64,000 bases of DNA, from the NCBI GenBank assembly GCA_021234155.1, contig JAJEKV010000033.1:7986635-8050634 (forward strand), given 5' to 3'. Of the stretch, positions 1 to 64,000 are shown in pieces. Source of the DNA: Isoetes taiwanensis. Taxonomy: Eukaryota > Streptophyta > Lycopodiopsida > Isoetales > Isoetaceae. The translations under genes and the position numbers were made by a program. The first letter of the stretch is position 1. Each line of letters starts with the position of its first letter. The notes under the pieces are model-generated. The model had not been told where the DNA came from and did no database searches. It saw only the letters and a program-made list of their open reading frames with translations.

Positions 1-48
1 TAACTAAAGATAGAACTTCTCATTGAAGCAAAATAGAACGGCATGGAG

Positions 49-113
49 ATCACACGACGCGAAATCCATTGATTGCTACCTAATTGCAAGCAAGGCATTT
101 CGCGTCGTGTGAT
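49..113. repeat. 65-bp palindrome with ATCACACGACG ends (copy 1)
   Basis: The first and last 17 bases are perfect inverted repeats (ATCACACGACGCGAAAT and its complement) around a 31-base middle. The same 11-12 base terminus recurs at four other places within 5 kb while the middles differ. It resembles a very short MITE or a transposase-binding palindrome of a larger element. No target-site duplication is obvious. Confidence 0.8.
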
Positions 114-229
114 ATTTTAATAAAACAGAACATACATTGGAACAACAGGATAGATAGAAGCAAAAATAGAAAAACTTTTCTTTGAAGCAAAAATAGATAG
201 ATACAACGGCTAGGGATCTTCATGATCCT

Positions 230-607
230 CTAGCTGATTTTCATGTCCTGCAGCTGAAGCCGTAAGGCTGCGTTCTCATCCTCCGCAGCTCGGAGCTTCT
301 TCTCCATATCTTCTAAGGCCTGCGAAATCATGTGAGCAGTTTCAACTGCCTCGGCCCTGCGGCTCGTCGCCTCTTGGTACATGGCGAATGTTTCCACGAG
401 CTCAACGTCTCGCCGTGCAGCAGCTCCCTCGTGAAGGCTAATCAGTCGACCGCCTCATTGTTCTCGGCGACGAGGCGGTTGTTTTCATCATGGATCTCCT
501 TGAATCTCTTCATCACCACTTTGCAAGGGTGATGTCCACGCAGCTCGGGGGCTGGGGAGTGCTATCTTGGCGTGGTCGCCTTTGCTAGAGGAAGATGATG
601 ATGCCAT
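230..607 (-). pseudogene. Small coiled-coil protein, Ser-rich N-terminus, frameshifted
   Basis: I do not recognise a named family. An ATG at 607 opens a Ser-rich N-terminus (MASSSSSSKGDHAK). A frame slip near 520-530 and an in-frame stop near 438 interrupt it. The C-terminal part reads as a heptad-rich coiled coil (EKKLRAAEDENAALRLQLQ) and ends at a TAG at 232-230. Further coiled-coil-like sequence (DENNRLVAENNEAV) lies upstream. The length would be about 125 residues. It lies between ATCACACGACG palindromes, so it is probably an accessory ORF of the same mobile element as the H3-like gene downstream in the window. A regulatory or oligomerising protein is only a guess. Confidence 0.45.
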
Positions 608-707
608 CGAGCAGAAGGTGGAAGGCGGGCCGGAAGTAGAAGATGAGCGTATAGGCGGAAGGCGTCGGAGGTCGGCGCGGACATCGGTCTTCTATTTATA
701 ACATGAG

Positions 708-735
708 TCACACGAGTTGCTTCTGCATCGTGTGA
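708..735. repeat. Short TCACACGA palindrome (copy 2)
   Basis: TCACACGA and TCGTGTGA face each other across 12 bases. It is a shortened relative of the 65-bp palindromes at 49, 2529 and 4697. Confidence 0.5.
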
Positions 736-790
736 GGAATAAATAAATTAATTGTCTTTTTCCAATAATATTTCATTTCTTGAGATAGAT

Positions 791-847
791 ATCACACGAC
801 GAAAACCTAGATATGATGAAAAATCGGTGATGTATTTCGTGATGTGA
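791..847. repeat. Degenerate ATCACACGACG palindrome (copy 3)
   Basis: The left arm ATCACACGACGAAA is exact. The right arm TTTCGTGATGTGA is a diverged complement. The 57-base length matches the family. Confidence 0.5.
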
Positions 848-1447
848 ATAAATACAAATAAAATAATTTTTATTAGGAATTTCGAAGGACAATCAGTACA
901 TAAATAATTTTACCGATACAAGTTGGAAAACATATAACTTCCAATTTCTCAAGCTTCGGCCGTCAATTTCATGCTCTTTCAATCCCCCTCACAAGACCGA
1001 TCCAACAAGGCAATGACTTCCATGTTATCGACCCCACTTTCAACCTTGGGTGAGTCAAGCCCGGCTAAAAATTTAACATATTGCTCGCCTGGCACCCGGC
1101 TTGGTCGTCAAAATATTGTAACACAACATCCCGCCCAATTGCTATCACCCTTTTCGGTGTTTGATGCCAATTGGGAATGGTTCCCAACATGCATAATGCA
1201 CGGAGGTAATAGACAAACTCTGCACCCTTTGACTGAAAGTTCTCAATAAGACGATTATCTCCCCATTAACGAATCTTGAGATATATCTTAACAATGTAGA
1301 GTCCTTCAATCAATCTTTCCCCACCCGTAATGTCGGCAAGAAAAATCATCTACTTCCCACAAATAAGAACCCTCAAGATTATCTTCTTCACATTTATCCT
1401 CATCTACCAGGGCTTATCTTTCTTGCGATTGATGAAGGGCACCAAAC

Positions 1448-2378
1448 TCAGATCCTCTGTTGCGCTTTGCACGGAGACGCTTTGGAATTCTTCTTCCGTT
1501 GGTAGATTCGCCTCATCTTGAGCAAATCGAGACTCCAAATCTCATATGCTTCTTTAAGCTTTATAGCATTGCCGGTATAATTAGATACTTCAAACATCTC
1601 TTTGTCCAAATCCTCTTCAAAATCTAGGCCTAAGTTTACCCATTCGGCCAAGGTAATGATAAGCTCGTCTTCCTAGCACACATTAAGTAACATATAGATC
1701 GTTCCTCAAGATATCACTTAGCAATAAGTATTCTTTGCCTTCCACTAAAATTGGCGTTATGTCGGACAACTTCTTTTCATCCTCATCCCCATCCTCATCA
1801 CCTTGAATCATCTCCCTCCTCCGGTTCACCCAAGGCCGGTCAAAAACTAAGCTAAAACTCCTACATTCTTGCTCTTCTTCTTGTAGATCTATCTCCATTT
1901 CTACGTCATAGTCGGCATCATCACACATAACCGACCCCTCTTGGCTTAAAGATTTCATTGTTTCGATGTATCTTCGGGTTTGGCCGAAAGCGAGAATGCA
2001 ATAACTAGCAAATGCAAACGGCAAAGAGAAATAAGATACCTTCTTAAGCACAAGGGCGCGCGGCCGGGGAGGAGCCGTTTCGCGAAACATTCTTGAAAAA
2101 CATCTTCCCCGTTTGCAAATGGGAAGCCGCTCCCTCTAGAGCTGGTTTTGGAATCCACGAGCGGGGACATCCGCAAAGGGCGTCTTGGCCCGAGACCAAG
2201 CGGTGCAGGTGAAAGCTAAAGCAACCTCGCGATAGCATCCAAGCTCGCTCTTCGTTGCCATGATGTCCAACTCCTTGCAATAGAACGGATAAATCGCGGT
2301 CGGCGCAACTTCCTCGTTGTCATGAGGGCGTATGCATACCATTCCGGGAACTTCACATAACAATCCATGGCGAAGCAA
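1448..2378 (-). pseudogene. Unrecognised coding-like relics in the H3-bearing block
   Basis: Several overlapping minus-strand reading frames have protein-like composition but break every 60-130 codons. One (2090-1683) has an acidic stretch (DVEMEIDLQEEEQE, then DEDGDEDEKK). Another (1651-1448) is charged and helical. No catalytic motif could be recognised, and I looked specifically for Ulp1-type His/Asp/Cys motifs. They probably belong to the same element as the coiled-coil and H3-like ORFs. Confidence 0.3.
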
Positions 2379-2500
2379 ACAGCGAAAACAAGAAGATGTT
2401 TAGGAGCCGGTAAGGCCCGCCATCGCTTTTGAACTCAAGTAGCCGTTGTCGATTATGAAAGGGGACACGGTACCGTTGTGGGGAGATTTGTCCGTACATT

Positions 2501-2526
2501 TTAGGGTTAGGGTTAGGGTTAGGGTT
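2501..2526 (+). repeat. Four TTAGGG telomere-type repeats
   Basis: TTAGGG is repeated four times in tandem and ends two bases before the palindrome at 2529. The unit is the six-base form, not the usual plant TTTAGGG. Confidence 0.85.
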
Positions 2527-2528
2527 GG

Positions 2529-2594
2529 ATCACACGACGCCAAGACTACTATGTGCAACAAAAAGCACAATGCTTCTTGGCTACGTCGTGTGAT
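2529..2594. repeat. 66-bp palindrome with ATCACACGACG ends (copy 4)
   Basis: The ends ATCACACGACG and CGTCGTGTGAT are perfect inverted repeats, with further pairing (CCAAG/CTTGG) inside. The loop sequence differs from the other copies. It abuts the TTAGGG array. Confidence 0.8.
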
Positions 2595-2709
2595 CCTCAC
2601 GTTATAACATTAAAAAAAAAAAATACAAAGTCTTGAAGCTAGGCTTCTAAGAAAGAAATGGACTAAGAGATTAAGCTTATAAAGCCATTGCATTAAGAAA
2701 TATTATACA

Positions 2710-3606
2710 TATGAAAAAACACAAAAGGCACTTCACGGCCTTTTTAAGGGGGTCTTTCTTCTTGTTGTATTCAGCCATAAAATTTTGACCATAGTACTTT
2801 CGGGATCCCTTATCGCGTAAGACGAGGCGCATGTTCTTGGGCATGACAGGTCACCCGCTTGGCATGTATTGCTTGCAAGCTGCGAGTCCTCGAAACAGGC
2901 CAGACACCAACCGCTTCGAAGCCATTTGAAGAGCATTTAAAGGCGGTTGCTTTGAATTATAACTGGTATGATGTATCGCACCACACTCTTTCTTGAATCT
3001 CTCTCACGAGCACGGCAAATGGGAGACGCTGAATGACCATCTCGGTGCTCTTCGATACTTCTTAATCTCGAAGGCTCTTTAATACCAGCTTAGTCTTCCG
3101 CCGGCCTCTACCCTCACCCACCCGGCATTTGGAGCACATTTGCTCGGCCGACTCTTCCGCCGCCTCCCTCACCCGGCATCTGCGGGCTGTTCCTCGGCCG
3201 ACTCTTCCGCCGTCTCCTCACATTCCCCGATCGCCTTCCCCTTTTCTCGGCGTTGGGCCTCCTCCTCGATTTGAAGGTCACGCACCTCCACGGGGAACAG
3301 GGAGGAGCGAGGAAAAGAGCAAGAAGAGGCGGCTGCCCAATAATTAATCCGGCATCATATTACGCTTCTTGGTCTCTCACATTTTCATCCTCGTCTCCGA
3401 ACCGAGTGCACCTCCCTACTTACTCCTCGAGCTGCTTCTCCCCTGATGCATCATGCGGATTTCTTTTCCGGGTCTTACATTAGGCATGGTCGGAGGAGGA
3501 GAATCTCTATCGAGAGACTTCGAGTCGAGATGAAGAAGGCGGACTAATGTAATCACCGGCCTTACACCACTGGATGGATCCTTGCGGTTTGCTTAGTTCT
3601 TGCCAT
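2710..3606 (-). pseudogene. Histone H3-like gene, diverged and frameshifted, in mobile-element context
   Basis: An ATG at 3606 opens MARTKQTAR, identical to the first nine residues of histone H3, then diverges. After about 480 bases of low-complexity charged sequence (RDLQIEEEAQRREKGKA), the histone fold appears in pieces: EIKKYRR near 3057; STEMVIQRLPFAVLVREI at 3049-2996, aligned with H3 STELLIRKLPFQRLVREI; NALQMASKRLV and FEDSQLA (H3 ALQEAAEAYLVGLFEDTNL); AIHAKRVT at 2872-2849, identical to H3; then MPKNMRL in the next frame (H3 MPKDIQL). A basic tail of ~30 residues follows where canonical H3 would end. At least four one-base frame shifts separate the pieces. It is too diverged for canonical H3 and unlike plant CENH3, which usually begins MARTKH. 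It is flanked by the palindrome family, so capture or domestication by a transposon is the best inference. Confidence 0.8.
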
Positions 3607-3728
3607 GGCTTCTCGGATGGCGCTTTATACTACTTAACACCGACAAAAATAGACAATCGCGGGAGATAAATAGTAAAAAAACAGAAGTTAAAGTAAAATA
3701 TGATGGTAACGTTTTTAAATAATTGTAT

Positions 3729-3790
3729 GCGGAACCCTAAAAAATATCGGACAAAATCACGGAACCCTAAAAAACATCGGACAAAAACAC
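3729..3790. repeat. Two-copy 30-bp tandem repeat with AACCCTAA (telobox) motif
   Basis: Two near-identical units, each CGGAACCCTAAAAAA followed by TATCGGACAAAA or CATCGGACAAAA, lie head to tail about 120 bases upstream of the H3-like ATG (minus orientation). AACCCTAA is the plant telobox motif seen in promoters of growth and histone genes, but here it may be chance. Confidence 0.55.
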
Positions 3791-3858
3791 AAATAAAAAC
3801 CGAGATTCAAAGCGCTAGCCGATAGACAATTTCTTGTTGATCGCGAACTCACTAAACT

Positions 3859-4701
3859 TTACATTTCCCTCTTGCACAGAACCAACCCTAATGCCATCAA
3901 TAAAATAATGGAAGTCGTCGGCCAATTTCCTCTGTCTCCATTAGCACTCTTAGCTCGATAATGGCCATTCGCTTCCATGGTGGCCGATAAAATGACTTCC
4001 TCCCTCTCCATACTTTCGAATATCCACCGCGACGGAGTGTCTATTATGGTCCTCAAACGGCTCCCAAAAAGTTGTGCAGCCTCTCTTTTTCTGTTTCCTT
4101 CGTTCTAGTTGACAATTAACGTATAAATATTGTTTTGGAAGAAAGTATCTGAACTTAAAGGAGGACTTAACTACGCGGACCTCTGTTAGTTGACCGGATG
4201 ATTCGTGGAATCGAACATCCCAGGTCGGAACCAAAAATAAGCCATCCACAAAATCGGCAGGGGGGAGAAAGCACATATATGTCTTCGGAGCTTTTCGAAC
4301 TTCCTGCGCCATCTGGAATATGTTAGCAAATACCTCAAACGGTGTGAAGATTTTGAAACTCATCCTCACGCCTCCGTTTTGAGCATTATTCCCGCTTGCA
4401 CCTCGTCAGCCATGCATTTCTTCATTGCAATTACATTGTTCTCATTAGTCTGTGGCTTACAAAGTTCACTTAAAGGGGGCAATTCAACCGGCCTCAAGCT
4501 CGGTTTCCTGACCTTTACGTCCATGGCATCCATACCTTGGAAAAGGACAATTCCGATGTCTATGTGATACACGACAAGTACACTACTAATACTTTTCGGC
4601 CGGAATGACATCCACGACGTCCCGATAAACATAAACCCCGCACAATAAATTTGTTTGTAAACACGTGTCAACGAAAAGAAATGAAAAGATAAGAAGATCA
4701 C
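3859..4701 (-). pseudogene. Unrecognised ORF upstream of the H3-like gene
   Basis: Minus-strand frames from 4701 to 3859 read as protein for about 280 codons, with frame slips near 4366 and 3955. Recognisable stretches such as CFLPPADFVDGLFLVPTWDV and VAVDIRKYGEGGSHF look like real folded sequence, but I cannot place them in a family. It shares strand and spacing with the H3-like gene and is bounded upstream by the palindrome at 4697, so it is probably part of the same element. Confidence 0.35.
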
Positions 4702-4760
4702 ACGACGCCAAACTATCTCTACGCAGCTAGTAGGCTGAAAGCTAACCGGCGTCGTGTGAT
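4697..4760. repeat. 64-bp palindrome with ATCACACGACG ends (copy 5)
   Basis: ATCACACGACGCC and its complement bracket a 38-base loop. With an extra G and C outside, the arms pair over 14 bases. It lies exactly between two coding-like segments on the minus strand. Confidence 0.8.
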
Positions 4761-4762
4761 CC

Positions 4763-5161
4763 GTTTAAGGTGGTTACCATTTAAGGGCAATTTTGGGAAG
4801 CTGTTTTTGGTGGAGATTAGCTCTTTGGCCATATCAGAAGGGGTATATGCATGTCGTATTGTTATACTTTCCACTTTTCGGCCGCTAGAATTCAACTTGA
4901 ACTCTTTTATCCTACCTATCCAATGTGTCCGCACGTCTGATCGCTTTTGTCGCTAACTCTATGCTCGCCCTGGTTGATGGCGACATACTCACCTGAACCT
5001 ATTGAGACAAAACCTCCCACTTCTTGACCTTGGGAGTTCTGTAAATGGGGCAAGAACACGTAAATTACGGGAGACATGGATTGCGGATGAGGAGGAAGGC
5101 GGAGAGGATGCACGAGGCGCCGGAGTGACAAGATCTGAAGTTTGGCGCCAAAATTTGACAA
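4763..5161 (-). pseudogene. ORF with possible BAH-like segment
   Basis: Two overlapping minus frames join near 4925. The join reads GEYVAINQGEHRV, a short linker, then IGRIKEFKLNSSGRK and ITIRHAYTPSDMAKEL. The order (G-x-x-V-x-I, then IGRI-x-EF, then R-x-x-Y-x-P-x-D) resembles the core of BAH chromatin-binding domains. The similarity is short and could be chance. If correct, this element would carry a histone-like protein and a chromatin reader side by side. Confidence 0.25.
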
Positions 5162-5798
5162 GGGAGTTGGTGACCCTGACAGTAGGCGGTCAAAGTCACC
5201 ATTATTTTGGGCGGCGAAGCGACTCCCGAAAAATACGGGCCATTAAAATGGTTGCAATAAAAGCGCAGGCATCCCCTATGAAAATACGCCATGTGGATGC
5301 CAAGTAAGCCTGCTCATCCTTCTACCTGCCAAGTAATACTGACTTTCGTAAAAAAGGCGCAAACCTGATTGGTCCTGGCGAATCTGACGTGGAAATCTTT
5401 AGCCCAAGATAAGGGCCATTTTCAGACCCCAAATCCGCCCTAATGTGATTGTTTTCACTGCAAAACATCCACATTCTTTGAGTTTGATGCCAAGTATACT
5501 AGATCATGGATGGCGAAGCATATTCAAACTGCACATGCTTTTTTCTAGAACATGACATTCTATATATCTGGACCACTCTAAGAAGAAGAAAGTAACAGAA
5601 TAAGAAGAAGACAAGAAGAAGGTATGGAGAGATTTTAAAGCAATCAATACTGCAGATACAAGATACAGCCAAGTTGCATGTGGGGAAGCGTTATGCCCTC
5701 AAATCTGGTTCCTAGGCATTTTTCTACATGATTACACCATGTGATCCTAAACCAGTTAATTTTAAAAGCACCCACCAAAAGCTACTTGTACCAACTAC

Positions 5799-5916
5799 CG
5801 ATTCAACATATCTGCTGTACCGCTTCCCTGGAATGGCTTCATGCAGCTGGATGAGAAGCCCAAAGGTATACGTTTGCCAGCAAAATGCAATGGCCAGAGA
5901 CAAGAGACCCCAAAAC
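5799..5916 (-). pseudogene. Orphan exon of an LHT/AATL1-type amino-acid transporter
   Basis: The 118-base segment has an AG acceptor before 5916 and a GT donor after 5799. It encodes GLLSLAIAFCWQTYTFGLL followed by IQLHEAIPGKRYSRYVES. This is the second transmembrane segment and the LHEA-PG-RYSRY loop typical of plant lysine/histidine-transporter-like permeases (amino acid/auxin permease family). No flanking exons could be found within a few kb on either side. It is therefore either a captured gene fragment or part of a gene with very large introns. The frame is open and the splice sites are intact. Confidence 0.65.
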
Positions 5917-5919
5917 CTG

Positions 5920-7420
5920 CGATTTACAAAACTCCACATATTAGGCATGCTAAACGGCCTATCAAATCAAGCAGAATAGGTTGCACCTGGACACCCGAAT
6001 CTTGATCAGAGAAAGAACATCTATCATCTAAGCACAAATGGCCGCTCTAGAACTCAAATCCTTGCCATAGAGTATGCGGATCATAATACAAAAGAGCCCC
6101 TCCTTTTAAACACAGACAAAACGATGGCACTGTCTGGCCTGCAGGCTACTCCGTTCAAGACCATAGTCATCCAGCAAGCTTTTTGACAAAGACACAGGCC
6201 ATAGAAGCAATATCTCGTATCTTCCCTATTAGTCACGTCTGATCTGCTCTGCTGCACCGATGGAAACCAGGTATGAAAGTGCAGTAAAATCAAAGAGTTT
6301 AATCGGTGGAAAAATGGAGCAAAAGGGGACTTTTGGGGGACCAAAAGGGAAGAAAAATGGGCAGGAATGGGGCCGCCGCTGCAATCCAACATGCCAAATC
6401 GGAGGAAAAAAGAAAAGACCCTGAAAAAAGAGGTTCGAAGATCTCTCTGCCTGATGGCCGGAGCACGACTGCAAGCATCTGGGGGCGGGATTCCGAAGCA
6501 ATAGGCATCCAAAAAATAAAAAATAGCCATGCCATGAAGCTAGCATAGCCAAGTTCAGGACAGCAAAGGAACAGTAGAACACAATGTGCTAGGGCCACGC
6601 CGAAAGCTCTTCGGCAGAGCTTCAGAGGAGGCTTGAAAAAAAAAAAGGGGAAGTTACTCCGTGACCCTTTCCATCTCCATGCCCATTTTTGGCAGATTTT
6701 CTAATTTCCCTGGCCTTAGATTTGCAAAAGCCAAGATCTGATGGTGCAAAATAAGGCACATCAGATTTTGATGACATGGAAATTACACGTGGATAGGCTA
6801 GAATTGCAAGAAAGGTTGTAGGCCCGGTAGGGCTGGTGTGCTAAAAAAGAAAAAAAAAAAAAGAAACACAGAAGTATAAAAGGACAAAAAGCTCAAGTTA
6901 AAGCATGTGAAATAGCAGTAGTCGTATTTCTTTTTTTGCTTTAAATAGATTAGCTTCAATCTTGAAAGGTCTAGAATGTATTATGCATCTACAAGAGTGT
7001 GTTGTTGTGCTAGCTCAAGAATAATGAAGAACATATAGGTGGTAGCAAGTACAAGGTATCAAACTTGAGTTTTCGATGCTAAAGTCATTAATTCCATGCA
7101 AGAGCGTCAGCCACATCATCCCCACACTCCATACTCACTCACATGCCATTGTTTCACTCATTCATTCATTCATAGTGTGCTGCTGCCATTTCTGCTATAA
7201 TAGTTGCCTATTCTACTAATGTATGCTTGGACATGTGCAGATCCACCTAAAACACGCACATCACGTGTTAATTTACTCAAAGTTGCCCAAAATCCATGCA
7301 AGCCTATTCTTTCTTCCCAACCACCTACATCTAGTTGTCATCACAATTCCACATGGCAACTCCACTGTGCTAGCTTTGTATACATTTGTCATGCAGGTTC
7401 ACCATATATATATACAAGAA
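5920..7420. other. Intergenic, no gene recognised
   Basis: Only short frames without recognisable motifs are present, including a 149-codon minus frame at 6530-6081 that I could not relate to any family. There are A-rich runs at 6637 and 6846. No RNA gene is seen. Confidence 0.5.
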
Positions 7421-7463
7421 TTTAGCGCTGGCGGAGCCAGCGCCGTTTTTATAGTGGGAGTTG

Positions 7464-7650
7464 GGTATAGATATGAGTTTGAGGGCATTGTCTTTTTTTT
7501 TCAAATTTTTATTGCACCTCTGGGAGTCGAACCCAGGGCAACGTTTTTTTCGTTGTGACAGCTGGATATAGATAGCAGTTTGGGGGCGGCATGCCTTTTT
7601 TTTTAAGTTTTTGTTGCACCCCTGGGAATTGAACCCAGATATGACCAATG
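7464..7650 (-). repeat. Tandem pair of tRNA T-arm-like units
   Basis: Two ~95-base units each contain a T-rich run, then on the minus strand a T-arm with pol III B-box consensus (GGTTCGACTCC in the first, GGTTCAATTCC in the second) flanked by pairing CTGGG/CCCAG, then a GGTGCA-like acceptor end. D and anticodon arms are absent, so these are not tRNA genes. They look like SINE-type or tRNA-tail remnants inside the Helitron 3' region. Confidence 0.55.
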
Positions 7651-7764
7651 GTGCAGGGACGACAGTGTAGAGGGAGCATCGATATTCTAAGATGTCGGTG
7701 CTCCGCCTACATCGTCGGCGTGGATGGATTTTTTTTTTTTTTTTTTTTGGGATACGCACCTGAT

Positions 7765-10700
7765 TTATGGCAAGAGTTCTTTGTAGACGACATTCGTTGT
7801 AGTCTGTGTAAGGTTGTTGGCGTCTAGGAGGATTAGTACGTCCTCTTTTCTTCGTACACGTGTCAGTGCTGCATACAGTTGTCCGTGCGCAAAGACTTCG
7901 GTTCATAGATCCAAGACTATTTTGTCGAGTGTGAGCCCTAAACAGCTATTGAATGTCATTGAGTATGTTGGACGTAATGGCAACTGTCGTCTGTGAATTG
8001 TCCATGGTCGATCATTTGGTTGAGTGAAAAAATCGACTCGGGAGATAGGGTGAATGTTTCCATGATGTTGTGGGTCATCTGTAAGTAGCTTGACAGTGAC
8101 GAATCTATTACGCGTTGAACATACCATTACTCTTGCATTTTTTACTAATCCTATATCTCTGTCGAGTGTCTTTGTCAAGTGGCATATTGTTGTTTGGCTT
8201 TGGTGTTTATAACCGTTGAGGAAATCCGTTGTTGCCATTGGGTGATCTTCTATAACTTGATCATTTTCTGTGAGTCTATCGACGCTGAAGTAGAACTTTG
8301 GATATCCTGGAAGCATTTGTAGGATGCAATTATTAAATGCGTCGACAGTGATGTTTTTCGGAGATAAGAAGGCTCTTTTTTCGCAAAGCTCAGGTTTGCT
8401 GAGTATGTCTTGGTTGTAGAGAAAGTTAATGGCGTCCTGGATGGTGATAGTTGTCTTGAATAATGTCAGTGGAATGTTTTCTAATAGCATCTTTCGGAGC
8501 AGTATGTCAACTGCCTCTATAACTGCCCTATTTGCCATTGGGAATTCGTCCCATATAATAGCTCTTGATTCTTTAATGAGCAATGCTCTTGTTGAGCGTG
8601 GATTAAGTAAAGAATGCAGGTTGATATTGTTTTCTACTACAGGTATCTGAAAGAGCGAATGTGCGGTTCTTCCACCAGGATATAGTAATGATGCTAGTGC
8701 TGTTGTTGCGCATGGTAAAACAATTTGTCTTAGTCCTCTTATGTATAGCGAGAACGCATTAAGGACATATGTCTTTCCTGTGCCTGCTTTACCATAGATG
8801 AAGAGTGGCTTGAGTTGTCGCCTATTGTGAAAAAGGTTCTGCATTTCGATATAGACAGATGTTTGGTTTGATTTCATGTTCTGAAACATAATTGAGCTTT
8901 TGGCAAGGTATTCTTCGTCATGGGGGAATTTTGCAAGCTCATTTTGGATTTCTCTGCATGGTACATGGCAAATGGGTAGGCTGAATGCTGCAGTGTTAGT
9001 TGCATGTTGCACTAAGATGTTATTAATGGCCAGGAGGGCTTCATTGGTGGCAGTAGGCTCATCCCCTTGGTATTGGTCCAGAAAGTCAGTTGTCATTTGT
9101 TGTTGAAAGGTTTCCCATAGCTGCAAGGCTGGTCCACCATCGAGTATGAGAAGTGTAAATAGAAATCTAAGTTGCGATGGGGTTTGGAGGCATAATATTG
9201 CTTCTTCCATTGTCTTAATTGCTTCAGTTGCTGGTGCAATTAAGCCTATAGCTTGAGCAGTTTCTTGATAGGTGTCATAGTGTTGGCCATCGTGGATTTT
9301 GAGGTCTTCCCAAGAACGTCCATATTTATGGAGAAGGATGCTTCTCAAGTAAAATGGTTCTCCAACCTTTGGGAGTAGTAGACGTATCCTGCAGATGAGT
9401 TGTCCCCTCGATCGTTCATGGACAACATTTCGCGCTGCGCCCGGGTATTCTTGCTCGAGTTGATCGGATGGTTGTAATATGGTATTGGGCTTATAACTAG
9501 TAAACGTATAGTGCTCGTTGTAGTCGATGTAAGTGATGGAATCGAATTCAGACGCGAGTGGGCGCAAAAAGTACCTATCCAACGCGGAAATTCCAATATT
9601 TGCTGTTGACGTTTTTGCAAATTGTGGTCTGTTTTGTCCCTTGAGGTGTAAAGGGAGACACTTGACCGATGGATGTTTTTCAGTGATGTGGTATGACATG
9701 ATTCTCCATCCTGCTTCCATGGATGACAGATAACGTGCAGAGATATAGTCTTGAATTTCGTTTTTTTGCTGCGGTTGGGTTTTATTGGTTTGATTTGTGG
9801 GTTGGGATGTGATATTAGGTGTAACTTGTGTCGATGATGACGATTTATGGTCAACATTAATATGAAAGCGAGTGGTATTCAAGACCCTTATAGATGTATC
9901 CATAAAGATATGCAAATATATGGACCGTCGATGCAATGTCTGCATATATGTGACAATCCATTTCTTGTAGTAAGAATGGAATATATGGAACAACGTTTAC
10001 GTCATTCTCTGTCCGTCTTCTATATTGGACATATCCCTTTTCGTCTATGTATGTTGTTGGATTTATAGGCTTTGGAGCAACATCTATTATTCTCTTTTAG
10101 GCATCGTTTTGTATGTCTATGAATCATATAATTTTCGACTTGCGCTCGCAATAGTGGGTCTGTTGGCAGTTCAGCGCAAATGAGTTGATCAATCATGTTG
10201 ACAGGAATATCATGTTCAGTTTTCACAACAATATGTGCATGTGGAAGGCCGCGTTTTTAGAATTCAATGACATGCATCATGTAAGATAGCGGACCAAGAA
10301 ATTTGCGGATAATGCTTTTTGTCTGTTGCACTCGTTCGTGGCATGCTCGAACGACAATGATTGGAATGTCTGATGCATTTTGTCCAGGCATCAATTTGGA
10401 CTTTATTTCTGGCCAGGCAGGATTAGTGGTCATAGTTATAAATAAGGTTGGCTTTCCTTTTACTCTTGCAAGTGCAAGTGCGTCGGCTACTTGCACTGTG
10501 CACCATCGTTTGCAGCCCAGAAAGGAGGCTGGCAGTATTCCATGCCGAGTATCCTCGTCGTCGTCATTAATGAAGTCTTCTTCGTGTTGGGTTAAATTGT
10601 GTCTGTAACCTTCTGTTGCAATATAATTGAGCCGTTCCTCTTCCACTCTTGAGTACATATCCACGAGATATTCATTGCAAAGTCTGCCCCATAATGAGAA

Positions 10701-11819
10701 GCGTGGTTCATGCAATAGCCTAGTTCGATACCAGTCTATTTGAGACATTTTGTGTTCATTACGTGGATGCCATCCTGGCGTTCCGTGTGGAAAGAACAAT
10801 GGATATTGCAGTGTTTCATATGCAGGATCAAGGATACTGATGAACACTGGTTTATGGTCACTTCGCATCCAAATTGCTGCAGTTCTTGGTTTAATTGTAA
10901 TGTTGTCGTTGGCATGCATTATACCGGCAATTTCATCTGATGTTGTGGGGTCTGCGAGCGTGAGTGTGGCAGGCGAGGCATTTAATTCCTTTACTGTTCG
11001 CAATTCCTTGATATACGGATTAATAGCGTCCAGATTTGCAGCAACTTGCATGATCCAAGTAGCTGGTATGTGTCTATCAGTGGCAATTGCATATCGATAT
11101 GCATCATCGTATAAATACCAATGCAAGGTGCTATTTGAGTCATTTGCAGATAGAAGACGATGATATGTTCGACCCATAATAGCAAGAGCTGAGGGTGTTT
11201 TTAAAGTGATGAAGTCACCTTTAACACCAAGTGCAGTGAAGCAAAATAAATTGTTAATCACTCGTGAGTCTGTTGCAAATTTGTGTATGCGGTACAACTC
11301 CTCTAGTTGGTGTGGAAGCTGTTCAAGAGGTGGGAGTAAACGACGGCCGTTATTACAACAAAAACTTGGGGTCTCAGTGTTCAAGAGTTGGATATGACAT
11401 GTTCCACATGTCTTAGTCCACTTAAATGGTTCATGGTCTATAGGTTTGGAACGATTTTGCATTTTCTCGATTTTGTTTTGCCAATGACCACCTGCACTTG
11501 ATGAGATAAGAGTTGAAAGAATTGGGACTTTTGTTTCTTGCTTTATGGATGACATTGGAGCTAGTAGTTCTAGGGAATTCAGAGATTTTATCTGTTGCTC
11601 CACGGGGATTTGACTTGCAACCACAATTCCCGTGGAGCTCGGTTGATCACATAATGAAATGTCACTATCTTTTGGTTCACCAGATATCAGTGTGTCAGGC
11701 ATTGAGGGTGTAATGGCCTTTATTTTTTTTCGAGCATTATAGTTTCTTTGCCTCGCATGATGTTGAAGGATTTTGTCTATTTGAACATCACTAAGATGTT
11801 CGGAATTTGGCGGAGGCAA
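7765..11819 (-). pseudogene. Helitron RepHel protein, broken by a nonsense codon and frameshifts
   Basis: RepHel nicks and unwinds DNA for rolling-circle transposition. The upstream ORF (11819-10257, opening on TTG, so its true start is upstream or spliced) contains the Helitron-like N domain (RCHIQLLN...FCCNNG, YPLFFPHGTPGW). An in-frame TAA at 10259-10257 stands just before KRGLPHAHI (HUH motif PHAH at 10244-10233), where Helitrons normally have Gln. Frame slips near 10030 and 9870 break the Tyr region (VVPYIPFLL, YLYGYIYKG). The helicase follows: Walker A GKAGTGKT at 8793-8770, Walker B IIWDEFPM, GLTLDK. A last slip near 7905 precedes FAHGQLYAALTRV and NVVYKELLP, with the stop at 7765. No single frame is functional. 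Confidence 0.9.
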
Positions 11820-11824
11820 CCTAT

Positions 11825-13930
11825 GAAAAGAAGGACATTTTAATATGTATTAACAAAAATATATTACGTGATTCAATCAAAGGTTATAACTGGACAATAG
11901 AGGAGATTGCTGTAGATAAAAGATGCCTTGCGATTTTAAAGCAAATTAAAATTATCAACGCGGCCTACATTAGAAATGAAATCTTTTTACTAACCTTGGA
12001 CGCCCTCTTTTTTTGGTCATCACTTCGCGTTGCTTATCATCTACTTCCAAGTCGACTATATTTGACGATTGTCTTGATTTTTTACATTGTCTATATAAAA
12101 ATTTCATATCATAACAAATTAATGCAATTCCTTGGTGTGTTCTAGCTGATAGATACTGAATACTTGAAAAGTTGAATGTGTACCTTGGAGCCTCCTTTGT
12201 ATGGCTTGTAGCAATGCATGGATTGAGCTTATTGTTGTTTGTTTCTTCTACCTGTTAAGTATTATTTTGGTTAGATTGCATAATCCACAATATAATAATA
12301 CACAAATATTATGATAATAGAATTCTAACCTCAAGTTGTTTTTTCATATCCTTTCGAATGGTGTGAATCAATAGATCTCAAATCAATTTGCAGATCCATC
12401 AAGCACTTGATTTTATACTAAGTATGCGCCTGCAATAACAGGAAAATAACTTATACCTCATAGATTACCGAATGAATAAAAATTTAAAATATCAATAAAC
12501 GCCGTTGTCCACATACATATGCTCAATTGCTTATTAAAATATCCAATTGTAAACCATGTAAACTACACGGATTTGTGAGTTATGGCTAAAATAGTATCGC
12601 AACGTACTTTAGTTCAAAATGGCCTAAAAGAATCTAGATGTTGTTTCTTCTGAAAGGATGTAAAGAGGTGCTTGGGACTTGGAGCTCTGAGTTCGCTCAA
12701 ATTCGAGTTGTCTTGAATAACAAAGAAAGCATATAGGCTGAAAAGGCTCAAAATTTTGAATATAAGTATGATGGTCTCACTACTAATGTATGACTATGTT
12801 TAAAGAAATATTCTAAAATGTTTGCCAGAGGGCAACATGAATATAATGTGGATGAGGACAATTGGGGTTTCAACATTGCAATGAAGCAAGGAGACCCAAA
12901 GGCGTCATAGGGTTTCTACTTTCCTCTTTTTTTTGCGGGGGTGGGGGGTTCTGTAAGCAATATCTTAGGGTTTCACAAATACATATGTGTTTAAAGGATG
13001 TCGGTTGTGTTAAATATCGCCTCTAGCTTAGTTCTAGTTCAGTTCTAGTTCAAACGAGACACATAGGCGACATTTGTGAGCTGCTTGAATGAAAACATAA
13101 GCTTAAACATGAAAACATAAGGTTCAAGGTCTAAGATTATAAAGGTAGCCTTATGGATAACTATAAAACAAAATATACGTGAGCCTGATAACAAAAGAGC
13201 ATGAATAGAAGGCAGCATTTCAAAATAAAAAGCAGAATAGCTAAGTCTGAAGCAAAGTGATTGCATGACATTAGTGTCTAGTTACAGTGATGGGGGCTTT
13301 AAACAACATCACGCCTAGCATATAAATGGAATGAAATGGGTCGATGGAGAAGCTCATGCCGGAGATAAGTTAGTGGTTGAAAATGCTGAAATAGAGGAGC
13401 TCTGATAACTGTAGCAATAGCTTTGAGACAAAGGAAAACTCTATGCTTTCTGCTTATAGATTGGATTTGAATGCTTTCTCCCTCCCAATAAATTATTATA
13501 TTGTATTGCAGCTACAGACCCAGTTTACGAAATGGTGGAAATCAGTTGATAGAATTAGTTGGTAGATACAAAATCTGGAACTGGATTTAACGCACTAATA
13601 TGGATTTCAATCAATGCTGCATTTTTTCACAAAAATTGCAGAGTAACTCCTACCCAACTAAGTTTGGAAAAGCGTCTATTGATTCAAATTTATGGATCTG
13701 GGCCTGTCTTAGATGGAAAAGGTAAGTTCTTTTGACGAAACTGCGTCCTTTTTCTGTCAAGAATTTTCTAAAATTTTCAACCATCGGCCATGTGCATATA
13801 TAAGAAGTCAAATTTAAATGCAGGAAACACAACTCTTTGTTTTTCGTTCGGCCTTTTCACAATGCACAATTGCGCAAAAACGGAGGCTCCAAAAAATATC
13901 TATTTCTTTTGCAACCTAGGCAATGGACCG
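11825..13930. other. AT-rich intergenic, may include Helitron 5' end
   Basis: No gene, RNA or repeat could be supported. Base composition just after 11819 continues the Helitron style for a few hundred bases, so the 5' terminus is probably in here. Confidence 0.4.
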
Positions 13931-14060
13931 TAGAATAGAATAGAATAGAATAGAATAGTTTTTTTAACGTCCACGGAGACCAATACGTCATGGGACCCAT
14001 ACAATGGGCTAGTACAATCATGGGCTACTAGGATAGAGAGGGTAAAATTTTACATGAAAC
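13931..14060 (-). mobile_element. 3' end fragment of a LINE with (CTATT)n tail
   Basis: On the minus strand the sequence ends GTCTCCGTGGACGTTAAAA and then runs into a (CTATT)5 tail (13958-13931). The same end, with small changes, terminates the LINEs at 24.1-25.3 kb and 47.2-49.1 kb. Only about 100 bases are clearly LINE; this is an extreme 5'-truncated insertion. Confidence 0.65.
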
Positions 14061-17000
14061 ACAACGACCCAAAAAAGAAATAACCGAAACCATATTTGGT
14101 GAAGCCCAGAAGTCTCTAAAAACAAAACGCTAATTTTAAGCTATTGTGCTAAGGCCCTAAGATTTTATTTTGTTATTGATAAATTTTAATTGGTTGGTAT
14201 ATACGTATCTATAAGGCTAAGGATAGGGAAACCGATTGAATGTTTGCTAAAACATACGCCAATTCCTATATTGGTGTCGGATTTTTATCAACACCACCAT
14301 CAGGAACTAGGATATGAATTAGTAAAACATTCTCATAACCTTCGATAAGAGTACAACACACACTTTTCGACACCGCGTGGCCAAGGCCAACAACGACATC
14401 AAGTGAGGGCTATACTCGTCAACGGAGGCTTAAAAGTAGCAGTTCTTAGCTGGATATGTGATGAACATTCGTACAGAGCAATTCTATTCTTGAAGACAGA
14501 TTCAAGAAGCCAGATTTGGCCTGGCCAATGTTACCGGATTTGGCATAGGTCTGGTTCTGCATATGCATGAGCCTATTTAAATGCTTCATTATTGAACTGT
14601 AGCCAACTCGCCAATGATTTTTCACAGATGCTAGATGCTGTGGTACAATGAGTAAAGCCCATCTGATGAAAACTGGCATTTAGACTCAAAACCTACAGTC
14701 TGAATACGGATTTGCAGCTGCGGCTGCAAAAAATTGGCATGTTTTATTTGGTTTCATCTCAAATCACCCTGCTTTAGATAGCGACCATTCCAAGGCTACA
14801 TAATGCTGCAACAAACTTGTTCCTCTTCTTCATTTATCTACATGTATGTCTTTTCTTAGATAGATCTGCGTTGCATTACGCACTAAGGAGATGCTCAAGC
14901 TCGAATAAAGAACGTGCTGAGTTATTAGGCAGAGGAACCACTAGGATTGATCATATGGTAAGACTCTGAATCTGAAGAGTCCACAACTCGATGGACCTTG
15001 CAAATAACAGTGCTGCTGTATGAATCAAGGAGCTGGGTTTGCTGCTGCTAATTCAACTTTGTCCTGCAATTTATGCCTTCACTAATGCGACTTTCCTGGG
15101 GTTGTTTTACTCACAAATTACAATATTGCAAACGGGTGTGAAACCCATTGGAATATGAAACAATCATATCAATGGTTCTGAAAACCATTAAAATTAAATT
15201 GCAGACAATCATTATGGAAAGGCAAGCACCCAAAAATCGAGTGGCTCACCGTGAGCTGCTATAGGGGAGGGTGCCCATGAAGCGCCCACTTAAGGAAACG
15301 AATTTTATTATGATGGGCTAAAAAAATTTCAACTTCACATTTTTAAATTTGTCTCTTTAGCTTTCATTTGATACCAAACACCAGAGTTTTTGATATATTT
15401 GGAGTTTGCTACGAAGGTTTTTGGACCACTAAGTGCCCATCAAATGACCACATGGGACCTTTCATTGTCCACATGGAACCTTTAATGGGCAACTGCTTAC
15501 TTGCTGAGGTAACATTAATTTTTATCACAATTGCGACAACAATTTTTCTGTAGAAAAGTCATAACAGGGAGAACATTTTAAATAAAGGGGTTTGAACCCT
15601 CAATAGCAATTGCTATTGTTCCAAAGCTCATATTAGAATTGTTCCATTCACTATACAAAAAAAACAGGGATAATTCTTGTGCCTATTGATTCACTTTACA
15701 AACTGCTCCAATAATGTAATAATTCCCCTTCTTGCGCTGCAAAATTAGCAGCTCTTTGCCAACATTGTGAACCAGCCATTAGCAAAACTGCCCATTCATG
15801 CCAATGTTAATCCTGTTTCGATACATATTAGATGCATAATCTTGTTTTCATGAGATCCTGTCCTGCTATAATCTAAGATGCTTCAGAAAGTGAATCTATT
15901 TGGCATCGAATACTATTTGGCATCTATTGACACTCTTGATACTCATTAAATAAGCCAACCTTATCAGGGTCCTTTTCATAAAGTCCATAAAAAGCTTCAA
16001 AAAGTTCATCCCTGATGTTTGGATCTGCAGGAAACAGGTGTACATGAATGGAATTTTTCAATTTAGTCACGGTTCAGAGAAAAATGATATCAACGTTTAT
16101 TAGCCATGTAACCTAGATGAAATAGAGATCCTTGACCCAACAACAAGAGGATCAGAGAAGGAATTGTTACCTGCACATCATACCAAAATCATAGGAGATG
16201 AAACAGCCACCACCGTTGGCATCACCAACAACAGTATTACCAGGATGTTGTGCACAATGTTTAGCTCAGTGGTTCTTCTCGTTTCCACTTCACATGACAC
16301 ATGTAGGTGTTCAAAAAGATTCACCGGATCTACATGGGAAAAACCATGGTGTCTCCAAGTATAATTCCACAGCATATCTTGCCAGTCTGCAAATCCAGCA
16401 TTGGGCACAAAAATTTCTTCCTCGATGAAGATGCGTTTACCAGAGTTTACGACATTGCAGCTTTGAGAGTCCCTGTTGATAACTGTGCTTCTTTGGTTTT
16501 TAGTGTTAAGGGTACATCTTCTGAATTGGCCTAGAATAAAAAACGTGGCAAGAGTGCCTGGGGATATTGTATGCAAAACGCTACAGCCATTGTTCTGGGA
16601 AAAGGAATGCAAGGTCAAGAATGTTGTGAATTCTGTGAAAAGAGCTGTTTATGGGGAAGGAGGTGAGAAGAAACTGAAGTTCGAGAATTTGGACCGTCTT
16701 TCAAAGCCAAATAAGTTTGTTCTTGGTGTACTTTGTGAAGGAAAGACAGATGTAAAGGGATATACCGTTGGCCCTTATCTATTTCTAAGAATCCTATTAA
16801 CATGCTATACAACTGGAACATGACCTGTAAGCCAATTTAAAGTCTCAAATGATAAAAGCTTCATCATAAAAATTAAAAATCAAGTCCCGTCTGAGCACAT
16901 AATATTTCTTTTCTATAGCATAAGAGAAGATGGGTATCCATGCCCTATTATTCTTGAAATTTAATCACTAAAACAGTAGAAGTATCTTACTAGCATGTGA

Positions 17001-18819
17001 TGAAAGCCAAAAAGATGCAATAAACAGAAAGGAAATTCTATCAGATTTCTAAAACTTAAACATCAGCAACAATTGTCCTTGTAACATCCATGATCCAAAA
17101 AATTCAAAGTATCTTTGGAGGTATGCCTTACCTGATTAAGTTGAATCTACTCAGTCACACTAGATATTTTTCATTCTCATCCTCTTGCTCCCTGCTTCAA
17201 GAGAATCAGCAATGTTGGTTATCCTTGGAGTAGGTGCAATCCTTGCTCAGGCCTTCCCCATTATTTTCCATTCTTGATGCCAGTAGCAACAACCGGCCTG
17301 GGTATAGAATTAATAGCAGTGGGCATTGGAAAAGCCTAAATTGTCTATTTTGTTAGGCTGAAGCAGCTCAAATCGCTAAAAAATAAACAAAGGAAGAAGG
17401 TAACAGTACTGGTTTTGAAGATTAAGCTGAGCACCCCTCTCTAAAAGCCGTGTTCTTGGATCGATGCTGCATTTGGAGCTTACCCAGGCGTCGGACGAAG
17501 GGAAAGCAGTGGTCGAATGAAGGTCCACGGGTAGGCGGAGATAAGGAAAATTGTAATGGGTGCTAAAAAGTTCAATAACGGTTATCCGACGGAGGAGGGT
17601 CACCCTCCCCTAGCAGCGAATTGAGCAGCGGAAGCTGCTAGAATGGGCAGCTGGCAGATGGTTGTCACGTGGCCCTGCCACATTGGCATGAGGCAGATAA
17701 AAAGCAGGCGGGGGCCTGTTATGGATGAGCCCGGATTATTACAGCCGAATCACTACACACAGAGCAGCTATATGATGGAGTTCTGCAAATAAACCAAGCA
17801 GCCATGCAAAGTCCACCGTGGTTTTGAAAGATCTGTATTTTGCTAACAGAGCAGCTTTTTCCCAGAAGCAAGACTTCTTAGTGCATGAATTTATTGAAAA
17901 ATTCGTAGATTGGGCTGACATATAGCTAACTCCAGCTATCGCATACTTATAGTGAAGATATAAACCACAATCAATCAGAAACAGTGCACAAAACAGAGAC
18001 CCAATGTGGCAAAATTGAATGCAGAAAAAGGAATCCTTTTTAGTTTATCTCTTGCAAGTAACATAGGCCTCAAAGAACACGCAAGCTAATCAAGACTGTA
18101 AAGCCAATTCCAGCTTTTTGGCCTGCAGAAAACACGGCCTTGGGGTTATCACAAGGAACAGGGTTTGATGGTTCTGTATTTAATTCGTCTCAAAAGGGCG
18201 GGCCTCAAAAGGGCGGAGGTGGAGGCAAGAAGTTAGCCAAAGGGGAATCTGGAGATGATGGAGAAGGGGGGATTGTATAGCACAGAAAGCAGATTGAGAT
18301 TGAATCAGGCCACCTAATCTAAATAGACGAAATCAAATTCTGAATTCAAGCTTCAAAACCGAAGATAACAAAGTAATTACCTGATTTACGCAGGGCTTTA
18401 CAAAATCCCAAAAGGTTTCAGAGCCAGACGCTTCAATGGTTTTCTCCGGTACCTTTCAATCTGTATTTCAGAAACACGGCTAATCACAAAGCTTGGATAT
18501 GTAGTGCGGCCCCAAATTGCAAGAAAATTCAAGCGGAAATTACCTTTTTATGCAATGATTCACAGATGCAGGCATGGGTTTAGGGCCAGACGCTCTAAGC
18601 TACTGGATCACGGTAAGTCTGCATTTTTTTTAAGCCCAGCTCAATGCCGGATTCACCAAAACCTTAATTGTACAAACTGTGTGTCGCACCTCAATGTTCT
18701 CGACCCCTCTTCAGAATTATTGGTCTTTGGATGTAGATGCACGGGAGTGTTGCGGGATGGGTGGGCTTTGCTTCAGGATTATTCTGGCATACACTGGGTT
18801 AGACTTGAGCCGCTTTGCA
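14061..18819. other. Intergenic, no gene recognised
   Basis: Frames at 16.2-16.8 kb on both strands reach 115-146 codons but show no known motif and overlap each other. I see no splice-consistent gene model, RNA gene or terminal repeats. An old degenerate transposon cannot be excluded. Confidence 0.4.
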
Positions 18820-19280
18820 GGACCGCCGTGTTTAGAGTCCGGTATGTGGTATTTCGAACTTTTTTTTGTGGTATTTCCGGCCACCCGTTATCAGCCACTG
18901 TAACTTCACAATTTCAACCCCAGAATCAACTGTTTTGGGGCATTTTTGGATCAATCTGGCTCTATCTGGGCTCAAATCGCTTCCTCTCTTCATCAAACTA
19001 ACGTTAAAGGGACAGACAAAGTGATTAGAAGGGCTTTTGAAGCAGTTCAAGCCGTCCACGGAGCTGCAAGAACGATCCGACCAAAGATTTCAGCTCCGCC
19101 GCGCAGTTTCACGCTTGGTTTTTGGCCAGAAATACCACTTTTTGGCCGGAAATACCACCCTTTTGGCCAGAAATACCACCTTTTCTGGCCGGAAATACCA
19201 CCTGGCTGATAACGGATGTCCAGAAATACCACCAAGAAAGTCCGGAAATACCACATCCCGGACTCTAAATACGGACGTCC
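18820..19280. mobile_element. MITE with ~77-bp terminal inverted repeats
   Basis: The left end (GGACCGCCGTGTTTAGAGTC) and the complement of the right end (GGACGTCCGTATTTAGAGTC) match along about 77 bases, to the shared GTTATCAGCC at the inner border. Just inside the right arm are four tandem copies of a 16-17 base unit (GGCCGGAAATACCACC and GGCCAGAAATACCACC variants, 19115-19202). The repeated unit also occurs inverted inside the arms as TGGTATTTCCGGCC. Flanks GCTTTGCA and GCTTCAAA could be a decayed 8-base target duplication, which would suggest hAT or Mutator mobilisation. No coding capacity is seen. Confidence 0.8.
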
Positions 19281-22200
19281 GCTTCAAATACTTAGCAACA
19301 TTCTGCAAATCCTGAATTTGGTGACAAAAAATTGATCTTAGCACTTATCTATACGAAAGAACGTACCTGCTGCTGTTTTATTAGGCTTCACGTTACAGTG
19401 GCGCTTTGAGCTCTACGGATGCAATACGGCAGGTCAAACTGCTTAGTTTCATAGAGCTCTGGTGAGATGAGGCTTTGCCGGAAGAGAGCCATGTGCATGC
19501 ATTATATTCACATCTAACATTTGACTCGACCTGTGTGTGCATGAGCCAACATACCATGCATCTTGAAGACTTCTTGCGTTGAAGACCTTTACAAGACATC
19601 AAGTATGAAGAACCAAGTGAGGACTCTCGATTGAACATCATGTATGTATCACAAGAAGAGTTTTGTATCAATTTTGCACTCATGAAGACTTGAAGTTAGA
19701 GTTTAAAGACCCCTTGTCAAAGTTTGGAAGATCCCTCAAGCTATAATGGTACTTTGCTTATTCCCAGTTTTTTTGGCATGATTTACATTTCCCTAGGTTC
19801 CTTTGTCATGATTTCACGCTCCACAAATCTCATTTTCCTCATCTCATATGCCATTACCACCTCCCAAGTCCAAAGTCACACACTTCATCATACATTCAAA
19901 AATGTAAGAACTTCCATCAAAATTGGCTTCTTCAAGGTCAAAAGACCATGTTCTCTCTCTAAAAACGGAATTAGAGAGAGAAAAGTACTCTTTTGCCATT
20001 ACAAAAGTTTGAAACGACAAAAAATAAGCATAAGTATCACAAAATGTTAGTGATTTGAAGTGCACGTGCCATTTTCACATTTCATACCAAAAAGAGATGC
20101 CACATCACTACCACATGTCATCCACCTTACCTCCACACGTGTCATCCATCTCATTTCCATCTCATAAGGGTTTTTTACTAGGGAAAATCTTGTTTGCCAC
20201 TTCACTTGCCACATCACCATTCTATAGTTGCCATATCATCACTTGTATGCCCAATCACCTTTTACCTTTGCCACCTCATCAAACTTGGACCATTTTTTTA
20301 TCTCCAAATATTAAAGTTCTCATTTTCCAAAAAGAACACAACATGCCATGTTGACTTTGAAACTTTGCAAAAAGACCTCATTTTGACCTTCAAAATCCAC
20401 TTCTTGGGAATCATGCCAATGGCAAAAAAAAAAAAAAAAAAAAAAAAATCCTATCTACCCCCTCTTCCCCTCCCTTCAAAGCCTAGTCATCCATTTCCGC
20501 CAATCCCCCTCCGCGATGTGGTACCACCGAGTGTGTGGGGTGGCAATGGGCCAATACTCACGTGGAGATAGCACATGTAATTATAAATCCACGTGTGTTT
20601 ATCTATTTATACCTTGGGCATATTTTGCAGTTTGAGTATGTGGGATATATCCCACGAAAATTGAAGAACCTTAGAAAGCTCAGGCCAAGGTTCGATTTTT
20701 TTTTGGCAGATTAGACAAGCTAATCATAGCCCTGACGGCCCGAAACTATTTAAATCATGCCGAGAAACCCAAACCCTAGCAAAAAGACAAAGAATTGATA
20801 TGGATTCGCCAAGAAGCATCTGAAACGGGGAAATTTTAAAAAAGGGGTTTTGTCTCAGGGTAAGATTCGAAGGCATTTGCATGAACATCGACCTGCTGAT
20901 CTGTGGTACTAGCAGGATTGATGATTTGAAGCATTGTAACACCTTCCTTGCATCAAGAATCCTGAGATCTTGAAGCTGAAAATTTGACTGTTATGCGTGA
21001 ATGATCTTGTGCCCAAGACAATCAGAGCTTGGGATAATCTTCAAAACCTATATAATGTTCATGAAAATGAAAATTCGAGCTTGATGAGATGTTTTCTAGT
21101 GCACTTGCATTTTAAAAGCATCTAACTAAGGCATTTCTTAATTTTAAGAGGAGAATCATTAGAAGAGAGCCACTTTAACATTGTTGCTACAGGTCTGAGT
21201 GCATATAAGCCTAATAGAGTGTCAATCCATATAAAAGAGAATTAAAGATTGCTAGAGTTGTTATTATAAGCATCACTAGCTACCATTTTAGTTGTTTAAG
21301 GATAAGTTCAGAGGTTACCTTGCACAAAGCACCTTTTTGCACGTGTTCAACACTTACTATAGCATCATTTATCAAAAAACATCTAAAGATGTAAAGTAAA
21401 AAGCATAAAAATCTCTGATTCTTCAAACTATGCTAGTTCTTAACTTTTAGCCATTCTAAATAGATCCCTGCAGGTCTATTAGCACTTTATTTATGGAAAC
21501 AACTTGATGCACATCACTTCCAAGCCTGTCAGAAGGAATACAATGTGTCAGTGATCAAAAAAGACATATCCTAAATTGCACTTGCAAAAGTAGCTTGCTG
21601 TTTTCATGCATGTGATAGACTGTCAGGGAAAAAAATGATTTTACAAGGCATTATTGCATGTTTTTTGTAAAAAAAACCTGATGTAACTTGCAAATTTGTC
21701 AAACTCTATGTCAGTCAGAATAATAATCAAAAAACAAAACATCCACAACTTCATCTGCAAAAAAATTGCTTGCTGCCCAAGATATTGACCAATTTTTTAC
21801 TTGGCCAGGATTGCAAATTTGAGAGTGTTCTGCCAGCTTTCTTGCACCAGACTTTTGCATATAGATTCTTTTATGTCAGAGTATCTTTTTGAATTGGAAT
21901 TGCTATGGTTCTTATATAGAAGAGAACCATTATTCTAGGGAAAGGGACACCAGTTTTGGCGCTAGCTCTCCTTTTGGACCCAAGCTTTCTTTGGCACAAG
22001 CCTGCTATAGCGCAAGCTTTCTTTGGCCCTTTCTCCCATAAGAGCTTTGTGTCTTCCTGCATTCCTCAGCGGCATTTCCTCTGAGCTAAATCTTGTTGTT
22101 GTACGGAGTTTTTCTATGTCAGCCATTCTCATTAGCTAGATTTCTCATTCTTCTCTATGCAGTTTCTTTAGCTTCCACTTAGTACTAGATCATATGTCTC

Positions 22201-22690
22201 TTAATTCTGCATCACTTCACAAGCTTTTCAGGCATTCAAGCAGTCTGCAATCCTCACTTCTACTGGATTCATAACCTTTCTTGAGTAGTTTTTTCTAAAA
22301 TTGTAAATCCCTTCCTCGTTTGGTGGTTGCTTGGGTTCGGTTGGGCTGGAGTTGGGGGTCCAACATCAGCGTATCCAGCTGGTCTTGGCATAATCTCATG
22401 CTTTCCATATGAATCGAGACACAACTTTGTTTGCTTGCATTTATCTACGACCTGAAACAGGGCAGTTTTTGGAATTGGAGCCTAGTTTACGTTTGAGCTC
22501 CTCTTGGAGTGGATACTTTTTCTCCGATCATGCAGGGTAACGGATTCCCTTGTAGCTGGCATTGGGACCGGTTTGCGCGTCATGCCATTTTAAAAATAAT
22601 TGGATATGGACGGCTTCCCTGGTTTTTCAAACTACTTGGGGCGAGTGGGCCGCCGTCCTCGAGCAGGTCGGATCCATGGGCGATGGCTGC
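19281..22690. other. Intergenic, low-complexity stretches
   Basis: There is a pyrimidine-rich stretch (20060-20300) with repeated CATGTCATCCA-like words, a run of 24 A at 20425-20448, and a duplicated CAAGCTTTCTTTGGC at 21981 and 22012. No coding or RNA gene could be supported. Confidence 0.45.
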
Positions 22691-22887
22691 ATTTGTGTTT
22701 ACAATGTATTTTTATTCCAGTTGCTTTAGTAGCTAGAAAGCAAATCCTGCTTTAATTGTTGTTGGAATTCCTCATCATACCAGCTATTTTGTGTCATATA
22801 GCCTTTCCTTTTTTGCTGCTATTTAGCTTCCCTTTTCAATGTGTAGAAAACTATGTAATCAGGATATGCACACTGCTTTACTTTGGA

Positions 22888-23029
22888 AGGTGTCGAAGTA
22901 TTCCAGATGCTATAGAAGTGTTCAGCAAAATGCCACAACATTCTCTCTGCTCTCTTAGAACTCTCTCATTGGCGTATGTGCACAACATAGCTATGGATAA
23001 GAAGCATTTCAAACTCTGTCCTCTATGAT
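22888..23029 (+). pseudogene. PPR-repeat relic (copy 1)
   Basis: The translation RSIPDAIEVFSKMPQHS followed by LRTLSLAYVHN matches the consensus of a plant PPR (PLS-type) motif, in which a G-x-I-x-DA-x-x-VF-x-KMP core precedes S-W-x-x-M-I-x-x-Y. The frame runs from an unrelated sequence and stops soon after. The paralogous segment at 25352 keeps the continuation (MMLEDVIPCNSYNFI), resembling the next PPR motif. Plant PPR proteins bind organellar RNA; this copy cannot be functional. Confidence 0.5.
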
Positions 23030-24066
23030 CATAGACGATTTATGCCTTGTAATATCTATAACTTCATTTTGCTGTCATTCTACCATGGTCAATAAAGCCT
23101 ACCACTTGTCTTTATGAGTCCAGAGTACCAAATTACAAGAACCTTGGAATATTACAACATCACAACTGACAGTGGAAAAGCTGGACGGACAATTGTAGTA
23201 GAGGTCTTGCTGAAGATTATTTTGCCTTTACCTAATATAGCAACTTGGACTTCCTTGCTTAACAAATCTTGTTCAGTTAGTAATGTCATGTACACATGAA
23301 AATGTTTAACCCAATTGTAATCCATAAAAACTTTTGTAGAAGCTAGCGCATCCAAAGAGACTAAATATTTAATAAGCACGCCAGCACTGGCATGTTAAGG
23401 TACGCTAAAACTTGGACTTGCCAGGGGCATATTCTTATAAACATCTTCAAGAAATAGTGATCAAAATGAATGATAAACTTCCTTACAAACGCCCTCAACC
23501 AAATGAAGAGGGCATTGCATCCTAGTACCCTGAGAGTTCATCAAGGAAGAGGCCATCCTCGTCACCTTAGCCTTCAAGCTTCATCCTCTTGTTTAAGAAT
23601 CTGTACATCCTAATATAAACCATCAATAGAAGAACATACGAAAGTACATGCCTATAAATGCAACATAATAATAAATGCATCATTTGCAAGACTCAGCTCG
23701 CATTGTTTGTCTTTGCTCTAGTGATCCTCCAAATGCTGCTTCTCATATCGGTTGAGCTGTTGCAAATGCCACCTAAGCTACTTGCACCCAAGCATTAACA
23801 TGTGGTGATTGAGAAGAGCTATAAACCATATGCCAAGAGACAAGTATGAATGCAAGAAGTCATCTGCATGCATACGGGAACCACTACAATTTCTGTGTTT
23901 CAAGCATTTTTATTCCAGTTGCTTTAGCAGCTATAAAGCAAAGCCTGCTTTAATTGTTGTTGCAAATCCTCATCATACCAGCTATTTTGTGTCATATAGC
24001 CTTTTCTTTTCTGTTGCTATTTAGCTTCCTTTTTCAATGTGTGGGAAACTATGCAACCAGGATACA

Positions 24067-25351
24067 CACACTTCTTTGATATCCCAGACTTCTTTGATAT
24101 CCCAGACTTCTATTACAGAGGACAAAGGATGGATGTTGTAAGGACCTTTAAGTATCTGGGAATCAATTTTTCTGCTAACATGCTATGGGATGACTGTGTA
24201 GAAAGAAGGGTCAGCGCGGGATGGAAAGCCCTATATGCAATGCAGAATAACTGTTACAGAATAGATCTCTGCGATTGGGCATGCAAAGCACACTTGTTCA
24301 GAGCACTCGTTGAACCAGTATTGCTTTGGGGTCCAGCGATTAGTAAGAACACCTGGGATAAGCTAGAGAGGGTAGAGAAGGCCTTCTTGACATACAGCCT
24401 AGGCGTCAAGGACACGGTGCCTTATCCGATTTTGCTGTATGAGACGGGTTTTTGGCCCCTGCAGCATTCTGCTATGCGCAGGCACCTTGCGTATTTCCAT
24501 AAGGTTGACAGAATGGATGCACAACGTCTCCCCCCCGGGCTCTGTTATTGGCACAAGGGCTACAACGACTGAAGAGAGTGTGGCAGGAGCATTGTAAGGG
24601 GTGGTTCGCAAGATGGTCCATAGACTATCAACAAATTATGGCTATGCCGGATATCGGGAAACAGGAGCTGCATTTGAATGAGCGCTTTGCTGCCTCTCTG
24701 TGGGATGTGCTCAGTCTTGCGAAGCCCAAAACATAACACTACCACATGCAGGTTAATCCGTCGCTGGAACATGGCGCACACCGATATTTGAAGGCACACA
24801 TCTCTACCAAGAAACGGAGAGCCATAGCTGCAATGAGGACAGGGTCCCACCATCTCAGAATTGAGACATGCCGCTAGGGTACGGATGGAGGGCAAAGAAT
24901 CCCTCGGCATGAGAGACTATGCCAGTGTTGCCACATGCAGATAGTAGAAGATGAACACCATGCTCTACAGGAGTGTCCAGCATATGCACACATCCGAGCA
25001 GCTCATGCCGATCTCAGATGCTCTGAGATAGTAATTCATCAATTGCTGGCTTCGCCAATGGTTGCGCGTCTTGCGTCCTACATTCTGCAAGTCTCCACCG
25101 TCAGAGAGTCGCTCACATCACAGGGAATTTGAGCGCCCAGATAGGGAATTTGAACGCCTACTACAAGGGTTTTTTCTCCCACATAGGGGTTTTTTCGTCC
25201 CAGTGGTAAAGACACATTGTATAGGGCTTTTGTGGTTTTCTTTTGTGTTTGGATACTATCTGATATATTGTATTGTGACCGTCTCATAGGCCAGTTGGCC
25301 TCTGTGGACGTTAAAATATACTTCCTTCCTTCCTTCCTTCCTTTCTTTTGA
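24067..25351 (+). mobile_element. 5'-truncated LINE with (TTCC)n tail
   Basis: The element carries the C-terminal part of a LINE ORF2, beginning with an 18-base direct repeat (TTCTTTGATATCCCAGAC twice). It ends in GTGGACGTTAAAATATAC followed by (TTCC)5 at 25321-25343. The flanks CTTCTTTGA and CTTTCTTTTGA are a plausible target-site duplication. It shares its 3' end with the LINEs at 13.9 and 47.2 kb. Confidence 0.8.
24075..25131 (+). pseudogene. LINE ORF2 C-terminal domain, frameshifted
   Basis: The first part reads VVRTFKYLGINFSANMLWDD, then GWKALYAMQNNC and LFRALVEPVLLWG, the thumb/connection region that follows the reverse transcriptase in plant and protist LINEs. After frame slips near 24560 and 24750, the distal frame gives KKRRAIAAMRTGSHHLRIE, then QCCHMQIVEDEHHALQECPA. 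This is the C-terminal Cys/His knuckle typical of LINE ORF2 proteins. The catalytic RT motifs are lost by 5' truncation. The relative at 47.2-49.1 kb preserves those motifs. Confidence 0.8.
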
Positions 25352-25545
25352 AGGTATCAAAGTATCCCAGATGCCGTAGAAGTGTTAAACAAAGTGCTAG
25401 AACATTCTATCTGCTCTCTTGGAACTCTCTCATTGGCATATATGTGCACAACATAGCTATGGATACGAAGCATTTCAAACTCTGTCTTCTATGATGCTAG
25501 AGGATGTTATCCCTTGTAATAGCTATAACTTCATTTTGATGTCAC
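25352..25545 (+). pseudogene. PPR-repeat relic (copy 2)
   Basis: This is the paralogue of the relic at 22888. IPDAVEVLNKVLEHS precedes GYEAFQTLSSMMLEDVIPCN in shifted frames, like the end of one PPR motif and the start of the next. Stops and frame slips break it throughout. Confidence 0.45.
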
Positions 25546-26384
25546 CATGGTCAATAAAGCCCATTACTTGCCTTTATGAGTCCAGAGTACTACCAAATTA
25601 CAAGAACCTTGGAATATTACAACTCCACAACTGACATTGGAAAAGCTGGACAGACAGTCGCAATAGAAGTCTTGTTGAAGATTATTTTGCCTTTATCTGA
25701 TATAGCAACTTGGACTTCCTTGCTTAACAAATCTTGTTCAGTTAATGTCATGCACACATGAAATTTTTTAACCCAATTGTAATCCATAAAAACTTTCATA
25801 GAAGCTAGCGCACTAAATGTTTAATAAGGACGCCAGCACTGACATGTTTAGGATTTAAAAAACCAGGTATACTAAAACTTGGATTTGCCAGGGGTATATT
25901 CTTATGAAACATCTTCACAAAATAGTGATCAAAATGAATGATAAACTTCTTTACAAATGCCCTCAACCAAATGAAGAGGGCATTGCACCCTGGTACCCTG
26001 AGAGTCCATCAAGGAAGAGGCCCATCCTCGTCACCTTAGCCTTCAAGCTTCGTCCTGTTGTTTAAGAACTTATACATCCTAATCTAGACCATCAATGGAA
26101 GAACATACGAAAGTACATATCTATAGATGGAGCATACAAAAACAGAATATGCAATAAGAAATGCATAATTTGCGGGACTCGACTAGCATTGTTTGTCTTT
26201 GCCCTAGTGATCCTCCAAATGCTTCTTCTCATATCGGTTGAGCTGATGCAAATGCCACCTAAGCTACTTGCACTCCAGCATTAACATGTGGTGATTGAGA
26301 AGAGCTATAAACCATATGCCAGGAGACAAGTATGAATGCAAGAAGTCATCTGCATGGGAACCACCACAATTCCTGTGTTTCAAG

Positions 26385-27107
26385 CCAACCAATTTGAACA
26401 TGAACAACCCGATAAGCAGAAGCTAGAACAGATGAGTAATGATTAAACATATGCAGATTGATTGACCTAATATTAAAGCACCAACATTGAAAACCTCAAA
26501 ATGAGTAAGATAACCTTGCTTGCCTTGGATACCATTTTCTCAGTTGTTATTCTTCATCTCAACACAATATTAGACCAAATCGAATCTTTTCCCTTTTGTT
26601 CTAGCAACATGTACTGAAGAATGAATCGCAAAGGCTTTCAAAAAGGCATTGCATCCTTTTCAAGTCAAATCGAAGGTGCTAGTTGGTTTGCCGAAACAGG
26701 AACTCCTTGTAGAAATATGGATTTCTGATTTGCTAGTATTAGCATGAACGGCAAAACACGGTATAAAACTCCAGCCAGAACCCTAGTTGCCCAGAGGAGG
26801 CCTCTCCGGTTAGCCAGTTTCAAGAGTGGCTGCCCAACAACGGAAACGACCAGTTTACAGCCAATAATGGGTTTGGAGCGGTTATTGGCATATTTCAGGC
26901 ATATACTAGCATATACTTGAAATATGCCACAAATCCACATGAACGAGGGGGCAACCCAAAAATGCCACAGGTTTAGGTAAGTTTAAATCGAATATTATAG
27001 GAATATTCCGTCAAAAAACCAAAGCATCACATTGGCTTCTTAGCGTCCCAGTAGACCATCTTGCAAAATTGGACAAATGAATCATATACATACGTATATT
27101 AATACGG
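26385..27107. other. Upstream region of POLA2
   Basis: No other gene is seen here. The last 60 bases are AT-rich (TATATTAATA at 27096) and lead into the E2F-type site, so the POLA2 promoter is short and close to its ATG. Confidence 0.5.
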
Positions 27108-27115
27108 TTTCCCGC
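27108..27115 (+). promoter_or_regulatory. E2F-type site TTTCCCGC upstream of POLA2
   Basis: TTTCCCGC matches the E2F/DP consensus TTTSSCGC exactly and lies 41 bases before the POLA2 ATG. E2F factors switch on replication genes at the G1/S transition in plants, so the site fits the job of the downstream gene. Binding is inferred. Confidence 0.65.
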
Positions 27116-27155
27116 CAAGCTCTTCCTCTTCTCTGGAGCACAAGCGGATCAACGA

Positions 27156-30100
27156 ATGGAGGCGGAGCTCGTCAACACTTTCTTAGAGAATGGATTCGCC
27201 TTCGACGATACAAATACTGCCCAACAATGTAAGTTTTTGGACCGTTATGTTTGAATCCATTTCTGGTTTTGGCTTCCAGCAATGGTATCCCGAATCAAGT
27301 ATTTATTTTTTCGACTTGGGCCTTGATTTATCGACTTCATTGTATCTGGGTCTGACTGTTTATGTCATTTTTGAAGGTCTTTCGCTGTGCTCGACACTTG
27401 GTCTCACTCCTTCACAGCTAGTAGAAAATTGGGAGATTTTCTACCTGAATGCGTGAGTGAAGATCTTATTTCCTTGATAGCAGTTTGTATTTATGTACAG
27501 CTGAATAGGACTTTGCTTATGCTGATAATGTAGTTGAAGGGGTTTTCAGGCAGCTCGATGGTGGTCGCGTTTTAGCTTCACAGGTCGATAAGTTTCGTAT
27601 TTTTTTGCAAACTCAACAAAGGGAAGCATTCCGCAAACAACAAACTGGCCTTCATTTCTATACAAAGGATGAATTCGACACGTAAGTTTTACCAAACATG
27701 TTGGTATTCGAAGCATGGATCTTTTATTTTATCTGTCATAAGTCGTCTGGTTTATATATAGACTGCTTGATGGTGAAGAAATGGAGTGGGAAACACACGA
27801 AACACTGCAAAAGACCCCTACTAGCAAACGTGTTAGCCTTTATAAGGTCGATAATAGCACACCTGCATCTGGTACAAAAAAGATCTCGTCTGATACTGGA
27901 AGACAAATGCCTGAAAAGAGTCCCATCACGCCATTCAGTCAAAGGACTGCCAGATGTACAACTCAGTTTATCTTCAACGAGCATCTTCAAGAGGATGTAG
28001 AAGATTCAAATCCAGATGGAGATTTGATATTACACAGATTGAAACCAATCAGAAAATGTGAAATTGAGATATTAGGATCTGGACTTAAGCCTGGTTGCAG
28101 ATACATGTGCGACAGGGTTGAGAACAGGGTACACTTTTATAAACTCAGCCTTATCGATTAACAATTATCAGTGAACTCGAATAGTAGTTTTTGATATTTG
28201 GTTTTCAGTTTAAAGAGCTTGAAAGGCGAATACAAAGATTTTCAAAAGTTATTTCTGAGCAAAACAATCAAAGTGTTTTCCATCATGCTGCTTATGCATC
28301 CCAGGTTTCGGCTGCTGACCAATTTATTTTGTTGACTCTTTTTAAGAAGTTGCTAAACTCAGAATATGTGTTGTCATGTTGCAGGAACAAGTAGTTGTAC
28401 TTGGCAGGATTTGTTGTGATGCCGAGGGCCATTTAAATGATAAGTCCGTTCTGCTTGAAGGAAGGTAAACATAATGGTCTTATTTAACCTTAGTACAGAT
28501 ATGCATATAAACTTACAAATAATTGAATAATTTCAAACCAGTGTAGAGCATTCAGGAGGACATAGAGTGCGTCTTGATTTGCACAAATTATCAGAGTTCT
28601 CGCTTTTTCCTGGTCAGGCAAGTTACTTAGTTCCGTGCTCTATATGCAAAGACTTTTTTTTTTTAAGTCAGGTATGAATGTGAAATTCTGACGATGATAC
28701 ATGTTATATCACTTTGGTCTGCAGGTTGTTGCAGTTGAAGGTCATAATCCAAGTGGGCATTGCTTGATTGCCTCACGAATAATTGATTCAATCCCACTCC
28801 CCTTGTATCATACTTACTTGGAGACCAATGGTCCATCAGCAAAGCGACTTCAAATGCAGAAGCTTCCACTCCAAGAAGATACATCACAGCCCATTTGTAT
28901 TGTATGATAATTATCTTCCTTTTCAAGCATTCATGATCTGTATGTTTACCTCTAGGAAAGTCCAAGACAATGAAACTCAAGGCAATAGGTATCAAATATG
29001 CACATATAAATTCTACGAACAGATGTGATTGGGTTATGATGGATGCAACTTTAGATAAAAGTTTACTCGGGATACAGGGGGAATACACCACCTCATGCTA
29101 GCCATTTAACATGGTTATTGTTATACAGCACCATGACTAAAGTCATTTACTTCCTGTTGCAATCATTGTGCTTTCTTACCTTGACATTGTTGTGTTCTTG
29201 TCTGAGAAGCTGGCTGCAGCAGGGCCTTTTACAACAAGTGACAACTTAGCGTTTGAGCCTATGACGGAACTGCTTTCATTTGCAAGAAAGAAAAGGCCTA
29301 ATATTCTGCTTCTGGTATGCAATCACCACTGTTTTATCTTTATTTGCAAATTTTGTCCATCTAATGGTTCCTGTATTTGTTATTTCAGATGGGCCCTTTT
29401 ATTGATGCAGAACATCCACATATAAAGCAAGGCATTATTGACAAACTCTTTACACACTTATTTCAAGATGAAATCATAAATCGGGTGTGCTGCAAAATAC
29501 TGCTTTACCCATCCGTCATTGTAATGCATGGAACATGGGTGCATGACATGGATTTTTTACAGGTTGAAGAATACTGTGAAGAAATGGGTGATAGTGCACG
29601 TGTTGTGCTAGTGCCGTCATGTCGTGATATCTTTCATGAAAGAGTGTTTCCTCAGGTGCATTTGTGCATCTCTTATCAAATTTGTCTATTGAGAAGTCAT
29701 TACTGGAAGCAACTATGAATGGAACAATTTTCGGTTTTTGCAGCCTCCATTTGAGAGTAGTATCTTTCGGGATCCAGGCAAACAGGTATCTATGTTAATA
29801 GAAGCTGTTAAAAAATCCACCAGAGAGTTGTTTCTTAATTTTCTGTACTGACATGCTCAGATAACCCTTCTCACAAACCCAGGAGTTCTTTATATTGACG
29901 AGCAGGTATGTTTTGATCATAAATTCATGATTCGTGTGACCAGTAAGATGTGCTCAATTATCCACCCTATAAAAAGTAAAAACTAAAGAAATATTTCTTA
30001 AAGCATTTGGGTGCAAACCAAATGAGACTGACCACTGAGAAGGGTTAATGACAATAGAATTTGGTCCTTAAATAGGAGCCTCTTGGTGCATTATTGGAAC

Positions 30101-31145
30101 TTCAGATATGCTGGCAGTCAAAGAATGAAAAACTTAGGATGGAACACGGAATTACAAGCAAAATTAAGCAGAACATTTGTCTGTAGAAACTAAATTTTAG
30201 GGGCATAATGATGTGTGGTACTGTTTCATTGTGTGTGACTTAGTATTCTACCCTAGGTGCATCTGGGCAGTCTTATAATACAAAAATATATTGTTCCATA
30301 TTTTTATTGTGCATTCTGCCTCAGTTTTAATATCTTCACGGAGGGTTTTTATCTGTTCAGGTGACAATGGCTTGTTGTACAACAGATGTTCTTAGACACC
30401 TAAGCAGTGAGGAAGCCTCGAGAGTTTCTAGCAGTTCAAGCGATCGAATGATGAGACTTGCTGCTCATATTGTTGGCCAGCGCAGGTAAATATTGTCTTT
30501 CCTGTAATTTCCTTTGTTTCATCCTTGAATCTTCATGTGGATCATGCAGTAAAGTTCTTTGAGCAGGTTGATAAGGGGATTGCAATTGCATAACGATTTG
30601 TTATTTGTTATACTTGACTTATGTTTGGTTTCTCCTTGCAGTTTCTACCCTTCGTTCCCAGGAGCCCCTGGATTACAACTGGATCTTTCTATTGAGCCCA
30701 AGGCATTAGATTTACCATGTACCCCTGATATCATATTTCTTCCATCGGACCTCATTCCCTTTGCTAAGGTAACCTCCAATATGCACTCTACTTGGCTAGT
30801 TTCAATAATGACTTTTCTCACTTCAATGTGGAAGTAATGTGGAATTGTTATGAACTCTGCTATTAAAGTGTCACATCATGATTCTGACTGCATCATTGAT
30901 GACAGGTTTTATCCTCTTCATTTGGAAGTTCTATGGGCAAGAAGGGTGATCCAAGTGTATGTAAAGATACAGACACTAATCAGGAACAAATTGTGGACCT
31001 AGTCCACTCCATAGTAGTCAATTCTGGACGTCTTGCAAAAGGCATTATTGGAGGGACATTTGCTGAGTTATCTATTCTTCCATCACCAAAGGATGAAACA
31101 GTGGGTGTACAAGCAAGAACAAAAATTACAGTTACACGAGTCTGA
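27156..31145 (+). CDS. POLA2: DNA polymerase alpha subunit B
   Basis: The B subunit of the polymerase alpha-primase complex tethers the catalytic subunit and helps start DNA replication in the nucleus. The model joins 16 exons: 27156-27228, 27377-27452, 27550-27681, 27762-28128, 28209-28304, 28385-28464, 28542-28617, 28725-28901, 29210-29314, 29389-29484, 29563-29655, 29744-29785, 29861-29905, 30361-30485, 30642-30768, 30906-31145. That gives 649 residues with no frame error, near the usual ~600-650. Residues 1-70 form the N-terminal helical domain. An OB fold follows (VVVLGRICCDAEGHLND, LFPGQVVAVEG), then the inactive phosphoesterase domain (LLLMGPFIDAEHP, VLVPSCRDIFHE, TNPGVLYIDE) and the conserved C-terminus NSGRLAKGIIGGTFAEL. 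The intron after exon 7 uses a GC donor (28618); the rest are GT-AG. The start is the first ATG, five codons before the conserved helix. Confidence 0.95.
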
Positions 31146-32262
31146 TACTACATTGTATACTATGCTATTTGGCATAAGGATTCCTAATATTCTAATGAGT
31201 CTGTTATATAGGGAAATTATTGGCACTGACATTTATATAAAGACAGTCTGCAAAGAATTTCGACATAGCTTTCAAGCTGCTATTACTTTAGCTTGTGGCT
31301 GGCAAACATTGACGTTATCCATATCAATTAACAGAATGATTCTCCTTAGAATTGGAAAGATACTTGGAAGTTCCAGTTAAATGGCAGGTGGCATAAAACT
31401 CATAGCGGAGACAAGACTATGATTCTGAGAAGCAGCATATACAAGATACTCATTAGTAAATAAGACTGCCACACCAAAAATTGCACAATTAAAGCTCTGG
31501 ACATTGATTCCTGTAGTGACCTTTTTGCCAACAGGACCAAGAAGTCGCTTATGGTTTATCCCTCTTTGGTCTGTCATCTTGCTTCTGTTTGCCATTGTTT
31601 TGTTTGAGTCATATTTACATTAAATTGAGCAAGATGAACCTCTGCTCTCCACACTTCTATTACATTCTAATTTCTCTTGGATTAATACATTCTAAACTTC
31701 AGTAAATGTCAATCTGTGAATCCTTGCATTCTTAGGAAGATCCAATAATATTCTAGTACTTGTCTCCGATCCCTCGTAACACCATTAGAATCGAATCATA
31801 TCTGTGATTGTACCTCCCTCTAACCAAGTCATGTTTTAGAATCTTCAACTGTGAAAAGTAATCTTGAATGCCAGACAATCATCTAATCTTGTCCTTGATA
31901 ATAGATACTGTCAAGACCTTGAATTGTACAAGAATCAGACAATACTTCCAACACTCTGTAAAGGTCTTTCAAGGCTGTAATTGTTGCCTAAGATCTGTAT
32001 CAACAAGAGCTTTAACATAATACAATGCTTTTCTATCTTCTACAGGTTTGGCTGGAGCATTTCTCAGGTAGAATCAATGCCTTGATACAATTTGGTAACA
32101 CATCCAAAGGAGTACATAGTGGTTTGCAATTTGCAGTGGTACTGCAACTAGTCAAGGAGAATTTTTTTTTGGAAAAGGTGAAAAAAGTCATCAGCTGACT
32201 AAAGATCCTTGGTAAAAAATAAGAGGTCATAAACATTGGGATCTGGAGAGCTCAGACACACA
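31146..32262. other. POLA2 downstream region, no gene recognised
   Basis: A 72-codon minus frame (31595-31377) has no recognisable motif. I see no second gene, RNA gene or transposon ends before the Helitron at 32263. The POLA2 polyadenylation site could not be fixed. Confidence 0.4.
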
Positions 32263-32424
32263 TCTAATCTAATAAAAGAATAGCGTCCGTGAGTATGTAT
32301 GTATGTGAGTGAGTAAGTCCACCCCCATCGACGGTAAAGGAGGCGCCACGTGGCGCGATCTCGGTCGTCCGTGGGCCTTGGCCTCTCAAAAGCTCCCAAG
32401 TTTGGTGGACAAAATTTTTTTGGT

Positions 32425-32487
32425 TTACCGCAGACTCGAACCCTGGACATTGCCCCCCAAACCCCCCACCCTTACCACTAGACCAAG
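32425..32487 (-). repeat. tRNA-derived (SINE-like) pol III promoter segment
   Basis: On the minus strand an A-box-like sequence (TGGTCTAGTGGTAAGG, 32484-32469) precedes a B-box (GGTTCGAGTC, 32442-32433) with about 26 bases between them. This is tRNA geometry with the anticodon arm degenerate. It looks like the head of a plant SINE and lies inside the Helitron 5' part. No complete tRNA cloverleaf can be drawn. Confidence 0.6.
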
Positions 32488-32559
32488 CATTGGTTTCTTA
32501 TAAAAAATGGAAGCTCACACATAGTTAAGGGTGAGGGCCAAATAATTCAAGGATGGCCT

Positions 32560-33540
32560 AGGATGTTCTGGAGTGTTCTAGATGCTCTAGAAGCTTCTAG
32601 AATGTCCTAGAATCTTCTAGAATGTCCTAGAATCTTCTAGAATCTTCTAGAATGTCTAAAAATAGAAGTTTTTTGAAACTTTGCAAATGCTCAAAATAGA
32701 ATCTTCTGAAATGTTCCAGATGCTGGGGATAAGCACCTGAGTCTAAAAATAGAAAGTACCATAGTCTAAAAATAGAAAGTTAACTAAAGGTTTGTAGAAA
32801 CTCATAATAGAATGTTCTGGGATGGTCTAGGATGTTCTAGAATGTTCTAGATGGCTCTAGAAGCTTCTAGGAATATTCTAGACTAGAACCTTCTAGAATG
32901 TCTAAAAATAGAAGTTTTTTAAAACTTTGCAAATGCTCAAGATAGAATGTTATGGAATGTTTCAGATGCTCACGGATAAGCAGCTCAGTCTAAAAATAGA
33001 AAGTACCATAGTCTAAAAATAGAAAGTTAACTAAAAGTTTGTAGGAACTCATAATAGAATGTTCTGGGATGGTCTAGGATGTTCTAGAATGTTCTAGATG
33101 GCTCTAGAAGCTTCTAGAATGTCCTAGAATGTTCTTGAATATCCTAGAATCTTCTAGAACCTTCTAGAATGTCTAAAAATAGAAGTTTTTTGAAACTTTG
33201 CAAATGCTCAAGTTAGAATGTTATGGAATGTTTCGGATGCTCACGGATAAGCACCTCAGTCTAAAAATAGAAAGTACCATAGTCTAAAAATAGAAAGTTC
33301 TCTATAAGTTTACAAGAACTCATAATAGAATGTTCTACAATGTTCCGTGTGCTTACAAAAGCACCTCGATCTAAAAAAGAAAGTTTTTTGAAACTTTGCA
33401 ACCACTCAAAATAGAATCTTCTAGAATGTTCTAGAATATTCCAGGTGCTCATGGGCAAGCACCTCAATCTAAAAATAACAAGTTTTTGGAGACTTTGCAA
33501 ACACTCAAAATATAATGTTCTAGAATGTTTTAGATGCTCA
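32560..33540 (+). repeat. ~250-bp tandem repeats packed with TTCTAGAA (heat-shock-element-like) motifs
   Basis: Three and a half units (about 32569-32820, 32821-33061, 33062-33327, then a worn copy) each contain a block of TTCTAGAA/TCCTAGAA words followed by GTCTAAAAATAGAAG, AAACTTTGCAAATGCTCA and two GTCTAAAAATAGAAAGT copies. In the word blocks GAA and TTC alternate every five bases (e.g. GAAGCTTCTAGAA), which is the geometry of a heat-shock element. Confidence 0.85.
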
Positions 33541-33554
33541 TAAATGCACAGTAA

Positions 33555-34215
33555 AGCACCTTAGTATAGAGGTAGTAGATGTGGCCTCATGGGTGTAGTT
33601 CAGGTATGTGTCCTCATGTGTGTATGTGTGAATATGCTACCCATGATAGTAAGTGTGAGTAACATCCTCATAGGTGATACTTTAGTAGGGCATGTATATG
33701 GTAGCAGATGTGAGTAAACTCCTCATGCATGGGTATCACAAAATAGATAGATGTCGTATGGGTCCTCATGGATATGTGAGTATGCTCCTTATGTATGATG
33801 CTTTGGACATATAGAGGTTGTAATTGGAATTAATAGCATAGGTGTGAGTAAGCTCTCCATGGATAATACTTTACAATTAGTAATAGACGTGAGTAAACTC
33901 CTCTTGCATGGATGCCAAGTAACAAACGTCGTGAAAGTCCTCATGGGTGTAGATGTGGTATTGGTCCTCATAGTTCTATGTGTGAGTATGCTGCTCATGG
34001 GTGGTTGAGCAATAGATGCTTAGTAACATGGGAAGTTTCTTGAATATATAGGGGTTGTACTTTGGAATTCATAGTAGACGTAGTAAGCTCCTAATAGGTG
34101 ATATAATTTAAAAGTAGTAATAGGTGTGGGGAGACTTTGGAATGGATGATACTTTGAAATTGGTAGTAAATGTAACTAAGCTCCTCAATATGTGATGTGT
34201 GACACTTTGGAATTA
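33555..34215 (+). repeat. Degenerate minisatellite (GAGTAAGCTCCTCATGGGTG-like)
   Basis: Words of the type GTGTGAGTAAGCTCCTCATG, then GGATGATACTTTGGA recur about eight times with irregular spacing of 60-100 bases. The array follows directly on the TTCTAGAA array within the Helitron. Confidence 0.6.
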
Positions 34216-34390
34216 GCACTAGGACTATATGGGTGGGCCCAAACCGAGGCGAGGCCTCGGCCGAAGGCCGAGGCCGAGCCGAGGAATAGTCCCAAGGATG
34301 TCCAAACCGAGGCGAGGCCCCGAAGGGGCCGAGCCGAGGAAGGGTGCAAAAAAAAAGTCACATAGGTGGACCCAAACCGAGGCGAGGCCC

Positions 34391-34553
34391 CGGAAGAGAG
34401 GGGAAAGAAAAGAGAGGAGAGAGACACAAGGAGAGGGGACAGAGAGAAGAGAGAAAGAGAGGAGGGAGGAGAGAGGAGATGAGGGAAGAGAGAGGAGAGA
34501 GCAGAGAGGAGAGAGGGACGAGATAGGAGAGAGAAAAGAGAGAGGAGAGAGGG
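34391..34553 (+). repeat. 163-base almost pure purine tract
   Basis: Nearly every base from 34391 to 34553 is A or G (GAGAGAGGAGAGA-like), with a few C and T interruptions. GC-rich repeats (AAACCGAGGCGAGGCC at 34241, 34301 and 34374) precede it, and a CCGAGCCGAGGAA copy follows. Such tracts can form triplex DNA. Confidence 0.8.
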
Positions 34554-34589
34554 AGGCCGGCCGAGCCGAGGAAAGAAGCAAAAGAAAAG

Positions 34590-34615
34590 GGCCCGGCCGT
34601 CAGGCCGGGCCCTTT
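34590..34615 (+). other. Helitron 3' subterminal hairpin
   Basis: GGGCCCGGCC and GGCCGGGCCC pair across a GTCA loop, extended by AAAA/TTTT. The stem ends only a few bases before CTAG, as expected for the Helitron rolling-circle terminator. Confidence 0.8.
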
Positions 34616-34620
34616 TCTAG

Positions 34621-37600
34621 TACATCATAAAGTTATCACAAATTTGTTTTTTTACTGTACATACACACATATAGACAATAACATAGTCAACGTGCGTCGA
34701 CAAATTCTTCACTGTAGTGTAATAATCAAATTTAAAAGAAAAGCATGCTGAGGGACCTATTTTGGTCTTTTGTTAAGGATTTATCGGGGTTAGGATGGGT
34801 GTTTTAATTTCCAAGGTTTTGTCTATATATTGTTTTAGTTTTGGGATTCACATTGTCAGCAGCAGCAGAAGCAACTATGGACATCTTTATTTTTGAGGTT
34901 CATCTTGTTTGAAGGTTGCAAAATGTTACTATAAGCTTGTTTGGATACCTTCAAAGGACATTGCAACATGGCTTGGCCACTACTTTGGTTTTCTCGACTA
35001 GGTCCCAGGTTATCTGGTATCCATTTGACAGGTTCCCTCATTTCTACCCGATTTCTATATAGGCGCTATCCCTTCTCATACTAGTAGGTGTTGGACTAAT
35101 CTTTAGACAATCTCGTGTGGTCGTGCCCTTCTTGACCTAGCTTGTCAAAAATTTTCTCCATTTTACGATATGGTAAATTTTGTATTGCATGTGGCATTTC
35201 TAAGGCAACTAGCATATAAATTTCTTTGATCGTTGACCCTTGTAGATATCTCTTCTAAGCATTGTTTGGGATTTTACACTCCTTTTCTCAGTTTGTTTTT
35301 GTTTTCAAGGTTAGATGGGTTTTCTCAAGGTGGTGTGATGCGTTTGGAGTTCGAACCACATACACTTCCTTTGGCTTCAACCTCGATATTGCCTTTACTT
35401 CTCCATCTTTCCTCAGCCTTGGCTTATTGTTTTTTACCATCATCTTGGCTTCAAAGTTCTCATTCCTGTGGTCGTGGTTATCATCACTTTCTAGATATGG
35501 TTGAGGTCCATGGGATTGTACCAATGATGGACATTCTGCTTATATGATTGCAGACCCCCTTGAACGAGGTTGTTTGAAGCACGAGATTGGATAAGTAGCT
35601 TGCTATTGGATCCTAGGCCTCTTTTGTGGATCGCAGCTTGCAGAGTACATGGTGGCTTTCATGAAGGTAGAACTGCAATGGAACGTATCTTTAGATTGAA
35701 TAACTTGGATGTTCCATTGTAGCATGATTTATGAAAACAAGTAACAAGAATAACCGTGGAGGTGAAGAAAGAAATTTGTTCTAAGCCCTAAAGCCTCCTG
35801 AATTCAACTTCATATAGGAGTCTGCAGGTGCTAAAGTGCATGTAGAAAGTTGTTTGAATTATTTGTGAGGTCCTCAAATCTTTGTGCAGAAGTGCGTGTA
35901 GAAAGTTGTAAAATTGAAGCACATATGGAAGTAAATGTGCCACATAGAATGTGGTGAAGGTGTACCAAAAGACTCAACATAGTTAGTCAGGAATCAGATC
36001 GTACCAAAGTATCTCATATTCTTTATTACCAAGAAACTATTTTAGATCCTAGATGTGGAATTACTATTGGGCTATAATGGTACCCAGGGGCAGAACATGT
36101 ATTTTAGTGACTATCCAGATTGACCATGTAAATTGTAACGAATTTCAAGCAATGGTGATGATTAACAAGCCCACATAGAAATGGGTATCCGAGTGAATAA
36201 GACACAACTTCATAGTGCAAGAAGAATCCACTCAGCTAAAAATAGCAAAAAGATGAGATGGTGATATTAAGGAGTAATTTAAAAACAATGTTGGATTACA
36301 AAGGCTTCTACCCAAGTTCATTGATGAAACACTTTATAATTTCCTTTATGCAAATTCCATCTCAGACAATGCCTCATTTATATGACACTGCAATAATTAT
36401 TGTAACATGTGAGATGCAATTCTGAAGAGGAGATATCTCATGACCTGTGTGGGAAAATCAAAAGATATTCATTTTATTTTCCAAGTTTTCAATGAAGTCA
36501 TGTTGGATTTACAGGTCAGTGTAGATAATGTGGTCCAAATGATACTTAATGAAGTCCTTAGCTATTTCCATTTGTCATGCCTGTCACTCTTGATCTTCAT
36601 TTCTAAGATTGGTCATACATATAAGGAGTATGAGCTGGCACTGGTGTACACTAGTTCTGAACGAAAGAATAGGTTATAGAGCATTAGCAATGGATAAGAT
36701 TAGAGCAATCTTTAGCCTTAATCAACAACAAGAATAGTATAAATTCACTAGTAATCCAACAAACAAATTATTACGATCCTAGAATGTAACAGTCTGGATG
36801 ATTAAACAATTTTGGGTGTCGGGACTAAAGTAGAATTGGGATCCAGTCCTAAGGTCTTCTCCATTTTACTAGCTTGTATTTGGTTATGTATTTTGTGTTT
36901 TTTGTGAGGTCTTTTTCTTTTTGTTTAGGAATCTAGACGGGCATACATTTTTTTTTCTTGAATCATGATTGCTTATTTCTTAAAGGGTAAGTTGGAACTA
37001 TAACCTAGGTTTGCTCTTCTCTCTCTCCTCAATCTCTACCATGCCGGTATAAGGTTATAGTTTGTTCAGCGAGTGTATTACCATATTGGTAAATGGCAAA
37101 AATGCACGAGCACAAGCGTAGAGAGATGAGGTTCACCAAGTATGACCGATACTGTGAACTGGAGTAGTATCTATTTGGTCGAAAATTTGTTCTCTATTTT
37201 TCATTGCATCTCAAGTAATAATTGAAGTTATTGTCTAGATAATTACAACAATGAGTCCCCTCTTATGTTCTTTGCAGGTGGTGCTGCATTCGCATGGCAT
37301 GCAATATGTAAATATCTAGCACTTCAGAACTTAAGCCTGGAGTACGGAAGACATTTCCTAAGTTTCCATAGCATTATGTCGTTAAAGTAGGATGTTGTTT
37401 AGCTCTGTAAGTTAGATTATATTATATCCACCAAAACTAGGAATCTGAAGGACAAGTTTTTCCTCTATTGTGTTTGTATCCTTGAACTCTATTGTGCCAG
37501 AATTCTTCAATTTCATACGTTACAAGGCAAATGCTATCTTGATGTTTTTGCTTTAATGATGATATCCAAGTTGGGTTTGTTATACGTAAATTTGTCATGA

Positions 37601-37624
37601 ATAAAACACAAAGGTATGGTTATA
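34621..37624. other. Intergenic, no gene recognised
   Basis: Plus frames at 35233-35547 and 36440-36679 have no recognisable motif. Composition is AT-rich. I found no terminal repeats or RNA gene. Confidence 0.4.
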
Positions 37625-37662
37625 CATTACAAGAAATTTATCGCAGCGGCCAAGGCCGCCGC
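37625..37662 (+). repeat. CACTA-like terminus with GC palindrome
   Basis: CATTACAAGAAATTTATCGC then AGCGGCCAAGGCCGCC resembles the CACTACAAGAAA ends of plant En/Spm elements, with one mismatch in the first four bases and an immediate GCGGCC-AA-GGCCGC palindrome. A matching opposite end was not found; 42507-42530 is only vaguely similar. It could mark one border of the block containing the recombinase. Confidence 0.35.
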
Positions 37663-38439
37663 AAACATTTCTCTTCCCTATTTACTTTGTATATTTGGGA
37701 GCATCGCAGGATAGATCCAAATCAAAAAGGTTCTGCTTTGAAATTGAATAGCATCAAAGAAAGAATAAGATTGCATTTTATTGTTGCAATATTTTGTTGA
37801 TATGGCCTTTGGTACTTCACAAGAAATTGCCAGACCCAAATTTTGACAAATTAAGAAAAACATACACTTTATTATTGTCATATTTTTGTTGATGTGGACT
37901 TCACATGCAATACATCAAATAGTATTTTTGTTGCTGTGGACAATTATGCACAAAATATTGTGATTCCACTATTTCTCACACACATAGCGATGCAACATAA
38001 ACTTGGGCGTAGTTGTAGAAATGATAAAGAAAATGGTTGTTCTAGACCCAATAAGATAATGGCATGTAAGTGGAAAAAATAGACATTAGATACGATCAAA
38101 TGAAGATAATGATAGTAACTACACGACACCATTCATTTGATAGAACAATCTAGTACATTAAAGGATCTGTATGAGCTTCTCCAATTGAAAGAGAAAGAAT
38201 TTCAATTTAGCCAGCACTGTGCGCATATGCGACATTTTAGAAATGATTGTGGTCTTGTTTGCTCTACTATATTTAGACGTCCTTACATTCCTTACATGCT
38301 CTATGGCCAAGAACTTGGAATTAAGAATCGGTGTATCTGCACAAACATACCATATAAATAGCTCTGGCCATTCTACTATGCCACGACACTGAAGCCCAAA
38401 CAATTTTCTTACTTATAAATTAAAAAAAAAAAAAAAATG

Positions 38440-39300
38440 CCTACAAATTCAAAGCCGAAGTGCCTGGCTCAAAACTTTGTTGCAATCATTACGTTTTGTG
38501 TCTCCAGGATCATGTTCCAAGAGTTGGTTTTTGAATTTCAGTTGTAACAATTTCATTTCCATTTCAATCATCTGCTTTGACAAAAGACAGGCAGAGGCTT
38601 AGTTAGTTATGCACTAAATATATCCATCACCATATGCATTTAAGAGGCTGCTAACCTTAACCTCATACTCTGCTGCACATTCAAGAAGAGCTATTTGAAG
38701 CTCTTCTACCTTTCTCTTATAAACTGCCTCGATATCATCTAAACCCTGCAACATAGATATTTGATGTATTACTACACGAAATATACAAAACAAAAACCAA
38801 GAGATAACAACAAAAGTATACCCAACACGTTGAATCAGATACAGTTTCAGTAAAGTAGGCAATATGGTCTTGCTTGGACATAGAACACTCTGGATTCCCT
38901 GCTTCATTGAACATTGAACCAAATAATCATAACTCATATTTTAGACTATGTACACAACTAGCTATTTACTTGATTCACAACGTCTTACGACATAGAATAT
39001 ATCAGTAGAAGCAATAATATCTTGAGAGATGTCTAAGCACTGGCCATGGTTTTCCCTCATCTGTGGAGGAGCAATACCCTCCAAGTTCCTTAAATCTATA
39101 CGTTGAACTACGTTCCGATGCCGTGCTAATGATGGTCTATGTGGGTCACGTTTACTTGTTGATGGTCTACATCGTCCACATTTAAGTACTTTCACATCTC
39201 CACAATTACTTGCTTTCTCAGAGTTCTTATTTTCGTAACCTACACCACCTACAAATTCCTTAAGATTATCTCCTTAGTTTTTTTCATGTCTTTTTTTAAG
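38440..39300 (-). pseudogene. Possible distal exons of the recombinase gene
   Basis: Minus frames at 39195-38962 (basic: KCGRCRPSTSKRDPHRPS) and at 38755-38614 (coiled-coil: DDIEAVYKRKVEELQIALLE) lie downstream of the recombinase on the same strand and are bordered by plausible AG/GT sites. They could be its last exons or remnants of a neighbouring accessory ORF. No domain is recognised. Confidence 0.3.
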
Positions 39301-39535
39301 TGGTTTTGAGTATTTTTTCAGTGTTAAATTTCAAGTGGCGCTCCGGAGGCGCCGCCACCACAATATACAATAACATTATAATACAACTTAATTTTTTAAT
39401 ACAGCTTAAATTCGAGAGTTAAAATCCTTCATATTGAAGATCAACAACTTCACATTTCAAGTTGAAAAAGTTTCACATTTCAAAGTTCAAAAAGTGATTC
39501 AGTTACTATCAGATCTCAAGTTATATCAAACATCC

Positions 39536-41844
39536 TCAAGAAATTTTTGGAATTGAAGCCATGACATTTTCAATAATCGGTCCAGCCTGTAAAGGATTCG
39601 CAATCGATATTGACAGAAACACACAATTTTTATTTGTTGCCGCCATGAAAGACTGACCACCTGTATTAGTCATTATAGAATTTGCAATCATGCTACCACC
39701 TTCTAACTGAGGACAATTCTTGAGGCACTTTTCGCAAACATCATTGTCTATTTCCAGCTGCTTCAAACCTGTTACAGTGATACTTCCCGAACATGTATCA
39801 ACATCCATATTTGTAGAAACTGAAGCAATGGGTATAGAAGGAACAAAAGAATAGCAGCCTGTTTAAATAAATGGTTACTAAAGAAATTTAACAATGAAAC
39901 TAACGAATAGAGAAAAATATATTACCTTATCATAAGCTTTAATTTGATCACTTGCGATTCCTTTACTAGAACTTGCTCCACCATTAAATGCTGACATAAT
40001 TGAATTTTTTCTTGTTTTCTCTTGCTGTAGCACGTCGCTATAAACTTTTAAAATTCCATCCTCATTATATAGAGATGCCAGAATGCTCATTGCAGCATCA
40101 ACCTGCATTTCCTTTGTCCTGTCATACCTGCAGGAAATAATGTTACCAATAAGGAAAAACAAACCATAAAACAAATAAATATAAAGTACTTACTTGCTAT
40201 AAGACTCGACCTTCCTATGGCCAGTGATCAACATGCCAACTTCTGGTGGCACTCCAGCCATCGAAAGCCTAGAAACTAAAGTAACACGACCACTCTTATT
40301 AGTGATTTCGATATCACTCACAAGACTCCCCATTGATTGCAGCCAAGTCCGTAATTTATTGACACCCATAGGCACCTTTTGATACCACACCTGCATAAAA
40401 CAAGAAACATATTAGCAAAATAAAATATTAAAAAAAAAACAATAGTAATTAACTTACATTGTATCGAGGATTAGGAATTGTCTGCAAGAAGAAGTGTCGT
40501 GGCATTTCATTCTCTTTTTCAGGCAAGTGTCGGACATACTGCTTGTATGTCTCAACAAAATCTGCTTCGTAGCTCCAAGTAGGAGGCCGGAAGTGAGAAT
40601 CATCAAACCTAGTCATACTACAATTCCAGTTCTTTGATATGCATTCTCTGTACTGAACAGAATCTCCAAATTCATCATTCCGCAGACTCATATCACAATC
40701 GAGGACCCCATGCAACTCTGCATGACCTCTGATTCCAAACCTACTAACCATATAATAGCACAGCCTTTTTTGACAACCTATAAATACAACAAAAATTACA
40801 TTAATGTAAAACCCTGAACTACTATATTAACAGTCTAATAACCCAAAAACAGTAAGCTAAAACTACAAATACGACTAAAAAACTAGCTAAAAACTAGCCT
40901 ACAACTAGAAATAACTAACCTACAACTAAAATTAGGCAAGAACTACCCAAAAATTAACCTAAAAATAACCTGAAATGAATTAAAAATAAACGAGGAAACT
41001 AACCTGTGTTAAAGGTAATTTGATGGTCACGATCTGCCAATAATTCGCGCTCAACATTAAAGCTGATTTCTGCTGTCTTCTTCTTCTCAGCTCCCACACC
41101 AGCACATCGTGAACGCTCTGCAGCACCAATGAACGCCTTGCAAGCCCTAGCAAAGATTGGATGCCTTAAAATATTGAACCTCTCCCTATCAACTCCTGTC
41201 TGCTCAATAATCATGTCTTGTCTCTTCCTTATAATTCGACCAATAGTCTTAAACAGGTTATTGAGGCTGCAAGAATAATAATTAAAGAGGTTAGAACTAA
41301 TAATTAAAAAACAATATCAACAACACAGTCACTAACCTGCTTGCAAGAAACATTCTGCCATTGTTTTTTTTCACCTGGATCATGAACATGACCAGCATTT
41401 CATTCATCTCCCATAAGGGAACATCTTCAATTGGAACAGAAGTGTCAAACTTTCTGAATACCCTCCAAGCATCAAATTTTTTCCTTGCCCAATTAGTGGC
41501 CTTAGAAGACCGACCTCTCCCTCCATGATACACATCATGCATTATATTTTCATCAAGCTCGCATCCTCAACCTCTTTCTCTGTATCTTTTTTCGCTGGAT
41601 CCCTGAAATCAACATTATACCACTCTTCTTTCTCAACTTCTGCCATAAACTTGTCTATTTCGTTAAGATTCCCATTTTCCAGAAACTGATCAACATCCCC
41701 TATCTCTTCTTCAGCACCAAGAGCAGCAGTCAACTGTATAGAAAAGGACGGATATTCCACATCCATACTGTTTGAAGTCATACTAATAAACACACAACAA
41801 TTAGATAAGATAATCAGGACAGTAAGCCAGAACACACCAACCAT
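39536..41844 (-). CDS. Crypton/KIAA1958-like (DUF3504) tyrosine recombinase, spliced
   Basis: Exons: ~41781-41337, 41266-41004, 40777-40458, 40390-40194, 40127-39926 and perhaps 39858-39536. The SAM-like core-binding domain (TNWARKKFDAWRVFRKF) lies in exon 1. The catalytic domain has the first Arg in RFGIRGHAEL (40730-40728), then WYQKVPMGVNKLRTWLQSMG typical of KIAA1958-type proteins. TNKSGRVT follows, with Lys where the HxxR box has His. The last pieces are GHRKVESYSK and the nucleophile Tyr (40126-40124) in YDRTKEMQ. Such enzymes cut and rejoin DNA through a Tyr-DNA bond and drive Cryptons, DDE-free transposons; animals have domesticated copies. All introns from exon 1 to exon 5 keep phase with GT-AG sites. 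Oddities are a one-base frame break near 41560, an unresolved phase into exon 6, and no clear element ends. The start is 41781 (MTSNSMDVE) or 41844. Confidence 0.82.
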
Positions 41845-42369
41845 TGCAATCTACAAACAAAAATCACAGTTAGAATGTATCTTAGCTTGAATAAACAAAA
41901 AAATAGAGTGTCAAACACAAAAAAATAGAGTGCCAAACCTTAAAACTTCCACGAAAATTTGCAGAACTTGATCTTCTCTGAAAACACATGTTCACTTGCA
42001 CACAAGAGCTGCATGCAACTGCAAGTAACTGAAGAAACATCTCTGACTACCAATACACTCCAATAGACTAAATCCAGTGACTCCACTACACTACATCCGA
42101 AGATTTACCGCCAAGCAGAACTACACAGAAGCAGATCTACACGAAAACCTGTAAAAACATTACAAAATCATATAAGCAATCAAGAAAACACAAAAAACAC
42201 AGAATACAAAAGAAAAAAGTACTCAAATTGAAGCTGAGATCCCAGGGCCTCGATTGACGCCACTCCGACGTCCTACCGCCGATTCCGACGCCCTAGCGCC
42301 GACGAAACACCTCCGGAGCTCGACTGCCGGAATGCACGTCGGCACAAAAAAAAGGAATAATAACAATAA

Positions 42370-42498
42370 AAAAAATCTAGTTTATACCCCTGTCGACGTG
42401 GCAGGGGGAATTTGCAGGTGGTGTAGGCCACGTAGGGGAACCTCCGCCACCTGGCGGTTTCGGGGTGGAAATCCGCAGGTGGCGGAGGTTCCCCCTAC
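42370..42498. repeat. GC-rich palindrome upstream of the recombinase
   Basis: Arms GTAGGGGAACCTCCGCCACC (from 42432) and GGTGGCGGAGGTTCCCCCTAC (ending at 42498, first base omitted from pairing) form a ~30-bp inverted repeat with a six-base loop. A worn third copy (GGGGGAATTTGCAGGTGG) begins at 42405. It lies about 600 bases before the recombinase start. A smaller palindrome (GGCGCTCCGGAGGCGCC, 39337-39353) lies downstream of it. Confidence 0.75.
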
Positions 42499-42499
42499 A

Positions 42500-44460
42500 T
42501 AAAACGCTGTAAATTTGCATTATTGCACAAGCATCCTGTAAATCCGCCATACCTCAGCCTTCATTTCCAAAAGCACAAATCCGCCATATCTCTCAGCCTT
42601 CAAACGCAGAACCCAGGATGGAAAAAAAGGAAAAAGAAAAAGAACAGAGAAAAGGGCTGCCATAGCCATACCTTGGGCGATTTGGTGCTTCCTTTGGTGC
42701 TAGATTTAATGCCGAAATCTCAAAATTATAAGCCGGAGCTTGCTTGCAAAGTGGCTATGGTGCTAGATAGCTACCAATGCTTTGCCAAGATTGCTCTAAG
42801 AGATCTTCAATACAAAATAAATGGAACCCAAATCCGGTAAGAAATGATGGGTTCTACCACTTTTTGCTATATCTTATCCAGTGTGTTCCAGCGATGGAGG
42901 TTTAGAACCATCTTACCTTTGTTCTTGAAGCTTGAGTCTCAAAAAATAGATCTTGAATCCATTGACATACCTTGGATTTAAATGTTGGGTTCAAAATCCT
43001 CGGTGGCTTGCAGGGGGCGCCTCGCTCCCAACATGGGATTGATTGCAGGGCAAGAAGTGGAAAGATCAATCGATTTCTTGCAGAGCAAGAAAGGGGGTCT
43101 TCAAACCAATGAAGTGCAAATGAAAATGAGAAGTGCAAATGAAAAGTTGAGCTGCACATATGTGTCAGCACCAGGATGCTTCAAACAAATTAGCTTCAAA
43201 TAAATAGTGTCAAACAGAAAAGGCTGAATTATATCCATTATTATTATAGCATCTTATGTGGACCTCAATAAACAAGAGCTTTTGCACATAGATCTAGTTT
43301 TCTTTTCTATTAAATTGAAAATGACTAAAAAGATTCATCATGTAAAATAAGGATGCAAAATCCTAAACTCCTTCTATTGTATGATGATATTCTTCATCAC
43401 TTACAAGATTATACGACTCCTTAGATAAGCCCTTCTATTGTGTAATCACAGTGAAATTCTTAGAAATGTAATGATATTTCATCCAATCTACACATAGTTA
43501 CAAGTTCAACTCGTCATATACAAGTTCATCAAGAATTGGTTCTATATAATTTCAACCCATAGAGTTTTATAAAGGCAACCCTTTCTTACGTTGCCCCAAG
43601 CCTGCCCTACTGCTAATTACTCTGTTTTTTTGTTTAGGACTATGATGTGGTCATTTGATCTATGATGGCCTTTTTACACATTCAATTGCATGTTGCTTTC
43701 ACATATTTTCTAAGTGTTTACGCTCATTGACTATACATCACGTTTGTTTCTAGACCAAATTGCCTATATGCATATCATGCGTTTCCATTTTTTGCATCTA
43801 GACTTGTGCTTCGATGCGTCTCATCATCGTACGTCATTTTGAGTTTTTGATCCTTAGCTTTATCTAGATATAAAGTATATTGAGTTTTTCTACATTGTTC
43901 GAACAACAATGAGTTGTCGTGTTCTAATTTTGCAATGTGCTTTTGGTCTAGTCTTGCATGATTCTAGTTTTTGCGGAGGATCCATTCCATTGGCTGCCTA
44001 TTAAGATTTTTTTGCAATTATATATTCACTATGCCTTTGAGTTCTCCATTTTTTATAATGTCTGCGGTTTGAGTCAGTTTATAACTTCCAATACTTGCAT
44101 TTATCCCTTGATACCGTTTTGCTTTGTTGAAATGTCTTGCACATTTCCCTCTTTAGCATGAATTCGCATACAATTACTATTTTTATAATGCCTGCAGTTT
44201 GAATCGATTTTTATAATGTTGGAATTAACAAGAATTCAAGCTTTACACTATGAATTGGCAGCAATGCAATAGAAGCAATCAAATTCACACAGGTTTGCAT
44301 AGCCAAAAGTTGCTCAGAAGAAGGTATCCGAAATGCCTTTTCTGGCTGCATCCCCTTGTATATACATATATATAAATTCCTTCTGTACAATAAAAAATAG
44401 AAGGCCGCGTGAAAATATTTCGTGACCATACATTCTAAAATACATATTTACCATATATAC
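42500..44460. other. Intergenic, no gene recognised
   Basis: Short plus frames (42523-42840, 42982-43203) have no recognisable motif. From 43.2 kb the sequence is AT-rich and featureless. Confidence 0.4.
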
Positions 44461-44489
44461 ATATGATATGAATACTATCACCCCCCTTT

Positions 44490-45290
44490 CATAATTTGTA
44501 CAACTTAGCCGTTTCTTCAACTGCATCAATCTTTTTTTCGAAAGAGTTTTTGTCAAGAGATTTGCAAGTTAGTCACATAGTTCAACTGTATAAGATTCCT
44601 GTTCACAACATCCCTGATGTAATGCATATGAATTTTGATATGCTTAGACCAATCATGCAAGACTGGATTCTTGCACATAGCAATGCAACTAGAGTTATTA
44701 GAATTAAGAACAAGCGGATGATTTATGACCATACCAAGTTCTTCCACTAACCTTTTGCACCAAACCATTTCCTTCGCAGCCAAAGTACCTACTTCATATT
44801 CGGTCTCAGCTGTGGGCAAGGCAACAGAAGTTTGCTTCTTCCATTTCCATGAGATGGATACTCCAGCAAGCATCATAACAAAACTAGATATCGACTTTCT
44901 GCAATCTAAATCACCTGCCTAGTCAGAATCACAAAATGTTTTTAGTTCTAGATCCTTTGAGTAGAATAAAATACCAACATGCTTTGTCCCCTATAAATAT
45001 CTGACAACCCTCTTAGCTGCTGCCCAATGAGCTTTACCTGGATTGTTGTTATATCTACAAAGCATATTAATAACAAAAGCCACATCTGGTCTTGTACAAT
45101 TTGCCAAGTATATCAAGCAACCTACCAGTTCACTGTATAGAATACATTCCATCTCTTTCACTTCTTCCTCTATTTTGAGAGATAAATCATCTGATGTCTT
45201 CTATCCGACTGCAAGTTGCGTATTGATAGCTTTGCAATTGACCATATTTGAACCTTTTCAGTATAGCATCAATATACATACCCTAAGACA
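44490..45290 (-). pseudogene. Ty1/copia RNase H fragment
   Basis: A minus frame (44876-44553) encodes VSISWKWKKQTSVALPTAET followed by EYEVGTLAAKEMVWCKRLVE, the RNase H of copia retrotransposons, with the later KNPVLHDWSKHI and LLTKTLSKKR pieces. Upstream, frames broken by stops give YIDAILKRFKYGQ, the end of the copia reverse transcriptase. There are no LTRs and no gag. The fragment ends abruptly at about 45290 where a gypsy fragment begins on the opposite strand. Confidence 0.85.
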
Positions 45291-46690
45291 ACAAGAGCTT
45301 CTTGTTGTTCCGGTCCCTTTTTACTCCGAAATCAACTATCTAATAGTTGATTCTTTCAAGGAGTTGATACATTTCTTAGAAGATTCTCCTCATAAGGTCA
45401 TAGTCTATACGGATCATCAAAATCTGAAATATTTTTAGTCTGCTCTAGTGCTCAACCATCGCCAGGCCTGGTAGCATACTCAAGTATTATCCCACCTTGA
45501 TTTCGTGATCAAGTACCGTCTTGGACCTCTCTAAGAGAACCCGATACCTTATCTCGACGCTCTTACATTCAGCCCAAGCTGGTGATCGTGCATTTGATCA
45601 ACAATCACGGGTTATCCTAGGGCCTGATCAGTTCAGTTTATGACCAACACTTTGTTAAAGAGGCCTCATGGTACATCCTTGTTGGAGTCTGTTCGGGCAC
45701 CTCTACCCTTCGATCCATTGACTCAAGATGTATTTTCACATCTTGGCTCAGCATTATCGTCTTGGCAAATGCCGTTGGACTATGATCATTTTGAGATTCG
45801 AGATAGACTTCTGTTCCGCGATGGACTTCTGTATGTTCCAGATGGTGCTTCCTGACTTTAGGTTCTCCAGGCTTGTCATGACTCGCCTATGGCTGGACAT
45901 TTTGGAGTAGCCAAGCCTCTTGAACTTATTAGTCGAGAGTATTGGTGGCCTGGGCTTTGTCACTCTGTCGAAGCTTTTATTCGATGATATTTGTTGTCGA
46001 GCGAAGGTTCTGAAACACCTTCCTCATGGTCTTTTCAGCCACTGAATGTTCCAGATGGACTTTGGAAGAGTATTTCTGTGGACTTTATTCCGGAGCTGCC
46101 ACTCTTTCGGGACCATGATGCCATCATGATCGTTGGTGATCGCTTCTCTAAGATGACTCATTTTATTTCTTATAATATCACCATCACCAGTAAAGAAACA
46201 TCTAAACTTTTCCTTCGTGAATTAGTCAGACTTCATGGACTGCCAGACACCATTGTCAGTGATCGTGAACCCTAGCTCGCCGCAGGTAGTTATTGCATCT
46301 TGACTGCTTATTGACATCTGATCATCATCCAGAAAGTAACGGGCAAGCAAAGCGTATTAATCAGACTCTAGAACAATATTTGGGGTGCTTTATCAGTTAT
46401 CAGCAGGATGATTTAGTCGATTATCTTCCATTAGCTGAGTTTGCCTATAATAATCCAGCACATGCTTCCATTGGCTAGACTCCATTCTTTCTGAACTCTG
46501 GCCATCATCCTCATTGATTCCTTAGTGTCGCTGACAGTGACTTTGTCAATTAGTGCCAAGTCTCGATTGAAAAACTCTAGGCTCTTCAATCAGATAATAG
46601 AACCATGGCCTTGATAGGACATGATTCTGCTGCAAATTGGTTGCGAGGGGTCTCTGAATGAGTTAATCCATAATAGCAGCTTGAATTTAT
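45290..46690 (+). pseudogene. Ty3/gypsy RNase H-integrase fragment
   Basis: The order is RNase H (ELIHFLEDSPHKVIVYTDHQ), zinc-binding H2C2 region (PMAGHFGVAKPLELISREYW), then integrase core ([51 protein letters not shown]). Several stops and frame slips break it (for example at 45437, 45854 and 46274). No gag, protease, complete RT or LTRs are visible. The integrase sequence style (VPDG-WKSISVDFIPELP) matches chromovirus-like elements of plants and fungi. Confidence 0.9.
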
Positions 46691-47218
46691 TAGCTTTAAA
46701 TTACTCAAACTTGCTTAACCAGTGCGCCAGATCGTGATTCAGATCCATAGGATATATACAAAGAACATGTGGCAATGTATATAGCCAGCTAAGAGAAAAA
46801 ATACCAATCTAGCAAAATGCCATTTCTTTGCAAGAACTTGGTGATATCTCTTTACAAATGTTAAAAGAAAAGCAATAAAGCATGTGACACTTTATAATAC
46901 AACCAAAACCAACATGCCAACCATCTTCCTAAGTATCCATGCAAGATTCCTACTACAGAATATCTGAAAGGTTATCCTTATGTATAATATTTGACGCAAT
47001 AATTATGAAGGTCAAAAGCCATGTTAAAATCTCACACAAATGCTCGTTTATTTCATATCGGAACATTATTACAATGTCTCAGATTTTGGAATGATGCAAT
47101 AAGAGAAGCATTCAGAGTAAACAAAATTAAAGCAGACCTTGGCAAATTTGTGTTGGATTTAACTAAGATTCAGCAAATGATAAGCTTACGTAACATGATA
47201 AGTGATCGAGTTGCTCTA
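46691..47218. other. Short intergenic gap
   Basis: No recognisable feature is present apart from an unassigned 69-codon plus frame. The gap ends at the LINE tail. Confidence 0.4.
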
Positions 47219-47803
47219 AGAATAGAATAGAATAGAATAGAATACGATGGTTTTTATCGCCCACGAAGACCGATCGGCCTATGTGACCCAATGAAAGAGC
47301 GCAACAGACTTATTACCATCCTGATAAAAAAAAAACCCCTTACCGAATGGTGTTCAAGAGAAAAATGTAGCAGTAATAAGAATGTTGTCAAACTACACAT
47401 CATGAAATATATATGATATGTATGTCAGGTGAATGTCCGAGGAAATAGTTGATCCTGTAAATCGAGACAATGAATCTGCACATTTTCATAGGCAGATGGG
47501 TATGCAGGTACCGTTGCGGGACTTGTTCTAATGTGGAGTTTATGTGGCGCGATTAATGTGCGGTCTTGACCTGTTCAAGGGCGCTGGCATCCTAGAGCTT
47601 GCTGAGGAAGCATGCATCAAGGTAAGCTATGGCGATCTACCTATGCGTCAAGGCATTGCCTCAAGATATGGCGATCTACCTCTGCATTGGCCCCATTGAC
47701 ATGGTATAAGCCAGGTTCGAGAGACGAACATCGTCTATATTAACAATCTTATGAAAGTAGACGATGTGGCTGTGTTAAGAAGGTTTTCTGTACGTGCTCT
47801 AAA

Positions 47804-49140
47804 TCATTTCACGTAGCGAAGGACACCATGGGCCCCAGACTTCGACCCCATAAAAACGACGGGCTCCATTAAGACCCTGAACAGATGCGACTGGTGGGCC
47901 CAATCATACAACTCTGCTATATGACTATTGTTCTGCATTGCAAATAGTGCCTTCCAATTAAAGTGTCCCAATGCATAGTAGAGAGAAACTCCACTCCCAA
48001 ATATTTGTAGATGGAGTGCCACTTCCATATTTTCTCCTCGCTAACTAAAGGAGGGGGGTCCTTGGCTAACGTGAGGATGTTATAAGGACCACCTTAGTCT
48101 TGGCCAAATTGACATGCATGTCAGTCACCTGGCAGAATGTGTCCAGGACATCGAGATGGTGATGCATGTCCACTGGAATGTAAGCTAGGGGGTCCACATC
48201 ATCAGCATATATTAAGTGCCTGGTGTTCTGGTGCAAAAGGTGAGCTCCGTAGCTCCATTGTCAGCAACCTAACTCTCCAACTGGTCAATATAAAGCCCAC
48301 ACTATTAGCGAGAGAGGGCATCCCTGACGGATATATTGTTATCGAATGGTTAGCCTGTCGCATACAACTAGCCTGAGCATGTCTCAAATAGCTTGTACAA
48401 TGCATTCTACAGATTTGCAGGAACCTCTAGCTGTCGCAGTCTTGCCATGCCTCGTGCATTCTACAGATTTGCAGGAACCCCCAGCTGTCGCAGTCTTGCC
48501 CAGCCTTTCCCGAAACACAATGTCAAAGGCCTTGACGAAGTCCACGAAGCAAGAATACAGATCTTGTCGACGGTTCTCGTTGTCTTCAACTAGAGTTCGC
48601 AGTGTGAAGATGTGATCAATGGTTGAGTGCTGAGGCCTGAATCCCACCTGTATGAGAGCCTGCACCTCTAGCACGTTTGCCCAGTCCATCAATCTCGGCT
48701 AGCAGTTTTGAAAACACCGGACTGACCATGATTGTTAGGTAATTGGATGGGCAGTATGGGTCGCCTCCCTTGTAGATGGGAACAACTCTCCTAGTGGTCC
48801 ACTACGGGGCTGGGGACTTCTTGTAATGCCCTGTTGAACAAAGCCGTTAGTACCAGTATGGATGGCCCTGCCCGCTTGAGCAACTCTGCCTGCATACCAT
48901 TCAAGTCTGGCGCTTTCCCATTGGCAAGCTACATCTGTAAGCCTTGGACTACATCTGCCTCTATGATTTCCAGCACCGGGCCTTCCCCGGGGTGTAATCT
49001 TTGCTTGTGCACCCTGAGGATCATAAAGCTGCTACATATATTGCCCCGACTACTCAAAGTGATGTTCCCTGTAGGCTGTACTAGCTTTCAAAGCATCCTT
49101 AACCAGAAGGTCCTGGGACGACAGTCCCGAAGATAGAACA
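47804..49140 (-). pseudogene. LINE ORF2 reverse transcriptase, frameshifted
   Basis: Target-primed reverse transcriptase of a non-LTR element. Minus-strand pieces in order: LPMGK and AELLKRAGPSILVLTALFN (fingers); VVPIYKGGDPYCPSNYLTIM; HTGGIQASALNH; LYSCFVDFVKAFDIV (motif A, catalytic Asp); RQGCPLS (motif B, about 48327-48307); IYADDVDPLAYI (motif C, YADD at 48209-48198); and WKALFAMQNNSHIAELYDWA, which matches the LINE at 24.2 kb. Frame slips occur between nearly all pieces. A 52-base in-place duplication disrupts the region after motif A. Confidence 0.85.
48402..48506. repeat. 52-bp tandem duplication inside LINE RT
   Basis: GCATTCTACAGATTTGCAGG and the following AACCNCTAGCTGTCGCAGTC-like bases occur twice, at 48402 and about 48455, with few differences. 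It interrupts the RT between motifs A and B. Confidence 0.85.
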
Positions 49141-50237
49141 TTTAAGTCGTATTTAATTAAAGTGGGACTCATTCCATTCCCACTTTTTTCCGGAACCCTG
49201 TTAATTTACACAAAAAGGAGCACCCCGACCCGAAAACTATCCTTAATTCGAATTTTTGAATAAAACTCTGCATTCAAGCTTTGCTGCAGTTTTCTCTGGT
49301 TAGCGAGTCGAGAACAAGAACAATGCAACTGAAACAAAGGAAATTCATTAAAGTTTGAAACCAAAGATCTAGTTGAAAAAGAATTTTTATTAATAAATTG
49401 AACAGGTACAATGTATTTTACATCGGACGCAGAGACCATGGTGGTCTTGTTTGTCACTCTGATTACATCATCTTCGTGAGGTGGTCCACCTTAGGGGATA
49501 AACTAGCGGCGCTTCTTCACGCCGACTGTAAGCCTTGGGGGCAACCTGAAGGGTGTGGAATGCCTCACGTGGAGGTGCCTCGGAGCTACCGGCCGACCTG
49601 TCCACCCGACTTCTCCACTCGCCTCCCGCAGCCTTCCATCGAATATGCTCCTTCCCCAACCTCCGTGGATGTTATGCAATGCTTGCAAGATGCTTTGAGC
49701 TTCCTGGACTTTCTCTTTGTTCTTCGCCTGTTCTTTATCCCCAGGGTGTAGCGAGCAACCTCTGAATTCCCGAGCAACCTTATCCCAAAGGCCGAGCAAG
49801 AGTGTAGCATGACCGGGATCTGTGCCAGAACGGTATTTCTTCCGCCTTGAGCGGGATCTGTGCGCTGAGCGGTCTCGCGATGCTGGCCGGGATGGATGCG
49901 GTGGCTGGTGTCGGATCTGTGCCTGAACCACCTGGAGCAAGGAGAGTATGATTAACAATTACGGTGCCATTAGTCAAAACGAAGAAAAGAATGTTGAAAT
50001 CAAATTACAATGGAGAACATTCATTCCATACAACTGCATCCAATGACGTGGGAAGTAGTGTCTTTCTCGACTTCGCGAAATGAAAGGCCCATAAAAGTGA
50101 AAGTACAACCGATGCCTTTCGACTTCGCGAGTCGAGAAAGGCCCAGGAAACGCAACGTAGAAGCATCATTATAATACATTGTGGCTGCATCCAGTCACAC
50201 AATCAAACATACAAATGGTCTCATCAACAGGACAAGC

Positions 50238-50271
50238 ATGCCTTTCTCGACTCGTGAGTCGAGAAAGGCAT
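50238..50271. repeat. 34-bp palindrome with TCTCGACTC/GAGTCGAGA arms
   Basis: ATGCCTTTCTCGACTC and its exact complement face each other across a two-base GT loop. It is one member of the family that recurs at 50116, 51246, 51304, 53.0-53.3 kb, 55881 and 56316. Confidence 0.85.
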
Positions 50272-51245
50272 CGAAAACTCAATATACAAGTATATTCATT
50301 ACAAAATGTTCAATACATTTCACGTTTGTTTACAATATTCACACAATTTGACTATCTCGAAAGCAGAGGTCACTCTTCGTGTTCACCAAAATATTTGTCG
50401 TCCATAGCTTTCATGATCGCCTTGCTCTCGGATCGGGTTCCGTGGAGGCTCGGATAGTTCCTAATCACATCGGGCGACAAGAATGGCAAAGAGGGATTCC
50501 GCCAAGACGAGACACAACCAAGGACAACCACCTATCCGCCTCATATTCTTCGGTCGATATGGCTTAGCAATGATTGTATTTTTTATGGCGTTATAATAGC
50601 ACTTGTAGGCGAGTCGCCTATGATCGCGCGTTGTTGTGTTTGCCATAGTCCCGAATTGCTTATAAACCCCGCCCAAATTTTTCACCATTATAGGCTTCCC
50701 TTTGTGATGGCTGGATCGAGGTCCGACACATGCTCGACCCTTTCGCTTCCCCAAACGAACTTGAACTTCAAAACTGAAATGCCGAGAACACCAAGAACAT
50801 TGACAATATTTTTCTTTGCCATACAAGACCATATGCCCACTTCAATCCCCGCTCAATGCACCATTCAATAATTTCCTTAGCTCTAGGCCCCTGATACACT
50901 ATTTTATGCTCCGCTCGCCTGATCTGCGAGGTGTTAATCTCGGGGGGCGCCTTTATCGTGGTATACCGCAGCTAATACTCCATTGACGCCAAATATTACA
51001 AGCTTGGCGGACTAGTCAATCCCGCTTGAGTTTGGCTCACCCATATTTCCGGTTCATCGGGGATCCAAATGCGGATCATTATCTTTTCGTCCTTTTCTCG
51101 GCCGTGGAGCGGTGTCTTGCTCGATTGTCTTTGTGGAGTGCACTCTCCTCCTCGTGGACGTGAACCGCCCGGTATCCAATGACAATGATCCGGAGTCGCT
51201 GACATGGAACTCCCCGAAATGATGACATCCGGCCGAAGGAATGAG

Positions 51246-51327
51246 TTTTCTCGACTCGCGAAGTCGAGAATGAAAAGAAAAAAGGTATTGAAAGGAACGA
51301 AGTTTTCTCGACTCGCGAGTCGAGAAA
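51246..51327. repeat. Two adjacent TCGAGAAA palindromes
   Basis: 51304-51327 is a perfect 24-base palindrome with the half site TTTCTCGACTCG. 51246-51275 is a near-perfect one with the core CTCGACTCGCGAAGTCGAG. They are 58 bases apart. Confidence 0.85.
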
Positions 51328-51360
51328 CACCGATAGAGCAAAGTAAACTCACCTCAATCT

Positions 51361-53040
51361 CGCATTCTCAAGAATGTGTTCGGCAAAGATCCTTGTCTAA
51401 ACCTTCGACAATCACGCCTACATCAGCTTGGTCTCCCTCGCCCTCGCCGCCTTTATCGCTTCCATTTGTCTTCCTCCCTTGAAATGCTCATGAAGCGTAT
51501 CCGTATGACCGAATGGTTTCAACCATGTCCTTATTTCCAACCACGGATATAGGTTTCATTCCAAACAAAGATAGCCCTCCGAGAGAACAGCCATTCATGT
51601 ACCACTCGCATACAATTTGATCTTCCCACGACCAGTCTGGTTATGAAGTACTTGATAACTCTTGGCCGGATAGGAATTCTATGTATAGGACCCGCCGCAC
51701 CATCTTTGCTGACCTTGTCCATCGATGGAACATCCTCCATAAATCTGCCCCCTTCCGTGGTTCCATCCGCTCTTGAGAGATCATGAACCCGTCGAGATAA
51801 TGATGCTCGCTAGACCACCACTTATCCAGTGTCTACAAATGATCTTGAAATCAAAACCAAAACTATGTTGGCAAAGCTTGGTGCCTTCGCAAGCCAAGTC
51901 TACACTCATGATCAAGTTCAGATATGGAGTACATGATCTTGTTGGTGAAGTTAATATCACTGCCCATTGGGAGACAAAGCAGCTTGTCCGATTGTCCCAA
52001 GATGCAAAAAGACAAGGAAACCGAAAGTATCCGTGTCGGTCATGTCCGTGACACGCCTTGTACCATCGCTTCTATGTCACTTTTGTCATAAAAAGGGTGG
52101 GGTCTTCATCATATTGATGACAAATAGTGCCACCGGGTCCAGTGCCGGCCTGCACCACCAAATCCCTTTGTGTCCCAAAGTTACCATAAATGGGGGGGAG
52201 CTATCGCCGCCTTAAATGGGACCACCCCCAATCCAAGCTTCCTCTTCTTGAATTGCCATAGCACGCTCGTGGGAAAGGAAGGGTTTTGACGTTACGCTTC
52301 AACCGTGTTGATGTAGGGTTGACATAGACGATTCAATTCCTTCATGTCTTCCTCATCAAGGGCAGCCTTTTCCTTGTAAAAATCAAAGTCATGGTATTCA
52401 TTAGATGCAACGCTTGCGTAACTCCGTGATGCCTTCTTCTAACGCATCGCTGCCGCTTTAGGACCGTGGGGCATAATCCTTTATGCCTTGCATTTTAGAA
52501 CTCCTAGTCTTCCTTAGCGTGGATTGTTCCATCCAAGATTCCGCCTTGCGTCAAGCGCTTTTTGTCCGTGAGGCCCTCAGATCCTCTTCTTCATGAACCG
52601 CTTGTCAAACAACTTGGGGTCCGCCTCGATGGAAATTCTCCATTGCTGTCCTTCACCTTGCCTCTTGTCCATTGAGCCCATATCTCAGCCCATTTCTCCC
52701 ACCGCCTCGCTAAGAATGAGGTCATATTGGTCCGAGAGAGACTCCCCGCCTTTCCTTGGTGTTCTCTTCTTCTTCTCCTCTTCTTCCTCTCCCTCATCAT
52801 CTTCCTCGTTCCTCCGCCAAACATATCTCATATAGTTTCTCAAAGGTCTTCCACTTATCCGAGGGAGTCCTGCTTTTTAGGACGCCGAGGACAACCCAAT
52901 GCTTTCCACCGCTGCCTAGCGGTATGATCCGTCAGATAAAGGTCGATTCAAATAATGCACCAATGTCGAGCATGAAAGCATCTACAAAAACTCGCAATAA
53001 ATAGTAATAGTAGTTTCGGGTTTTCGACTCATGAAGTCGA
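51361..53040 (-). pseudogene. Unrecognised coding-like block, continuation
   Basis: Minus frames at 51740-51531 (VVHEWLFSRRAIFVWNETYI) and 52824-52591 (Arg/Lys-rich MRERKKRRRRREHQGKAG) look coding but are short and interrupted. No family is recognised. Confidence 0.25.
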
Positions 53041-53042
53041 AA

Positions 53043-53395
53043 AGTCCCTTGAACGCCTAATTTTCTTTTTACTTATTCGGTTTTCGACTTCGCGAGTCGA
53101 GAAAGCTCTCAAGATCCTTTGATTTTCTCAGAAGTTACCGGCTTTCTCGACTCAGCGAAATGAAAACCCCAAAGGATAATCGGAAAATGTTAGATGGTAG
53201 GGCTTTCTCGACCGCGAGTCGAGAAAGTCCCTTGAACGCCTAATTTTCTTTTTACTTATTCGGTTTTCTCGCCGAAGTCGAGAAAGCTCTACATCCTTTG
53301 ATTTTTCCGGTTTACCGGCTTTCGGACTCGCGAATGAAACCCCAAATGATAATCGGGAAAATGTTAGGATGGTAAGGGCTCGGGCGAAGTCGGAA
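53043..53395. repeat. Two tandem ~180-bp units with TCGAGAAA palindromes
   Basis: Both units begin TCCCTTGAACGCCTAATTTT, then CTTTTTACTTATTCGG, and contain a TTGATTTT segment, a CCGGCTTTC segment and GATAATCGG before the next palindrome. The second starts at about 53226 and is more worn. Each carries two to three palindromes of the TCTCGACT family. Confidence 0.8.
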
Positions 53396-53459
53396 ATGGA
53401 AAGATTCCCGGAGAGTTATTTACCTTACGTGAAATGGCACTCGCCGCTATTGTGTTAAG

Positions 53460-54810
53460 CGTTGGCTAATGCCGCCGGTTGGAGCCTGGCGCCTCCGCTT
53501 TAAAGAACTTCGCACTCTCGCTTTGGCATATCTATCCTGATCCTTTTGCGGCACCTCCTTCTCCGTCAAGAATACTTTGGCCCTCCATCAATGCGGCCCG
53601 CCTACAACCCCGGAACCGGGGCGCTCTTTTCCTTCGGATCTTCCTCGGACTTCCAAATTAACAATCGCATTCGATTCGTTAAAAGGTATGACATCCGGCA
53701 GTATGATCTGCAATGATGTCGCACCATCGTTCGTAATTCGGCGTATGTGCCGGATTAAATTCCCCGGGGTTGAACAAGACGGCATCCCCCTGCAAACCTT
53801 CAGCCGCCTAATGTCCAATGCAGCCTTTTGTGTGATATTCCCAACGGATAATACCGAGCTAGACGCCCATTTTCTCGTGGCCCTCTCTCGTGAAATCCTG
53901 ATCCGATCATCCGGATCGAGGTTTGGGGACTCGACCATATCTTCGCCTCCTTCGGCATCCGATTCCTCCCGTGGGTGTCATCATCCCCATCTTTGTTTTT
54001 GGTGGACTTTTTGTGTATGAACCACAACTTCATTCCCCAACGCAGAGTGTTGTAGAGTCTTCAAAGATGAGAAGTGAAGCTCCCCATATTGAACAGCTTT
54101 TTCCCCGACTCGAAATCTCCATACCAAGCTCCCGATGTTAGGGTTCCGCCTCCTTCATCCCTTCCAGATCCTTCCACCCAAGGTTCTCGACAATTTAAAG
54201 GCCCGCTTTTTTTCTTGGCCTTCGCCTTGCTCATGGAAGAGTGAGAATAATTTGCAACCGCTAATTTTTGGTGTGATAGAACTTACTCTTTCCGCAGTCC
54301 TCGACATGTAGTGTTAAATGCTTTGAATCAAGCGCAGAGATCTTTGGAGCACAACACCGATTTTCTTGTACTTGTCTCCTGAGCTCTTCTTGTCCCTTTG
54401 GTGTAAAACAGATCTTTCTCCTTCCCACATATCGATACCTCGACATACCACCAAGAATTCGCCGCCGCTTTAAGAAGCTCGCCTCCATCCCTCGATGACG
54501 AAGAATGGAGTTCGCCCAAGGATCACCAAAGTGAGTCCAGGTGAATGCCGCAAGAAGAAAGGATGGATCGCTTAAGGTATTCGACAAAAGAAAAACCTCG
54601 AGCTCACCCGGTGTTTGTCTTCTTCTTCTTCTTTTTGTGGGTAGAAGCATCCTCCCCGCGCCTTCGCTTCTTGACGGAGTCATGTCTTTATGCCCTCTCA
54701 TCCTCTTCGGACCCCTCAGAATTAAGTCTCCTCCGCTGCTGAGTTTTAGGACTGCATGTAAAAAAGATCTAAGCGTGTTCTTTAATTTGAAGTTAAGGAC
54801 ATGCAATCAT
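53460..54810 (-). pseudogene. Unrecognised ORFs, possible transposon protein
   Basis: The longest frames are 54806-54261 (181 codons; a basic patch KRRRRRQ and RYRYVGRRKICFTPKGQEEL) and 53938-53588 (116 codons; RISRERATRKWASSSVLSVG). They share strand and palindromic surroundings with the rest of this block. I cannot assign a family; a DNA-transposon accessory protein is a guess. Confidence 0.3.
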
Positions 54811-55559
54811 TTATGAAAAGAAGTGCTAAGCAGTACAAAAGACGGCGGGTTTTAGCCCGCCCAAACACTATTTCGAAATTTAATCACATCAAGGGACTAA
54901 GTGAGCGAGCCGTAGTTTATCTTCCCTCAAGATTGGGGACCTCGAAGTTCGAGGGGAGCATCGACCGCTAGCGACTTCCGAATGGCGCCACGACGCAGTC
55001 GTCGCTAAACGCTTTGCATATGTGTTTTTCCCCGACCGCTGGCCCCATTGTGCGCGCTGGATTTGATCGATGAGCACGGAAGCTAAGGTAGGAAGCGGAG
55101 AGGAGCCGCTGCATTACACGGAACTCTACATCGCGGGCGCCATGGAACGGGATACGCGAATCGCAGCGGATACAAGTATTAGATGCTAATACACTCTTTG
55201 AAGAGACCGAGGTAAGAAGCAAAGACTCTAGGTGAGGCCATGGATCCGGTGATACGTGGGGCCCAAGGAATTATCATGGAAGAGGTGAGTTTCGGGAGAT
55301 GCCTATGTTATTTCGCTTTTTGAGAACATGCCGTATGTGTTTAAATAATGGAACTCGCTGATAAGCTCGACGGATTCATCGCTTCTTGCAAGATTTTTCA
55401 GCTTCGAGAGATGATTTACTCTCGGGTTGAGAGATGCTCTAAGGAAACAATGGATCTGGGGTAAAGAACAGCCCGCTTTTAGGTGTGTTTTTTCATGGAC
55501 TGCTTACTTGGAATGTTGTACATAGATCGTGCTAGACTAAGGCCCGTGAGATGCGGTTC

Positions 55560-56440
55560 AAATGCATCCTCTTGTAGTTAGCTCCGAGGGCCTCCACTGT
55601 CCCCAACCACTCCTCTTCGCAATATTCGAGGAAGATGGTTCAAGGAGAGTGGCTCGCATGCCAGAGGCACTTGGGACTAAAAAACAGGAGAATAGAAAGT
55701 GCAAGATTTGTAGAGAATGCAAGCCTTGGCTTCCTCCTCGCGGGTTTCCCCGTGGTTAGCTGTAGAGGCCTCCACCCACCCAGCCCCTCCCTCGCAATAC
55801 CCACCTAAGATGGTTCAAGGAGAGTGACTCGACCGGTCGAGGCCACCGCTACCATACACGTGAGAATTGGTCGGTTAAGGGATTCTCGACTTCCGGCGAA
55901 GTCGAGAATGCGATCGCACGCCGCTTTTACATTCTCACCGCAAGTCGAGGATGCCTTGGCCATCCGTAACCCTGCTAGTACACACCTGAAAGTGCTCGGT
56001 TAAGGCATTCCCGACTGCGAGGCGAGAATGCGCATGAAGCTCTATGGTTTCCCTGCGCAGAGTTGGTTTCATAAACGAGATGACCGCAAGTCGAGAATGC
56101 CTTAGCCATCGAGAACTCCTGATGGTACACATGGAGTGCCTGTTAGTAAGGCATTCCCATCGCGAGCCGAAATGCATACAAAGAAGCTCGGGGTTTCCCC
56201 CTCAGGTTGTTAGAGTTGGCCCGGCAGAAAAACAACTTCCCTTCGCAATGTCCGAGGAAGATAGAAGGAGAGTTGTTAAGACCGTCATGCCGCCTCTAGA
56301 GTGTATCGCATTGTCGCTTTTCTCGACTCACTGAGTCGAGAAAGCGCCAAAGACCTCTCGGGTTAGTCGCCGAGGCCTCCACTCAATCAGAGCCCATCCC
56401 CTTCGCAATATTCGGACGGTTAAGATGGTTCAAGGAGACG
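55560..56440. repeat. Four diverged ~200-bp repeats with palindromes
   Basis: The string CTTCGCAATATTCGAGGAAG, then ATGGTTCAAGGAGAG recurs in variants near 55615, 55790, 56238 and 56408, each following a GGCCTCCAC-like lead. Between them lie palindromes such as ATTCTCGACTTC-CGGC-GAAGTCGAGAAT (55881-55908) and the one at 56316-56345. No coding function is seen. Confidence 0.7.
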
Positions 56441-56819
56441 GTCTTTGAGGGTAAAAGAAAGTTAGGTGTCTTACATTTGGCCAAATGTAGAGTAAGAGAT
56501 GTATCACATTTCAAATACATAACCGCTTTTTTCAAGATGTACATAATAGCTATATTATGGAATCTTTTTTTTTTTCGAACTACTTGCCACGCCAATTAAA
56601 ACGCAATCATGAAGCGCATTTCAATTCCATAACAGAATCACTCCAAGAAACGCCTCCCAACGTTAGGAGAATTTCCCACTTTTCTAAAACTTCGCCCAAA
56701 GCCTCCAGATTTCCCTCCTTCTTGCCGAATTCCTCCAAATAACCCTAAACCACGCAAGAACCATGATGAACAACGGCGGAACAGAAATGGCGCAAGAAGA
56801 TTGCAATATCGGAATGTGA

Positions 56820-57041
56820 CAAAGAAAAATGAAGCGTAAGATTGATGAAATTTGTAAATTTATATATGATCGTTCAAGATTTACGCCCCGGGCAAAGGAG
56901 AGCTTTAGCAAAGGAAAACTGTTCGATGAAAGGTCTGACTTCTTTTTGAACCTCGCCATTGGAAATCCAAATGAAGCAATTCAAGGATACTATGCTAAAA
57001 ATATCCGTGAAGGTCTCAGTAGAAGTGAAAAGAGCAAATAG
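56820..57041 (+). pseudogene. Unrecognised 70-codon ORF before the transposase
   Basis: An ATG at 56829 opens a charged, helical frame (KRKIDEICKFIYDRSRF, then DERSDFFLNLAIGNPNEAI) that stops at 57041. It lies about 1 kb upstream of the transposase on the same strand. No family is recognised. Confidence 0.3.
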
Positions 57042-57379
57042 CAATGATAAATTAGCAAATAAGCATTCCCTCGTTATCAATGATTGTTGGTGAGAATGGA
57101 AAACTCAGCAAAAAGGAGTAGCCTCCGAATTCTTCAAGTGCAAGCAAGAAACCCTCACAAAAGCTGCAATTAGAAGAAAGCGGATGTCATTATCGTGCTA
57201 ATATGTGGGCACCGGCAGAAGGCAACCCAGGGCATATAAGCTCCTAATCAACCAAACAATTGGTAAATGAGTTTTGTTAACCCACACAAAAACTTCTCCA
57301 AAGTACAGGATGTCGTGAAGAAAAGGACACTTCCAATCCAGCTTTTGGACATGCCCCAGTGTCAGTTTTTAAGTCTTTA

Positions 57380-57910
57380 ATCCTCTTTCTTGCAAGCTTG
57401 ATAGAAGCTAGCTTATGTGCATCCCGGATAAGTTTAGTAATCCTATTTGCATTCCATGTAAGGGATGTATCTGATATACATTGTAGTACATCCAACTACA
57501 ATAATTATATTTTTACACTTGGAGGTACCGAATGGGCTATGTTTAACAAAGAAGTACTTGGATGTACTTCCGCTACATCCAATGTGGCATAAGGCGTAAA
57601 AATGTTGAAAGTCAGTCGTGTTATTATAGTCTTGCTTTTTGTAGTTCCTAAGTACATTATAGTACATTTTAAGCCTTTCCGATCTCGTGGATAGTCTTTA
57701 AAGATAGGGTGATACATAAAAGTATTTAAATGTACTTCCTTCCATAAGAAAAGTATGAAATACATACATCCGTAATACAAAGTTGATACCGTCTCCGGAC
57801 CTGGTTACATATTGAGTTTTTTATGTACATCCGAACTCTTTGAGTACATTATTTATACATTTGTACATATCATGTACAGTGGTATGTATGATGGTGTGGT
57901 ATAGTAGTTG
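57380..57910. repeat. GTACAT-rich subterminal-like region (left)
   Basis: GTACAT, TGTACA and GATGTAC words occur more than a dozen times in both orientations (for example GGATGTACTTCC at 57550 and ATGTACTTCC at 57730). The right side at 63385-63720 has a similar density. This is typical of transposase-binding subterminal repeats of a DNA transposon. Confidence 0.5.
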
Positions 57911-58035
57911 AATGTATATCAAATCATGATCCGAAAGTGCCATAGAACTAATGCAATGTCTCGCAACATCTTTGAATTCGTAAGTAGTTCTAATTTATAT
58001 CTTACTTATACATGCCATTTTTTTTTTCCTTGCAG

Positions 58036-59890
58036 AGTGAATTGTATGAGATGTTCAAAGATGAACATCCCGAAGAAGATTAGCATCGAAAAGTTCGAGC
58101 TGCTTAAGCCTACGCGTGTGAGAAGGTTGAAAGAGAGGAACACATGTCGCCGCTGGAAGCATGAACAAGCCGATCTATACAGAAAGCTTTTAGCCCCGAG
58201 GAGCAAATTTCATGCCAACCGTACATGTTCTTGTGGTGTTTGTGCAAAGCAGATGAGAACAATGGCGCCCCGCTAAGCTCCTTCTAAAACATTTCAAAAT
58301 GTTGGTGCTATGTGGAGAGCTACTACCCGCGGATAAGGAAGGCGAAGAGTGGCATAGTTTGGACCGGTGGTGAAGGGAGAGTGCCGTAATCGTGGCAATC
58401 AAAATATTCAAATCATCCTAAGGAGAAAGAGTCGCACGAGAACATTGAATGGCAAGTTTACAAGTACGCGAACGAACCTTCCAAAGCCGGCACTTCAAGG
58501 AGGTTGAAGCTTGTTACCGAAAAGCGGACTCCGTGTACATTGCTTGACAAGATGTTTCAAAGACCTTTTACAAAGTTCACTATTCACAACTTTTCAAAGA
58601 AGTTGGCAGAGCAAACAATTCAGAAATCGCAAAAATTTGAGGGATGATTCTCGCTTTGTCAAGAATGGACTTTGCAGAGAACTACACTTTGCAGCCATTC
58701 AGTGGAAGTTCAACCGAAAGATTGGAACAATGACCGATAACTATTCCGTGCATATAACCATGATGAAAGTCAATGGCGAGCTGAAAAAAAACTGCTCATT
58801 TGTATGTTTCCATGTTATGAAGCATGATGCTTTGTTCAGCCGACTCAAGAAGCACCATATTTGGATGATGCAAAAGGTTTTGGCCACATCAAATACCATG
58901 TCATGTGGTCCGATGGGTGTGCCGCCTTTAAGTGTTCTCGAGCCTTTTATTTGAATGTGGCCCAATATTATAAATAACAGTATAAAATTAGGGATGCAAG
59001 GAATTATTTTGGCTCGTGCCATGGAAAAGGAGAACATGATGGGCGTGTGTCGCTTTGAGAAAAGGTTCCCAGCACGAGCAAAGGAAAGAGAATGGTGTCC
59101 GATTTTGGGTGCCAACTCGCTTGCACTTTGCTGAGACAAAAGAAGTGCAAAATGGACAGAGTCATATGGGAGGTGATGGCGTAAGACATTAACAGGGACC
59201 CTCGCTCAGATTGTGAGACATTGCCCGGTACTCTAGCTATACATTGTGTGTCTCGCTATTAATCCAAATTTGACCCAACACTTGTCATGTATAGATCCCC
59301 GCCATGTTTTTGCAATGGTTGCTTGAATTTCGTGATGGGGAGAATGTGAGAATCTCGAGCATTGTGGTGCATGGAAGCCGCACAACCGGAGCCTAGTTCG
59401 CCCCAGTGTCGACCTAACAAGAAGAGCTAGTTGGTTTTTGCGCAACCGATGAGCAAGAACTATCCGATGTACTCCAAATTGAGACATATTTGCATCTTTT
59501 GCTGCCCTGTGGAATCATGAAAATGTTCCATACTGGCCCTCCTATGCGAAGGAGATGCATATTCTTCGTGAAGATGTGATTGACGACTATGGAAATAGAA
59601 TGTCGGCCGGTGACAGGGTTATAGCTGGTCATTACTATCAACTCGCTACAAGGCACAAAGCACAAGTTGTCGGATGACAAAATAGTATTGGTACCACCGA
59701 ATCAGAATTGAGCAAAGTTCACGATGCAAAGAAGTCAAGCATAAGTTGAAGGGGGTAACGACAAATATATATGATCACACGAGAGGTGCATGACATGCTT
59801 ATATCAAGCCTACACCGAGATTGTTGAGTGCACATGACTAAGTTCGCACAAAGGAACTTTCATATTTGCCATCATCTTCTCGTTATGTTG
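58036..59890 (+). pseudogene. DDE-type transposase relic (FAENY / WSDGC / HGKGEHDG family)
   Basis: The exon begins after CTTGCAG (58035) with SELYEMFKDEHPEED and FELLKPTRVRRLKERNTC, a Cys-containing N-terminal module that continues through TCSCGVCAKQM. The core shows DFAENYTLQP (about 58667-58700), then VMWSDGCAAFKCSRAFYLNV (about 58890-58950) and NYFGSCHGKGEHDG (about 59000-59040). These supply the three acidic residues expected of a DDE catalytic triad; the D-G-C and H-G-K-G-x-x-D-G boxes are also found in transposon proteins of animals and protists. Distal pieces continue to about 59700 (YDDYGNRMSAGDRV-like). At least six frame slips and two stops break it. I do not assign a superfamily name. 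Confidence 0.7.
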
Positions 59891-60420
59891 AGAAAACTAG
59901 TCGATTGTCGTAAGTTTTTTGTTATTTACTTATTCTTTAATCAAGTGCATTTTGATACTTCATTTTCAAAGATCACGTAATATCTTCCGTGACCAAGCAA
60001 AATGTATATCGAAAGTACAAAATGTTTATCAATTGTTGCATGAAGAAGTTAAACTAGTCCAGGTTATGTTGAGAAAAACTAGTCGATTGTCGAAGTTTTT
60101 TGTTATTTACTTATTTTTAATCAAGTGCATTTTGATACTTAATTTTCAAGATCACAGAATATCTTCAGACCAAGCAAAATGTATATCGAAAGTACAAAAT
60201 GTTTATCAATTGTTGCATGAAGAAGTTAAACTAGTCTCAGGTTATGTTGAGAAAACTAGTCGATTGTCGCAAGTTTTTTCTTATTTACTTATTTTTTAAT
60301 CAAGTGCATTTTGATACTTAAATTTCAAGATCACACAATATCTTCTCGCTTCCAAGCACAATGTATATCGTAAAGTACAAAATGTTCATCAATTGTTGCA
60401 TGAAGAAGTTAAACTAGTCC
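59882..60420 (+). repeat. Three tandem ~179-bp repeats
   Basis: Units start at about 59883, 60062 and 60240. Each reads GTTATGTTGAGAAAACTAGT, then CGATTGTCG, a T-rich part, AATGTATATCG and CAATTGTTGCATGAAGAAG. The third lacks a following copy. Differences cluster at short CG/TC-containing strings. They lie just after the transposase. Confidence 0.9.
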
Positions 60421-63380
60421 GTGAACTTGTTCTCATAGAATGGATATCAATAGCTTTTCTTTTGATTCATGAAACAAAGAAGAAAGTGGAACATGTATGG
60501 AGACAAAACTTTGTATTACATATCACAAGATATACAACCTGGTCATATCGATATGATGCCAATATATACAAGTCTTGTTGTTCATTTTTATATTAACATT
60601 AATTTACATTCAAAACTGGGTCACAAAATTGGTGAAGAAGCGACATACTATTCTCATTGCTTCAATATGTTACTTTCTTGCAGCTTGTCCATAGCTCCGA
60701 CATGCCATCTGATCCTTGTAGCCCTCTCAAAGCATTTGCCTCCAAACAAATTGTTGTTAGTACATCGGATGGATTATGAAGGATTCTCGCTTCACATACC
60801 ATTGCAGTGTCCGTGCAGTCTACTATTAGTGTGTGTTGTCGTTATTCCCCGCCCTGATACTTCTCGTGATATAAACTCAATTGGCTTCAGATACAAAGGT
60901 TTATCTTCACTTGCTGCAATCCGAAGGCAAGCCCAAACAATGGCTTCCATCAAAGGTGAACCTTAAGTCCCTTTATCCAAGGCCATTGTCAAGATTTTAT
61001 CCACTACTTGATAGGTTCCATGGAGCTATTGATGACCATATTCCTACTTCAAAGTGTTCAAATACAAATTCCGTGAATTGCCTAGGTGGGGCCTTAAAAC
61101 AACACTTTCTTGCCTATTATGTCATAATTTCCAACTAGCTGATCATCCGATACCAAAGTCCTATGTATTTGTTTTGCCAAAACATTATTGATATCAAACA
61201 CTATCAACCTTTTCTCAGACACCCGATATGAAAGAACATGCAATTTATCAATAAAGTATGGTGGAGTTGAATAAAAGAGATTGTATTCAAATTCAATGAA
61301 AAAATGTGTATTTTATAATCAAATAGTGTTTAGCATTGACAATAGGGAGAGGTCAAGCTTTAGCAAGCAACATTTATTAGTACCGTGGTCTAATAGGTTC
61401 AAAAAAGATTTGAATGTGGTCTAACTCCTCAAGTAGTGCTCTCGGTGAGAACATCACGACGATCGATGCATACTTTGTCAAGAACCGTTTCGGGTAATCT
61501 GAATGTGACAACAATACTTACATAATAAGTATTAAAACCATTTGTTTGCAAGACAAAAAGAAGTGAGACACTCACATTGGTAGTTTTACCACACACGATC
61601 GTGTCTACAAACTTCTCGTGACATAAGCCGCAACATAGAGGCCACATGAATCCCCATCTTTCTCGGCAGGGACACTTATGAATCTTCACAACCGGTGAAG
61701 GATTTTGTCCATGCTTCAAAAAGTGGGACACTCGGACAACCGCGCCATAGTGAGGATATGGAGCCCGCAAAAGACCGATCTATTTTGTAGCAAATGAATG
61801 AAAGAAGTCGCTAACATGGTATCCAATCTACTCAATATTAATAAAAGGAGATGTGAAATACAAAATACCTCTTAAGTGCAAGCATGTCAACGCCAATGTC
61901 CCCTTTAATTGAAGATCCTAATGTTGATGGTGTTCTTACTCTTAGTAAGTGCCATGTTGAAGATGGCCAAAGTGTGATGTTCAAGAACTCTACATAGCAT
62001 TGGAATCATGATCCATCCGCACATTCAGCCAATTTATCCCCTCAGTAAGAGCTACCTTTACAATATCTCTTCCACGCCTGAGGTCGCCATAGATTTATCT
62101 TTTTTCGCTTGCCTTGGCCCATGCCGCAAATTCCATGAAGTCAGTCCTGGAAGAACCGTGACGCCTACCTTCTTATCATCCGAACACGAGAGCTGCAGTA
62201 CCTATAACAAGTTGAAAAGGATACAATTACTAACTTGACTTACACATACAAATGAACAAGTTCAAAGTCCAAGACTGCATACATATCCACATGCCGGGTT
62301 GGAAAATTTCCCCACATCCATGTCCAAAGACATCTTGTTCAAATAAATAACACCCATTTCGTGCAAAGATCCTCGAAAATCCTTTGCCTTCTTGAGCTTC
62401 ATCATTCGGTTCAAGAAGGCATCGTATGGCCTGTGATTCAACCGCAAGCTCGGGTTCAATGACCACTACATTTACACAAATCATCTACATTCGCTCACTA
62501 CTATCCATATTATTTTAAAGTTTTTAACTTGATACTAGATGTAGAAAAAATGTAAGAAATGTAGATCAAGTTACCTCAGAGATCATTCTTCCGCTTCCTC
62601 ATTGACATCGCTTTTCTGAGTCAAAGATCCATTTCCTTCCCTACTTTTTGGTTTCCTCACTCGATTCTTATTAGGTCCGTAATCCTCCCGCAACCTCTTC
62701 TCGATTTCTCATTGTCGAATTTCAGCGCCCTTTGCTATGTCGAAGCAAGTTTTGACACAAACTTAAAAGTATAGGGCTCTACATCTTGATGCTCTAATAT
62801 TCCTCTTCATTAGGACCGTAAACATAGGATGTCATGGATTTCTCACCGCTGACACTAAAAATAAAATGCTTTTCTTACCCTGCTTCACCGCTTTCAATTA
62901 TCTTCTTCCGTGGCTTTTTAGGCGTGAGTTCTTCTTGAGTCACATCTTCGCCGCCGCTTTTACTTTTGAAGATGTGGCCTTTAGCTCGCTTCCCTCAATC
63001 TCTCGAGTTCCCGCTCATAACTGAATGTCACCATGCACTGGTGCCGCCTCCTCAACTCAGATTACCGCAGAATAGTGATTTTGCTTTTTCCTTCAATCAA
63101 CGCTTTTTTCCCCTACCACATCTTGCACCTCAATTTTCTTTTGAACCTCCAAAATCGTGAAAACCAACCAAGAATAAGAAATTGCTTCCTCCGACACAAT
63201 GCAAATCAATTTGAAAACAAGCGCACCGACTCGTGGTGTAATTTCGCTCTCAAGAGTTTTTGGCACTTTGAAGCTCAAAATAAATCACATAACGATATCG
63301 GGCCTCAAACTAATCGCCTCTAACTGCTTTCGTATATATCAATAGTCGATATATTACTAGAACTCGATCCACATTGAAGT
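60421..63380. other. Distal part of the transposase-bearing block, no gene recognised
   Basis: Plus frames (60469-60966, 60881-61138) and minus frames (61770-61429; 62484-62230) overlap and break often. A Cys/His-rich minus piece (KIHKCPCRERWGFMWPLCCG at about 61650) hints at a zinc-binding protein. A Lys/Arg/Glu-rich minus region (62640-62960) resembles a disordered nuclear-protein tail. None could be assigned. Confidence 0.3.
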
Positions 63381-63384
63381 ACTT

Positions 63385-63725
63385 TGAGTACATACATATG
63401 TAAACAAATTATTTATCCATGGAATGTACATGTAATGTACATGAATGTGCTCCAATGTATGCACATGTACACATCACACAAGATAAAAATACCTCTAAAT
63501 GTTCTCGCCACAAAACTCAAAGACACAACTCCTAATTTTATGTATTTAAGTTCTACATTTAGGACCCTACAATCGTGAATGTACAACATGTATGTAAGAA
63601 ACACATATATGTATGACATGCAAGCCAAGGAACTATAAGTATAAAATAACCAAGACACCCTACATGCTGTAGCAAACCTTAAGTGCAAAGAATCTACATG
63701 TAAATGGATTCTACATGTAAATGGA
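63385..63725. repeat. GTACAT-rich region (right) with 20-bp tandem repeat
   Basis: ATGTACATG-like words are dense at 63390-63480. At 63690-63731 the unit TCTACATGTAAATGGAT is repeated in tandem two and a half times. It mirrors the GTACAT-rich region at 57.4-57.9 kb, so the two may bracket one DNA transposon of about 6 kb. Confidence 0.45.
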
Positions 63726-64000
63726 TTCTACATTGCAAGAATCCCGGTGCAAAGAATTGAACATAAATCATGAAATATCACACCTCCAAAGGTACACCCA
63801 AGGTCTTTGAAATGTTATCGCCCCATTTGCATGCTCTTGGGCGTGATAGTCCAAAGAAATAGAATATGAGAAACAAGATATGAAATGAATGCTCGCATGG
63901 AGCAACTAGGATAGGGTTCATTATTAGCAAAGCCATTATCGCAAAACACACATCCATGCACGTATATGAATTTTTCTTCACCGGAGAGATCACTAAGCTT

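Follow-up and report, generated by a model that had tools for sequence, protein, structure and literature searches.

In the genome of Isoetes taiwanensis, a DNA element that is present in many copies and bounded by 32-bp terminal inverted repeats (TIRs) contains a broken gene for a DDE-type transposase and carries its own variant of the histone H3 gene. One copy of this element reaches into the window, the 64,000-nucleotide stretch of contig JAJEKV010000033.1 analysed here (positions 7,986,635 to 8,050,634). Measured against one deep subfamily copy, the variant shows purifying selection, although most of the copies examined, including the one in the window, are dead. With modest confidence, we favour the reading that its protein becomes part of nucleosomes, or imitates them, and shields the element from host silencing.

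The element occupies the left edge of the window, as follows.

1–5445, no strand assigned: right-hand part of the TIR DNA element, which runs 13,574 bp further left of the window
5414–5445, minus strand: right TIR, 32 bp (CATTAGGGCGGATTTGGGGTCTGAAAATGGCC on the minus strand)

Long stretches at four other copies align with this locus up to the same two borders, one at position 5445 and the other 13,574 bp beyond the left edge of the window, and the sequence outside the TIRs is different in every long copy. The element is typically around 13.5 kb in length; the copy in the window is approximately 19 kb long, owing to an internal tandem duplication of approximately 5.4 kb. Perfect TIRs stand at both ends of this copy and of three of its four long relatives (C1107, C1039 and C1072), whereas C1027 was seen at its right end only. 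The copies thus have transposon ends, the absence of which had been named as a sign against a mobile element. The initial annotation was right that the neighbouring open reading frames belong to a mobile element and that ATCACACGACG palindromes occur among them, and it proposed a test of whether these palindromes flank each copy; they are internal, which rules them out as ends, and the real ends are the 32-bp TIRs.

Across the 1.658 Gb and 1110 contigs searched, the TIR occurs at 1556 places (769 + 787; up to two mismatches) and in the reversed control at none. Among 99 of the 100 places listed, all of them perfect matches, 20 facing pairs lie less than 40 kb apart, and 15 of the 20 are spaced 13.2–13.8 kb. 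Window positions 2640–3660 match at least 40 loci, including their own, and the other full-length matches are 88–91% identical; 40 of 549 candidates were scored, and 28 H3 copies of these 40 were examined. For 19 of the 49 H3 starts among the matches listed, a perfect TIR lies 1823–1888 bp from the start codon on the promoter side. Both TIRs were found at 13 of these 49 starts (contigs up to C926) and at least one at 23; the comparison used perfect repeats only, so that the remaining 26 may have mismatched ends. The element ends in CATTAG..CTAATG, that is, it is of the 5′-CA..TG-3′ type. Fourteen copies, including a 5.4-kb derivative, were read on either side of the element, and no target-site duplication was seen: the identity adjoining the TIRs is 0 bp in nine, 1 bp in four and 2 bp in one, which is chance level. 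In five copies, the interior decays with many indels, yet the terminal repeats read there are perfect.

The H3 sequence within the element comprises the following features.

2731–3606, minus strand: broken copy of the H3-variant gene, equivalent to the intact 291-amino-acid frame of loci L004 and L036
3580–3606, minus strand: H3 N terminus MARTKQTAR, followed in intact relatives by I-H-P-G-G (Lys9 to Ile)
2805–3110, approximate borders, minus strand: region of the histone fold, which switches between frames (EIKKYR / KSTEMVIQRLPFAVLVREI / ALQMASKRLVSGLF / AIHAKRVT / MPKNMRLVLRDKG)

A motif search placed MARTKQTAR at 3606–3580, RLPFAVLV at 3028–3005 and AIHAKRVT at 2872–2849 of the minus strand; a plus-strand reading was dropped, as none of the H3 motifs looked for is present on that strand of the window. 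The tail and fold motifs share an orientation, as first described, and chance is ruled out because a degenerate DNA pattern for MARTKQTAR has 1888 matches in the genome and 0 in the reversed control (the pattern leaves its final base open, and some matches therefore encode Ser at position 8). The H3-like gene that had been proposed is therefore real as H3 sequence, but the copy in the window is not intact: the frame opened by its ATG ends after 14 amino acids, and the frame of MARTKQTAR differs from that of the RLPFAVLV and AIHAKRVT motifs, marking a gene broken by frameshifts. The frame-1 fragment alone just misses the Pfam Histone cut-off (E = 9.5e-6, 26.3 bits against 26.4) and matches H3 and CENP-A chains in the PDB down to 7.4e-8, the best being Schizosaccharomyces pombe Cnp1; once the frames are linked through X, the match to Pfam Histone reaches E = 1.7e-11. 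No close relative of the broken copy was found among long proteins, the matches being H3-containing proteins only (39, E up to 0.001). Assembly error as the cause of the frameshifts is unsupported, although single cases are possible, given two copies without indels, many indels common to several copies, and clean ends.

A search of the same genome for further copies with intact frames, as had been proposed, recovered two among the 28 H3 copies examined, L004 and L036; L004 lies in C1072, a copy with both perfect TIRs. Each encodes 291 amino acids, in the order ARTKQTAR, I-H-P-G-G, a charged insert, a full histone fold and around 24 further residues. The insert of approximately 160 residues and the C-terminal extension that had been read from the broken gene are thus present in both intact frames. 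The insert, with 3 K, 21 R and 23 D + E in residues 10–164, is rich in P, R, S, G and E. Numbered as in H3, the protein retains K4 and has Ile for K9, His for S10, Pro for T11 and Val for K14, and the insert takes the place of the rest of the tail; with K9 and K14 replaced and the remainder of the tail given over to the insert, the protein is an H3 variant and not a canonical H3. The annotated retention of A1, R2 and K4 agrees with the ARTKQTAR start of the intact frames. K4, Ile9 and His10 were read in all 28 copies, which were picked by DNA similarity and not by tail, and 24 of them have T at position 6; the scoring passed over codons 6 and 8 (Met counted) because of insert columns.

The fold itself gives a Pfam match to PF00125 at 5.2e-31 and matches H3-type chains in the PDB at around 1e-30, which settles in favour of the annotation the question of whether it would align to the histone model. 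It is 61.7% identical to the H3 in protein P0001 over 94 residues. In alignments, loop 1 is four residues longer than in H3, and a lengthened loop 1 is a trait of CENH3; assembly with host H4 is therefore uncertain. A centromere-type histone, with a fold that descends from CENH3 or imitates it and an element that makes use of centromeres, would account for this loop, for the match of the broken copy to Cnp1, and for the RIQA-ALNALQ and KDM-LVL stretches that the variant has in common with the Adiantum protein P0039, which we read as a CENH3. The intact protein, by contrast, best matches ordinary H3 chains (60 of 173 PDB matches listed), has FED and MPKD motifs together with an H3-like tail, and is encoded by copies spread over many contigs, and we regard a centromere-type histone as quite unlikely.

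Divergence from an older subfamily points to past purifying selection on the variant, as judged from codon comparisons of which the strongest involves one divergent copy, L074. Between L036 and L074, from codon 12 onward, dS is 0.51, dN is 0.16 and dN/dS is 0.31 (Fisher P = 1.8e-9); dN/dS is 0.37 in the insert (P = 3.4e-5) and 0.22 in the fold (P = 4.3e-6). L074 is one of eight starts taken, for synonymous differences in the tail codons, from 100 listed MARTKQTARIH starts; it is open for 244 codons, and the other seven close after 14–138. It was chosen partly for its open frame, a choice that excludes stops and does not by itself lower dN/dS. Shorter comparisons with L036 gave a dN/dS of 0.36 (L071), 0.33 (L072), 0.69 (L068, 30 codons) and 0.23 (L004, 7 differences), and L074 against L072 gave 0.55. 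Recent copies are near neutral, with a proxy dN/dS of approximately 1.04–1.05 for variants found in one or two copies, and variants shared among recent copies give 0.66–0.81 in insert and fold. Twenty-six of the 28 copies are broken, with 2–37 small indel runs within the coding region. Over the whole element, the ratio of indels to substitutions is 0.14–1.56 per 250-bp bin, and in five long copies conservation of the H3 region does not exceed that of the remaining element. Individual copies therefore need no H3 of their own.

The broken copies, the near-neutral variation and the unexceptional conservation of the H3 region would also be expected had a host H3 gene been swept up by chance and carried without use. 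Fungi offer a precedent: a hAT transposon carries histone H3 in Pseudocercospora fijiensis and relatives, with hundreds of copies in P. fijiensis, and H3 is amplified in Pyrenophora tritici-repentis, according to the available text of PMC6710886. As in I. taiwanensis, a transposon there carries and amplifies H3; the fungal cargo, however, is described as a housekeeping H3, RIP-inactivated in P. fijiensis, whereas the element described here is another type of transposon, without target duplication, and bears a divergent 291-amino-acid variant with an altered tail, an insert and signs of selection. Such passenger capture seems unlikely to us in view of the dN/dS values of 0.31 and 0.22 against a deep subfamily at a dS of approximately 0.5, of a protein so far from ordinary H3 and yet frame-intact in two copies, and of a tail retained despite divergence elsewhere.

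The transposase gene lies outside the window, in the element's left half, and runs on the strand opposite to the H3 gene. Its reading, pieced together from four copies with X at the breaks, matches five proteins (P0040–P0044) at 5.3e-76 to 1.1e-50, none of which has a Pfam family above cut-off; a Pfam RAG1 match is also below cut-off (E = 0.018). The alignment of the five shows a conserved DE and DLK and, in the two of the five that extend that far, the stretch GMEKSH with the last E; C(2)C and H(4)H lie between the second D and this E. In the broken pieces of the element itself, D, D, E and H(4)H can be made out, C(2)C less clearly. The CMCT clade (CACTA/EnSpm, Mirage, Chapaev and Transib; RAG1) is characterized by C(2)C and H(3–4)H, mostly CA..TG ends and target duplications of 2–5 bp (Kojima 2025, PMC12730594, available text). 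By its sequence motifs, the transposase resembles the CACTA/Transib/RAG1 clade and the element is CMCT-like, with similar CA..TG ends and, in its relatives, D-D-E, C(2)C and H(4)H. We do not file it as a member because, although ends and motifs fit, the 2–5-bp target duplication is missing from the 14 copies; its protein relatives, moreover, have no Pfam family above cut-off. Membership in hAT or Zisupton was rejected, as the required 8-bp target duplication is absent from the 14 copies. No Rep-helicase domain was found in the scanned pieces of the element (part of its frames). A partly broken Helitron lies outside the element, at 7370–11819 of the window on the minus strand, with Helitron_like_N and a PIF1 helicase (Rep/helicase open reading frames at 7903–11819).

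Hairpins and further gene-like pieces surround the H3 gene in the window.

49–113, no strand: hairpin downstream of gene-like piece A; its C1107 equivalent lies 120 nt past the stop, z = −7.0
230–690, minus strand: gene-like piece A, short, beginning MASSSSSSK... in C1107 and approximately 73% identical in DNA to another module of the same element
about 705–737, no strand: second degenerate hairpin, read directly from the sequence; outside the paired-arm definition
791–842, no strand: degenerate hairpin with an exact left arm (791–801) and a decayed right arm; likewise outside the paired-arm definition
950–2500, minus strand: gene-like piece B, broken, no Pfam family
2529–2594, no strand: hairpin downstream of the H3 gene; C1107 equivalent 139 nt past the H3 stop, z = −4.9
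3818–4640, minus strand: gene-like piece D, broken; neither a significant Pfam family nor a protein relative turned up
4697–4760, no strand: hairpin between pieces D and E; C1107 equivalent z = −6.6
4770–5240, minus strand: gene-like piece E, broken, no Pfam family

The ATCACACGACG palindrome has seven arm matches in the window against 0.39 expected. Hairpins of 64–70 nt with arms near ATCACACGACGCGAA..TTCGCGTCGTGTGAT and a variable inner part number eight in C1107 and three in window positions 1–6000; positions 6001–64000 contain none with these arms, and there is none between D and H3. Five of those in C1107 lie 12–139 nt past the stops of open reading frames (12 for the transposase, 83 and 18 for two more frames, and the distances given above for A and H3). 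The C1107 hairpins (L013 and L014) are of near-constant length, several of them standing right after genes on both strands. Of eight that were folded, seven have z values of −2.2 to −7.0 and one of −0.8. They may be structures at transcript ends or mark borders between modules. Piece A may encode a coiled-coil-like protein, on our reading of its sequence; E had been considered a BAH domain, for which Pfam shows no match; and D, compared with 5.8 billion proteins, gave 115 candidates and zero with E up to 10. A TTAGGG tract (4.3 units) lies at 2501–2526, on the start side of B, and a 177-bp tandem repeat in three copies at 59882–60420.

Some giant viruses have histone genes and 3′ hairpins. An integrated remnant of such a DNA virus, and not a transposon, would fit several small genes each with a downstream hairpin, and would fit the absence of target duplication. 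We nevertheless hold this to be very improbable: the TIR is present at 1556 places, 15 of 20 pairs among the matches listed have the same 13.2–13.8-kb spacing, a DDE transposase-type protein is present, and IMG/VR gives no confirmed match for the exact-arm hairpin pattern or for the transposase.

H3-derived genes in this genome extend beyond the family in the window. After MARTKQTAR-type starts, K followed by a codon beginning AC, AG, TC or TG occurs in 25 cases, 23 of which are K-S or K-T by their bases, as in canonical H3, and I-H follows in 246. From the remaining approximately 1617 starts, we sampled 20 (among L084–L106), taken from the first 100 listed for their differing codons: position 9 is K in 16 and V in three, and one has Ser at position 8. 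None of the 20 has Ser or Thr at position 10, which for those with K9 is a consequence of the selection. As 16 of the 20 keep Lys9 without Ser or Thr after it, the starts are not united by a loss of K9. Three starts were read further: L104 has an H3 tail, a linker of approximately 280 residues with one stop and then a very divergent H3 fold; another is similar to L104 but broken; and the third has no fold motif within 1.4 kb.

An Adiantum H3-like protein used as a query has at least 150 matches (150 scored of 7492 candidates), many of them in long open frames; some are canonical host genes or members of the family of the window's element. At least three of the six loci fetched, plus L083, have an H3 fold behind an N-terminal part of some 250–360 amino acids. 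Open frames in which the H3 fold is fused to a long N-terminal part were seen at L082 (C1050:4833500-4843499), L083, L077, L078 and L081. Of these long genes, two have a visible start, and neither begins with MARTKQTAR. At L082, the H3 fold adjoins a Ty3-type gag, with direct repeats of approximately 1.5 kb. On sequence grounds, mobile elements of at least two classes in this genome thus seem to have acquired H3-derived genes, the LTR case being one locus. Homology of pieces B and D to the open reading frames around the LTR-type H3 genes is not claimed (shuffles: 4 of 300 for one piece of B, 86 of 300 for another and 6 of 300 for all of B; 21 of 300 and 56 of 300 for D).

The L082 locus bears on whether the variant serves transposition and not protection from silencing, packaging or marking the excised element or the transposase complex for compaction or for target choice through chromatin readers. 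The transposase gene in the same element, the reader epitope retained by the tail, and insertion without duplication, which suggests an unusual reaction, are in keeping with such a factor. An H3-fold gene that also adjoins a Ty3-type gag in a repeat-flanked locus is not, as the DNA intermediate would differ there, and we consider this role rather unlikely.

Silencing of plant transposons rests on H3K9 methylation, and it is evasion of silencing by the element's H3 variant that we infer. The variant protein would enter or mimic nucleosomes. Its retained epitope of H3 residues 1–8 would be available to H3K4 readers and writers, Ile9 would make Lys9 methylation impossible on the variant tail, and the variant would in this manner keep host silencing away from the element. 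H3K9 methyltransferases may, in addition, be trapped by the Ile9 tail, because at both H3K27 and H3K36 a K-to-I change, like K-to-M, reduces methylation of the corresponding lysine in trans (PMC12128920). H3K9 methylation is lowered by K9M and not by K9R (PMC12128920), K9M peptides with SAM bind H3K9 methyltransferases (PMC5335568) and H3K9M blocks H3K9 methylation in fission yeast (PMC5030085); in the available text of this literature on Lys-to-Met and Lys-to-Ile mutants of H3K9, we found no test of K9I. The changes of S10 and T11 could weaken methyltransferase binding, and the sampled starts in which K9 remains but its surroundings differ speak against a reading based on K9 only. A broader proposal, which we put forward tentatively and think doubtful as a whole, is that transposons of several classes in this genome, independently or by exchange, have been armed with H3-derived proteins, many with the first eight H3 residues, an altered K9/S10/T11 silencing site and divergent folds. 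These would be element-encoded chromatin directed against host silencing, and the tail of the window's family would be a natural K9I inhibitor of H3K9 methyltransferases.

Transposons with captured H3 or with DNA-demethylating enzymes are already known. The fungal DNA transposons that carry TET/JBP genes resemble the present element in their chromatin-related cargo, belong to several superfamilies and have been proposed to escape silencing; their cargo is a 5mC oxidase in fungi, and here it is a histone in a plant (PMC12730594, available text). In the oncohistones H3K27M/I, H3K36M/I and H3K9M, a methylated H3 lysine is likewise replaced and the preceding residues are kept, as far as the available text describes them (PMC12128920, PMC5335568 and PMC5030085); those are mutations of host H3, whereas here the protein is element-encoded and S10 and T11 are changed too. 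In searches of the open-licence literature, the fungal cases were the only transposon-encoded histones to appear, and none of the papers listed described an H3 variant that is encoded by a transposon and under selection. The variant shows how far H3 diverges while its first eight residues stay, and so isolates the part of the tail that matters. Evasion of silencing can be tested with one short peptide (ARTKQTARIHPGG) and one protein. Our analysis suggests that the element turns its own histone against host silencing; if that is true, host and element would be in an arms race fought directly over the histone, and nature would have produced a counterpart to the oncohistones.
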